Assembly (NCBI RefSeq): GCF_003611635.1
Contig: NZ_RAVZ01000029.1
Coordinates: 1-45,149, forward strand
Reading direction: 5' to 3'
DNA length: 45,149 nucleotides
From: Corallococcus terminator
Lineage (GTDB): Bacteria > Myxococcota > Myxococcia > Myxococcales > Myxococcaceae
Positions 1-45,149 of this stretch are shown here, piece after piece. The translations under genes were made by a program, and so were the position numbers. The notes below the pieces were generated by a model that saw only the letters and a list, made by a program, of their open reading frames with translations, ran no database searches and was not told where the DNA came from. Each line of letters opens with the position of its first letter. Positions within the stretch are counted from its first letter, which is position 1.

Positions 1-145
1 GCCTCGGCGTGGGGGAGGGGGCGGCCGAGGACGGAGCCACCGGACCACTGCCGGGCGTGCCCGGCCTCCGGATGACTTCGACTGCGGGGACCACCCGCCG
101 TGTCTTCCTGTCGTTCACGGTTGTACGTTACCTGATGCGCGGGGT

Positions 146-159
146 CCGGGCATGCCCGG
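146..159 (-). terminator. palindrome just after the lipoprotein gene
   Basis: A perfect 14-base palindrome (CCGGG stem, CATG loop) begins 2 bases beyond the stop codon of the leftward lipoprotein gene. The stem is short and no T-run follows it on the minus strand, so termination is only a suggestion. The remaining left edge (1-145) shows no convincing gene; bases 2-30 can form another GC-rich hairpin. Confidence 0.3.
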
Positions 160-161
160 GC

Positions 162-575
162 TCACGGCTGGGGGGATGCTGAGAGGTCGACCTTCCACCC
201 GGACGGCTCTCGCACCATCCGGACCTCGCCCGACCTTCCCGCCGAGCGCACGACCAGGGTCGCCTCGTCGCCCTCCTGGCGGAGCAGCGAGACTTCCTGA
301 ACATCGGGGGGCACGGGGACATTCGCGAAGAACAGTGCCAGCGGCTCCGGCTTCACCATGCCTCCGGAGGCGTCACTGACCTTCTGGGCCTGGGCCTTGA
401 GGTTGGTCTGGGTGGGTTGGGAAAGGACCGCGTAGGCCTTGGGCAGCTCGCCTCGCTGCACGTGCCGGTGGAAGGTCTGGTAGGCCCCCACGGGGGAGTC
501 CGGCTGGAGCCGGTTGCAGCCGCCCAGGGCAAACAGGGCGAACAGCAGCCAGGTCGTCGTCGCGAGCGGGCGCAT
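162..575 (-). CDS. small predicted lipoprotein (137 aa), function unknown
   Basis: The 137-residue product starts with a hydrophobic signal peptide ending in a lipobox (LGGC), so Cys20 should be lipid-modified and the protein anchored in the envelope. The mature part carries a segment starting SPVGAYQTFHRHVQRGELPKAY (given here only as its start, residues about 27-48), which resembles small DUF4878-like or NTF2-like lipoproteins where a helix of this kind precedes a curved sheet. That family link is tentative. An ATG with GGAGG about 5 bases upstream supports the start. It lies 50 bases behind the diguanylate cyclase gene on the same strand, so the two may be co-transcribed; this does not reveal its job. 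Confidence 0.7.
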   Translation of the reverse strand: MRPLATTTWLLFALFALGGCNRLQPDSPVGAYQTFHRHVQRGELPKAYAVLSQPTQTNLKAQAQKVSDASGGMVKPEPLALFFANVPVPPDVQEVSLLRQEGDEATLVVRSAGRSGEVRMVREPSGWKVDLSASPQP

Positions 576-625
576 GGAGCCTCCGGTTTAGGTCAAAGCG
601 CCGCCGTGGGGAAGCGCGAGCTGCT

Positions 626-1669
626 TCAAGCCGCGTGCTGATGGACGCGATTACGTCCCGTCCCCTTGGCGGAGTACAGGCTCACATCCGCCGCGCGCAG
701 CAGCGCCTCCGTCTCCTGCAGGTCGTCCGCCGGCACCGTGGCGACCCCCAGGGAGGCCGTCAGCTTCACCATCCGGGTCACCCCGCCCGGCCCCTGCCAG
801 GGCAGCTCCAGCTTCTCGATGGCCTCCCGCACCCGCTCGCACGCCCGGAGCGCGTCCTGGGGCGCGGCCTCTGGCAAGAGGGCGATGAACTCCTCGCCCC
901 CGTAGCGGGCCAGCAGGTCCACCTCGCGCAGCGTGCTCCGGGCCGTCTGGGCCACCGCGCGCAGCACCTCGTCCCCGAAGGGGTGACCGTAGGAGTCGTT
1001 GATGTTCTTGAAGTGGTCGATGTCCAGCATCACCAGCGACAGGGGAGAGCGGTACCGGCGCGAGCGCATGAACTCCTCGCTCAGCCGCTCCTCGAAGTAG
1101 CGCCGGTTGAACAGCCCCGTGAGCGCGTCCGTGCGGCTCAGGGCCAGCAGCTCCTGCCGGCGCCGGTCCAGCTCCCGGTTGGCCCACTCCAGCTCCCGGT
1201 TCTTCTCCACCAGCGCGTCCTGAAGCGCCTTGAGCCGCAGCATCGACTTCACGCGCGCGCCCAGCTCCAGCATGTCGAAGGGCTTCACCAGGTAGTCGTC
1301 CGCGCCCAGCTCCAGCCCCTCCACCTTGCCCGCCGCCTGCCGCGCCGTCATCAGGATGACCGGGATGAAGCCGAAGCCGCCCTCGCCCGCGTTCGCCTTG
1401 ACGATGCGGCACACCTCCACGCCGCCCAGCCCCGGCATCTCCACGTCCATGACGATGAGATCCGGCCGCCCCGCGCGGATGGCCGACAGCGCCTGCGCCC
1501 CGTCCAGCGCCTCCTTGAACACGTAGCCGTGCGGGGCCAGGCCCTCGCGCACGTGTTTCACCTGCGCCGGATCATCGTCCACGATGAGCACGGTGCGGCC
1601 GGAGAAGTCGTTCGCCGGCCCGCTCCTCCGGGCGACCTCCAGCATCCTCTTCCTCTCGGCTTCCGGCAT
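626..1669 (-). CDS. response regulator with diguanylate cyclase (GGDEF) output
   Basis: PleD-like protein of 347 residues that should make the second messenger c-di-GMP from two GTP in the cytoplasm. Residues about 25-145 are a receiver domain with acidic residues D31/D32 and phospho-acceptor D75 (VMDVEMPG). A charged helical linker (about 146-178) connects it to a GGDEF domain. The active-site motif is GGEEF at 257-261, a catalytic variant, and the product-inhibition site RxxD (R248-D251) sits exactly five residues before it, so feedback inhibition is expected. The frame runs further upstream, but the ATG at 1669 places the receiver fold at the normal distance from the N-terminus. No cognate kinase is adjacent. 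The nearby pilB encodes a likely c-di-GMP-binding motor, which makes pilus control a reasonable but unproven role. Confidence 0.92.
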   Translation of the reverse strand: MPEAERKRMLEVARRSGPANDFSGRTVLIVDDDPAQVKHVREGLAPHGYVFKEALDGAQALSAIRAGRPDLIVMDVEMPGLGGVEVCRIVKANAGEGGFGFIPVILMTARQAAGKVEGLELGADDYLVKPFDMLELGARVKSMLRLKALQDALVEKNRELEWANRELDRRRQELLALSRTDALTGLFNRRYFEERLSEEFMRSRRYRSPLSLVMLDIDHFKNINDSYGHPFGDEVLRAVAQTARSTLREVDLLARYGGEEFIALLPEAAPQDALRACERVREAIEKLELPWQGPGGVTRMVKLTASLGVATVPADDLQETEALLRAADVSLYSAKGTGRNRVHQHAA

Positions 1670-1775
1670 GAGGTGCCCGCCCCCCTGGAGTGCGGTCGTG
1701 GCCGACTTCACACGTGGCCCCCGGTCCAGGGACCTGTCACGTCGATTCTCTCCCGGGCCCCGGGTTGCTGCCAAG

Positions 1776-1792
1776 GGCCGCGCGGTGCGGCC
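1776..1792 (-). terminator. GC-rich hairpin downstream of trmB
   Basis: A GGCCGC/GCGGCC stem of six pairs with a five-base loop lies 20 bases past the trmB stop codon on the minus strand. No T-run follows, so this could equally be an untranslated hairpin. The 143-base gap up to the diguanylate cyclase gene leaves room for a separate promoter. Confidence 0.3.
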
Positions 1793-1812
1793 GGGCCGGG
1801 ACGTTCTGCGGT

Positions 1813-2433
1813 CTACGGAGCGGGCTTTACCAACCGTGCGCGGTAGACGGGTTCTCCGGACGCCAGGTAGCGCCGCTCGCGGGTGGAGGGCACCTCTTCC
1901 GGGTCATACGGATGGAAGACGCCCGCGCCCAGCGGGTTGTGGAAGCCCGCCTCCTCCAGGATGCGCAGCATGGCCACGCCGCGGTCCTGCACGTCGGTGC
2001 GCATGTCGAAGCGGCCGCCGGGCTTGAGCAGGCCCAGCATCAGCTTCGCGAAGTCCGGCTGCACCACCGCCCGCTTCGCATGGGAGCGCTTCCACCAGGG
2101 GTCGGGGAACTGGAGGTGGATGACGTCCAGGGACGCGGGGGCGATGATGCGCGGCACCACGAAGCGCGCGTCGGATTCGATGACGCGCAGGTTCTTCAGG
2201 GCCAGCTTCTCCCCTCGCATCTGCGTGTCGCGCGCGTACTTCTTGCGCCACTCGAAGGCGATGAAGCGCACGCCGGGGTTGCGGCGGCAGTACTCCAGGG
2301 CGTGGCCGCCCGCGCCGGAGCCGATTTCCAGCTCCAGGGGGCCGGTGAACCCGAACTCCGCGTCCCAGTCCGGGGGCGTTTCCAGGGGGACGAACTTGAG
2401 GCCGACCGGTTCGGGGAGCAGGGCAGGGCGCAT
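1813..2433 (-). CDS. trmB: tRNA (guanine-N7-)-methyltransferase TrmB
   Basis: SAM-dependent enzyme that methylates N7 of G46 in the tRNA variable loop. The 206-residue product shows the Rossmann SAM motif (LEIGSGAGGHALE), the family motif FIAFEWRKKYA following it, and the strongly conserved QFPDPWWKRSHAKRAV block of TrmB that contributes substrate and catalytic residues. Length is close to the family norm. The frame extends upstream to a TTG at 2484, but the ATG at 2433 gives an ordinary N-terminus and is preferred. It is divergent from ribF across an 80-base gap that must hold both promoters. Confidence 0.93.
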   Translation of the reverse strand: MRPALLPEPVGLKFVPLETPPDWDAEFGFTGPLELEIGSGAGGHALEYCRRNPGVRFIAFEWRKKYARDTQMRGEKLALKNLRVIESDARFVVPRIIAPASLDVIHLQFPDPWWKRSHAKRAVVQPDFAKLMLGLLKPGGRFDMRTDVQDRGVAMLRILEEAGFHNPLGAGVFHPYDPEEVPSTRERRYLASGEPVYRARLVKPAP

Positions 2434-2513
2434 GGCGGGAGCGGGCGCCTCTAACCATGGAGCCGCGTGGGTTGGCCAGGGCAAAAGCGCGCGGGGTGCT
2501 ATAGGAAAGGGCC

Positions 2514-3440
2514 ATGAAGGTCTTCCAGTCGGTGTCCGAGGCGGGCCGCCAGCTCCAGGGGCAGGCCGTCGCGCTGGGCAACTTCGATGGCGTGCACGTG
2601 GGCCACCAGGCCCTCTTCGCGGAAGGACGGCGCCACGCCGCCGCCTCCGCGCTCACCTTCCAGCCCCACCCGGGCAAGGTGCTCCAGCCGGACCTCGCGC
2701 CCAAGCTGATCACGCTGCTGCCGCGCAAGCTGGAGCTGCTCTCCACCTGCGGCCTGGACAGCGTGGTGGTGCAGCCCTTCACCCGCGACTACGCGCGCAA
2801 CACCCCGGCCGACTTCGAGGCCTCGCTCCTGGACACCCTGGGCGTGGGCCACGTGGTGGTGGGCAGCGACTTCACCTATGGCGCCCACCGCGCGGGCACC
2901 GTCACCACCCTGCGCGAGGCCGCGGCGAAGCGCGGGGCCCAGGTCCACATCGTGCAACCGGTGCACGTGGACGGCGTCGTCGCCTCGTCGTCGCGGATCC
3001 GTGAGTACATCCTGGAAGGCCGCGTGGGAGCGGCCCGGCGCCTGCTCGGTCGCCCGTTCGACCTGGACGGCACGGTGGTGGCCGGGGCAGGCCGGGGCCG
3101 CACCATCGGCTTTCCCACCGCCAACGTGGACACGCAGAACGAACTGCGGCCCGCACCCGGCGTGTACGCCATCCGCGCGCGCCTGCACTCGGAAGCGGCC
3201 GGGCCGTGGCGGCCGGGCGCGGCGAACATCGGGGTGAAGCCCACCTTCGGCGGCACGGAGGTCACCATCGAGGCGCACCTGCTGGACTTCACCGGCGACC
3301 TCTACGGCAAGGAGCTGCGGGTGCAGTTCCTGGAGCGGCTGCGGCCCGAACAGCGCTTCGGCTCCGCCGCGGAGCTGGTGGGTCAAATCAAACGCGACGT
3401 GGAGGCTGCCCGCACCGTGGTGGCCCGCGACGACGGGTGA
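2514..3440 (+). CDS. ribF: bifunctional riboflavin kinase / FAD synthetase RibF
   Basis: Converts riboflavin to FMN and then to FAD in the cytoplasm. The 308-residue product has the two expected modules. The N-terminal FAD synthetase (nucleotidylyltransferase fold) carries GNFDGVHVGHQ at about residues 22-32, and a family block around SSSRIREYI precedes the second module. The C-terminal flavokinase carries GRGRTIGFPTANV at about 194-206 and the later NIGVKPTF block. The ATG at 2514 has AGGAAAGG just upstream. Gene length is normal. A TGCTATAGG sequence (extended -10-like) sits only a few bases before the start, which would give a very short leader if used. Confidence 0.95.
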   Translation: MKVFQSVSEAGRQLQGQAVALGNFDGVHVGHQALFAEGRRHAAASALTFQPHPGKVLQPDLAPKLITLLPRKLELLSTCGLDSVVVQPFTRDYARNTPADFEASLLDTLGVGHVVVGSDFTYGAHRAGTVTTLREAAAKRGAQVHIVQPVHVDGVVASSSRIREYILEGRVGAARRLLGRPFDLDGTVVAGAGRGRTIGFPTANVDTQNELRPAPGVYAIRARLHSEAAGPWRPGAANIGVKPTFGGTEVTIEAHLLDFTGDLYGKELRVQFLERLRPEQRFGSAAELVGQIKRDVEAARTVVARDDG

Positions 3441-3460
3441 CGGAAAGGGCCTTTTTTCCG
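3441..3460 (+). terminator. hairpin with T-run after ribF
   Basis: Immediately after the ribF stop codon, CGGAAA pairs with TTTCCG, extended by two G-T pairs, with the loop and 3' arm containing a run of six T. It separates ribF from the pil island. Confidence 0.5.
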
Positions 3461-3541
3461 CCACGCCGGACGCCTTCCTGGGTGAAGGAAGGCGCGCCCG
3501 GGTTTGGGGCAGCGGACAGCAAGGAGGCACGCGGGGGCGCC

Positions 3542-3571
3542 TTGACAGGCCGCGCATCGGTTTCCTCTAAT
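3542..3571 (+). promoter_or_regulatory. sigma-70-type promoter candidate for pilB
   Basis: A perfect TTGACA -35 box (3542-3547) is followed after 18 bases by TCTAAT (3566-3571), a good -10 box. It would start a transcript with a leader of roughly 110 bases ahead of the pilB ATG. It is the clearest housekeeping-type promoter in the window, and pilB-pilT-pilC-pilS-pilR could be read from it. Confidence 0.55.
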
Positions 3572-3690
3572 CCGTGAGGATCCGTGCCAGGGCGTCAGGT
3601 CCCTGTCGCACCCCTCATCCCCCTTAAAGGTCCCCGCGATGGCCGGGGGTCTGGCTGTCCCCTCCTCACGCTCAAAGAGGCATCCCAGAA

Positions 3691-5391
3691 ATGTCCGGTC
3701 GACTCGGTGAATTGCTGGTGCGCGAGAACCTCATCTCCGTCCAGCAACTCCGCAAGGCGCAGGAGGAGCAGCAGAAGAGCGGTGCCCGCATTGGCACCGC
3801 GCTCATCAAGACGGGCGCCATCGAGGAGTCGAAGCTCACCGACTTCCTGTCGAAGCAGTACGGCGTGCCCGCCATCAACCTGAAGGACTTCGACATTGAT
3901 CCGGACATCATCAAGCTCGTGCCCAAGGAAGTGGCCGAGAAGCATCTGGTGATCCCGGTCAACCGCGCGGGCCCGTCGCTCATCGTCGCCATGTGCGACC
4001 CGTCCAACATCTTCGCGGTGGACGACCTGAAGTTCCTCACCGGCTACAACATCGAGGCCGTCGTCGCCTCCGAGATCTCCATCCGCGAGGCCATCGAGCG
4101 CTACTACGCCGAAAAGGGCCCCTCGATGGAGGACATCGTCGGCGACGTGGGCGACGACATCGAGGTCGCCAAGGAGGAGCAGGAGAACCTGGATGAGATG
4201 GCCAAGGCCGCGGACGACGCGCCCGTGGTCAAGCTGGTGAACCTCATCCTCATGGACGCCATCAAGAAGCGCGCGTCCGACATCCACATCGAACCGTACG
4301 AGAAGGACTTCCGGGTCCGCTTCCGGATCGACGGCGTGATGTACGAGGTGATGCGCCCGCCCATGAAGCTGCGCAACGCCATCACCAGCCGTCTGAAGAT
4401 CATGGCGTCGCTGGACATCTCCGAGCGCCGCCTGCCGCAGGACGGTCGCATCAAGATCAAGATTGGCGGCGGCAAGGAGATGGACTTCCGCGTGAGCGTG
4501 TGTCCCACGCTCTTCGGCGAGAAGGTCGTGATGCGCTTGCTCGACAAGAGCAACCTGCAGCTCGACATGACCAAGCTGGGCTTCGACGCGACGCCCCTGG
4601 CCTGGTTCAAGGAAGCCATCGACCGTCCCTACGGCATGGTGCTGGTGACGGGCCCCACGGGCTCCGGCAAGACGACGACGCTGTACTCCGCGCTCGCCAG
4701 CCTCAACGACGTGGGCACCAACATCTGCACCGCGGAAGACCCGGTCGAATTCAACTTCGCCGGCATCAACCAGGTGCAGATGCATGAGGACATCGGCCTG
4801 AACTTCGCCGCCGGCCTGCGCTCGTTCCTGCGCCAGGACCCGGACATCATCATGATCGGTGAGATCCGCGACTTCGAGACGGCGGAAATCGGCGTGAAGG
4901 CCGCGCTCACCGGCCACCTCGTGCTCTCCACGCTGCACACCAACGACGCCCCCGGCACCGTCAGCCGTCTGCTCAACATGGGCATCGAGCCGTTCCTCGT
5001 GACGGCGTCGCTCAACCTCATCCTCGCCCAGCGTCTGGCGCGCCGGCTGTGCCCGGCCTGCAAGCGCCCCGCGGAGAAGGTGGACGAGCAGGCCCTCATC
5101 GACGCGGGCATCCCCCCGGACAAGATGGGCACCTTCACGATGTACGAGAAGGTCGGCTGCCGCGAGTGCAACGACCGTGGCTACCGGGGCCGCGTGGCCA
5201 TCTACGAGGTCATGCCCTTCTGGGACGGCCTCAAGGAGCTGGTCATCAACGGCGGCTCCGCGGCGGAGCTCAAGCAGGAGGCCATCCGGCTGGGCATGAG
5301 CAGCCTTCGCATGAGCGCGCTCAAGAAGCTCATGGATGGCATGACGACGCTCGAAGAGGTCGTGGGCAACACCGCGCCGGACCGCTTCTAG
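3691..5391 (+). CDS. pilB: type IV pilus extension ATPase PilB
   Basis: Hexameric cytoplasmic motor that powers pilin polymerisation. The 566-residue product has an N-terminal MshEN-type region with two tandem 24-residue motifs (RLGELLVRENL... from residue 4 and RIGTALIKTGA... from about residue 33), a family known to bind c-di-GMP. It also has an N2 domain and a C-terminal secretion ATPase. Visible motifs are Walker A GPTGSGKT at 321-328, the Walker B region ending GEIRD at about 390-394, and a zinc-binding tetracysteine C454/C457/C490/C493 typical of PilB and GspE but not PilT. The ATG at 3691 gives the normal N-terminus; its ribosome site is weak (AGAGG). It heads the rightward pil genes. 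Confidence 0.97.
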   Translation: MSGRLGELLVRENLISVQQLRKAQEEQQKSGARIGTALIKTGAIEESKLTDFLSKQYGVPAINLKDFDIDPDIIKLVPKEVAEKHLVIPVNRAGPSLIVAMCDPSNIFAVDDLKFLTGYNIEAVVASEISIREAIERYYAEKGPSMEDIVGDVGDDIEVAKEEQENLDEMAKAADDAPVVKLVNLILMDAIKKRASDIHIEPYEKDFRVRFRIDGVMYEVMRPPMKLRNAITSRLKIMASLDISERRLPQDGRIKIKIGGGKEMDFRVSVCPTLFGEKVVMRLLDKSNLQLDMTKLGFDATPLAWFKEAIDRPYGMVLVTGPTGSGKTTTLYSALASLNDVGTNICTAEDPVEFNFAGINQVQMHEDIGLNFAAGLRSFLRQDPDIIMIGEIRDFETAEIGVKAALTGHLVLSTLHTNDAPGTVSRLLNMGIEPFLVTASLNLILAQRLARRLCPACKRPAEKVDEQALIDAGIPPDKMGTFTMYEKVGCRECNDRGYRGRVAIYEVMPFWDGLKELVINGGSAAELKQEAIRLGMSSLRMSALKKLMDGMTTLEEVVGNTAPDRF

Positions 5392-5431
5392 ACACCTTCC
5401 TCAATCTTTTCCCCCGACAGGACACGCATCC

Positions 5432-6544
5432 GTGGCCAACCTGCACCAGCTCCTCAAGGCGATGGTCGAGAAGGGCTCTTCCGACCTCCACATCACCACC
5501 GGCTCGCCGCCGCAGCTCCGCGTGGACGGTGAACTCGTCCCGCTCAAGACGGCGCCGCTCACCCCCGTGGAGACGAAGCAGCTCTGCTACTCCATCCTCA
5601 CGGACGCGCAGAAGCACAAGTTCGAGGAAGAGAACGAGCTGGACCTGTCGTTCGGCGTGAAGGGCCTGTCCCGCTTCCGCGCGAACATCTTCATGCAGCG
5701 TGGCGCCGTCGCCGGCGCCTTCCGCACGATTCCCTTCAAGATCCTGACGTTCCAGGAGCTGGGCCTGCCTCCGGTGGTGGCGGAGCTCGTGAAGAAGCCG
5801 CGCGGCCTCATCCTGGTGACGGGCCCCACGGGCTCCGGCAAGTCCACCACGCTGGCCTCGATGATCGACAAGATCAACACCGAGCGTCATGAGCACATCA
5901 TGACCATCGAGGACCCCATCGAGTACCTGCACCCGCACAAGAACTGCCTGGTCAACCAGCGCGAAGTCGGTGCGGACACGAAGAACTTCAAGACGGCCCT
6001 CAAGTACATCCTGCGCCAGGACCCGGACGTGGTGCTGGTCGGTGAGCTCCGAGACCTGGAGACCATCGAAGCGGCGCTCACCATCGCGGAGACAGGCCAC
6101 ATCTGCTACGCGACGCTGCACACCAACAGCGCGGTGCAGACCATCAACCGCGTGCTGGACGTCTTTCCCCCGTACCAGCAGCCCCAGGTGCGCGCGCAGC
6201 TCTCCTTCGTGCTGGAGGGCGTGATGAGCCAGGCGCTGGTGTCCAAGGTCGGTGGCCCGGGCCGCGTGCTGGCCCTGGAGGTCATGATCCCGAACCCCGC
6301 CATCCGGAACCTCATCCGCGAGGACAAGGTCCACCAGATCTACTCGTCCATGCAGGTCGGTCAGGCGAAGTACGGCATGCAGACGTTCAACCAGGCGCTG
6401 GCCGCCCTTCTGGCGCGTCGGCTCATCTCCCAGGACGAGGCGTTCGGCCGTTCGTCCGACCCGGAAGAGCTGCGCAACATCCTCGCGACAGGCGCAGGGC
6501 AGGGTGGAGCCCAGCGGCCGGCCGGGGGAGCGGGTGCCCGTTAG
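5432..6544 (+). CDS. pilT: type IV pilus retraction ATPase PilT
   Basis: Hexameric ATPase that disassembles the pilus and generates the pulling force for twitching or S-motility. The 370-residue protein has the PilT N-terminal PAS-like domain, Walker A GPTGSGKS at 131-138, the acidic Asp box with QDPDVVLVGELRD, the His box TLHTNSA, and the PilT hallmark AIRNLIREDK near the C-terminus. It lacks the zinc tetracysteine of PilB, as expected. It starts with GTG at 5432, 40 bases after pilB, with AGGA upstream. The last 20 or so residues are Gly/Ala-rich and probably flexible. Confidence 0.97.
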   Translation: MANLHQLLKAMVEKGSSDLHITTGSPPQLRVDGELVPLKTAPLTPVETKQLCYSILTDAQKHKFEEENELDLSFGVKGLSRFRANIFMQRGAVAGAFRTIPFKILTFQELGLPPVVAELVKKPRGLILVTGPTGSGKSTTLASMIDKINTERHEHIMTIEDPIEYLHPHKNCLVNQREVGADTKNFKTALKYILRQDPDVVLVGELRDLETIEAALTIAETGHICYATLHTNSAVQTINRVLDVFPPYQQPQVRAQLSFVLEGVMSQALVSKVGGPGRVLALEVMIPNPAIRNLIREDKVHQIYSSMQVGQAKYGMQTFNQALAALLARRLISQDEAFGRSSDPEELRNILATGAGQGGAQRPAGGAGAR

Positions 6545-6599
6545 TTTTCCGTCGTGAATTTCGCGGGTTAGACTCGCGCCCTCCCCGGAGGTCCAGGTT

Positions 6600-7856
<1,257 letters not shown>

Positions 7857-7863
7857 CGCGGTC

Positions 7864-9449
7864 ATGAGAAGCACGGCGCGAAGCGTGGCCCCGGGGCTGC
7901 GCTCGCGCCTGGTGTGGCTGGTGTTGTTCCGCACCGTGGCGGCGAGCCTGTCGCTCGTCGTGACGGTGGTGCGGTTGATGACCCAGCCCGCGCAGGAGCC
8001 CAGCCGCGCGGACTCGCTGTCGTTCGCGGTCATCGCGGGCGCCTACCTCCTCACCGTGGTGACGGGCCTGCGGCTGCGCCGGGGCACCGCCGGACGCCTG
8101 GACGCCACGGTGCAGGTGGTGGGCGACGTGCTCATCGCCACCGGGCTCGTGTACCTGAGCGGCGGCGCGGACTCCCCCCTCACGTTCCTCTACAGCCTGG
8201 CCGTCATCGGCGCGGCGGTGGTGCTGGACTGGCGCGGCGCGCTGGTGGCCGCGGCCGTGTCCACGTTCGCCTTCACCGCGCTCCTGCTCATCATCCGGCT
8301 CACCACGCCGGTGAGCAGCGTCGCGGTGTCGCCCTCGCGGGTGCTCTTCGTGCTGGGCAGCAACGCGCTGGCGCTCGTGCTCATCGCCGTCCTGTCCGGC
8401 TACCTGTCGCGCCAACTGTCCGCCACGGGTGGCGCGCTGTCGGAGAGCGAGGCGGACCTGCGGCGGCTGGGGCGGCTGCAGCAGCTCATCCTGTCCTCCA
8501 TGCCGTCGGGGCTCGTCACCTGCGACGTCCAGCGGCGCGTCACCTTCCTCAACACCGCGGGCAGCGGCATCCTCCAGGTGGACGACTTCTCCTGCCTGGG
8601 CCAGCCCCTGGAGAACCTCCTGCCGGGAGTGGCCTCGCTGGCGCCGCGCTCCACGCGCGGGGAGCTGCCGGTGCAGACGCCCGGCGGCAAGCGGGTGCTG
8701 GGCCTGTCGGTGTCGCCGCTGGAGGGCGAGGCGGGCGCGCTGCTCATCGTCTTCCAGGACCTCACCGAACTGCGGCGCATGGAGGAGGACCTGAAGCGCA
8801 CGGACCGGCTGGCCAGCCTGGGCACCCTGTCCGCGCAGCTCGCGCACGAATTGCGCAACCCGCTGGCCGCCATGCGCGGCTCCGCGCAGCTCCTGGCGCA
8901 GGAGCAGTCGAAGGACGTGGTGGTGCAGCGGCTCACCGGCATCCTCACGCGCGAATCGGACCGGCTGGCGCGGCTGGTGGAGGACTTCCTGCGCTTTGCC
9001 CGCCCGCCCCAGCCGCAGCGCCGTCCGGTGGCGCTGGACACGCTCGTGTCGGAGACGGTGGACATGCTGCGCGCGGACCCCCTCACGCGTGAGGTGGCGC
9101 TGGAGGTGCGGGTGACCCAGCCCCTGACGGTGCCGGTGGATCCGGATCAGCTCCGCCAGGTGCTCATCAACCTGGTGCGCAACGGCTGTCAGGCGGCGGG
9201 GGCGCGGGGAACGGTGCGCGTGGCGCTGGCGCACGCGAACGAGGAGGCGCAGATTCGGGTGTGGGACTCGGCCGGCAGCATCACGGAGGAGATGATGGGA
9301 CACCTGTTCGAGCCGTTCTTCACCACCCGCAGCGGTGGCACCGGGCTGGGCCTGTCCACCGCGCACTCCCTCATCCGCGCGCACGGCGGCACCATCCGCG
9401 TGAAGTCGCACCCCGACGAAGGCACCGAATTCCTGGTGGGGCTGCCGCT

Positions 9450-9453
<4 letters not shown>
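7864..9453 (+). CDS. pilS: sensor histidine kinase PilS
   Basis: Membrane sensor kinase for PilR. The 529-residue protein begins at ATG 7864, seven bases after pilC. It has about six hydrophobic segments in the first 205 residues, a PAS domain (about 212-310), a HisKA domain with AQLAHELRNPLA and phospho-acceptor His328, and a HATPase domain with N-box NLVRNGCQA and G2 box GGTGLGLS. One oddity is the G1 box, which reads DSAGS at 468-472 instead of the usual DxGxG; the second kinase in the island has an intact DSGPG. In known systems PilS senses pilin in the membrane and tunes PilR phosphorylation. The stop overlaps the pilR start by four bases. Confidence 0.93.
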
Positions 9454-10883
<1,430 letters not shown>

Positions 10884-10886
10884 AGC

Positions 10887-10913
10887 CCCGCCCGAGGCTC
10901 AGGAGACGGCGGG
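10887..10913. terminator. hairpin between convergent pilR and pilI
   Basis: The 42-base convergent gap holds a CCCGCC/GGCGGG stem with a 15-base loop. Its position between two converging genes fits a bidirectional terminator, but there is no T-run on either strand. Confidence 0.35.
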
Positions 10914-10925
10914 CCCGGGCGCTCT

Positions 10926-11693
10926 CTAGCGGAAGTCGCGCCGCTCGAAGATGACCGTGGCCAGGGCGATGAGCACGCCCGCCCACGCGACGCTGTAGGC
11001 CGCGCCGGACAGGAAGGTGCTGGCGTCCACGGGCAGCGCGTAGGTGGCCTGCGGCCGGAAGTTCACCCGCTCCAGGTTGGGCAGCGCGTAATAGATGGCC
11101 TTGCCCAGCACCTGGATGAACGAACTCTCCGACCGGCTGGCGATGGCGTAGAGGTCGCCCGTCAGGTGCCCGGTGAAGTACAGGCCCGTGGTGGCGATGG
11201 CCGACACCGCCGGGCCCGCGAAGCTGGAGAAGAGGATGCCCACGCTGCTGATGACGAGCAGTTCGAACCACAGGCCCGCGCTCGCGAGCAGTTGCGTGGA
11301 CGTGATGTTCGCGCGGAACAGCAGCAGTTGACTGAGGAAGACGAGCGTCATCGCCACCAGCAACGCGCCCAGCGTCAGCATGGTGCCCGCCAGCCGCGCC
11401 AGCAGGAACTGGGTGCGGGAGACGGGCTTGCTCACCACCAGGAAGATGGTGCGCCGCTCGATTTCACGGCTGAGCAGGCTGCTGGACAGGAACACCGCCA
11501 GGAAGACGAGGATGATGCTCATCATCCCCAGGCCGAAGTCCGTCAGCACGCGGTCGAACGTGGTGACCGTGACCTCCGTCACCAGGGTGGAGGACAGCAG
11601 CACCACCGCGGCGAACACGCCCACCACCACCGTCACCCGGTTGCGGCGCGCTTCGCGAAAGCCATTCCACATCATCGCGCTGAAGGCGCTCAT
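10926..11693 (-). CDS. pilI: ABC-2-type permease, PilI
   Basis: Integral membrane protein of 255 residues, the presumed membrane partner of the ATPase PilH. It shows about six hydrophobic segments, starting with residues near VTVVVGVFAAVVLL, and the ABC-2 permease pattern with the block ILVFLAVFLSSSLLSREIE followed by ERRTIFLVVSKPVSR. The ATG at 11693 overlaps the pilH stop (ATGA), so the pair is translationally coupled. In Myxococcus xanthus, pilG, pilH and pilI form a transporter locus needed for pilus assembly; the symbol is assigned by gene order and family. The transported substrate cannot be read from the sequence. Confidence 0.85.
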   Translation of the reverse strand: MSAFSAMMWNGFREARRNRVTVVVGVFAAVVLLSSTLVTEVTVTTFDRVLTDFGLGMMSIILVFLAVFLSSSLLSREIERRTIFLVVSKPVSRTQFLLARLAGTMLTLGALLVAMTLVFLSQLLLFRANITSTQLLASAGLWFELLVISSVGILFSSFAGPAVSAIATTGLYFTGHLTGDLYAIASRSESSFIQVLGKAIYYALPNLERVNFRPQATYALPVDASTFLSGAAYSVAWAGVLIALATVIFERRDFR

Positions 11694-12670
11694 GTATTGA
11701 TCTCCCCGCCCACGGTCGATGCGCGCCCGGACTCCTTGAGCGCGTTCATGAACAGTTGCTCCAGTGAGAACCGCGCTGGCTGTACCTGGTTCACCCGGCC
11801 CCCGGCGCCCAGCACCCCGCTGAGCAGCCGCTGCGTGTCCACGTCCGACACCTGGAGCAGCACGCGCCCGTCGAGCGCCTGGAGCGACTCCAGCGGAACG
11901 CCCAGCCCCTTCACCGCGTCCGGGGCCATTCCCTCCACCACGACCTCCACCGTGGGCACCTGCGCGGACACCAGCTCCCGCACGCTGCCTTCGCGCACGA
12001 GCCGGCCGCCCACCAGCACCGCCAGCCGGTCGCACAGCGACTCGACGTCCGGGATGATGTGGCTGCAGAAGAGGACCGTGGTGCCCTTCTCCCGCTCCGC
12101 GAGGATGAGGTCGCGCATCTGGCGGCGGCCCAGCGGATCCAGGCCGCTCGTGGGCTCGTCCAGGATGAGCAGCTTCGGCCGGCTCACCAGCGCCTGGGCC
12201 AGCGCCACGCGCTGCACCATGCCCTTGGAGTAGCGGCGGATCTGCAGCTTCTCCGCGCCCGCCATCTCCACCGCGCCCAGGACCTCCGTGACGCGCCCGT
12301 CCAGTTCGTGGCCGCTCAGGCCCGCGAGCTGTCCGGCCAGCGTCACGAACTCCCGGCCGGTGAGGTACTCGTACGGGGCGGGGTTCTCCGGAAGGAAGCC
12401 CACCAGCCGCCGCGTGGAGGCCTGATCCACCGGCTGGCCGAAGATGCGCGCGACCCCACTGCTGGGGCGCACCAAGTTCATCAGGATCTTGATGGTGGTG
12501 GACTTGCCGGCGCCGTTGGGTCCGAGCAGGCCGTAGATCTGTCCGGCGCCCACCTGGAGGTCCAGCGACTGCAGGGCGCGCACGGTGCGGTTGAACCAGA
12601 AGCCGACCTTGTACGTCTTGGCGAGCCCCTGGGCCAGGATGGGAGGAGCGTCAGGGTTGGGAGTCGTCAT
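11690..12670 (-). CDS. pilH: ABC transporter ATPase PilH
   Basis: Cytoplasmic ATPase of 326 residues. Walker A GPNGAGKST is at 50-58, the Q-loop is in FLPENPAPYEYLTG, the signature is the YSKGM variant common in ABC-2 exporters, and Walker B LLILDEPTSGLD is followed by the H-loop region (CSHIIPDVE). The C-terminal part (about 220-326) is the accessory domain seen in NatA/CcmA-like ATPases. ATGA overlaps on both sides, with pilG upstream and pilI downstream, give a tight three-gene unit. M. xanthus PilH is known to be required for type IV pili. Confidence 0.93.
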   Translation of the reverse strand: MTTPNPDAPPILAQGLAKTYKVGFWFNRTVRALQSLDLQVGAGQIYGLLGPNGAGKSTTIKILMNLVRPSSGVARIFGQPVDQASTRRLVGFLPENPAPYEYLTGREFVTLAGQLAGLSGHELDGRVTEVLGAVEMAGAEKLQIRRYSKGMVQRVALAQALVSRPKLLILDEPTSGLDPLGRRQMRDLILAEREKGTTVLFCSHIIPDVESLCDRLAVLVGGRLVREGSVRELVSAQVPTVEVVVEGMAPDAVKGLGVPLESLQALDGRVLLQVSDVDTQRLLSGVLGAGGRVNQVQPARFSLEQLFMNALKESGRASTVGGEINT

Positions 12671-13572
12671 GGCTCGGTCGTCGTTCGGGGCTGGGGGACG
12701 ATGCGGTCTCCGGTTTCGGTCTTCTCATCCTCGATGAGCTCCAACCGGAACCGGGAGGCGTTGGAGTAGGCCCGGCCGTCCTGCCCCAGGAAGAACTCTC
12801 CACCCATCGGATCCGGGGGAAGCTGGCGCAGGTCGCCCGCGCTCACCAGCGCGGGCAGGGTGTCGGGCAGGCGGCCTTCGCGGGCCCGGTAACGGGCGAT
12901 GGCCGCGTCGATGCCCTTCAGCACGCGCTCCTGTTGGATCTCCTGGATGCGCTGCTCGTAGAAGGTGCGTGATTCCTCATCCTCCGCGCTGTCACGCAGG
13001 GCGACGGTCAAGGACATGCTCGCGTCGAAGTCCCCGGACTGCGCGTACAGCCGCGTCGCGAGCGCGGAGAAGTATTCCGGGGCGCCCTCCCACCGGGACA
13101 TCTCCAGGATCAGGTCCGCAGCCTCCTTGTACTTCCGCTCGAAGAACATCAGGTTGTACGCGAGCTGGAAGGTGAGGGGCTGGTCGTGGGGGACATTCGC
13201 CACGCCCTTGCGCAAGAGCGCCGTGGACTCCGCGGTGTTGAGGTACCGGCCCTCTCCCGCGTAGACGGGGATCGTGAGGCCCCCGTAGAGGTACGCCTGC
13301 CGGAACTTCGGATCCAGGGTCGTGACCAGCTCCGCGTAGTCGGAGATGTGGCGGTACTCCTCCGGCCTCACCGCCGTCCCGATGCGGTTGAGCATGAGGA
13401 TCCAGAAGTAGTCCGTCACCAGCCCCTTCTGGGCGGTGAAGAGCACCTTGAGCAGGTCGGGACGGGGGAGCAGGGGCCCGCCGCCCTGCCTGCGCGGGGG
13501 CACAGGCGGCGCTGACAGGAGGGCTACCAGCAGCAGTCCCGGAACGAATCGCAACAGGGGCAGCTTTCGCAT
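12667..13572 (-). CDS. pilG: PilG, accessory protein of the PilGHI transporter
   Basis: A 301-residue protein with an N-terminal hydrophobic anchor (MRKLPLLRFVPGLLLVALL) and a periplasmic part that looks helical and TPR-like, for example the block YFSALATRLYAQSGDFDASM. The C-terminus has a short region resembling those of small periplasmic proteins (PDPMGGEFFLGQDGRAYS). The symbol comes from its place between pilA and the transporter genes, as in M. xanthus; no catalytic motif is visible. The ATG at 13572 has GAGAAG upstream and gives a classic signal anchor. An in-frame ATG at 13632 and a TTG at 13680 are less likely because they would run coding sequence through the hairpin at 13590-13620. 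Confidence 0.8.
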   Translation of the reverse strand: MRKLPLLRFVPGLLLVALLSAPPVPPRRQGGGPLLPRPDLLKVLFTAQKGLVTDYFWILMLNRIGTAVRPEEYRHISDYAELVTTLDPKFRQAYLYGGLTIPVYAGEGRYLNTAESTALLRKGVANVPHDQPLTFQLAYNLMFFERKYKEAADLILEMSRWEGAPEYFSALATRLYAQSGDFDASMSLTVALRDSAEDEESRTFYEQRIQEIQQERVLKGIDAAIARYRAREGRLPDTLPALVSAGDLRQLPPDPMGGEFFLGQDGRAYSNASRFRLELIEDEKTETGDRIVPQPRTTTEP

Positions 13573-13589
13573 GGCTTCTCGAAACGACA

Positions 13590-13620
13590 ACGGGGCACCC
13601 GAAATGCCCGGGCGCCCCGT
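13590..13620 (-). promoter_or_regulatory. strong hairpin between pilA and pilG (attenuator candidate)
   Basis: ACGGGGC pairs with GCCCCGT, and after one mismatch CCCG pairs with CGGG around a seven-base loop. It sits 75 bases past the pilA stop and 17 bases before the pilG ATG. No T-run follows, so a partial terminator or an mRNA 3'-end stabiliser is likelier than a full stop. Such an element would help make far more pilin than PilG, PilH and PilI. Confidence 0.5.
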
Positions 13621-13695
13621 CGATTGTGCCATGTCACGCCCGCGTCGGTGAAGCAAATGAAGCAGGCGAGACCGGCTCAAACAGCATGCAGCGAA

Positions 13696-14325
13696 TCAAC
13701 CGCCGCAGCTCACGTCGTTGAACGCGTTGGTGGGCTCGCCCGCGACCAGGTTCAGGCCGTTCGGCGTGTCCTCGTCGATGCCGCAGGGGGCCGGGATGGC
13801 GGCCTGACCGGCGACCGTGGCGGACGTGATGCCCCACGTGTCACCTTCGGGATCGTTGTCCACGTTGCCGATCGCCGTCGCGCTGAACCAGCAGTTCGGG
13901 CACGTGGGGATGTCCGGGTTCACGCCAACGGCCGTGACGGCGTCCGCCGCGTCCGGGGCCGTGGGGAACTTCAGCGCGTCCTGGCCGATGCAGCCGGCGG
14001 TGGCGCCCGCGCGGCGGGCCGTCTGGGTCGCTTCCACGGCCGCGGCGCAGCCGGTGGCCATGCCGTAGCTGTAGCGGTTGCCGGCCTCGGGATCGAAGCC
14101 GATGACCGTGAAGTTCACCTGGTACTTGTCCTTCTCACCGAAGTACGCCTTCTGGGCCGTGAAGATGGCCTTCAGGTTCGTCTTCGCCTCCGACTGCTTG
14201 GACTTCGCCTGGAAGCGGATGAAGTTCGGGATGGCGATGGCGGCCAGGATGCCGATGATGGCGACCACGATCATCAGCTCGATGAGGGTGAAGCCACCCT
14301 TCTTCCGGAAGAGACGGTTCATCAT
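13696..14325 (-). CDS. pilA: type IV major prepilin PilA
   Basis: Structural subunit of the pilus. The 209-residue prepilin has a short basic leader cut by PilD between Gly11 and Phe12, then the invariant pilin helix (FTLIELMIVVAIIGILAAIA) with Glu5 of the mature protein. The mature chain is about 198 residues, longer than group IVa pilins of many Proteobacteria, and carries six cysteines (including a CPNC pair) that could make disulfides in the globular domain. Two adjacent ATG codons (14325, 14322) are possible starts. GGAG lies about 13 bases upstream of the first. It is transcribed leftward from a sigma-54 promoter and probably reads on into pilGHI. Confidence 0.97.
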   Translation of the reverse strand: MMNRLFRKKGGFTLIELMIVVAIIGILAAIAIPNFIRFQAKSKQSEAKTNLKAIFTAQKAYFGEKDKYQVNFTVIGFDPEAGNRYSYGMATGCAAAVEATQTARRAGATAGCIGQDALKFPTAPDAADAVTAVGVNPDIPTCPNCWFSATAIGNVDNDPEGDTWGITSATVAGQAAIPAPCGIDEDTPNGLNLVAGEPTNAFNDVSCGG

Positions 14326-14376
14326 TTTTGGGAACTCCGCGGCAGGCAGAGGGGGGTTGAACGACGGGAGAAGTCT

Positions 14377-14393
14377 TAGCACGAAGAGTGCCA
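14377..14393 (-). promoter_or_regulatory. sigma-54 promoter of pilA
   Basis: On the minus strand the -24 element TGGCAC (14393-14388) and the -12 element TGCTA (14381-14377) are separated so that GG and GC are exactly 10 bases apart. The start site would fall near 14366, giving a leader of about 40 bases before the pilA ATG. PilR, encoded nearby, is the expected activator. Confidence 0.8.
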
Positions 14394-14478
14394 CCGCGAA
14401 CAATTCGGCCAACCGCTTGGATTCCCTCAAAGGGCAGCCCACCTCAGGTGCGGCACGCCTGCTGGCCTGCCAATTTTT

Positions 14479-14494
14479 GTCACTGACGCTGACG
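14479..14494 (-). promoter_or_regulatory. tandem GTCAG repeat upstream of pilA (possible activator site)
   Basis: The minus strand reads CGTCAGCGTCAGTGAC, with two GTCAG units six bases apart. It lies roughly 115-130 bases before the predicted pilA start site, the usual distance for an enhancer-type site of an NtrC-family protein. Assignment to PilR is inference. Confidence 0.3.
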
Positions 14495-14543
14495 GTTTTC
14501 GTCGTCCGCCACGAAGTCGCCAGTGACTGGAGCGGCTTGTAGG

Positions 14544-15587
14544 ATGCCCGGCTCCGTGACGTTCACCTACGCGCCGGGCTGGGCCGAGCCCCTCTTCATC
14601 CTCTTCCTGTTCTTCCTGGGCCTGTGCTTCGGCTCCTTCCTCAACGTCGTCATCGCGCGCGTGCCGGAAGGGCTGAGCATCGTGCGGCCGGGTTCGCGCT
14701 GCCCCAAGTGCGGGCACGTGCTGTCCTGGTACGAGAACATCCCGGTGCTGTCGTGGCTGGGCCTGCGGGGCAAGTGCCGCGGCTGCGGCATGCCCATCTC
14801 ACCGCGCTACGTCCTGGTGGAGTTGCTCACGGGGCTGTTGTTCCTCGCGTGCCTCAAGCGCTTCGACTGGACGTATCCGCTCGTGCCCGCGCTGGTGCTC
14901 GTCTGTCTGCTGGTGCCGCTCACCTTCATTGATCTGGAGCATTGGATCCTCCCGTTCTCGCTCACGGTGCCGGGCATCGTGGCGGGCGTCCTGCTGGCGA
15001 TTCCCGTGGGCCAGGACGCGGTGGTCCGCGCGGTGGTGGGCGCGTCGGTGGGCTTCCTCACCTTCCGCTTCATGGAATACGTGGGCTGGAAGGCCTTCAA
15101 GAAGGAGGCGCTGGGCGGTGGGGACAAGTTCCTCGTCGCGCTGCTGGGTGCGTTCCTGGGCTGGCAGTCGCTGCTCGGCATCCTCTTCTTCTCGTCGTTC
15201 CAGGGCGCCGTCGTCGGCGTGGTGCTGCTCGCCGTCACGGGTCGGGCGGGCCCCGGTGGCGCGGAGGAGGAGAAGGCGGATCCGTCCAAGGCGCCTCCTT
15301 CAGAGGATGCGGAGGAGCCCGAGTCCACGATGACGTGGGAGTTCACGAAGCCCGGCATGCCCTGGTGGAAGCGCGTGGCGCTGGTGATTCCGTGCCTGCT
15401 CTTCCAGCCCATCCCGGACGCGCCCCTGGACGAGACGGGGGAAGAAGAGGAATGGGTGCCCGGTCCCACCAACATCCCGTTCGGCCCGTGGCTGGCGCTG
15501 GCGGGGCTGGAGGTGATGTTGCTGGGGCCCTGGATTGCCCGCGTGCTGCCGCTGGAGGTGGCGCTGATGCTCGGGGGGACGCAGTGA
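14544..15587 (+). CDS. pilD: prepilin peptidase / N-methyltransferase PilD
   Basis: Inner-membrane aspartyl protease that cuts prepilins and methylates the new N-terminus. The 347-residue protein has the N-terminal GSFLNVVIARVP block, a zinc-type tetracysteine (C53/C56/C78/C81), and the two catalytic aspartates D130 (FIDLEHW) and D194 (GGGDKF, the GxGD motif). It is longer than the usual 260-290 residues: a charged, Glu/Pro-rich stretch of roughly 70 residues (about 235-303) lies before the last membrane segment. The ATG at 14544 is preferred over an in-frame GTG at 14523. It is divergent from pilA. Confidence 0.95.
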   Translation: MPGSVTFTYAPGWAEPLFILFLFFLGLCFGSFLNVVIARVPEGLSIVRPGSRCPKCGHVLSWYENIPVLSWLGLRGKCRGCGMPISPRYVLVELLTGLLFLACLKRFDWTYPLVPALVLVCLLVPLTFIDLEHWILPFSLTVPGIVAGVLLAIPVGQDAVVRAVVGASVGFLTFRFMEYVGWKAFKKEALGGGDKFLVALLGAFLGWQSLLGILFFSSFQGAVVGVVLLAVTGRAGPGGAEEEKADPSKAPPSEDAEEPESTMTWEFTKPGMPWWKRVALVIPCLLFQPIPDAPLDETGEEEEWVPGPTNIPFGPWLALAGLEVMLLGPWIARVLPLEVALMLGGTQ

Positions 15588-15609
15588 GGGGCATTCCGCC
15601 GGTGCGCGG

Positions 15610-16728
15610 ATGAAGTGGCGCATCGCGAGCGTGGCCTTCCTGCTGGGCTCGCTGTCCACGGGCCTGTCCTGGCTCACGCTGCAACCGGTGTTGATCCGCC
15701 TGCTGGACGTGGCGCGGCGGCTGGCGGAGCCCGGGACGCCGGAGGCGGAGGGGCTTACGCGCATCCGCACCTTCCTGCCCCTGGCGCTGGGGCTGGACCT
15801 GGTGGTGCTGACGGTGCTGGCCTACGTGGTGTTGGATCTCACGGTGGGCCGTCCGCTGCGCGCCACCGAAGCCGCCGTGGAGCAACTGGGCCGCCTGCAA
15901 CTGGACGTGCCACTTGCGGGGCAGGGCGGACCGCTCCTGTCGCGCATCCAGCGGGCGCTGCAGCGCATGGCGGAGGCGCTGCGCCAGGAGCAGGCCCTCA
16001 CGCGCTCCCAACTGGAGGCGCTGCGCGAGGCGAACTCGCGGCTCGCGCGGGCGCAGACGGAGCTGGTCGCGTCGGAGCGGCTGGCCACCGTGGGAAAGCT
16101 GGCCGCGGGCGTGGCGCACGAGGTGGGCAATCCGCTGGCGGGCATCCTGGGCTACCTCTCCCTGGCGCGGATGAAGGCGGAAGGGCCGGAGGTGAAGGAC
16201 TTCCTGGAGCGCATCGACCACGAGGTGCTGCGCATCGACCGCATCGTGCGGGGCCTGCTGGACCTGGGGCGCCCCGGCAGCGCGCAGCCCGTGCCGGTGG
16301 ACGTGGGGCAGGTGGTGGAGACGTGCGTGCGCCTGGTGCGTGCCGGACCGGAGCTGGATCGCGTGGACGTGACGCTGGAGCTGACGCCCGGCCTGCTGGC
16401 GCGCGCGGATCCAGGGCCCCTGTCGCAGATCCTCATCAACCTGATGCTCAACGCCGCGCAGGCCATGGGCGGGCAGGGACAGGTGCGCATCTCCACCCGG
16501 CGCGAGGACGCGCTCCTGTTCGTGGAGGTGGAGGACAGTGGCCCGGGCCTGTCGCCGGAGGTGCGCGCGCACCTCTTCGAACCGTTCTTCACCACCAAGG
16601 GCCGGCAGGGCACGGGCCTGGGGCTCGCGGTATCGCTGAATCTGGCGCAGGGCATGGGCGGACGGCTGGAGGCCCGCGACGGCGAGGGGGGCGGCGCCCG
16701 CTTCCGGCTGTCGCTTCCCGCCGTCTGA
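15610..16728 (+). CDS. pilS2: second sensor histidine kinase of the island, PilS2
   Basis: NtrB-like kinase of 372 residues. Two membrane segments (about 5-25 and 55-77) flank a short periplasmic loop of about 30 residues. A HAMP-like and coiled-coil region follows, then a HisKA domain (GVAHEVGNPLAG, phospho-acceptor His170) and a HATPase domain with an intact G1 box DSGPG and G2 box GTGLGLAVS. It has no PAS domain, unlike PilS. It begins 22 bases after pilD and precedes its likely partner pilR2. The symbol follows the M. xanthus cluster. The signal it senses cannot be read from the sequence. Confidence 0.88.
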   Translation: MKWRIASVAFLLGSLSTGLSWLTLQPVLIRLLDVARRLAEPGTPEAEGLTRIRTFLPLALGLDLVVLTVLAYVVLDLTVGRPLRATEAAVEQLGRLQLDVPLAGQGGPLLSRIQRALQRMAEALRQEQALTRSQLEALREANSRLARAQTELVASERLATVGKLAAGVAHEVGNPLAGILGYLSLARMKAEGPEVKDFLERIDHEVLRIDRIVRGLLDLGRPGSAQPVPVDVGQVVETCVRLVRAGPELDRVDVTLELTPGLLARADPGPLSQILINLMLNAAQAMGGQGQVRISTRREDALLFVEVEDSGPGLSPEVRAHLFEPFFTTKGRQGTGLGLAVSLNLAQGMGGRLEARDGEGGGARFRLSLPAV

Positions 16729-16754
16729 TACGCGCCGGGGCGGGCGGGGCGTAT
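16728..16754 (+). other. inverted repeat in the pilS2-pilR2 gap
   Basis: ATACGC and GCGTAT flank a G-rich loop, starting in the pilS2 stop codon and ending 15 bases before the pilR2 ATG. It could affect pilR2 translation or be incidental. Confidence 0.25.
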
Positions 16755-16769
16755 GATGCGCCCAAGCCC

Positions 16770-18182
16770 ATGTCCCTCTTCCGCACCGTTCTCGTCGCCG
16801 ACGACGAGCCGTCCATCCGCCACATCCTCACCCTGGTGCTCACCGACAAGGGCTACGAGGTGCGCGCCGTCGCCGACGGCGAAGAGGCCCTGCGCGAGCT
16901 GTCCGCGCGCCCCTACGACGTCCTGTTGTGCGACGTGCGCATGCCGAAGCGCGACGGGCTGTCGGTGCTGCGCTCGGCGCTCGCCGACCAGCCGGGCCTC
17001 ACCGTGGTGGTGATGAGCGCCTACGGCTCCCAGGAGCAGGCGCTGGAGGCGGTGCAGGCGGGGGCGTACGACTACGTCCAGAAGCCCTTCAAGCCGGAGG
17101 AGATCGTCTTCGTCCTGCGCAAGGCCGAGGAGCGCGAACGGCTGCTGCGGGAGAACCGGCGCCTGCACGAGGCCCACCTGCCCGGCGCGTCCCTGGGCCA
17201 CATCCTGGGGGAGAGCGCCGCGCTCCAGGCGGTGCTCAAGCAGGTGGCGCGCGTGGCCCCGGTGGACACCACCGTGCTCATCTCCGGGGAGAGCGGCACC
17301 GGCAAGGAGCTCATCGCCCGCGAACTGCACGGCAAGAGCCGCCGCTCCGCCATGGCCTTCGTGGCCGTCAACTGCGGCGCCATCCCCCACGGCCTCCTGG
17401 AGAGCGAGCTGTTCGGCCACGCGAAGGGCGCCTTCACCGACGCGCGCACCGCCCGCCGGGGCCTGTTCGCGGAGGCCGACGGAGGCACGCTCTTCCTCGA
17501 CGAGGTGGGCGAACTTCCCCTGGGCGCGCAGGTGAAGCTCTTGCGCGTGTTGCAGGAGGGGGAGATCCGCCCGGTGGGCGAAAGCCGCGTGGAGCGCGTG
17601 GACGTGCGCGTGGTGGCCGCCACGCTGCGCGACCTGGGCCGGCTGGTGGAGAAGGGCGAATTCCGCGAGGACCTCTACTACCGGCTCAACGTCGTGAACC
17701 TCGCCCTGCCGCCCCTGCGCGAGCGCCGCGAGGACATCCCGCTGCTCGCCCGCTCCTTCCTGGGTCGCTTCAACCGCGAGCTCAACCGGGACCCGCCGGT
17801 GCAGGGCTTCACCCCGGAGGCGGAGGCCCTGCTGACGGCTTACGCCTGGCCGGGCAACGTGCGCGAACTGGAGAACGCCATGGAGCGCGCGGTGCTGCTG
17901 GAAGAGGGCATCCTGATCGCGCCCGGCAGCCTGCCGGAGAAGTTGTGGGCGGCTTCCGCACCCGCGTCCGCCGGGACGGCGCCGCCGCTACAGGCCGCAG
18001 GCGACCTGTCGCTCAAGCGAGCCATCCGGGAGATGGAGGAGTCCTACATCCGGGCAGCGCTTCGTCGTACGAAGGGCAATCGCACCCGGGCGGCGGAGGT
18101 CCTGGACATCAGCCACCGCGCCCTTCTGTACAAGATCAAGGAGTACGGCATTGATCCCGACGCGGAGGCGCTCCGGGGCTGA
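16770..18182 (+). CDS. pilR2: second NtrC-family regulator of the island, PilR2
   Basis: Response regulator of 470 residues. The receiver domain has D55 (LLCDVRMPKRDG) as phospho-acceptor. The AAA+ domain has Walker A GESGTGKE and a sigma-54 contact loop that reads GAFTDA at 220-225 instead of GAFTGA. A Fis-type helix-turn-helix at the C-terminus contains TRAAEVLDISHRALLYKI. The ATG at 16770 gives the normal receiver N-terminus; the ribosome site is weak. It is presumably phosphorylated by PilS2. The loop keeps the Phe and Thr that touch sigma-54, so activity is likely, but the Asp is worth noting beside the standard loop of PilR. Confidence 0.9.
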   Translation: MSLFRTVLVADDEPSIRHILTLVLTDKGYEVRAVADGEEALRELSARPYDVLLCDVRMPKRDGLSVLRSALADQPGLTVVVMSAYGSQEQALEAVQAGAYDYVQKPFKPEEIVFVLRKAEERERLLRENRRLHEAHLPGASLGHILGESAALQAVLKQVARVAPVDTTVLISGESGTGKELIARELHGKSRRSAMAFVAVNCGAIPHGLLESELFGHAKGAFTDARTARRGLFAEADGGTLFLDEVGELPLGAQVKLLRVLQEGEIRPVGESRVERVDVRVVAATLRDLGRLVEKGEFREDLYYRLNVVNLALPPLRERREDIPLLARSFLGRFNRELNRDPPVQGFTPEAEALLTAYAWPGNVRELENAMERAVLLEEGILIAPGSLPEKLWAASAPASAGTAPPLQAAGDLSLKRAIREMEESYIRAALRRTKGNRTRAAEVLDISHRALLYKIKEYGIDPDAEALRG

Positions 18183-18207
18183 AGGAGGGACCCAAGGGCA
18201 GGGGAGA

Positions 18208-18224
18208 GGGTCGCCTGGCGACCC
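18208..18224 (+). terminator. hairpin after pilR2
   Basis: GGGTCG pairs with CGACCC around a five-base loop, 25 bases past the pilR2 stop. There is no T-run, so it is a weak terminator candidate that would separate pilD-pilS2-pilR2 from pilMNOPQ. Confidence 0.35.
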
Positions 18225-18251
18225 GACCTGGCAGGAATCATCCGCGGCCAT

Positions 18252-18280
18252 TTGACGGAACGCGGCTGGGGCCGGAAAAT
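18252..18280 (+). promoter_or_regulatory. promoter candidate for pilMNOPQ
   Basis: TTGACG (18252-18257) and GAAAAT (18275-18280) are spaced by 17 bases, a sigma-70-type arrangement. It would give a leader of about 140 bases before pilM. Nothing else is evident in the 247-base gap between pilR2 and pilM apart from this and the hairpin at 18208-18224. Confidence 0.4.
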
Positions 18281-18429
18281 CGGGCCTCCGCGGCGGTACG
18301 TCAGGGGGCGAGCGGCTGTCGTCGGTCTTTGCGGCGCTCCCCCGTCCGATGGGCGGCCGGGCGCCAAGCACTTTTTAGGAGGGGTATCAAGCCGGTGCTA
18401 CGCTGGCCACCTCTCCGATGGAGTTACGC

Positions 18430-19512
18430 ATGGCGAAGGGCAAACTGGCACTTGGGCTGGATATCGGGTCGACGTCGATCAAGATGATCATGCTCAAGGA
18501 GCAGCGCAAGCGCGGTGAAGTGGGCTACGCCCTGCAAAGCTTCGGAATGAAACCGCTGCCTCCTGAAGCCATCGTCGACGGTGCCCTGATGAACTCCACG
18601 GCCATCGTGCAGGCCGTGCAGGAGCTGATGGCGGAGCTGAAGGTGAAGGGCAAGGACGTCGCCATCGGCGTGTCCGGCCACTCGGTCATCATCAAGAAGA
18701 TCCAGATGCCCCGCATGAGCCAGGAAGAGCTCGAGGAGAGCATCCAGTGGGAGGCGGAGCAGTACATCCCCTTCGACGTGAAGGACGTGAACATCGACAC
18801 GCAGATCCTCGACGGCGGCGGCAACGACGCCACCGGTCAGATGGACGTGCTGCTGGTGGCCGCCAAGAAGGACATGATCAACGACTACACCACCGTGGTC
18901 TCCGAAGCGGGGCTGTCGCCGGTGGTGGTGGACGTGGACGCGTTCGCCGTCCAGAACATGTTCTCCACGAACTACGAGCTGCCGGAGAAGGAGACCGTCG
19001 TCCTCATCAACGCCGGCGCCTCCGTGGTGAACATCAACATCATCGCCAACGGCGTGACGGTGTTCACCCGCGACGTGACCATCGGTGGCAACCAGTTCAC
19101 CGAAGAGATCCAGAAGCAGCTCAACGTCTCCTACGAGGAGGCCGAAGCGCTGAAGATCGGCGGCAACCGCGCGGACGCGGACGCCGTGGTGCCCCAGGAC
19201 GTGGAGCGGGTGCTCTCCAGCGTGGCGGAGCAGGTGGCCGGCGAAATCCAGCGCTCGCTGGACTTCTACGCGGGCACCGCCGCCGACTCGAACTTCACCA
19301 AGGTCTACCTGTCCGGCGGCACCGCGAAGATTCCCGCCCTGTTCAAGACCATCGAGGCGCGGACCGGCGTGCCGGTGGAGATCCTCAACCCGTTCCGGAA
19401 GATTGAAGTGGACAACCGCAAGTTCGACCCCGCGTTCATCATGGACGTGGCACCCATGGCCGCGGTGGCAGTGGGACTGGCGCTCCGGCGCCCGGGCGAC
19501 AAGCTGGGCTGA
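18430..19512 (+). CDS. pilM: type IV pilus alignment protein PilM
   Basis: Cytoplasmic actin/FtsA-like ATP-binding protein that ties the motor ring to PilN. The 360-residue product shows the phosphate-1 motif GLDIGSTSIK near residues 9-18, the DVDAFAVQN block, and the later YLSGGTAKIPALF motif of the actin fold. The frame also has an ATG at 18418, but GGAG lies six bases before the ATG at 18430, which gives the better start. It is the first gene of a tight five-gene operon, pilM-pilN-pilO-pilP-pilQ. Confidence 0.96.
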   Translation: MAKGKLALGLDIGSTSIKMIMLKEQRKRGEVGYALQSFGMKPLPPEAIVDGALMNSTAIVQAVQELMAELKVKGKDVAIGVSGHSVIIKKIQMPRMSQEELEESIQWEAEQYIPFDVKDVNIDTQILDGGGNDATGQMDVLLVAAKKDMINDYTTVVSEAGLSPVVVDVDAFAVQNMFSTNYELPEKETVVLINAGASVVNINIIANGVTVFTRDVTIGGNQFTEEIQKQLNVSYEEAEALKIGGNRADADAVVPQDVERVLSSVAEQVAGEIQRSLDFYAGTAADSNFTKVYLSGGTAKIPALFKTIEARTGVPVEILNPFRKIEVDNRKFDPAFIMDVAPMAAVAVGLALRRPGDKLG

Positions 19513-19541
19513 ACCGCTCTGGCCGCGAGGAGATGACGCAC

Positions 19542-20222
19542 ATGATGATTCGAATCAATCTGCTGCCCGTCCGGGCGGTGAAGAAGCGCGAGATGGGCCA
19601 GCAGGTGCTGGTCGTCTACGCCGCGGTCCTGATCGCCGCGGTGGTGGGCAACTACTTCTGGTACGCGGATCGCGATGGCGACCTGACGCGTGCCAAGCAG
19701 GGCATCGCCCAGACGAAGGCGAAGATCGCGGAGCTGGAGAAGGTCATCGGCGAGGTGACCAACATCAACACCCGCAAGACCGAGGTGGAGAAGAAGCTGG
19801 CCGTGCTGGACACGCTGCGCAAGGGGCGCAACGGGCCGGTGCGCATGCTGGACGCGCTGTCGTCCGCCCTCCCCAAGAAGGTCTGGCTCAAGAACTTCGT
19901 GGAGGCGTCCAACAACGTCACCATCAACGGTTCGGCCGTCAGCCACGACGAGGTCGCCGAACTGATGCGCGGCCTGGGCGGCATGGTGTGGACGCCCAAG
20001 GGCATGGGGCGCCTGGTGGAGCAGCGCCGCGACGCGAAGACGACCCGCGTGGAGCTCTTCAACACGGAGACCGCCTCCGTGGAGGAGTTCCCCGTGGGCG
20101 ACATCCGGCCCTTCTTCAAGAACATCGAACTGACCAACGCGGTGCAGACCAAGGCCAATGCGGCCGGGTCGCCCACGCTGGTCGACTTCAAGCTCACCCT
20201 CACCGCCAACTACGCCATCTAG
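19542..20222 (+). CDS. pilN: type IV pilus alignment protein PilN
   Basis: Bitopic inner-membrane protein. The N-terminus MMIRINLLPVR contains the INLLP motif that docks into PilM. A membrane segment (about 19-40) is followed by a coiled coil and a periplasmic ferredoxin-like domain that pairs with PilO. ATG codons lie at 19533, 19542 and 19545. GAGGAG at 19527-19532 is nine bases from 19542 but touches 19533, so 19542 is chosen, leaving 226 residues. Confidence 0.94.
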   Translation: MMIRINLLPVRAVKKREMGQQVLVVYAAVLIAAVVGNYFWYADRDGDLTRAKQGIAQTKAKIAELEKVIGEVTNINTRKTEVEKKLAVLDTLRKGRNGPVRMLDALSSALPKKVWLKNFVEASNNVTINGSAVSHDEVAELMRGLGGMVWTPKGMGRLVEQRRDAKTTRVELFNTETASVEEFPVGDIRPFFKNIELTNAVQTKANAAGSPTLVDFKLTLTANYAI

Positions 20223-20246
20223 CAGGCGGCGAAGGACCCCCACGTC

Positions 20247-20873
20247 ATGGACAAATACCTGGATCAGCTCGCGAAGGCCCCGCCGGCGGTGAAGTTCGGC
20301 GGACTCGCGGCACTCGTCGTCATCCTGACCGTCGCCAACTTCTTCCTCGCCATCCAGCCCACGGAAGAGGCCATCACCGCCCGGGCGGCGGAGCGGCGCA
20401 AGTTGGACCTGGAGCTCGCGGAGAAGAGCGAGATCGCCCAGAACCTCAACGAGCGCCGTCGCGAGATGGACGTGCTGGAGCAGAAGCTGGCGGAGGCCCT
20501 CACGGAGCTGCCGGAGCGGCGCGACATGGAAGAGCTGCTCGCGCAGATCAACGACATCGGCAAGAAGTCCGGCCTGGAGATCGCCCGCGTGGAGCCTGAC
20601 AAGGAGTACGTCAGCGGCGGCGAGTTCTTCGCGCGCATCCCCATCAAGATGACGGTGAGCGGCAACTACCACGAGATCGCCATGTTCCTGCAGGAGATGG
20701 CGAACATGCGCCGCATCGTGAACGTCAACAACATCAAGCTCGATGGCGCGGCCCTGAAGAACGAGAAGGTGGTCCTCCAGAGCAGCTTCCTGGCGACGAC
20801 GTTCCGGTTCGTCGAAACGAAGCCCGCCGTCGCCGCCGACCCGAAGAAGCCCGTCGAGAAGAAGAAAAACTAG
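20247..20873 (+). CDS. pilO: type IV pilus alignment protein PilO
   Basis: Bitopic inner-membrane partner of PilN, 208 residues. A membrane segment (about 21-41, LAALVVILTVANFFLAI) is followed by a long charged coiled coil (about 45-100) and a PilO-type periplasmic domain with the block FFARIPIKMTVSGNYHE. It ends in a Lys-rich tail. AAGGA lies about 10 bases before the ATG. It contacts PilP in the periplasm. Confidence 0.95.
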   Translation: MDKYLDQLAKAPPAVKFGGLAALVVILTVANFFLAIQPTEEAITARAAERRKLDLELAEKSEIAQNLNERRREMDVLEQKLAEALTELPERRDMEELLAQINDIGKKSGLEIARVEPDKEYVSGGEFFARIPIKMTVSGNYHEIAMFLQEMANMRRIVNVNNIKLDGAALKNEKVVLQSSFLATTFRFVETKPAVAADPKKPVEKKKN

Positions 20874-20917
20874 AAACTTGATCCGCCCGGCAACTGGGGC
20901 GACAAGGGATGACGCGG

Positions 20918-21481
20918 ATGAAGACGTTCAAGTCCACGATGACTGCTGCGGTGCTGGTGCTGACCTTGTCTGCCTGTGGGGAGACGCCTCCGGCCAGCAA
21001 GCCTCCCGCCAAACCCAAGGCCGCGGCCCCCGCCGTGGCGCCGGTGATGGCGAAGGCCGAGGTGTTGACGGTGCCAGGATTCGTCTACACCTACAGTCCC
21101 GTGGGCAAGCGGGATCCGTTCCGGAGTCCGCTGGAGGAGCTGGGACCGGTGGCGCGCGATGCACCGGAGCGCGCCTGCAACGAGCCCCTGTGCGTGTTCG
21201 ACCTCGACCAGCTCAAGCTGGTGGCGGTCGTGACGGGGGACGCCAGTCCGCTGGCGATGGTGGAGGATCCGCTGGGCCGGGGCCATATCGTCCGGCGTAA
21301 CACCCGGGTGGGGCGCCAGGGCGGTAAGGTGACCCAGATCCTCCGGGACTCGGTCACCGTCACCGAGGTCTTCACGGGTGCCAAGGGCGAGCTCATCAGC
21401 AATCCGGTGAGCCTGCACCTCAAGGCAGATGGCGTAAAAGACCCCGCCTACAACCTGATGACGGGCAAGAACTGGGAGTAG
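20918..21481 (+). CDS. pilP: type IV pilus lipoprotein PilP
   Basis: Inner-membrane lipoprotein linking the PilN/PilO complex to the PilQ secretin. From ATG 20918 the product has 187 residues, a signal peptide and lipobox LSAC with Cys20. A flexible Pro/Ala region follows, then the PilP beta-domain, recognisable by GKRDPFRSPLEE and DLDQLKLVAVVTG. An ATG at 20909 is also in frame, but AAGGG directly abuts it and is well spaced for 20918. The gene is 55 bases ahead of pilQ. Confidence 0.94.
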   Translation: MKTFKSTMTAAVLVLTLSACGETPPASKPPAKPKAAAPAVAPVMAKAEVLTVPGFVYTYSPVGKRDPFRSPLEELGPVARDAPERACNEPLCVFDLDQLKLVAVVTGDASPLAMVEDPLGRGHIVRRNTRVGRQGGKVTQILRDSVTVTEVFTGAKGELISNPVSLHLKADGVKDPAYNLMTGKNWE

Positions 21482-21535
21482 CGCCCCACGGCGCGCCCGC
21501 GGGCAGTCGCCCGCACCAACTTGTTGAGGGGACGC

Positions 21536-24310
21536 ATGCTCGAGCAGAGCGCTGTGACGAGGGGCAAGTGGTTCATGGCGACCGCATGGGCGGTCGTCCT
21601 GGCAAGCGCCAATGTGTATGGCGCGGATCTGAATACGCTGCGCGACCTGCAGGTGTCGCGGACAGGGGCGGGTGCCCAGGTCGTGGTGACCGGGACCCGG
21701 CCGCCTACCTTCACCGTCTTCCGGCTCAGTGGGCCGGAGCGGCTGGTGGTGGACCTGTCGTCCGCGGATGCCACGGGCATCAAGGGACATCATGACGGCA
21801 CCGGTCCGGTGTCCGGCGTGGTGGCCGCCCAGTTCTCCGACGCACGCGCCAGTGTGGGCCGTGTGCTGGTGGCGCTCGACCAGGCCTCCCAGTACGACGT
21901 GCGCGCCGAGGGCAACCGCGTCGTCATCTCCGTGGACGGTTCGTCGGTGGCCCCCGCCACCGTGACCGCCCAGGCGCCCGTGGCTGCGAAGCAGGCCGAA
22001 CCGGTGGCTGTCGCCGCCGCGCCGAAGCCCGCTCCCGTGAAGGCCGCGCCAGCGCCCGTCGTGGAGGCGATGGTGGCCGTGGTGCCGGAGGAGGGCGCTG
22101 CCGCCAAGGCCGCTCCGTCCCAGACGCCGGGTCGCGAGAACGTGGTCGCCACGGAGGCGGATGAGCGCGAGGTGGCCCACCCGGCCCAGCGCATCACCCG
22201 GCTGTCCCTGGACGGCGACGCGCTGCGCGTGGGCGCTGATGGCGACATCGCGCGCTACGAGGTCCTGGAGCTGGTGGATCCCCCCCGCCTCGCCGTGGAT
22301 GTCTACGGCGTGGGCCTGAGCGCGAAGGCGCCCAAGGTGAAGGGCAACCTGCTCAAGGACGTGCGCGTGGGCGCCCATGAGGACAAGGTCCGCCTGGTCC
22401 TGGTGGCCAAGGGCGACATGCCCGCCTACCGCGTGGACCGCTCCGAGCGCGGCCTGGAGGTGGTGCTGGGCTCCGCGGTGGCGCGCAAGCCGAAGCCTTC
22501 CACGCCCCGCGACGCGGTGGCGGAGACCGAACCCCTGCGCCCGCAGCCCCTGCCCGTGGAGGCGCCGAAGTCCACGCCGGCCGTCGTGGCCCAGGCGGCC
22601 CCGCAGCCCCAGGCGGTGGAGGTCAAGGACCTGTCCTTCGACGAGAGCGCCTCCGGTGGCCGCGTGCAACTGAAGCTGTCCGGCGCGACGACGTGGAAGG
22701 TGGACCGCCCGGATCCGCGCAGCGCGGTGCTGACGCTGGACAACGCGCGGCTGCCCAAGAAGCTGGAGCGCAGCCTGGACACCAGCGCGCTGGACACGCC
22801 GGTGAAGATGATCAGCGCCTTCAGCGTCCCCGGTGAGGGCCGCAAGGTGCGCGTGGTGGTCGCCGCCGACGGCGCCATCGAGGAGAACGTCACCCAGGGC
22901 GCCAACACCCTGAGCTGGCGGCTGGATGTGCAGGGCGTGAAGACGGAGGAGGTGGCCGTCACCCAGCGCACCGCCGGCTTCACGGCCGAGGCGCCGGCGT
23001 ACGCGGCGGAGGGCGCCCCCCAGCAGGCGCGCTACCGTGGCAAGCGCGTGTCCTTCGAGTTCAAGGACATCGAGATCCAGAACCTGCTGCGCGTCATCGC
23101 GGAGATCTCCAAGCGCAACATCGTGGTGGCCGACGACGTGTCGGGCCGCGTGACCATCCGCCTGCGCAATGTGCCCTGGGACCAGGCGCTGGACCTCATC
23201 CTGCGCACCAAGCAGTTGGGCCAGGAGCAGGTGGGCAACATCATCCGCATCGCGCCCCTGAAGACGCTGGAAGAGGAGGCGCGGCTGCGCCAGGAGCGCA
23301 AGAAGTCCCTGCAGCAGCAGGAGGACCTGCTGGTCAGCCTGGTGCCGGTGAACTACGCGGTGGCCGGTGACATGTCGTCGCGGGTCAAGGATGTGCTCAG
23401 CGACCGTGGCTCGGTGTCGGTGGACGTTCGCACCAACGTGCTCATCATCAAGGACATCCGCTCCAACACGGAGAAGGCGCGCGCCCTGGTGCGCAGCCTG
23501 GACACGCAGACGCCGCAGGTCCTCATCGAGAGCCGCATCGTGGAGGCGAGCACCACCTTCAGCCGCAACCTGGGCGTGCAGTGGGGCGGTCAGGCGCGTC
23601 TGTCGCCGGCGACCGGCAACCCCACCGGCCTCATCTTCCCCAGCACGGTGGGCGTGACGGGCGGCGCTCCGGGCACGGCCCCGGGTGTCCCGACGGCGCC
23701 CAACTTCGCGGTGAACCTGCCGGCGGCCGTGGGCCAGGGCATCGGTGGTGCCATGGGCTTCGCCTTCGGTTCCGCGGGCGGCGCGCTCCAGCTCAACCTG
23801 CGCCTGTCGGCGGCGGAGTCCGAGGGCGCTGTGAAGACCATCTCGTCGCCCAAGGTCACGACGCTGGACAACAACACGGCCCGCATCAGCCAGGGTCTGT
23901 CCATCCCGTTCAGCCAGACGTCGGCGAGCGGTGTGAACACGACCTTCGTCGAAGCGCGTCTGTCCCTGGAAGTCACGCCGCACATCACCCAGGACGGCAG
24001 CATCCTGATGTCCATCCAGGCGCAGAACAACCAGCCGGACCCGTCCAACACGGGCGCCAACGGTCAGCCGTCCATCCAGCGCAAGGAGGCCAACACGCAG
24101 GTCCTGGTGAAGGACGGGGATACCACCGTCATCGGTGGCATCTACGTGCGCCGGGGCAGCACCTCCAAGGACTCGGTGCCCTTCCTGTCGAGGATCCCCG
24201 TGCTGGGCTTCTTCTTCAGGAGCACCTCGGAAACCGACGAGCGCCAGGAATTGCTCATCTTCATCACGCCCCGCATCCTCAACCGGCAGACCATCGCGCA
24301 GAGCCTCTAG
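21536..24310 (+). CDS. pilQ: outer-membrane secretin PilQ
   Basis: Multimeric gate through which the pilus leaves the cell. The 924-residue product has a signal peptide (cleavage near NVYGAD), then three AMIN-like peptidoglycan-binding repeats (about residues 35-140, 220-310 and 360-440) joined by Pro/Ala linkers. An STN domain contains FEFKDIEIQNLLRVIAEISK, an N1 domain follows, and the secretin barrel contains ISSPKVTTLDNNTARI and VPFLSRIPVLGFFFRS. GAGGGG precedes the ATG at 21536 by four bases. Three AMIN repeats are more than the one or two usual in Proteobacteria and match what I recall of myxobacterial PilQ. Confidence 0.97.
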   Translation: MLEQSAVTRGKWFMATAWAVVLASANVYGADLNTLRDLQVSRTGAGAQVVVTGTRPPTFTVFRLSGPERLVVDLSSADATGIKGHHDGTGPVSGVVAAQFSDARASVGRVLVALDQASQYDVRAEGNRVVISVDGSSVAPATVTAQAPVAAKQAEPVAVAAAPKPAPVKAAPAPVVEAMVAVVPEEGAAAKAAPSQTPGRENVVATEADEREVAHPAQRITRLSLDGDALRVGADGDIARYEVLELVDPPRLAVDVYGVGLSAKAPKVKGNLLKDVRVGAHEDKVRLVLVAKGDMPAYRVDRSERGLEVVLGSAVARKPKPSTPRDAVAETEPLRPQPLPVEAPKSTPAVVAQAAPQPQAVEVKDLSFDESASGGRVQLKLSGATTWKVDRPDPRSAVLTLDNARLPKKLERSLDTSALDTPVKMISAFSVPGEGRKVRVVVAADGAIEENVTQGANTLSWRLDVQGVKTEEVAVTQRTAGFTAEAPAYAAEGAPQQARYRGKRVSFEFKDIEIQNLLRVIAEISKRNIVVADDVSGRVTIRLRNVPWDQALDLILRTKQLGQEQVGNIIRIAPLKTLEEEARLRQERKKSLQQQEDLLVSLVPVNYAVAGDMSSRVKDVLSDRGSVSVDVRTNVLIIKDIRSNTEKARALVRSLDTQTPQVLIESRIVEASTTFSRNLGVQWGGQARLSPATGNPTGLIFPSTVGVTGGAPGTAPGVPTAPNFAVNLPAAVGQGIGGAMGFAFGSAGGALQLNLRLSAAESEGAVKTISSPKVTTLDNNTARISQGLSIPFSQTSASGVNTTFVEARLSLEVTPHITQDGSILMSIQAQNNQPDPSNTGANGQPSIQRKEANTQVLVKDGDTTVIGGIYVRRGSTSKDSVPFLSRIPVLGFFFRSTSETDERQELLIFITPRILNRQTIAQSL

Positions 24311-24342
24311 GGGCCTGCCGCCTGATTGGGAGACTCATTCCA

Positions 24343-25005
24343 ATGAAGCCATTGTTCGTCGCGGCGTCCCTGGCGCTGGGCCTGTGCGGGTGCTCCGAAA
24401 GCCCGCCGGTCGTTCAAATCCTTTCGGCCCAGGTCCCGACCGCGGAATGCGGGCTGGACGCCGAAGCGGCCGGAAGCGCGGCCGGGTCGCTCAACCTCGC
24501 CTACGGCCGGAGCTATCTGTTGGGGCTCTTCGTCAACTCCAGCTACGTCAACACCCCGCTGGAGGTGAACGGCGTTCCCCTGGATCCCGAACCGGGGACG
24601 GGGGGACAGGCCACCGTCCTCGTGGAGAAGGTGGAGCTGTCGTATGAGACGACGCCGAACGTCCGGATCCCCGACCAGACCATCAACTACACGGGCAGCC
24701 TGAATCCGGGCTCCGAGCAGAACAAGTTGCTCATCAACCTGCTGACCCGGGAGTCCGCGGAGGCCCTGCTGGACAACGTGCCCCCGGGATCGGATCCGGT
24801 GCAGGTGATCGTGACGGTGAAGCTCACGGGCAAGTTCGCCTCCGGGAGCGGTTCGTTCGAGTCCAACGAGTACGTCTACACGTTCGACGCCTTCAACGCG
24901 ACCCGCCCCATCCCCGTCTGCGGGCCGGATGAGGTCCCGGATGCCGTGGCGCCGTGCAACTCCACCGGTGGGCAGGACGGCAACTACCCCTCCTGTACCC
25001 TCTGA
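24343..25005 (+). CDS. predicted lipoprotein downstream of pilQ (220 aa)
   Basis: Unrecognised protein with a signal peptide and lipobox (LCGC, Cys17). The mature part is rich in Asn, Ser, Thr and Pro, with predicted beta strands (for example QATVLVEKVELSYE and PVQVIVTVKLTGKFA) and a Cys-rich C-terminus (VCGPDE, APCNST, PSCTL). It starts 32 bases after pilQ on the same strand and may be the sixth gene of the pilM operon. A role as a secretin helper is possible but nothing in its sequence proves this. It does not look like the TPR-type pilotin Tgl. Confidence 0.75.
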   Translation: MKPLFVAASLALGLCGCSESPPVVQILSAQVPTAECGLDAEAAGSAAGSLNLAYGRSYLLGLFVNSSYVNTPLEVNGVPLDPEPGTGGQATVLVEKVELSYETTPNVRIPDQTINYTGSLNPGSEQNKLLINLLTRESAEALLDNVPPGSDPVQVIVTVKLTGKFASGSGSFESNEYVYTFDAFNATRPIPVCGPDEVPDAVAPCNSTGGQDGNYPSCTL

Positions 25006-25032
25006 CCCGCGGGCGCCCGCCGCCCGCCTGGG

Positions 25033-25401
25033 ATGACCATGTCCTTTCGCACGCACCTTGAATCGGTGGTGAACCAGGTGGACGGAGCCCTCGCGTGCAG
25101 CGTGATGGGCTTCGACGGCATCTCCGTGGACACGTTCCAGAAGGACGAGGCCGCGGAGCTGGACGTCACGGGCACCTGGGTGGAGTACGCCAACCTGCTG
25201 ACGCAGCTGAAGAACGCCGCCGAGTCCCTCAAGACGGGCACGGTGACGGAAGTGAGCGTCAACAGCGAGAAGGTCCTCACCGTGATGCGCCTGCTGACAC
25301 CGGACTACTTCCTGGTGCTGGCGCTGCGCGCGGACGGCAACTTCGGCAAGGGTCGCTACGTCCTGCGTGTGACGGCGCCGAATGTGAAGGCGGAGCTGTA
25401 G
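25033..25401 (+). CDS. Roadblock/LC7-domain protein
   Basis: A 122-residue single-domain protein whose whole length matches the Roadblock/LC7 fold: an N-terminal helix (FRTHLESVVNQVDGAL), the strand ACSVMGFDGISVDTF, a second helix, and paired strands ending YFLVLALRADGNFGKGRYVLRV. In myxobacteria such proteins include MglB, the GTPase-activating protein of the Ras-like MglA that sets cell polarity. This one has no adjacent mglA, so it is likely a paralogue. Two ATG codons (25033, 25039) are possible. Its place 27 bases behind the lipoprotein and pilQ links it to the pilus island by position only. Confidence 0.85.
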   Translation: MTMSFRTHLESVVNQVDGALACSVMGFDGISVDTFQKDEAAELDVTGTWVEYANLLTQLKNAAESLKTGTVTEVSVNSEKVLTVMRLLTPDYFLVLALRADGNFGKGRYVLRVTAPNVKAEL

Positions 25402-25412
25402 CGGGCAGTCGT

Positions 25413-25440
25413 CCGGGCAGGGGTTGTCCTGCCTGCCCGG
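25413..25440 (+). terminator. hairpin after the Roadblock gene
   Basis: A perfect nine-pair stem (CCGGGCAGG with CCTGCCCGG) and a ten-base loop, starting 12 bases past the stop codon. It is the strongest stem in this gap and a likely end of the pil transcripts, although no T-run follows. Confidence 0.5.
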
Positions 25441-25467
25441 CGACGCACCGTGCCGCTGCTTTCCCCT

Positions 25468-25495
25468 TTGCAGGACCCAGGGCATGGGCTAGACA
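25468..25495 (+). promoter_or_regulatory. weak promoter candidate for efp
   Basis: TTGCAG and TAGACA are 16 bases apart and lie 47 bases before the efp ATG. Both boxes match the sigma-70 consensus only partly. The position between a terminator-like hairpin and a housekeeping gene is the main support. Confidence 0.3.
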
Positions 25496-25541
25496 CCCCG
25501 GACTTTTCATCGTTTTTGCCTGTCCGAAGGAGTCGGTCCCC

Positions 25542-26123
25542 ATGGCCGGTTTTGTCGATACGTCCGAGTTCCGCAATGGTTTGAAGATCGAGATCGACGG
25601 CGAGCCGTTCGTGATCGAGTACTTCCAGCACGTGAAGCCGGGCAAGGGTTCCGCGTTCGTGCGGACCAAGATCCGCAGCCTGATCTCTGGTCGCATGCTG
25701 GAGCCCACCATGAAGTCCGGCGACAAGGTGGGCCTGCCCGACATCGAGCAGAAGGACATGGAGTATCTCTACTCGTCGGGCGACGAGTACTACTTCATGG
25801 AGAAGAAGACCTTCGAGCAGACCTTCATCACGGAGAAGGTGCTCGGGGAGTCGAAGAACTTCCTGAAGGAGAACACCCAGGTCGAGGTGCTCTACTTCAA
25901 CGGCAAGGCCATCTCCGTGGGGCTGCCGAACTCGGTGGACCTCAAGGTCACCAAGTGCGATCCGGGCGTGCGCGGCGACACGGTGTCCGGCGCGATGAAG
26001 CCCGCCACGATGGAGACGGGCTTCGTCGTCAACGTGCCCCTGTTCATCAACGAGGGCGACGTGCTGAAGATCGACACGCGCGAAGGTGGCAAGTACCTCA
26101 CCCGCGTGTCCACGGCGGGCTAG
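25542..26123 (+). CDS. efp: translation elongation factor P
   Basis: Binds stalled ribosomes and helps peptide-bond formation at polyproline stretches. The 193-residue protein has the three-domain EF-P pattern. The loop HVKPGKGSAF carries Lys35, the position equivalent to the modified Lys34 of the E. coli factor. The C-terminal signature near DVLKIDTREGGKYLTRV is present. GAAGGAG lies about 14 bases before the ATG. It is followed by accB and accC, a common bacterial arrangement. Confidence 0.97.
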   Translation: MAGFVDTSEFRNGLKIEIDGEPFVIEYFQHVKPGKGSAFVRTKIRSLISGRMLEPTMKSGDKVGLPDIEQKDMEYLYSSGDEYYFMEKKTFEQTFITEKVLGESKNFLKENTQVEVLYFNGKAISVGLPNSVDLKVTKCDPGVRGDTVSGAMKPATMETGFVVNVPLFINEGDVLKIDTREGGKYLTRVSTAG

Positions 26124-26165
26124 TCACCGTCCGTCTTCACCTGGCGACTCCCGGAGGGGTCTGGA

Positions 26166-26750
26166 ATGGCAACGAAGCGCAAGGCAACCCGGCCGGCCAC
26201 GCCCGCGAGCGCGGCATCCGGGCGTGACGCGAGCACCACGTCCCTGGACGTGGAGGCCCTGCGGCAGATCGTGGAGATCCTGGAGGCCTCGGACGTCACC
26301 CGGCTGGTGTGGACGCGAGGCCCGGAGAAGCTCTACATCCGCCGCGGTCACGCGCCGGAGACGACCATCGTGCACCACACCAACGCCCCGGGTTCCGGGG
26401 TGACGGTGTCGCCGCCGGTGGAATACGCCGCGCCCGCGCCTCGTGCGGCCGCTCCCACCGCGTCCGCGTCGCTTGCTCCGGTGGCCCCGGAGAAGCCGGC
26501 GGAGAAGCCGGGTCACCAGGTGACCAGCCCCTTCGTGGGGACGTTCTACCGGACCCCCGCGCCGGACCAGCCCGCGTTCGTCGACGTGGGTTCGGTGGTG
26601 CGCAAGGGGCAGGTGCTCTGCATTGTCGAAGCGATGAAGTTGATGAACGAAATCGAATCCGAGGTCTCCGGCAGGATCGCCGAGGTCCTCGTGGAGAACG
26701 GTCGCCCGGTGGAGTTCGGCCAGGCGCTGTTCCGCATCGAGCCGGCCTGA
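26166..26750 (+). CDS. accB: biotin carboxyl carrier protein AccB
   Basis: Carries biotin between the carboxylase and transferase halves of acetyl-CoA carboxylase. The 194-residue protein has an N-terminal helical region (LRQIVEILEASDVTRLVW), a Pro/Ala linker, and a C-terminal biotinyl domain with EAMKLMNEI, where Lys158 is the biotinylation site. The extra N-terminal 20 residues are basic and Ala-rich. It lies 42 bases after efp and 72 before accC. Confidence 0.96.
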   Translation: MATKRKATRPATPASAASGRDASTTSLDVEALRQIVEILEASDVTRLVWTRGPEKLYIRRGHAPETTIVHHTNAPGSGVTVSPPVEYAAPAPRAAAPTASASLAPVAPEKPAEKPGHQVTSPFVGTFYRTPAPDQPAFVDVGSVVRKGQVLCIVEAMKLMNEIESEVSGRIAEVLVENGRPVEFGQALFRIEPA

Positions 26751-26822
26751 GTCCGTTGTTCAAGGCGCGTCCGGCCCGCACTGGGGCCGGATGCGCCCCA
26801 GGCCCTCTCAAGGAGCACGGAC

Positions 26823-28208
<1,386 letters not shown>

Positions 28209-28294
28209 CGCGTGCAGGGCTCTTGCCGGGCAGCCCGCCGGGCGGACGACCGTCCGTGCGGGTGATCCGCCCCGGGAGGATGGCAGGCAGTTTC

Positions 28295-28323
28295 TTGACC
28301 CGCGTCGGAGGATTCCGTTAGCC
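28295..28323 (+). promoter_or_regulatory. promoter candidate for the TPR-protein gene
   Basis: TTGACC (28295-28300) and TTAGCC (28318-28323) are spaced by 17 bases in the 192-base gap after accC. The -35 box is good and the -10 box poor. It would yield a leader of about 70 bases containing the hairpin at 28351-28377. Confidence 0.35.
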
Positions 28324-28350
28324 TCCGAACCTCCCCCCCAGAGAAGGACT

Positions 28351-28377
28351 GAAACCCGCGAAGTTCCTCGGGGTTTC
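28351..28377 (+). promoter_or_regulatory. hairpin in the leader of the TPR-protein gene
   Basis: GAAACCC pairs perfectly with GGGTTTC, with three more pairs (CGA/TCG) inside after a bulge. It ends 23 bases before the ATG at 28401. It may be a terminator of accC transcription or a leader structure of the next gene. Confidence 0.4.
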
Positions 28378-28400
28378 TGCCTGTCGGAAGCGCGCGCTCG

Positions 28401-31400
28401 ATGGACAAGAACAAGATCATCGAAGCCGCCGCGAAGTTGGTCGCGAAGGGCGCGTACGACAAGGCCATCAAGGAGTACCAGAAGGTCCTGGAGGTCGACC
28501 CGAAGGACATCCGGGTCCTCCAGAAGATGGGGGAGCTGTACCAGAAGAAGAATGACAACGCGCAGGCGGCGCACTTCTTCACCAAGGTCGCGGAGAGCTA
28601 CTCCTCGGACGGCTTCTTCCTCAAGGCCGTCGCTCTCTACAAGCAGGTCCTCAAGCTCAACCCGAACCTGCTGGAGGTGAACCTCAAGCTGGCGGAGCTG
28701 CACCAGCAGCTGGGCTTGATGTCGGAGGCGATGGCGTACTTCCAGATCGTCGCCAATCACTACGACAAGGCCGGCGACACCAAGGCGAGCCTCGACACCC
28801 TCAAGAAGATGGTGGATCTCGACCCGGAGAACGTGGCGTCGAAGATCAAGCTCGCGGAGCTGTACGCGCGCGAGAACATGACGAAGGAAGCGGCGCAGGA
28901 GTTCAAGCGCGCCGCCGAGTACCTCAAGCGCAACAGCCGCGCGGACGACTGGCTTCGCGTCGCGGAGCGGCTCTCCGCGCTGGAGCCGGAGAACCTGCCG
29001 CTGGCGAAGGAGCTGGCTGCGTCGTACCTGCAGCGCGGCGATCAAAAGCGCGCGCTCGCCAAGCTCCAGGTCTGCTTCAAGGCGGATGGCCGCGACGTGG
29101 AGACGCTGACGCTCCTGGCGCAAGCGTTCCAGGGGCTGGGCCAGGTCTCCAAGACGGTGTCCGTCTACAAGGAACTGGCGAAGATCCACCAGGAGCGCGG
29201 CCGCACCGCCGAGTCCGATGGCGTGTGGACGCAGATCGAGCTGCTGGATCCGCAGGATCCGGATCTGCTCGCGCGCCGGGGCCCCGTCGACGAACCGGAG
29301 CCGGAGCCCGAGCCCATGGCCGCGCAGGAGGACGCCGCGCCCCAGTGGAACGCGCCCGCCGCCGCGCAGCCTTCGCGTCCCGCGCCCGCCGCGCCGCAGC
29401 CTGCCGCCATGGCGCCGGCTCCCGCGGGGATGAGCCGCGAGCAGTTGGCGAAGCTGCTGACGGAGACCGACGTCTACGTGAAGTACGGGCTCCACGACAA
29501 AGCGCTCGAGCACCTTCGCAAGGTGTTCGCGGTGGATCCGGAGAACCTGGACGCCCACGAAAAGGCGTACCACATCTACGTGGCGGCCAATAACGGCGCG
29601 CAGGCGTCGGAGCAGTTGCTCAACGTGCTGCGCCTGTGCACGCGCCGCGCGGATGTGCAGCGCGCGCAGCCGTACCTGGCGTCCATCCTCCAGGAGAATC
29701 CGGCGCATCCGGAGGTGCCTGCCTTCCTGTCCGTGCTGCGCTCGGAGGGTGGGGTGGTGGCGCCGGTGGCCACGCCGGGCGTGGAGTCGCTGGAAGAGGA
29801 CGCCATCCTGGTGGACTCCAACGACGACGAGATCCTCGTCGCGGAGCCTCCGGATGACGCGCTCGCGCAGCCCGAGGGTGACGAGCTCGCGCTCGCGGCG
29901 CTGAGCCACGGGACGGACTCGGATGAGATCGTCGACGACGAGGTCGCCGAGACCACGTTGAGCGGCGAGGAAGCGGTGATGGGGGAGCCCATCAGCTCCT
30001 CCGAGAACGCCGTCTACGACCTGCCGCCGCAGGACGACCTGGTCGTCGGTTCGGACGACGACGCGCTGGTGCTGGCGGACGAGCCGGGCCTGGGCGATTC
30101 CCAGTCCGGCTACGAGGACGAACCGCTGGTGGGCCCGGACGACGCGCTGTCGTACGCGGCGGATTCGTTCGACGACACCTCCGGCGGCGACGAGCCCATG
30201 GTGCTCGCGGACGACCCGGACGGCATGTCGCTGGGTGATGAGGACGAGCCGCCGCCCACGCGCGTGAACTCCCCGTCGCGCGCGCTGCTCAACGAGGCCG
30301 CGCCGGACACCCTTCAGGTCCCGACCTTCGACGACGAGGACATGGCGTTCTCCGACCCCGGCAGGTCGCTGGGCGAGGAAGACGACGCGCCCACCCGCGT
30401 GGGGCTGGCGCCGCTGGATGCGTCCGCGCTGGACGACGGGGGCCTGGAGGAATACGCGCCCCCGGCCGCCTACGACGCGGGCTCGCAACTGGGCGACGAC
30501 GACGACGAGCCCACCGCCGCGCACCTCGTGCTCGCGCCGCTGGACACGACGGGCTACGACGAACCGGAGCCCGAGCCGGAAGCGGAACCCGAGCCGGAGC
30601 CCGAGGCGCTGGCGGATGAGCCGGAGCCCGAAGCGGAGCCGGAGGAGGAGCCCGCCGCCGAGGAGTGCGACGAGGCGTCGTTCTTCCTGGACCAGGGGCT
30701 GCTCGAAGAGGCGCGGGAGATCCTGGAGACCATCGCCATCGCCTTCCCGGGCCACGTGCGCGCCGGGGAGCTGATGGCGCGGCTGGAGGAGGCGGAGGCC
30801 GGTGGTGGCGCGGCCCCTGCGGACGAGGCTCCGGCGGAGCCCCTGTCGGTGCCTTCCGTGCAGCCGGTGACCGAGGCGTCCCTCGACGATGGGTCCGGTG
30901 GCGACGCGTTCGACCTGGCGGCGCAGCTCGCCGGCGAGCTGGACGACCTGGGCGGCGAATCGCTGGCGGCGGTGCCCCCGGCGGACGAGGACTTCCAGTA
31001 CTCGGTGGACGAGGTCTTCGCCGAGTTCAAGAAGGGCCTCGCCAAGGTGGTGAAGCCCGAGGACGTGGACACGCACTACGACCTGGGCATCGCCTACAAG
31101 GAAATGGGCCTGCTGGACGACGCCGTCCACGAGTTCGAAGTGGCCCGCCAGGGCAGCGCGGGCACGAAGCGCGAGCTGGACTGCCTGACGATGATTGGCA
31201 TGCTCCACACGCTGCGCGGCCGTCCGGACGAATCCGTCCAGGTGTTCAAGGAAGGCCTGTCCAACGTGCTCGCGGTGGGTGAGGTGGCCAAGGCCCTGGG
31301 CTTCGAGCTGGCGAGCGCCTACGACGCGCTCAACGAGCCGGGCAAGGCGCTCTTCCACTTCCAGCGCGTGGCCGCCATGGACGCGAAGTACCGCGACGTG

Positions 31401-31544
31401 GGGTCGCAGGTGACGCGCCTGTCGGCGGTGACCGCACCCGAGGATGACCCGCTTCCCCGGGCCGGAGCCAAGGCGCCCGCCGCCCCTCCGACGCCGGTTC
31501 CTGCCGCGGGCGCACCGAAGGCCCGCAAGGTAGGGTACGTGTAG
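28401..31544 (+). CDS. large tetratricopeptide-repeat protein with acidic central region
   Basis: A 1047-residue protein without a signal peptide, so probably cytoplasmic. The N-terminal third (to about residue 300) is a run of TPR repeats (for example AYDKAIKEYQKVLEVDPKDI and AVALYKQVLKLNPNL). A Pro/Ala linker and another TPR block (about 345-460) follow. Then comes a strongly acidic stretch of about 290 residues (463-757) with recurring DDxALVLADEP-like units and an Asp/Glu-Pro-rich end. The C-terminus returns to TPR (EASFFLDQGLLEEAREIL, and DTHYDLGIAYKEMGLLDDAV). It is a likely scaffold. It lies 27 bases before the ExeA-like ATPase, hinting at shared work, but the partner is unknown. Confidence 0.85.
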   Translation: MDKNKIIEAAAKLVAKGAYDKAIKEYQKVLEVDPKDIRVLQKMGELYQKKNDNAQAAHFFTKVAESYSSDGFFLKAVALYKQVLKLNPNLLEVNLKLAELHQQLGLMSEAMAYFQIVANHYDKAGDTKASLDTLKKMVDLDPENVASKIKLAELYARENMTKEAAQEFKRAAEYLKRNSRADDWLRVAERLSALEPENLPLAKELAASYLQRGDQKRALAKLQVCFKADGRDVETLTLLAQAFQGLGQVSKTVSVYKELAKIHQERGRTAESDGVWTQIELLDPQDPDLLARRGPVDEPEPEPEPMAAQEDAAPQWNAPAAAQPSRPAPAAPQPAAMAPAPAGMSREQLAKLLTETDVYVKYGLHDKALEHLRKVFAVDPENLDAHEKAYHIYVAANNGAQASEQLLNVLRLCTRRADVQRAQPYLASILQENPAHPEVPAFLSVLRSEGGVVAPVATPGVESLEEDAILVDSNDDEILVAEPPDDALAQPEGDELALAALSHGTDSDEIVDDEVAETTLSGEEAVMGEPISSSENAVYDLPPQDDLVVGSDDDALVLADEPGLGDSQSGYEDEPLVGPDDALSYAADSFDDTSGGDEPMVLADDPDGMSLGDEDEPPPTRVNSPSRALLNEAAPDTLQVPTFDDEDMAFSDPGRSLGEEDDAPTRVGLAPLDASALDDGGLEEYAPPAAYDAGSQLGDDDDEPTAAHLVLAPLDTTGYDEPEPEPEAEPEPEPEALADEPEPEAEPEEEPAAEECDEASFFLDQGLLEEAREILETIAIAFPGHVRAGELMARLEEAEAGGGAAPADEAPAEPLSVPSVQPVTEASLDDGSGGDAFDLAAQLAGELDDLGGESLAAVPPADEDFQYSVDEVFAEFKKGLAKVVKPEDVDTHYDLGIAYKEMGLLDDAVHEFEVARQGSAGTKRELDCLTMIGMLHTLRGRPDESVQVFKEGLSNVLAVGEVAKALGFELASAYDALNEPGKALFHFQRVAAMDAKYRDVGSQVTRLSAVTAPEDDPLPRAGAKAPAAPPTPVPAAGAPKARKVGYV

Positions 31545-31571
31545 CGCGTAGCCGCGAGGACCGGCGAGCCC

Positions 31572-32513
31572 ATGACGACCTACCTCGATTTCTTCGAACT
31601 CAGCCAGGAGCCGTTCTCCAACGCTCCGGTGAGCCGCTTCTATTACAACTCCGCGCAGCACTCGCAGGCCCTCACGCGGCTGATGCATGCCGTGGGCTAC
31701 ATGAAGGGCCTGTCCATCCTCGTGGGCGACATCGGCGCGGGCAAGACGACGCTCGCCCGGCGCATGCTCGACTCGCTGCCCGAGTCCGAATACGAGGCCG
31801 CGCTGCTGGTCATCATCCACTCGGGCATCACCGCCCAGTGGCTGCTGCGCCGCATCGCGCTCCAACTGGGCGTGGAGAATCCGGCGCAGGAGAAGCTGGC
31901 GCTGCTGTCGCAGCTCTACCAGCGGCTGCTGCAAATCTATGAGTCCGGCAAGAAGGCCGTCGTCCTCATCGACGAGGCGCAGATGCTGGAGACGCGGGAG
32001 ATCATGGAGGAGTTCCGGGGGCTGCTGAACCTGGAGGTCCCCGAGCGCAAGCTCATCTCCTTCGTCTTCTTCGGCCTGCCGGAGATTGAAAAGAACCTGA
32101 AGCTGGACCCGCCGCTCGCCCAGCGTGTGGCGCTCCGCTACAAGCTGGAGCCCTTCACGGCGGAGTCCACCGAGGCGTACGTGAAGCACCGGCTGCGGCT
32201 CGCCGGGTGCCCGCGGATGCCCTTCACGCCGGAGGCGCTGCTGGCCGTGCACGAGCACTCCGGTGGTACCCCGCGCGTCATCAACACCCTGTGCGACAAC
32301 GCCCTCTTCGAGGCGTTCCTCGCGCGGCAGGAGTCCATCGACGCGGAGCTCGTGCACCGCATCGGGACGAACCTGGGCCTGAAGGGTGGCTCGGCTGCTT
32401 CCCAGGAGAGCGAGCGGCCAGGCGTGCCTGCCTCGTCGCTGCCCCGGACGGCGAACACGAAAATCGATCTGGCGGAGATCGACCGCTACCTCGAGGGACT
32501 CGGTAAGCTCTAG
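31572..32513 (+). CDS. ExeA/GspA-like AAA ATPase
   Basis: A 313-residue AAA+ ATPase of the ExeA type. The N-terminus (YLDFFELSQEPFSNAP) is typical, then Walker A GDIGAGKTT at 52-60, Walker B with DEAQ at 134-137, and sensor and lid regions (GTPRVINTLCDNAL). In Aeromonas, ExeA works with ExeB to place the type II secretin through the peptidoglycan. Here there is no ExeB-like gene nearby and no obvious membrane or peptidoglycan-binding segment in the C-terminal extension. It is followed at once by the tamB-like gene. Confidence 0.88.
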   Translation: MTTYLDFFELSQEPFSNAPVSRFYYNSAQHSQALTRLMHAVGYMKGLSILVGDIGAGKTTLARRMLDSLPESEYEAALLVIIHSGITAQWLLRRIALQLGVENPAQEKLALLSQLYQRLLQIYESGKKAVVLIDEAQMLETREIMEEFRGLLNLEVPERKLISFVFFGLPEIEKNLKLDPPLAQRVALRYKLEPFTAESTEAYVKHRLRLAGCPRMPFTPEALLAVHEHSGGTPRVINTLCDNALFEAFLARQESIDAELVHRIGTNLGLKGGSAASQESERPGVPASSLPRTANTKIDLAEIDRYLEGLGKL

Positions 32514-32517
32514 GGGC

Positions 32518-35500
32518 TTGTCTCCCCCCAGCCGCAACGGTGCGCGCAAGGCGCTGCTGTTGATGCTCCTCGCGGTGTCGGGGAGCATCCTGCTGTTGCG
32601 CCAGCCGTTCACCTGGGACGCCGCCTGCACGGTGGCGCGCAGGCACCTGCCGGACGTGCTGGGCCTGGACGTCGGCATTGGCCGGTGTGAGTTGGATCCG
32701 CTGGGCTCGCGCGTGCTGCTGCGCGGCGTGTCGGTGTTCGCGCCCGGTTCGGACACGCCGCTGTTCGCCGCGGACGAGGCGGAGGTGGGGCTGGGCTTCC
32801 TGTCGCCCCTGTCCCGCCGCTTCGTGCTGGGTCACGTGAGCGTGCGCCATCCGCGCGTGGTGTTGGATCTCTCGAAGCCTTCGCCCGACAAGCCCGCTTC
32901 GGACGGGACGTGCCCGCTCACGCCGCTGGAGCGCGTGGGCGTGGGGCGCATGAGCATCACCGGCGCGGAGGTGCGGCTCGCGCTGCCCGAGGGCCGCAGC
33001 GTGGAGGTGGAGAACCTCGACGTGGGGTGGGTGGAGCGCTGGGGCGTGATGGAGCTGGAGGTCGGCGCGCGGCGGGGCGTGGTGCGTCTGGGCGCGGGCG
33101 GCGGCGAGCTGGCGCTGGGGCAGTTGGCCTTCACCGGCGCGTTGGATCCGGACGAAGGGCTGCTCGACGTGGAGCGCGCGGAGGTGACGCTCGACGACAT
33201 CACCGCCACGGTGTCCGGCCGCGTGGAGACGCTGTGCCATCCCACGCTCGCGCTGGACGCGCAGGTGTTCCTGCCGCTGCGCACGCTGACGCAAGCGAAG
33301 CTGCTGCCGCGGCCCGCCACCGGGCATCTGTGGACGCGCCTGTCGCTGTCCGGGAAGCCCTCCGCGCTGGCGGTGGGCGCGGACGTGTCCGCGAGCAACC
33401 TGTCCTATGAGCAGTACGGTCCACTGAGCCTCACCGCGCGCCTGTCGTACGCGGGGGACCGCGTGCGCGTGGAGTCGCTGGAGGCCCCGCTGGGTGGGGG
33501 CAAGGTGAAGCTGTCCGGCGCGCTCAAGCTCACGCCGGAGCTGCCGGTGGAGCTGACGCTCCAGACGGAGGACGCGTCGTTCGGCCGCATCCTGGAGCGC
33601 GCGGGCGTGGCCGGGTCCTGGGTGGACTTCCCCGCGTCCGCGAACGCGCACCTCACCGGCACGCTGCTGCCCCGGCCTTCTCTGTCCGGGCCCCTGGACC
33701 TGAGAACCGGCCACTTCACCCTGGCCACGCGCGCGTTCGATGCGCCGGTGCGCTCTGGCAAGACGCTGCTCACCTTCGACAAGGGCCGCGCGCAGACGAC
33801 CGTGAAGCTCCAGGGCGACCGCGTGTCCTTCTCCCGGCTCACGGTGGAGTCGGGCAAGTCGCGCGTGCATGGCGAGGTGACGCTCTACTTCGACACCGCG
33901 CGGGGCCTGGACATCCAGGGCAACGGCGAGGTGGAGCTGTCGGACTTCGGCCACATCGCGGAGCTGCCGTGGGCCGGGCGCGGGTCGGTGAACTACTCCG
34001 TCGTGGGGCCGCTCGCCGACGTGAAGGTGGACGCGTCGCTGTCGCTGCGCGACTTCGTCTTCTGGGGCTTCAACCTGGGGGTGACGCAGGGGAAGCTGTC
34101 GTACTCCAACGGCGTGCTGTCGTTCCCGTCGCTCACCGGGCAGAAGGGACGCACGCAGTACTTCGGCAAGGGCGCGCTCACGTTCGCGCGGCTGCTGCAC
34201 CTGCGCCTGGACCTGAACGTGCCGCAGGGACGCACCGAGGACCTGGTGGACCTGGTGGCGGGCCTGAGTCCTTCCATCGCCGTGATCCAGGGGCAGTTCG
34301 GCGGCGCGGCATCCGGGCGCGTGGAGATCGACAGCCCGCTGGAGAAGCTGGAGGGGCTGGTGGCCTTCGACCTGAAGGACACCACGTACCTGGGGCGCCG
34401 GCTGGGCGCGGGCGCCGCGCGGCTGCGCTTCGTGGACGGCAAGGAGATGGTGCTGGAGCGCACCGTGCTGGACGGCCGGCTGGGACGCACCTGGGTGGAG
34501 GGCACCTTCGCCTTCGCGGGCGGACTGGACTACCGCTTCGGCGGAGAGAACCTGTCGCTCGCGGAGGCCGTGGGCCCGGAGACCGCGGAGGAGATGGGCA
34601 TCCAGGGCACGCTGGCGCTCGCGGGCACCGTGGCGGGCACGGCGGACAAGCCGGACATCCGGGCCACGCTGAAGGGCCCACGCATCACCTTCGCGTCGCG
34701 CGACCTGGGCGCCATGGACCTGGCGCTGCACCAGGACGGCAAGGCGATGCGCATCACCGGCCATCCGTTCCGCGACGCTCAGGGCTCCATGTCCATGACC
34801 GTGAAGGAGCCCTACCTCTTCGAGTCCACGTTGGAGCTGCTGCTGCCCGAAATCCGTCCGCTGCTGCCCCAGGTGCAGGCGCTCGCGGGCGTCACCGGGA
34901 TGCTCGCGGGGCGGGTGACGTTGCAGGGCCCGCTGTTGCAGCCGGACGCGTACCAGGTGGCGGCCACGCTGCGGGAATTGACGCTGGCCCGGGGCGACCT
35001 GCGCGGGCGCAACCAGGCGCCCATCGTGCTGGCCTACGCCGGGGGACGACTGGACGTGCAGCCCTTCCGCTTCAGTGGCGCGTCGGTGGACGTGACGCTG
35101 GGCGGTTGGATGAGCCGGACCCGGATGAACATGAGTTTGCGCGAGGGCCGCATGGACGTGCGGCTTCTGGAGCCGCTCCTGCCGGGCATGGAGCGCGTGG
35201 GCGGCCAGCTTCGCGTGGACGCGGAGGCCACCGGCACGCTGGACGCGCCGTCGGTGGTGGGCACCGCGGAGCTGTCCGACGTGCGGATGTCCATGCGCGA
35301 CATGCCGCTCACCGTGCGCGCCATGTCCGGACGCCTGGAGATGACGGGCCAGCGCGTGCTGCTGGAGCACCTGCAGGCGCAGGTGAACGAAGGGCAGGTG
35401 TCCGCGCGCGGCGACATCCGGCTGGAGCGCTTCGTGCCCAAGCGGCTGGCGCTGACGCTGCAACTGGACGCGGTGCCGTACCGGATGACGGAGGACCTGC

Positions 35501-36438
35501 CGCTCACCGTGTCCGGCCTGCTCCAGGTGGTGGGGCCGCCCACCGGACCCACCGTCACGGGTGGGCTGGACATCGTGAAGCTGCGCTACTCGAAGCCGCT
35601 GGACATCGAATCGCTGCTCAAGACGATGCAGAAGAAGCCTTCGCTCGCGGTGGGCGGCGGGGGCGAGCGCGCCCGGGACGCCTTCTTCACCTGGGACGTC
35701 AACGTGCACTTCGGCGATGTGCGCGTGGACAACAACCTGGCCAAGGCGCGGCTGTTGGGCGACGTGCGGCTCACCGGCACCGACGTGCGGCCGGGTCTCC
35801 TGGGCCGGGTGGAGGCGGCGGAAGGCAGTCAGGCGTTCTTCCGCAACAACCTCTTCACCATCGAGCAGGGGCAGTTGGAGTTCCGCGACGCGTCCGGCAT
35901 CGACCCGGTGTTCGAGGTGCAGGCTCAGACGCAGGTGCGCGAGTTCGTGGTGAAGCTGCACGCGTTCGGCCGGCCGGCCAACCCCCTCATCGTGCTGTCG
36001 TCGGAGCCGGTGCTGACCGAAGGCGACATCCTGTCGCTCTTGACGCTGGGCGTGACGAGCGCGGACAAGGACACGGCGGCGTCGGCAAGCTACGGTCTGG
36101 CGGCGGAGGCGTTGTTCAACGTTTCCGGCCTGGACCGGCAGGTACGACGCTTCCTGCCCAGCAACCCCGTTCTCCGGGATTTGTCCCTGCAGATCGCCAC
36201 CACCTACAACGACGCCACCCGGCAGGCCGAACCCACCGCACAACTGGAGTCGAAGTTCCTCTCCGAGCAGCTTAAAATCGGGATGACCCAACCGGTGAGT
36301 GGGCGTGGTACCCGGGCACGCGCTGAGTATCGCTTCGACGACCGTCTTTCCGCACAGGCCCAGTGGGACAACGAGAACAGCCAGGCGTCGTTCGGAAACC
36401 TCGGGCTCGAGCTGAAGCTTGGCTGGGAGGTCGAGTAG
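32518..36438 (+). CDS. tamB: TamB-like translocation/assembly protein
   Basis: A 1306-residue protein with one N-terminal membrane anchor (ARKALLLMLLAVSGSILLL) and a very long repetitive beta-rich body, as in AsmA/TamB-family proteins that bridge the periplasm and are implicated in outer-membrane protein assembly and lipid transport. The C-terminal 300 residues match the TamB domain (DUF490): PLIVLSSEPVLTEGDILSLL, then SKFLSEQLKIGMTQPVSGRG and a final strand LGLELKLGWEVE. The start is uncertain. TTG at 32518 keeps the basic residues before the anchor and sits four bases after the previous stop; an ATG at 32563 is the alternative. It overlaps the Omp85 gene. Confidence 0.88.
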   Translation: MSPPSRNGARKALLLMLLAVSGSILLLRQPFTWDAACTVARRHLPDVLGLDVGIGRCELDPLGSRVLLRGVSVFAPGSDTPLFAADEAEVGLGFLSPLSRRFVLGHVSVRHPRVVLDLSKPSPDKPASDGTCPLTPLERVGVGRMSITGAEVRLALPEGRSVEVENLDVGWVERWGVMELEVGARRGVVRLGAGGGELALGQLAFTGALDPDEGLLDVERAEVTLDDITATVSGRVETLCHPTLALDAQVFLPLRTLTQAKLLPRPATGHLWTRLSLSGKPSALAVGADVSASNLSYEQYGPLSLTARLSYAGDRVRVESLEAPLGGGKVKLSGALKLTPELPVELTLQTEDASFGRILERAGVAGSWVDFPASANAHLTGTLLPRPSLSGPLDLRTGHFTLATRAFDAPVRSGKTLLTFDKGRAQTTVKLQGDRVSFSRLTVESGKSRVHGEVTLYFDTARGLDIQGNGEVELSDFGHIAELPWAGRGSVNYSVVGPLADVKVDASLSLRDFVFWGFNLGVTQGKLSYSNGVLSFPSLTGQKGRTQYFGKGALTFARLLHLRLDLNVPQGRTEDLVDLVAGLSPSIAVIQGQFGGAASGRVEIDSPLEKLEGLVAFDLKDTTYLGRRLGAGAARLRFVDGKEMVLERTVLDGRLGRTWVEGTFAFAGGLDYRFGGENLSLAEAVGPETAEEMGIQGTLALAGTVAGTADKPDIRATLKGPRITFASRDLGAMDLALHQDGKAMRITGHPFRDAQGSMSMTVKEPYLFESTLELLLPEIRPLLPQVQALAGVTGMLAGRVTLQGPLLQPDAYQVAATLRELTLARGDLRGRNQAPIVLAYAGGRLDVQPFRFSGASVDVTLGGWMSRTRMNMSLREGRMDVRLLEPLLPGMERVGGQLRVDAEATGTLDAPSVVGTAELSDVRMSMRDMPLTVRAMSGRLEMTGQRVLLEHLQAQVNEGQVSARGDIRLERFVPKRLALTLQLDAVPYRMTEDLPLTVSGLLQVVGPPTGPTVTGGLDIVKLRYSKPLDIESLLKTMQKKPSLAVGGGGERARDAFFTWDVNVHFGDVRVDNNLAKARLLGDVRLTGTDVRPGLLGRVEAAEGSQAFFRNNLFTIEQGQLEFRDASGIDPVFEVQAQTQVREFVVKLHAFGRPANPLIVLSSEPVLTEGDILSLLTLGVTSADKDTAASASYGLAAEALFNVSGLDRQVRRFLPSNPVLRDLSLQIATTYNDATRQAEPTAQLESKFLSEQLKIGMTQPVSGRGTRARAEYRFDDRLSAQAQWDNENSQASFGNLGLELKLGWEVE

Positions 36439-39400
36439 CCGCGCTGACCGCGGTGCTGCTCCTCGTGTGCGCGTGGCCCGCCTTCGCGGCGTCCCCCACT
36501 GGCTCGGGCGACAGCGACGACGCCGCCCCCAACGTGATGGCGGTGGAGCTGCACCTGCCCGAAGGCGTGGCCTCCGAGGGCCTTTCGGCGCTCGTCACCC
36601 TGCGCAAGGGCCAGGCGCTGACGCCGGGCGCGGTGCGCCGGTCCGTGGAGCAGTTGTTCGCCACGGGGCGCTTCGCGGACGTGGTGGCCACCACGGAGGA
36701 CGTGCCCGGTGGGGTGCGGCTCGTCTTCCAGCTCACGCCGCTGCCCCAACTGGCCCACGTGACGGTGCGGGGCAACCGCGTGCTCACGACCGCGGAGCTG
36801 CTGGATGCGAGCGGCCTGCTGGAGGGTGGGCCCCTGGATCCGGAGGAACTGGACACGGCGGCGGCCTCCGTGCGCGAGGCCTACCAGCGCAAGGGCTATG
36901 ACGCCGTCTCCGTCCGGGTGGAGGAGCAGTCGGTGCCCGCGGGCGGCGTGGCGGTGACGCTGGTGGTGGAGGAGGGCAAGCCCACCCGCGTGCGGCAGGT
37001 GACGTTCTCCGGCAGCCCCGCGCTGCCCCTGCCTCGCCTCGTGGAGGCGCTGGGAATGGTGCCCGGCGAGGTGTTCGACCGGGCGCGGTTGGATTTGGGC
37101 CTGGAGCGGCTGCGGGTGCAACTGCGCGAGGGACGGCACTGGCGGGCGTGGGTGGGGCCTCCCACCATCGTCGTCGAGGACAGCGAGGCGTCCGTGGCGG
37201 TGCCGCTGGCGGCGGGGCCGGCCTTCCACCTGCGCTTCACGGGCAACCGCCACTTCCCGGCCACACTGCTGGCGCGGGTGGTGGCCTACGACGGCGAGGA
37301 GGCATTGGACGAGTCCGTGGCGGCGAGGCTCGCGCGGCGGCTGGAGGCGTTCTACCGACGGCGGGGCTTCCACGACGCGCGCGTGCGGGCGCTGGAGATG
37401 ATCCGCCCGGATGGCGACGCGGCAGTGCTGGGCTTCCAGGTGGAAGAGGGGCCTGCGCTTCGGGTGACGGAGGTGCGCTTCCACGGCAACGTGGCCGTGT
37501 CGTCGGAGGCGCTGCGCGCGCAGCTCTCCAACCAGGTGGCGGCGGCGGAGACGTGGCCGGAGCTGGACCTGCCCATGCGCGAGGATCCGCTGGAGACCGA
37601 GGGGCGCGGACGCCGCCACGGGACGAGCGTGGTGTCTCCGCCGGACCCGTCCACCGTCTATGTGGAGGACATGTGGCTGGAGGCCGTGGACGCGATGACG
37701 ACGGCCTACCGCGAGCAGGGCTTCGCCTCCGCGCTGGTGACCTTTCGCGGCCTCACGGTGGACACGGTGCACCACACGGCGGAGGCGGACTTCGACGTGG
37801 AGGAGGGGCCCCGCGCGCTCCTGCTCGACACCGCCTTCGAGGGCCTGCCTCCGGAGGTGAACCCCTCGTGGGTGACGCTGCTCTTGCCCAAGGGCACGCC
37901 GCTGAGCTTCGAGCGGGTGGAGCAGGCGCAGGCGGCGCTTGAGCGCGGACTGGGCCGCGAGGGCTACCTCTTCGCTCGCGTGAGCAACGCGGTGTCGGTG
38001 GACGGGGAGGGCACGTCCGCGCAGGTGGCGTTCCGTGTGGATGCCGGGCCCCGCGTGCACGTGGGGCAGGTGCTGCTCCAGGGGCTGAAGCGCTCGGATC
38101 CGGACGTGGTGCTGGCGCAGTTGGACCTGAAGCCCGGGGCGCCCCTGTCGGTGGAGGCGCTGGCGGATGCGCAGCGGCGGCTGTCCCGGCTGGGGCTGTT
38201 CCGTCAGGCGGAGATTTCACTCGCGGACCCCAACCGGCGTGAAGCCTCCAAGGACGTGCTGGTGACGGTGCAGGAGCGACCGCGCATCGACGGTGAGGTG
38301 TCCGGCGGCTACTTCCTGGTCGACGGTCCTCGCATCACGTTGGACACGGCGTGGCGCAACCTGGATGGCCGGGGTCTGAACCTGCTGGCGCGCGGCAAGG
38401 TGAACTACGCGGGCGCGAGCGCGGAGGCCTTGTCGTCCTCGCGTCTGCCCACCGGGTGCAGCACCGGCGAGCTGTCGGGCGAGGCGTGCGACTCCGACCT
38501 GGATGGCTTCAGCGGCCTGGGCGGACGCGGCAACCTGGCGCTGTCGCAGCCCCGGTTGTCCTTCGTGGCACCGCAGGAGATTGGCGCCCGCCTGGACCTG
38601 ATTGGCGAGCGCGTGCACCGGCCTTCGTACCTGTCCACCCGGTTCGCGGCGGTGGTGGGCGCGGACTGGGCGCTGGCGTCGTGGGTGAACGTGTCGCTCC
38701 AGTACGAACTGGAGAACAACCGGCTGCGCTCGCGCGCGGGCGTGCTGGAGCTGGTGAACCGCGCGGACCAGGAGCGGCTGCGCTACCCGTACGGCGACTT
38801 CGCGCTGCACTCGCTCCGGCCGTCGGCGACGCTGGACTTTCGCGACGACCCGGCCAACCCCCGGCGCGGCATGGTGCTCAGCACCAGCGCGGAGTTCATG
38901 CGCGGCATCAGCGTGCACCCCACGGATGTCGCGGGCAACCGCGTGCCGGAGTTCCCCATCGACGGTGTGAAGCTGTCGGGCAGCGTCAGCGCGTACGCGC
39001 CGCTGGGACGCCGCGCGAGCGTGGCGGTGAGCGTGCGTGCGGGCACCATCGTTCCCTTGACGGAGGGCTCGCAGAACATCGGCTCCAAGCTGTTCTACCT
39101 GGGCGGTTCGTCCAGCTTGCGCGGCTTCCGTGAAGACGGCGTGCTGCCGCAGGACGTGCGCGAGGTGCTCCACCAGCGGCTGGCCGCGTGCCGCGCGGTG
39201 ATTACCCCGGCGGGCTGCCCGGATGACCTGAAGGCGGTGCTCTCCGGCCAGGTGCCCGCGAGCCAGGGCGGTGAGCTCTACACGCTGGGCAAGGCGGAGT
39301 TGCGCGTGCCGGCGGTGGCGGCGGTGGACCTGGGCCTGTTCTTCGAGGTGGGCAACCTGTGGCAGGACCGCACCCTCTTCGACGCGAAGGTGCTGCGCTA

Positions 39401-39533
39401 CGCGGCGGGCGTGGGTCTGCGCTACGTGACGCCCGTGGGCCCGCTGGCCTTCGATGTGGGCTTCAACCTGGACCGCGACGAAGCGCTCAACGAAGCCCCC
39501 ACGCAGTTCCACTTCAGCATCGGTACGTTCTGA
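36363..39533 (+). CDS. Omp85 (BamA/TamA-like) protein with about seven POTRA repeats
   Basis: An outer-membrane barrel of 1056 residues. A signal peptide (VAALTAVLLLVCAWPAFA) is followed by POTRA-like repeats at about 58-125, 129-205, 208-283, 287-363, 366-481 (with an insertion at 391-435), 485-560 and 565-638, then a barrel to the C-terminal Phe. The Omp85 loop-6 motif is present as SLRGF in GGSSSLRGFRED. TamA has three POTRA domains and BamA five. Pairing with the tamB-like gene, which it overlaps by 76 bases, suggests a TamA role. GTG 36363 leaves a long basic N-terminus; a start further in, close to the hydrophobic core (36423, CTG), is possible. Confidence 0.9.
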   Translation: MGQREQPGVVRKPRARAEAWLGGRVAALTAVLLLVCAWPAFAASPTGSGDSDDAAPNVMAVELHLPEGVASEGLSALVTLRKGQALTPGAVRRSVEQLFATGRFADVVATTEDVPGGVRLVFQLTPLPQLAHVTVRGNRVLTTAELLDASGLLEGGPLDPEELDTAAASVREAYQRKGYDAVSVRVEEQSVPAGGVAVTLVVEEGKPTRVRQVTFSGSPALPLPRLVEALGMVPGEVFDRARLDLGLERLRVQLREGRHWRAWVGPPTIVVEDSEASVAVPLAAGPAFHLRFTGNRHFPATLLARVVAYDGEEALDESVAARLARRLEAFYRRRGFHDARVRALEMIRPDGDAAVLGFQVEEGPALRVTEVRFHGNVAVSSEALRAQLSNQVAAAETWPELDLPMREDPLETEGRGRRHGTSVVSPPDPSTVYVEDMWLEAVDAMTTAYREQGFASALVTFRGLTVDTVHHTAEADFDVEEGPRALLLDTAFEGLPPEVNPSWVTLLLPKGTPLSFERVEQAQAALERGLGREGYLFARVSNAVSVDGEGTSAQVAFRVDAGPRVHVGQVLLQGLKRSDPDVVLAQLDLKPGAPLSVEALADAQRRLSRLGLFRQAEISLADPNRREASKDVLVTVQERPRIDGEVSGGYFLVDGPRITLDTAWRNLDGRGLNLLARGKVNYAGASAEALSSSRLPTGCSTGELSGEACDSDLDGFSGLGGRGNLALSQPRLSFVAPQEIGARLDLIGERVHRPSYLSTRFAAVVGADWALASWVNVSLQYELENNRLRSRAGVLELVNRADQERLRYPYGDFALHSLRPSATLDFRDDPANPRRGMVLSTSAEFMRGISVHPTDVAGNRVPEFPIDGVKLSGSVSAYAPLGRRASVAVSVRAGTIVPLTEGSQNIGSKLFYLGGSSSLRGFREDGVLPQDVREVLHQRLAACRAVITPAGCPDDLKAVLSGQVPASQGGELYTLGKAELRVPAVAAVDLGLFFEVGNLWQDRTLFDAKVLRYAAGVGLRYVTPVGPLAFDVGFNLDRDEALNEAPTQFHFSIGTF

Positions 39534-39547
39534 CCGGAGGCCTTCGC

Positions 39548-40078
39548 GTGCGACCCGAACATCCGCGCCGTGGGATGGCTGGAGGGTGGGCCCTGCTGGG
39601 GCTGCTCGCGCTCGCGTGCCAGCATGGGCCGGACGCTTCCGCGAAGCCTCCGCGCCCCAAGTGGATGCCGCCGGAGGGGACCTGTCCTCGCGGGGCACAG
39701 CTCCAGATGGAGCGCCTGGGGTTGAAGACGGGGGACCGCATCCCGGTCATCGTGGACAGCATCCAGGACCACCCGGGGCCGGCCCGCTACAACTACAGCT
39801 TCGTCATCGCGCTGCCGCAGGGGGCAGGGGAGGCGAAGCTTCCAGGCGCGCGCATCGGTGGGCGGCTCTACGTGACGAAGCACCGCGTGTTCGGTCGGTA
39901 TGACCGCATCTTCACGCCGGAGAGCGGGGCCACGTCGGTGCCCTTCTGCGGCGTGCTGCTGGATTCGCGCTGGGACCGGGACGGCGAGGGGCTCATCGCG
40001 TATCCCAGTCCCCTGAAGGGCTTCTCCGTGGTGCAGGACAACACCGGCATCATCCTGGTGGTGGACCAGTACCCGTGA
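39548..40078 (+). CDS. predicted lipoprotein (176 aa) at the end of the TamB/Omp85 operon
   Basis: Unrecognised product. GTG 39548 has a strong GGAGG seven bases upstream and lies 14 bases after the Omp85 stop. A hydrophobic signal peptide ends in LALAC, giving lipid-modified Cys24. The mature part has alternating polar and hydrophobic strands (YNYSFVIALPQG, GRLYVTKHRVF, GIILVVDQYP) and one further Cys in VPFCGVLLD. The close spacing to the Omp85 gene makes a co-factor role in the envelope possible. It converges with the next gene across only 13 bases. Confidence 0.75.
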   Translation: MRPEHPRRGMAGGWALLGLLALACQHGPDASAKPPRPKWMPPEGTCPRGAQLQMERLGLKTGDRIPVIVDSIQDHPGPARYNYSFVIALPQGAGEAKLPGARIGGRLYVTKHRVFGRYDRIFTPESGATSVPFCGVLLDSRWDRDGEGLIAYPSPLKGFSVVQDNTGIILVVDQYP

Positions 40079-40091
40079 GGCCTAAGAGCTT

Positions 40092-41249
40092 TCAGTCCAC
40101 GTGGAGCGTGTAGCTCTGCTGGGTATTGCTCAGCAGGTCCTGGACGTGGAGCATGAAGGTGAAGTCGCCCGCGACCGTGGGTTTGCCGGAGAGGATGCCC
40201 TTCTTCGTGTCCAGGAGGATGCCCGTGGGCAGCGCCCCGTCCTTGATGCTCCACGTGAACGAGTTGCTGCCGCTGATCGTCTGGAAGACGTAGGCGTAGT
40301 CGGAGCCGACGCGCGCGTCTGGCACGCCGCGCGAGAGCAGCTTGACGAACGCGGTGACGTCCGCGAGGGCGATGGAGAGCGTGCGGGTGGCGCTCTGGGG
40401 CGGCGTGTCGCTGTCCGTCACCACCACCGTGAAGGTCCGCAGACCCTCCTGGGTCGTGGTGCCCGTGACGCCGCCGTTCGCGCTCAACGTCAGCCCCGAC
40501 GGCAGCGACTGCTGCGGGGCGAGGGCGAAGAGGTACGGAGCCTTGCCTCCAGTGGCGGAGACGGTCTCCGTGTAGGGATTGTTCCTGGGCGCGTCCGCGA
40601 GCGGCGCGGGCCCCGCGAGGCGCAGCACGGGCCGCACGCTCAGTCGCAGGCTGCCGCTGGCGCGCTTCATGGGGGTGCTCTCGTCGGTGACTTCCACCGG
40701 GAAGAAGACATCTCCCGCGCGCGAAGGCGTGCCGGTGAGCAGGCCTCCGGTGCCGAGCGAGAAGCCCTCCGGGAGCTGGTTCGTGAAGCTGAACGTGTAG
40801 GGTGGGGTTCCTCCCTGGGCCTGGAGCTGTTCCGTGAAGTAGACGGTTTCGGTGGCCCCATGCATGAGGGTGGACGTCAGCGAGAGCGCGGCGGGGCCCG
40901 CGTCCGGTGTCGTGCCTGCATCTGGTTGCGTGCCCGCATCGGCGGTGCCCGCATCGACAGTGCCCGCATCGACAGTGCCCGCGTCGGCCTCGCCTGCATC
41001 CGGCGTCGTGCCTCCATCCGGCTCCGTGCCCGCGTCCTCCTCGGAGATGGGCGGGTCGCACTGGCGGCCTTCGCCACAGGCCGGCAGGCACCGGTTCACA
41101 TCGGTGAGGCAGTAGGTGCCCGTCGGACAGCCCCCCGATGCATCACACGCGGCGAACCGTGAGAGGTCGGGCGCGAACGTGCAGGACTGCAACGTGAGGA
41201 GGAGGGCGCTGATCAGCGCTGCCTGGAGTTTCCGAAGGTGCGTCCTCAT
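40092..41249 (-). CDS. lipoprotein with Ig-like (He_PIG) repeats
   Basis: A 385-residue exported protein. The lipobox is LQSC (Cys23). A Cys-rich segment follows (about residues 30-65, with CDASGGCPTGTYC and CLPAC), then a low-complexity linker of repeated DAGT units (about 72-118). Three putative Ig-like repeats of the He_PIG type come next, each showing the LPxGhxL...G.hxGTPxxAG pattern (for example LPEGFSLGTGGLLTGTPSRAG and LPTGILLDTKKGILSGKPTVAG, each cited in part). It is the last gene of the leftward caspase operon; its ATG overlaps the previous stop (ATGA). It is a likely surface or periplasmic binding protein, with no known ligand. Confidence 0.82.
   Translation of the reverse strand: MRTHLRKLQAALISALLLTLQSCTFAPDLSRFAACDASGGCPTGTYCLTDVNRCLPACGEGRQCDPPISEEDAGTEPDGGTTPDAGEADAGTVDAGTVDAGTADAGTQPDAGTTPDAGPAALSLTSTLMHGATETVYFTEQLQAQGGTPPYTFSFTNQLPEGFSLGTGGLLTGTPSRAGDVFFPVEVTDESTPMKRASGSLRLSVRPVLRLAGPAPLADAPRNNPYTETVSATGGKAPYLFALAPQQSLPSGLTLSANGGVTGTTTQEGLRTFTVVVTDSDTPPQSATRTLSIALADVTAFVKLLSRGVPDARVGSDYAYVFQTISGSNSFTWSIKDGALPTGILLDTKKGILSGKPTVAGDFTFMLHVQDLLSNTQQSYTLHVD
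40906..41040 (-). repeat. tandem short repeats encoding the DAGT linker
   Basis: Units of about 15 bases (plus-strand form GTGCCCGCATCGACA and close variants) recur here and encode repeated Asp-Ala-Gly-Thr peptides. Unit length is a multiple of three, so copy-number change would alter linker length without breaking the frame. Confidence 0.6.
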
Positions 41250-42004
41250 GGCCACTCCCAGATGAACGACACCGCGCCCCCGAGCCCGAGCAGCGCACCC
41301 ACGCCCATCAGCACGTTCGACGTGCGTGCCTGCCGACGACCCGCGTCCAGCCGCGAAGCGAAGCAGCCCGAGAAGTCCTCGCCGGCCGAGGCGCACTCGC
41401 CCCCGTTCTTCGACACCCGGGACTCCGTGCTCCGCGCCGCGATTCCAAAGCCCACGCCCACCGCGAGCGCTACGCCGCCCGCGCCCATCATCACCTTGGG
41501 CAGCAGGCGTGAACCCCGGGGCGCGGCCTGCTTCACCGTCTCCGTGCGCAGGGGCGCCCAGACCTCCTGCAACGCCTGCCGGGCCCGCGTGTCCGCCTCG
41601 CCCGGCGTCAGGGCCGGTGCCTCGAACTGCGCGCGCGTCTCCGTGCCCCGCGCATCCGTCACCGTGAGCGCCACGCTGCGCCTGCCGCCCACGCCCAGCG
41701 CCACGCCGCGCACGAGCCTGCGCGCACCCAGCGACACGGCCTGCGCGCTCCGGCACTCCGTGTTGCCACACGATGACAGCGACGCGCCCGCCCCGCGCAG
41801 CCGCGCAGCCGTGTCCTCGCGCGACTCCAGACACGCATCCGGCAGGGCGGACACCGCGCGCCGCGTGGCGTCCTCCAGCGCACGCGCGTCGGCGGAAGGC
41901 AGCGCCACGCGTTCGAAGGGCATCAGCACCACGCGCGTGTCCGCGTCGCAGGCGACAGCACCTTGCGCGAGCCAGAGCAGAAGGGAGGTGGCGGACGCGC
42001 TCAT
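41246..42004 (-). CDS. envelope protein with two C-terminal membrane segments (252 aa)
   Basis: Not recognised as a named family. A signal-peptide-like N-terminus (ATSLLLWLAQGAVA) is followed by a domain of about 140 residues whose opening (DTRVVLMPFERVALPSADAR) and pattern resemble TolB/CsgG-like periplasmic domains; this likeness is tentative. Two hydrophobic segments (about residues 171-191 and 230-248) flank a Cys-containing loop. This tail layout recurs in myxobacterial envelope proteins as far as I recall. ATGA overlaps on both sides place it firmly in the caspase operon. Confidence 0.75.
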   Translation of the reverse strand: MSASATSLLLWLAQGAVACDADTRVVLMPFERVALPSADARALEDATRRAVSALPDACLESREDTAARLRGAGASLSSCGNTECRSAQAVSLGARRLVRGVALGVGGRRSVALTVTDARGTETRAQFEAPALTPGEADTRARQALQEVWAPLRTETVKQAAPRGSRLLPKVMMGAGGVALAVGVGFGIAARSTESRVSKNGGECASAGEDFSGCFASRLDAGRRQARTSNVLMGVGALLGLGGAVSFIWEWP

Positions 42005-43260
42005 GGCACCAGCGACGCGTCGGCTTCGTCGGGCGGCGGCGTGATGCCGAAGCTCGCCATGTAGCCCCGGTAGAAGCGCTGTCCGAAGGGCACGGAGAAG
42101 AGCTTGTCCCGGAAGGCATCCTCCACGGCGCCCCGGGCCGCCACGGTGGACTCGCGCCAGGCCAGCCCCCCTGCGTCCACCACCTCCGCCGCGCGCGTGA
42201 GGTTGAACGTCGCTTCCCGACCCGTGCCGCGCAGGTAGTAACCCCGCCCCACGGGCAACGACACCACCAGCGGCCGTTCGCGCTCCTTGTGCAGCTCCAC
42301 CACGCGGATGCCTCGTGCGTCCTCCACCCACAGCCGGCCCTCCAGGCCCGTGGGCACGAGCAGGTAGCCCAGCGACGCGGCGGTCCCCATGTCCGTCAGC
42401 GCGAACGCCCGGTCCAGCGCGGGCGGCTGGATGAACACTCGCGGCTGTCCCCGCACGTCGTCCAGACCCTGGCTGGCGGCGGCCACGAAGGCCCGCAGCT
42501 CCGCGTAGTCCACGCGTCCGTCGCCGTTGACGTCGCCCGCGCCCGACAGCGCCGAGCGCACCATGTGGCTGAAGACGCCGGAGCGGATGGCGCTCCACTC
42601 GTGGCTCTCCTGCTCCGACGACGTGGACAGCACCACGCCCACCTGCGGGAAGCGCTCCAACTCGCGCCCGCCCAGCAGGCCCTTCACGGCGTCCGCGTAC
42701 GCGGGCCCCACCGGCAAGGAGCCGCGCGAGTGCACGAAGAAGTACGAATCACACGCGTCCACGATGAGCTGGATGAAGGACGCCTTGCTCGGCGCGAGCA
42801 CGCGCGAGAACAGCTCCGTGCGCGTCAGGGGCCCGTCCAGCAGGCTCACCGTGCCTTCTCCCGCGGCGCCGCGCTTGCCGTGGCCCACGAAGACGAAGGA
42901 CAGCACCGGCGCCTGTCCCCGCGCCCGGTCCTGGGCCATGCGCTCATTCAGGCGGCGGAGCGCGTCCTCCAGGGAGGCATGCGTGGGAGGGCGCGTCTTC
43001 GCGGCGAGCCCCGGGTGCAGGGCCTGCGTGTCGGCGTCCAGCACACTGAGCAGGACGACCTCGCGCGAGCGGGGCGCGAACAGCTCGTAGTACCGGGCGC
43101 CGTCGTCGTCGGCGTAGCGCAGGGGGGCCTGGGACTTCTCCGTGCCCGTGTTGCTGGCGACGATGAGCGCGTAGTGCACCTGTTCGGGCGCGGCGCTCGC
43201 GGCGGTTCCCACCAGGAGGAGCACACCCAGGGCCAGGGTCCTGTGGGAGGGCGTTCGCAT
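42001..43260 (-). CDS. secreted caspase-like (C14) protease with EF-hand loop
   Basis: A 419-residue protein with a signal peptide (cleavage near ASAA-PEQ). The caspase p20-like domain has the catalytic dyad visible as His127 (FVFVGHGKRG) and Cys170 (LIVDACDS), preceded by the nucleotide-fold-like strand YALIVASNTGTE and the DDDGARYYELF helix typical of bacterial C14 proteins. A perfect calcium-binding EF-hand loop follows at 243-254 (DVNGDGRVDYAE). The C-terminal 150 residues form a beta-rich domain of unknown function. It is the first gene of a leftward three-gene operon and is divergent from the ECF-type sigma factor gene. Its substrate is unknown. Confidence 0.88.
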   Translation of the reverse strand: MRTPSHRTLALGVLLLVGTAASAAPEQVHYALIVASNTGTEKSQAPLRYADDDGARYYELFAPRSREVVLLSVLDADTQALHPGLAAKTRPPTHASLEDALRRLNERMAQDRARGQAPVLSFVFVGHGKRGAAGEGTVSLLDGPLTRTELFSRVLAPSKASFIQLIVDACDSYFFVHSRGSLPVGPAYADAVKGLLGGRELERFPQVGVVLSTSSEQESHEWSAIRSGVFSHMVRSALSGAGDVNGDGRVDYAELRAFVAAASQGLDDVRGQPRVFIQPPALDRAFALTDMGTAASLGYLLVPTGLEGRLWVEDARGIRVVELHKERERPLVVSLPVGRGYYLRGTGREATFNLTRAAEVVDAGGLAWRESTVAARGAVEDAFRDKLFSVPFGQRFYRGYMASFGITPPPDEADASLVP

Positions 43261-43354
43261 GGGGAGATGGCGCGGTGCGCCGGAAAGAAAGGATGCCACG
43301 GAAAACGTCCGACAATCCACTGGGGCCTGCTCGCGACAACATGCGGATGACGGG

Positions 43355-43371
43355 ACCGCGATGGTCGCGGT
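43355..43371. promoter_or_regulatory. inverted repeat in the caspase/sigma-factor divergent gap
   Basis: ACCGCGA and TCGCGGT form a seven-pair inverted repeat with a three-base centre, 14 bases before the sigma-factor ATG. It may be an operator or an mRNA hairpin. The 124-base divergent gap must hold the promoters of both operons; no clear consensus boxes were seen in it. Confidence 0.35.
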
Positions 43372-43384
43372 AAGCCCCTGAGGG

Positions 43385-44014
43385 ATGGAGTGGGATGACG
43401 ACACGCTGCGCCGTTTTCGAGAAGGCACCCCGGAGGTGTTGGCGGACGTGTATCGCGCGCACGCGGAGCCGCTCGCCCGCCTGCTCAAGGCGGCCGCATG
43501 GCGGGGGGCCTTCACCCGCTTGAGGAACGCGATGGAGTTGGAGAACACCCTGCTGGAGACCTTCGCCCGCGCGTTCGAGCCCCGCACGCGCGCGGCCTAC
43601 AACGGCACGCGTCCCTATTCCCACTTCCTGATGGGCATCGCGCGCAATGTCCTCCTCGAACAGTCGCGCGAGCGGGAGCTGGTGGGGCGGGACGTGCCCT
43701 TCGAGGGCCTCACCGAGGCGTCGGGCGAGGACGGCGGGTTGGCGGAGGTGCTGGAGGACCGCGAGGTGGAGACGCTGCTCGCGGTGTTCAAGGATGGACT
43801 GTCGCGCGAGGAGCACCGGCTGTTCGAGCTGCGCTTCGGCGAAGGCGTGGCCCAGGAAGACGCCGCCACGGCGCTGGGTCTCACGCGCATCCAGGTGCGG
43901 CGGCGGGAGTTCGGGTTGAAGTCCAGGCTGCTCGGGTTCCTCCAGTCGAAGGGGTACCTGGAGGACCTGGAGACGCAGGGCTGGAGCTTCTTCAAGCGAC
44001 GGAGTGCACGATGA
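43385..44014 (+). CDS. ECF-type RNA polymerase sigma factor
   Basis: A 209-residue sigma factor. Region 2 spans about residues 17-95 (VYRAHAEPLARLL ... SHFLMGIARNVLLEQSRERE, quoted in parts), and region 4 spans about 135-190 with a helix-turn-helix around VAQEDAATALGLTRIQVRRRE. There is no region 1 or 3, so it belongs with ECF (group IV) factors, although somewhat divergent. GAGGG abuts the ATG. The stop overlaps the anti-sigma gene by four bases (ATGA), so the pair is co-expressed. The divergent caspase operon is the obvious candidate target. Confidence 0.85.
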   Translation: MEWDDDTLRRFREGTPEVLADVYRAHAEPLARLLKAAAWRGAFTRLRNAMELENTLLETFARAFEPRTRAAYNGTRPYSHFLMGIARNVLLEQSRERELVGRDVPFEGLTEASGEDGGLAEVLEDREVETLLAVFKDGLSREEHRLFELRFGEGVAQEDAATALGLTRIQVRRREFGLKSRLLGFLQSKGYLEDLETQGWSFFKRRSAR

Positions 44015-44796
44015 GCCGCTGTGACGACCGTCGGGTGAAGCAGGCGATGGCTGCCCTCTTCGAGAAGGGCTCCGAGGCGCTGGACGCGGCCGGCTTCCAA
44101 CACCTGCGCGCGCACCTGGCGACGTGCCCTTCGTGCCAGGAGACCTACGACCGGCTGTCCCGCGTGGAGTCCGCGCTGGAGAAGCGCGCCCTTCCCCAGG
44201 CGAAGAGCGCGCTCTTGGAGCAGGCGCTGTGGGCGCGGATGGCGAAGCAGTCCAGTCCCGCCCCGCGTCCGGTGGTGGTGGAGCCCGCGCGCCGGTGGTT
44301 CACGTCCCCGTTTCTCGTGCCCCTGTCGCTGGGCGCGGCGGCGGCCGCCGTGGCGCTGATGGTCGTGGTGCCGTCGCTCCAGCCTCCGAGGGAGACGGCG
44401 CCGGAGTGGCAAGCGCGCTCGGCGGCGCCGGGCGTGGGGGCCTGGGGCGTGCGGGCCTTCTGCATCGCGCCTGCGGGGGCGGTGGTCGCGGAGGCCCGGC
44501 CGGGTGGGACGCTGGCGTGCGCGGAGGGCCACGCGGTGCAGTTCAGCTACACCGCGCCGGAGCGCGCTCGCCTGTCGCTGGACGGCACGTCCGTGACGGG
44601 GGAGGCGCTGCACTTCTTTCCGCGCGAGGGTTCGGCCTCCGAAGTCGCGGCCGGCGTGGACGTCGCGTTGCCGTTCAGCACGCCGGTCCAGGGGGGGTGG
44701 CTGACGGGCCCCGTGCTGGTGCGCGCGAACTTCACGGACGCGCAGGGCAGGACGGTCGCGGACACGCTGGTGACGCTCACGCCCGTGGCCCCCTGA
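44011..44796 (+). CDS. zinc-finger anti-sigma factor, membrane-anchored
   Basis: A 261-residue protein. The N-terminal ZAS-type zinc motif H35-x3-C39-x2-C42 (AHLATCPSC) is the hallmark of anti-sigma factors that hold ECF sigma factors at the membrane. A membrane segment (about 100-120) follows, then an exported beta-rich sensor part with two Cys (FCIAPAG, LACAEGH). It is translationally coupled to the sigma gene. The trigger for release is unknown. Anti-sigma factors of this type are often cleaved by proteases, and a secreted protease is encoded divergently. Confidence 0.87.
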   Translation: MSRCDDRRVKQAMAALFEKGSEALDAAGFQHLRAHLATCPSCQETYDRLSRVESALEKRALPQAKSALLEQALWARMAKQSSPAPRPVVVEPARRWFTSPFLVPLSLGAAAAAVALMVVVPSLQPPRETAPEWQARSAAPGVGAWGVRAFCIAPAGAVVAEARPGGTLACAEGHAVQFSYTAPERARLSLDGTSVTGEALHFFPREGSASEVAAGVDVALPFSTPVQGGWLTGPVLVRANFTDAQGRTVADTLVTLTPVAP

Positions 44797-44805
44797 AACG
44801 AACAA

Positions 44806-44835
44806 CCCCTCCCCCGTGTGAACACAGGGGAGGGG
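44806..44835 (+). terminator. strong hairpin after the anti-sigma gene
   Basis: A perfect CCCCTCCCC/GGGGAGGGG stem of nine pairs, with three more pairs (GTG/CAC) around a four-base loop, lies ten bases after the stop codon. No T-run follows. Confidence 0.6.
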
Positions 44836-45149
44836 CGGGGACTGCCGAGCTTTGTGGGGTCCGAAACGACGACGGACGCGGCGCGGCGATCCACTTCCTT
44901 GGTGCCGGGGGACCGCATGGCGCGTCGAGGAGGTCCTCGGGCCGCACGCACCATGCTCCGGCGATGGCGTTCGTGAAGGTGACGCGGCATCCAGGACGCG
45001 TCTGGAAATGAAGTGTCACGAGCCTGATTTCGTGGATCGTGATGCCACCGGATTCTTCTGGAGCGGCGGAATCCGGGCCCCTGCCCTGGCCAAGGGGGCG
45101 TCCGCGCCCCCGGGGCTGACAGTGTCTGGAGCGGGAGGGGGCTCCGGGT
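44836..45149. other. right-edge region without a confident gene
   Basis: These 314 bases show no clear gene. A stop-free minus-strand frame enters from the right edge and could hold the end of a gene (around 44890-45120 it reads plausibly, for example TLHFQTRPGCRVTF), but its codon use is less GC3-rich than its neighbours and it runs back through the hairpin at 44806-44835. An inverted repeat (GGGGGCGTCC near 45094 and GCGCCCCCGGG near 45105) is also present. It is left open. Confidence 0.3.

Follow-up and report, generated by a model that had tools for sequence, protein, structure and literature searches.

A conserved gene partnership of caspase-like protease, ECF-type sigma factor and anti-sigma factor in Myxococcota, with a predicted role for the caspase as a site-1 protease

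An exported caspase-like protease encoded beside an ECF-type sigma factor and its anti-sigma factor in Corallococcus terminator is predicted from sequence comparison to be, rather more probably than otherwise, a dedicated site-1 protease that releases the sigma factor. Four computed features carry this reading: the gene partnership, an invariant active site, paired basic-small motifs in the caspase and the anti-sigma factor, and an R-to-K change in both between clades. The window, meaning the whole 45,149-nucleotide stretch analysed, contains the locus at its right-hand end (Table 1).

In the proposed mechanism, a single-pass zinc-type anti-sigma factor would hold the ECF-type sigma factor, and the caspase-like protease would be exported to the periplasm and mature by cutting itself after R179. 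A trigger, possibly with calcium at the EF-hand-like loop, would set off the caspase, which would then cleave the anti-sigma linker directly behind R136, just outside the membrane (site-1 cleavage); a site-2 protease and then cytoplasmic proteases would free the sigma factor. An M50 protease (PF02163) is encoded in the same genome (best match 1.5e-71), although this is unspecific, being found in 14 of 14 control genomes as well. The Ig-like lipoprotein and two-helix envelope protein of the divergent operon may be outputs or aids to sensing. Cleavage at R136 and R179, the succession of steps, what sets them off and which genes the sigma factor controls are our inferences.

Composition and conservation of the gene module

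All five open reading frames were found in the sequence, and overlapping ATGA start and stop codons can be read directly in the DNA at 42001-42004, 41246-41249 and 44011-44014, confirming the gene layout given by the first-pass annotation.

Table 1. Coordinates of genes and candidate functional elements in the window
Feature	Position	Strand	Remarks
Ig-like lipoprotein gene	40092-41249	-	Open reading frame present; three He_PIG Ig-like stretches (1.2e-25); lipobox read from sequence
252-aa secreted/envelope protein gene	41246-42004	-	Open reading frame present; C-terminal two-helix hairpin, read from sequence
Caspase-like protease gene, 419 aa	42001-43260	-	Open reading frame present
EF-hand-like calcium loop D243-E254	42499-42534	-	D243, E254 in 55/55 representatives
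Candidate self-processing site R179-G180	42721-42726	-	Start of disordered p20/p10 loop
Catalytic Cys170 codon (D-A-C)	42751-42753	-	Cys in 55/55 representatives
Catalytic His127 codon (GHG)	42880-42882	-	His in 55/55 representatives
Promoter-like element TTGTC-N16-GGATTG	43313-43339	-	Faces caspase gene
ECF-type sigma factor gene, 209 aa	43385-44014	+	Open reading frame present
Zinc-type anti-sigma factor gene, 261 aa	44011-44796	+	Open reading frame present
Anti-sigma architecture		+	Cys4, His35-x3-Cys39-x2-Cys42, one TM helix, linker, beta-sandwich ~146-258 (AlphaFold model, alignment)
Candidate cleavage site anti-sigma R136-S137	44416-44421	+	Juxtamembrane linker, basic + small residue

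Co-occurrence of the five genes was counted over 40 loci surrounding the best caspase relatives, leaving out locus G002 (caspase split over two contigs). All five were present in 37 of the 40 (L036-L072), the remaining three being without both envelope genes, and the left-hand neighbour genes were conserved solely in 14 same-genus loci; the five-gene association thus exceeds chance. When 80 named Myxococcota loci having a caspase relative were considered, sigma factor, anti-sigma factor and caspase occurred together in 69; nine of the other 11 were cut by contig ends, one had the sigma factor only, and one (L144) had neither partner. The genome-neighbourhood comparison proposed in the first-pass annotation, which would have counted a lack of co-occurrence in related genomes against its reading, therefore returned nearly complete co-occurrence. 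Its five-gene set held in part: the core module is sigma factor, anti-sigma factor and caspase, near-constant, but the two envelope genes are restricted to part of the family. Sigma factor, anti-sigma factor and caspase shared one orientation in 49 of the 69 loci, the divergent arrangement belonging to one group, and our guess is that the co-directional layout is the older.

In 11 genomes, a caspase-model match lay within 6 kb of each of the 17 close sigma homologs (E below 1e-60), and 33 of 75 caspase-model matches had no sigma-model match within 6 kb. Several sigma-linked caspases were often present in one genome. Protein distances among sigma factor, anti-sigma factor and caspase were correlated over 67 loci (Mantel r 0.90, 0.93 and 0.91; permutation maxima ≤0.21), a result that would also follow from shared descent alone. 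The PADLOC models gave no match to any of the five proteins at E up to 1, and a defence-system reading was rejected; a tblastn search with the caspase for plasmid-borne copies returned none at E 1e-5.

The sigma factor scored 26.7 bits against Sigma70_r4 (cut-off 24.1) and 30.2 bits against TIGR02937 (below the cut-off of 42.9), and the copy in the window had no Pfam region 2 match. Region 4 was recovered in all 21 relatives searched (E up to 0.1), Sigma70_ECF in 12, and region 2 in eight. For the envelope proteins, the 252-aa protein in the window had no Pfam match above cut-off, and five Cys were invariant in its 19 aligned rows; its gene and the lipoprotein gene, downstream of the caspase, are the pair common to the 37 loci.

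Of the 36 divergent loci (L036-L071), 28 carried the promoter-like element as TTG-N18-GGATYG, with a constant length of 27 bases, and a second copy preceded a methyltransferase-like gene in three of the four genomes searched, so that a small regulon is possible. An autoregulated sigma promoter was considered and rejected: the element lay upstream of the sigma gene in L071/L115 alone, where its spacer is one base shorter, and a scan of roughly 300 bases in co-directional modules showed no copy ahead of their sigma genes. These observations bear on an output reading, which takes up the putative induction of the protease and envelope proteins put forward in the first-pass annotation: all three would be effectors under sigma control, and other proteases would control the anti-sigma factor. 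The operon shared by caspase and envelope genes, the conserved element facing it and the possible small regulon fit that reading. We nevertheless consider it unlikely, because no copy of the element was found upstream of the sigma gene in co-directional modules, because the genes downstream of the caspase vary in strand, spacing and length (on rough gene calls) while the caspase itself is always the module's third component, and because it gives no account of why the anti-sigma linker carries a basic-small motif or why that motif is like the caspase loop.

The caspase-like protease

The protein appears, from its predicted model, to be a caspase-like member of clan CD, with a Peptidase_C14 score under the Pfam cut-off (11.9 bits against 21.4); among 59 caspase relatives, 33 matched C14 at E up to 0.01. 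We class it as caspase-like, with C14 and C13 both being candidate families. A signal peptide was read directly from the sequence. The predicted model (mean pLDDT 84.7) had the clan CD fold and aligned with legumain (Z 17.9, rmsd 3.1, 232 aligned) and metacaspase 9 (Z 17.6, rmsd 3.5, 230 aligned). This fold is predicted from the model, since a sequence search against solved structures returned no caspase, nearly all matches being EF-hand chains with a few weak unrelated ones. The His-Cys dyad (H127 and C170) was invariant in the aligned representatives, as were D53, D168 and E221, which may correspond to pocket residues of metacaspase or legumain. An EF-hand_5 match (E 0.0012, 18.6 bits) fell under its cut-off of 25.9. 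Legumain, which is Asn-specific, ranks level with metacaspase as best fold match, a point against the proposed mechanism. Bacterial orthocaspases have been described as cleaving after positively charged residues (PMC6426788).

The model turns disordered at the R179 site, with pLDDT <50 at residues 180-198. All 55 caspase representatives have R179 itself, the aligned column 180 was G in 52 of 55, and the next residue was G in 51 of 55.

The anti-sigma linker and the paired motifs

The anti-sigma factor is probably of the zinc (ZAS) type, and its pairing with the neighbouring sigma factor is predicted from the overlapping genes and the correlated distances. Cys4, His35, Cys39 and Cys42, which include the H-x3-C-x2-C motif, occurred in 38 of 38 aligned rows; against zf-HC2 the window protein scored 15.7 bits (below the cut-off of 22.2), and 22 of 22 relatives matched at E up to 0.5 (best 1.4e-6). 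Only generic beta-sandwich structures matched the outer domain (best Z 9.4).

Just outside the membrane helix lies a linker predicted to be disordered (pLDDT <50 at residues 130-140). Among 51 anti-sigma representatives (mean identity 24.5%), in which the zinc Cys columns were conserved at 76%, column 136 was basic in every one (46 R, 5 K) and column 137 held 46 G, 4 S and 1 T; over all 95 anti-sigma rows, column 136 held 89 R and 6 K. A hydrophobic residue followed by xx[RK][GS] within 30 aa past the helix was present in 89 of 96 caspase-linked anti-sigma factors vs 3 of 26 unlinked ones, and the G-only version in 66 of 96 vs 0 of 26. Because the outer domains of the control anti-sigma factors are unrelated, inheritance together with the outer domain could account for the linker motif. 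In five genomes, 16 of 16 DUF4384 matches lay within ~2 kb of a caspase match (compared by eye), so that in this comparison the outer domain and the motif go together.

Another reading takes the motif to serve the structure or export of the outer domain, and explains the linkage of the caspase solely by a common stress response. The outer domain does travel with the linked anti-sigma factors, with no close caspase-free homolog available for comparison, and P121 (94%) and R94 (90%) are conserved as strongly as R136, so that conservation by itself does not mark a cut site. R136, however, lies outside the confidently folded part of the protein, the columns around it (129-147, save 137) are at most 51% conserved, and it shifts from R to K between clades along with the caspase loop; we regard this reading as the least probable of those weighed.

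The shift was seen in a second caspase clade, where K-G stood at the R179 column in 20 of 20 caspases (read from the alignment) and in the linkers of all 19 anti-sigma factors found; P3 is occupied by R in 19 of these 20 caspases and in 17 of the 19 anti-sigma factors. From the first clade to the second, both sites thus go from R to K. In essence the co-switch is one comparison, of two deep clades. In the R clade itself, the partner caspases of the K-bearing anti-sigma representatives (L072, L140, L150, L156 and L160) retain R, the caspase of L072 being represented by L116 in this comparison. Another 11 C14 loci had no sigma match upstream, and in eight of them the caspase loop had no basic-Gly; of the other three, L272 and L280 had K-G and L277 had K-S. 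L277 nevertheless has a zinc-finger frame.

The matching cut-site-like motifs suggest that the caspase activates genes by cutting a membrane-anchored switch. The first-pass annotation had mentioned in passing the anti-sigma factor as a possible target of the protease, and this is the part of it that gained most, through the conserved linker site, the caspase-linked motif and the paired R/K change. The paired motifs also predict direct contact in a reversed scheme, in which the anti-sigma factor regulates the caspase: the linker motif would occupy the active site as a pseudo-substrate, holding the protease off until a signal arrives; contact need not imply cleavage. In our judgement, a disordered, membrane-proximal basic-Gly suits cutting more than tight inhibition, and we think this scheme improbable, about as much so as the structural reading and only slightly less.

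Relation to described systems and significance

We know of no substrates for most bacterial caspase homologs. Release of a sigma factor by site-1 cleavage is familiar from RseA/DegS/RseP, where the site-1 protease is a PDZ serine protease and not a caspase, and a caspase-type counterpart is CASP-sigma/Csx30/Csx29, where Csx30 is soluble and is not known to have a zinc motif. The resemblance of the proposed mechanism to RseA/DegS/RseP lies in an ECF sigma factor, a membrane anti-sigma factor, and a DegS cut before the RseP and ClpXP steps, as outlined in PMC10028731. In CASP-sigma/Csx30/Csx29, according to the same text, a caspase-type protease cleaves an inhibitor that is in complex with an ECF-like sigma factor, and its authors liken the system to DegS and RseA (PMC10028731); that system is described as CRISPR-guided, whereas the Corallococcus protease bears a signal peptide, and its presumed target, the anti-sigma factor, combines a zinc motif with a membrane helix.

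A 2012 account reported metacaspase operons with sigma-70 factors, four of them in M. xanthus and others in Anaeromyxobacter, Haliangium, Sorangium, Ralstonia and Fibrobacter (PMC3501461), so the caspase-sigma pairing is not wholly undescribed. The first-pass annotation knew of no described system with this gene set; that position gives way for the pairing itself, but survives, among open-licence PMC papers, insofar as the passages of the 2012 report on these operons name no anti-sigma partner, motif or mechanism, and the window caspase differs further in falling under the C14 cut-off. ECF54, with carboxypeptidase, subtilase and CHAT-domain neighbours, is similar in that proteolytic ECF control was proposed from gene context (PMC8999054). 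In the Caspase-EACC2 systems, too, caspase genes adjoin an ECF sigma gene, but these are described with caspase and EACC2 domains, variable C-terminal domains and a separate TPR gene, and the term 'anti-sigma' is absent from the text on them (PMC8195603).

Extended to the phylum, the reading becomes that exported caspases of Myxococcota are dedicated site-1 proteases, each cutting itself and its partner anti-sigma factor at like basic-Gly sites, with R-G and K-G having co-evolved, and that parallel channels may coexist in one cell; we give this wider reading an even chance. If the mechanism at this locus is true, one caspase family could be assigned a defined substrate with a predicted cut residue, and its activity would have a ready read-out in sigma-dependent transcription, and an exported caspase would join the known kinds of site-1 protease, in parallel to CRISPR Csx29. 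If the broad reading is true as well, many bacterial caspases would act, with a defined substrate, in gene activation and not in cell death.

The five-gene locus and its conservation

All five reading frames proposed in the first-pass annotation were borne out. Among the window proteins, the Ig-like stretches of the lipoprotein and region 4 of the sigma factor scored over the Pfam cut-offs, and the caspase and the anti-sigma zinc finger scored below them; despite this, caspase and zinc-finger identities are supported by their relatives, which matched Peptidase_C14 (33 of 59 caspase relatives, E up to 0.01) and zf-HC2 (all 22 anti-sigma relatives, E up to 0.5; best 1.4e-6). The signal peptide, the lipobox and the helices assigned to the 252-aa protein are predictions made by reading the sequence directly.

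Genes of the locus in the window
Gene	Position	Direction	Remark
Ig-like lipoprotein	40092-41249	leftward	
252-aa protein	41246-42004	leftward	
Caspase-like protein	42001-43260	leftward	
Sigma factor	43385-44014	rightward	overlaps anti-sigma gene
Anti-sigma factor	44011-44796	rightward	overlaps sigma gene

Co-occurrence of the genes in relatives, a further expectation of the first pass, was found in 37 of 40 loci (L036-L075) selected by their top-ranking caspase matches: the full set of five is encoded in L036-L072, and L073-L075 are missing the two envelope genes. The layout is divergent throughout L036-L071, with the caspase and sigma genes ∼3.3-5 kb apart in three of these 36 loci (L052-L054); L072 differs in that its sigma and anti-sigma genes are co-directional with the caspase operon. 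To the left of the locus in the window (32386-39533) lie genes for TamB (PF04357, 6.3e-48) and for a BamA-like protein that has both POTRA repeats and an Omp85 barrel (2.1e-48, 1.5e-30). The BamA-like and small left-hand neighbours are present in all 14 same-genus loci (L036-L049) and absent from L050-L072, and this retention within the genus only indicates that the five-gene block travels while its surroundings change.

A promoter-like element, TTG-N18-GGATYG, faces the caspase gene in 28 of the 36 divergent loci, and its total length is the same in all 28. Exact searches of four genomes for TTGTC-N16-GGATYG returned 26 sites, and the reversed pattern returned none. Besides the caspase site, three of these genomes have one such site ∼170 bp before orthologous genes (L251, L237 and L236); the product matched methyltransferase models below cut-off only, and this methyltransferase-like gene is a possible second regulon member.

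Distribution of the sigma, anti-sigma and caspase module

A scan of genome contigs yielded 129 caspase relatives, the best 80 of which were named as loci and came from Corallococcus, Myxococcus, Archangium, Enhygromyxa, Plesiocystis and many metagenome-assembled Myxococcota. In profile searches, sigma and anti-sigma genes adjoined the caspase gene in 69 of these best 80 loci, either co-directionally in the order sigma, anti-sigma, caspase (49) or divergently (20). The others comprised six in which the contig stops just upstream of the anti-sigma gene, three in which it stops within 520 bp of the caspase, one with a sigma gene only (L148) and one with neither sigma nor anti-sigma within 8 kb (L144). 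A laxer recheck of 12 loci lacking an earlier sigma match recovered both partners in eight; of the remaining four, two stop near the caspase, and the others were L144 and L148.

Each of the 17 close sigma homologs in the 11 genomes searched lay within 6 kb of a caspase-model match; the caspase-model matches themselves, many of them distant, had a sigma-model match within 6 kb in 42 of 75 cases and none in 33. Pairwise distances of the three proteins were strongly correlated over 67 loci, which is also what joint inheritance would give. One decayed module copy (G061:C1:7115201-7117485) has its sigma frame and its caspase frame interrupted by stop codons, suggesting that the two decay together.

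Paired basic-small motifs

Among 55 caspase representatives below 60% identity, His127, Cys170, D51-D53, D168, E221, D243 and E254 are invariant, the last two being the first and last ligand positions of an EF-hand-like, putative calcium-binding loop. The predicted model (mean pLDDT 84.7) adopts the clan CD fold across residues 26-296, and its best structural matches, legumain and metacaspase, are tied at Z 17-18. R179 is present in all 55, followed by G in 51 (52 counted by aligned column), and marks the onset of a disordered stretch of the model that separates the catalytic domain's two halves; self-cutting at R179 is proposed from this position. One caspase relative matches the outer-membrane beta-barrel domain PF13505 (E 8.3e-5); such a fusion would be unusual.

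The anti-sigma factor is predicted to comprise a single helix, a stretch mostly of pLDDT <50 and a confident beta-sandwich, and in nearly all caspase-linked anti-sigma factors the low-pLDDT linker carries a basic-small pair of residues. By regex, this motif occurred in 89 of 96 linked factors (99 distinct, three dropped) versus 3 of 26 zf-HC2 controls. None of these controls shares the outer domain of the linked factors, which is the main weakness of the shared-specificity reading proposed below. Controls were zf-HC2 proteins with no caspase match nearby as judged by eye; 40 were taken and 14 excluded for having no clear helix or too little sequence. One of the seven regex misses (L133) is a run-on frame and not a true anti-sigma factor, and in the other six the residue after the basic one is K, A or T. 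Once five unsuitable rows were left out and the window protein added, column 136 was R (89) or K (6) in all 95 rows. In 51 representatives (mean identity 24.5%), column 136 is R in 46 and K in five, and column 137 is G in 46, S in four and T in one; the zinc Cys columns reach 76%, the remaining columns of 129-147 at most 51%, and P121 (94%) and R94 (90%) match column 136 in conservation.

Sigma-linked caspases also form a second clade; many of its members score over the PF00656 cut-off and several have DUF4384-like partners. K-G stands at the R179-G180 column in 20 of 20 of these caspases, and also in the linker of all 19 anti-sigma factors found for them (one locus yielded none). R occupies P3 in 19 of this clade's 20 caspases and in 17 of its 19 anti-sigma factors; in anti-sigma factors of the R clade, the window-type caspases with R-G, the residue there is Q, T, A or others. 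Twenty further C14 loci were also examined. Eight have K-G at the same caspase position, seven with a sigma match and one without (L272); L280, without a sigma match, has K-G one residue earlier. L275-L277 have A-T-C in place of D-x-C around the active-site Cys and K-S nearby, with a zinc-finger frame upstream in all three and a sigma match in L275 and L276. The remaining eight (L262-L269) showed no upstream sigma match, zinc finger or basic-Gly at the caspase site, L267 having R-S near that position.

Precedents and a putative shared specificity

Sigma-70 factors are reported to occur in four M. xanthus metacaspase operons and in operons of several other genera, such that the pairing itself is not wholly undescribed (PMC3501461); orthocaspase cleavage falls after positively charged residues (PMC6426788); and in a CRISPR case Csx29 cuts Csx30, relieving inhibition of an ECF-like factor (PMC10028731), which shows that a caspase-type enzyme is capable of work of this kind. 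Searches of the open-licence literature returned no report that assigns the sigma-70/metacaspase operons an anti-sigma partner, paired motifs or a cleavage model. Since the co-encoded caspase and anti-sigma factor have the basic-small motif in common, both in flexible segments, and it changes in parallel between the clades, the simplest cause would be a single caspase specificity acting on both proteins, with the caspase processing itself and its partner anti-sigma factor.
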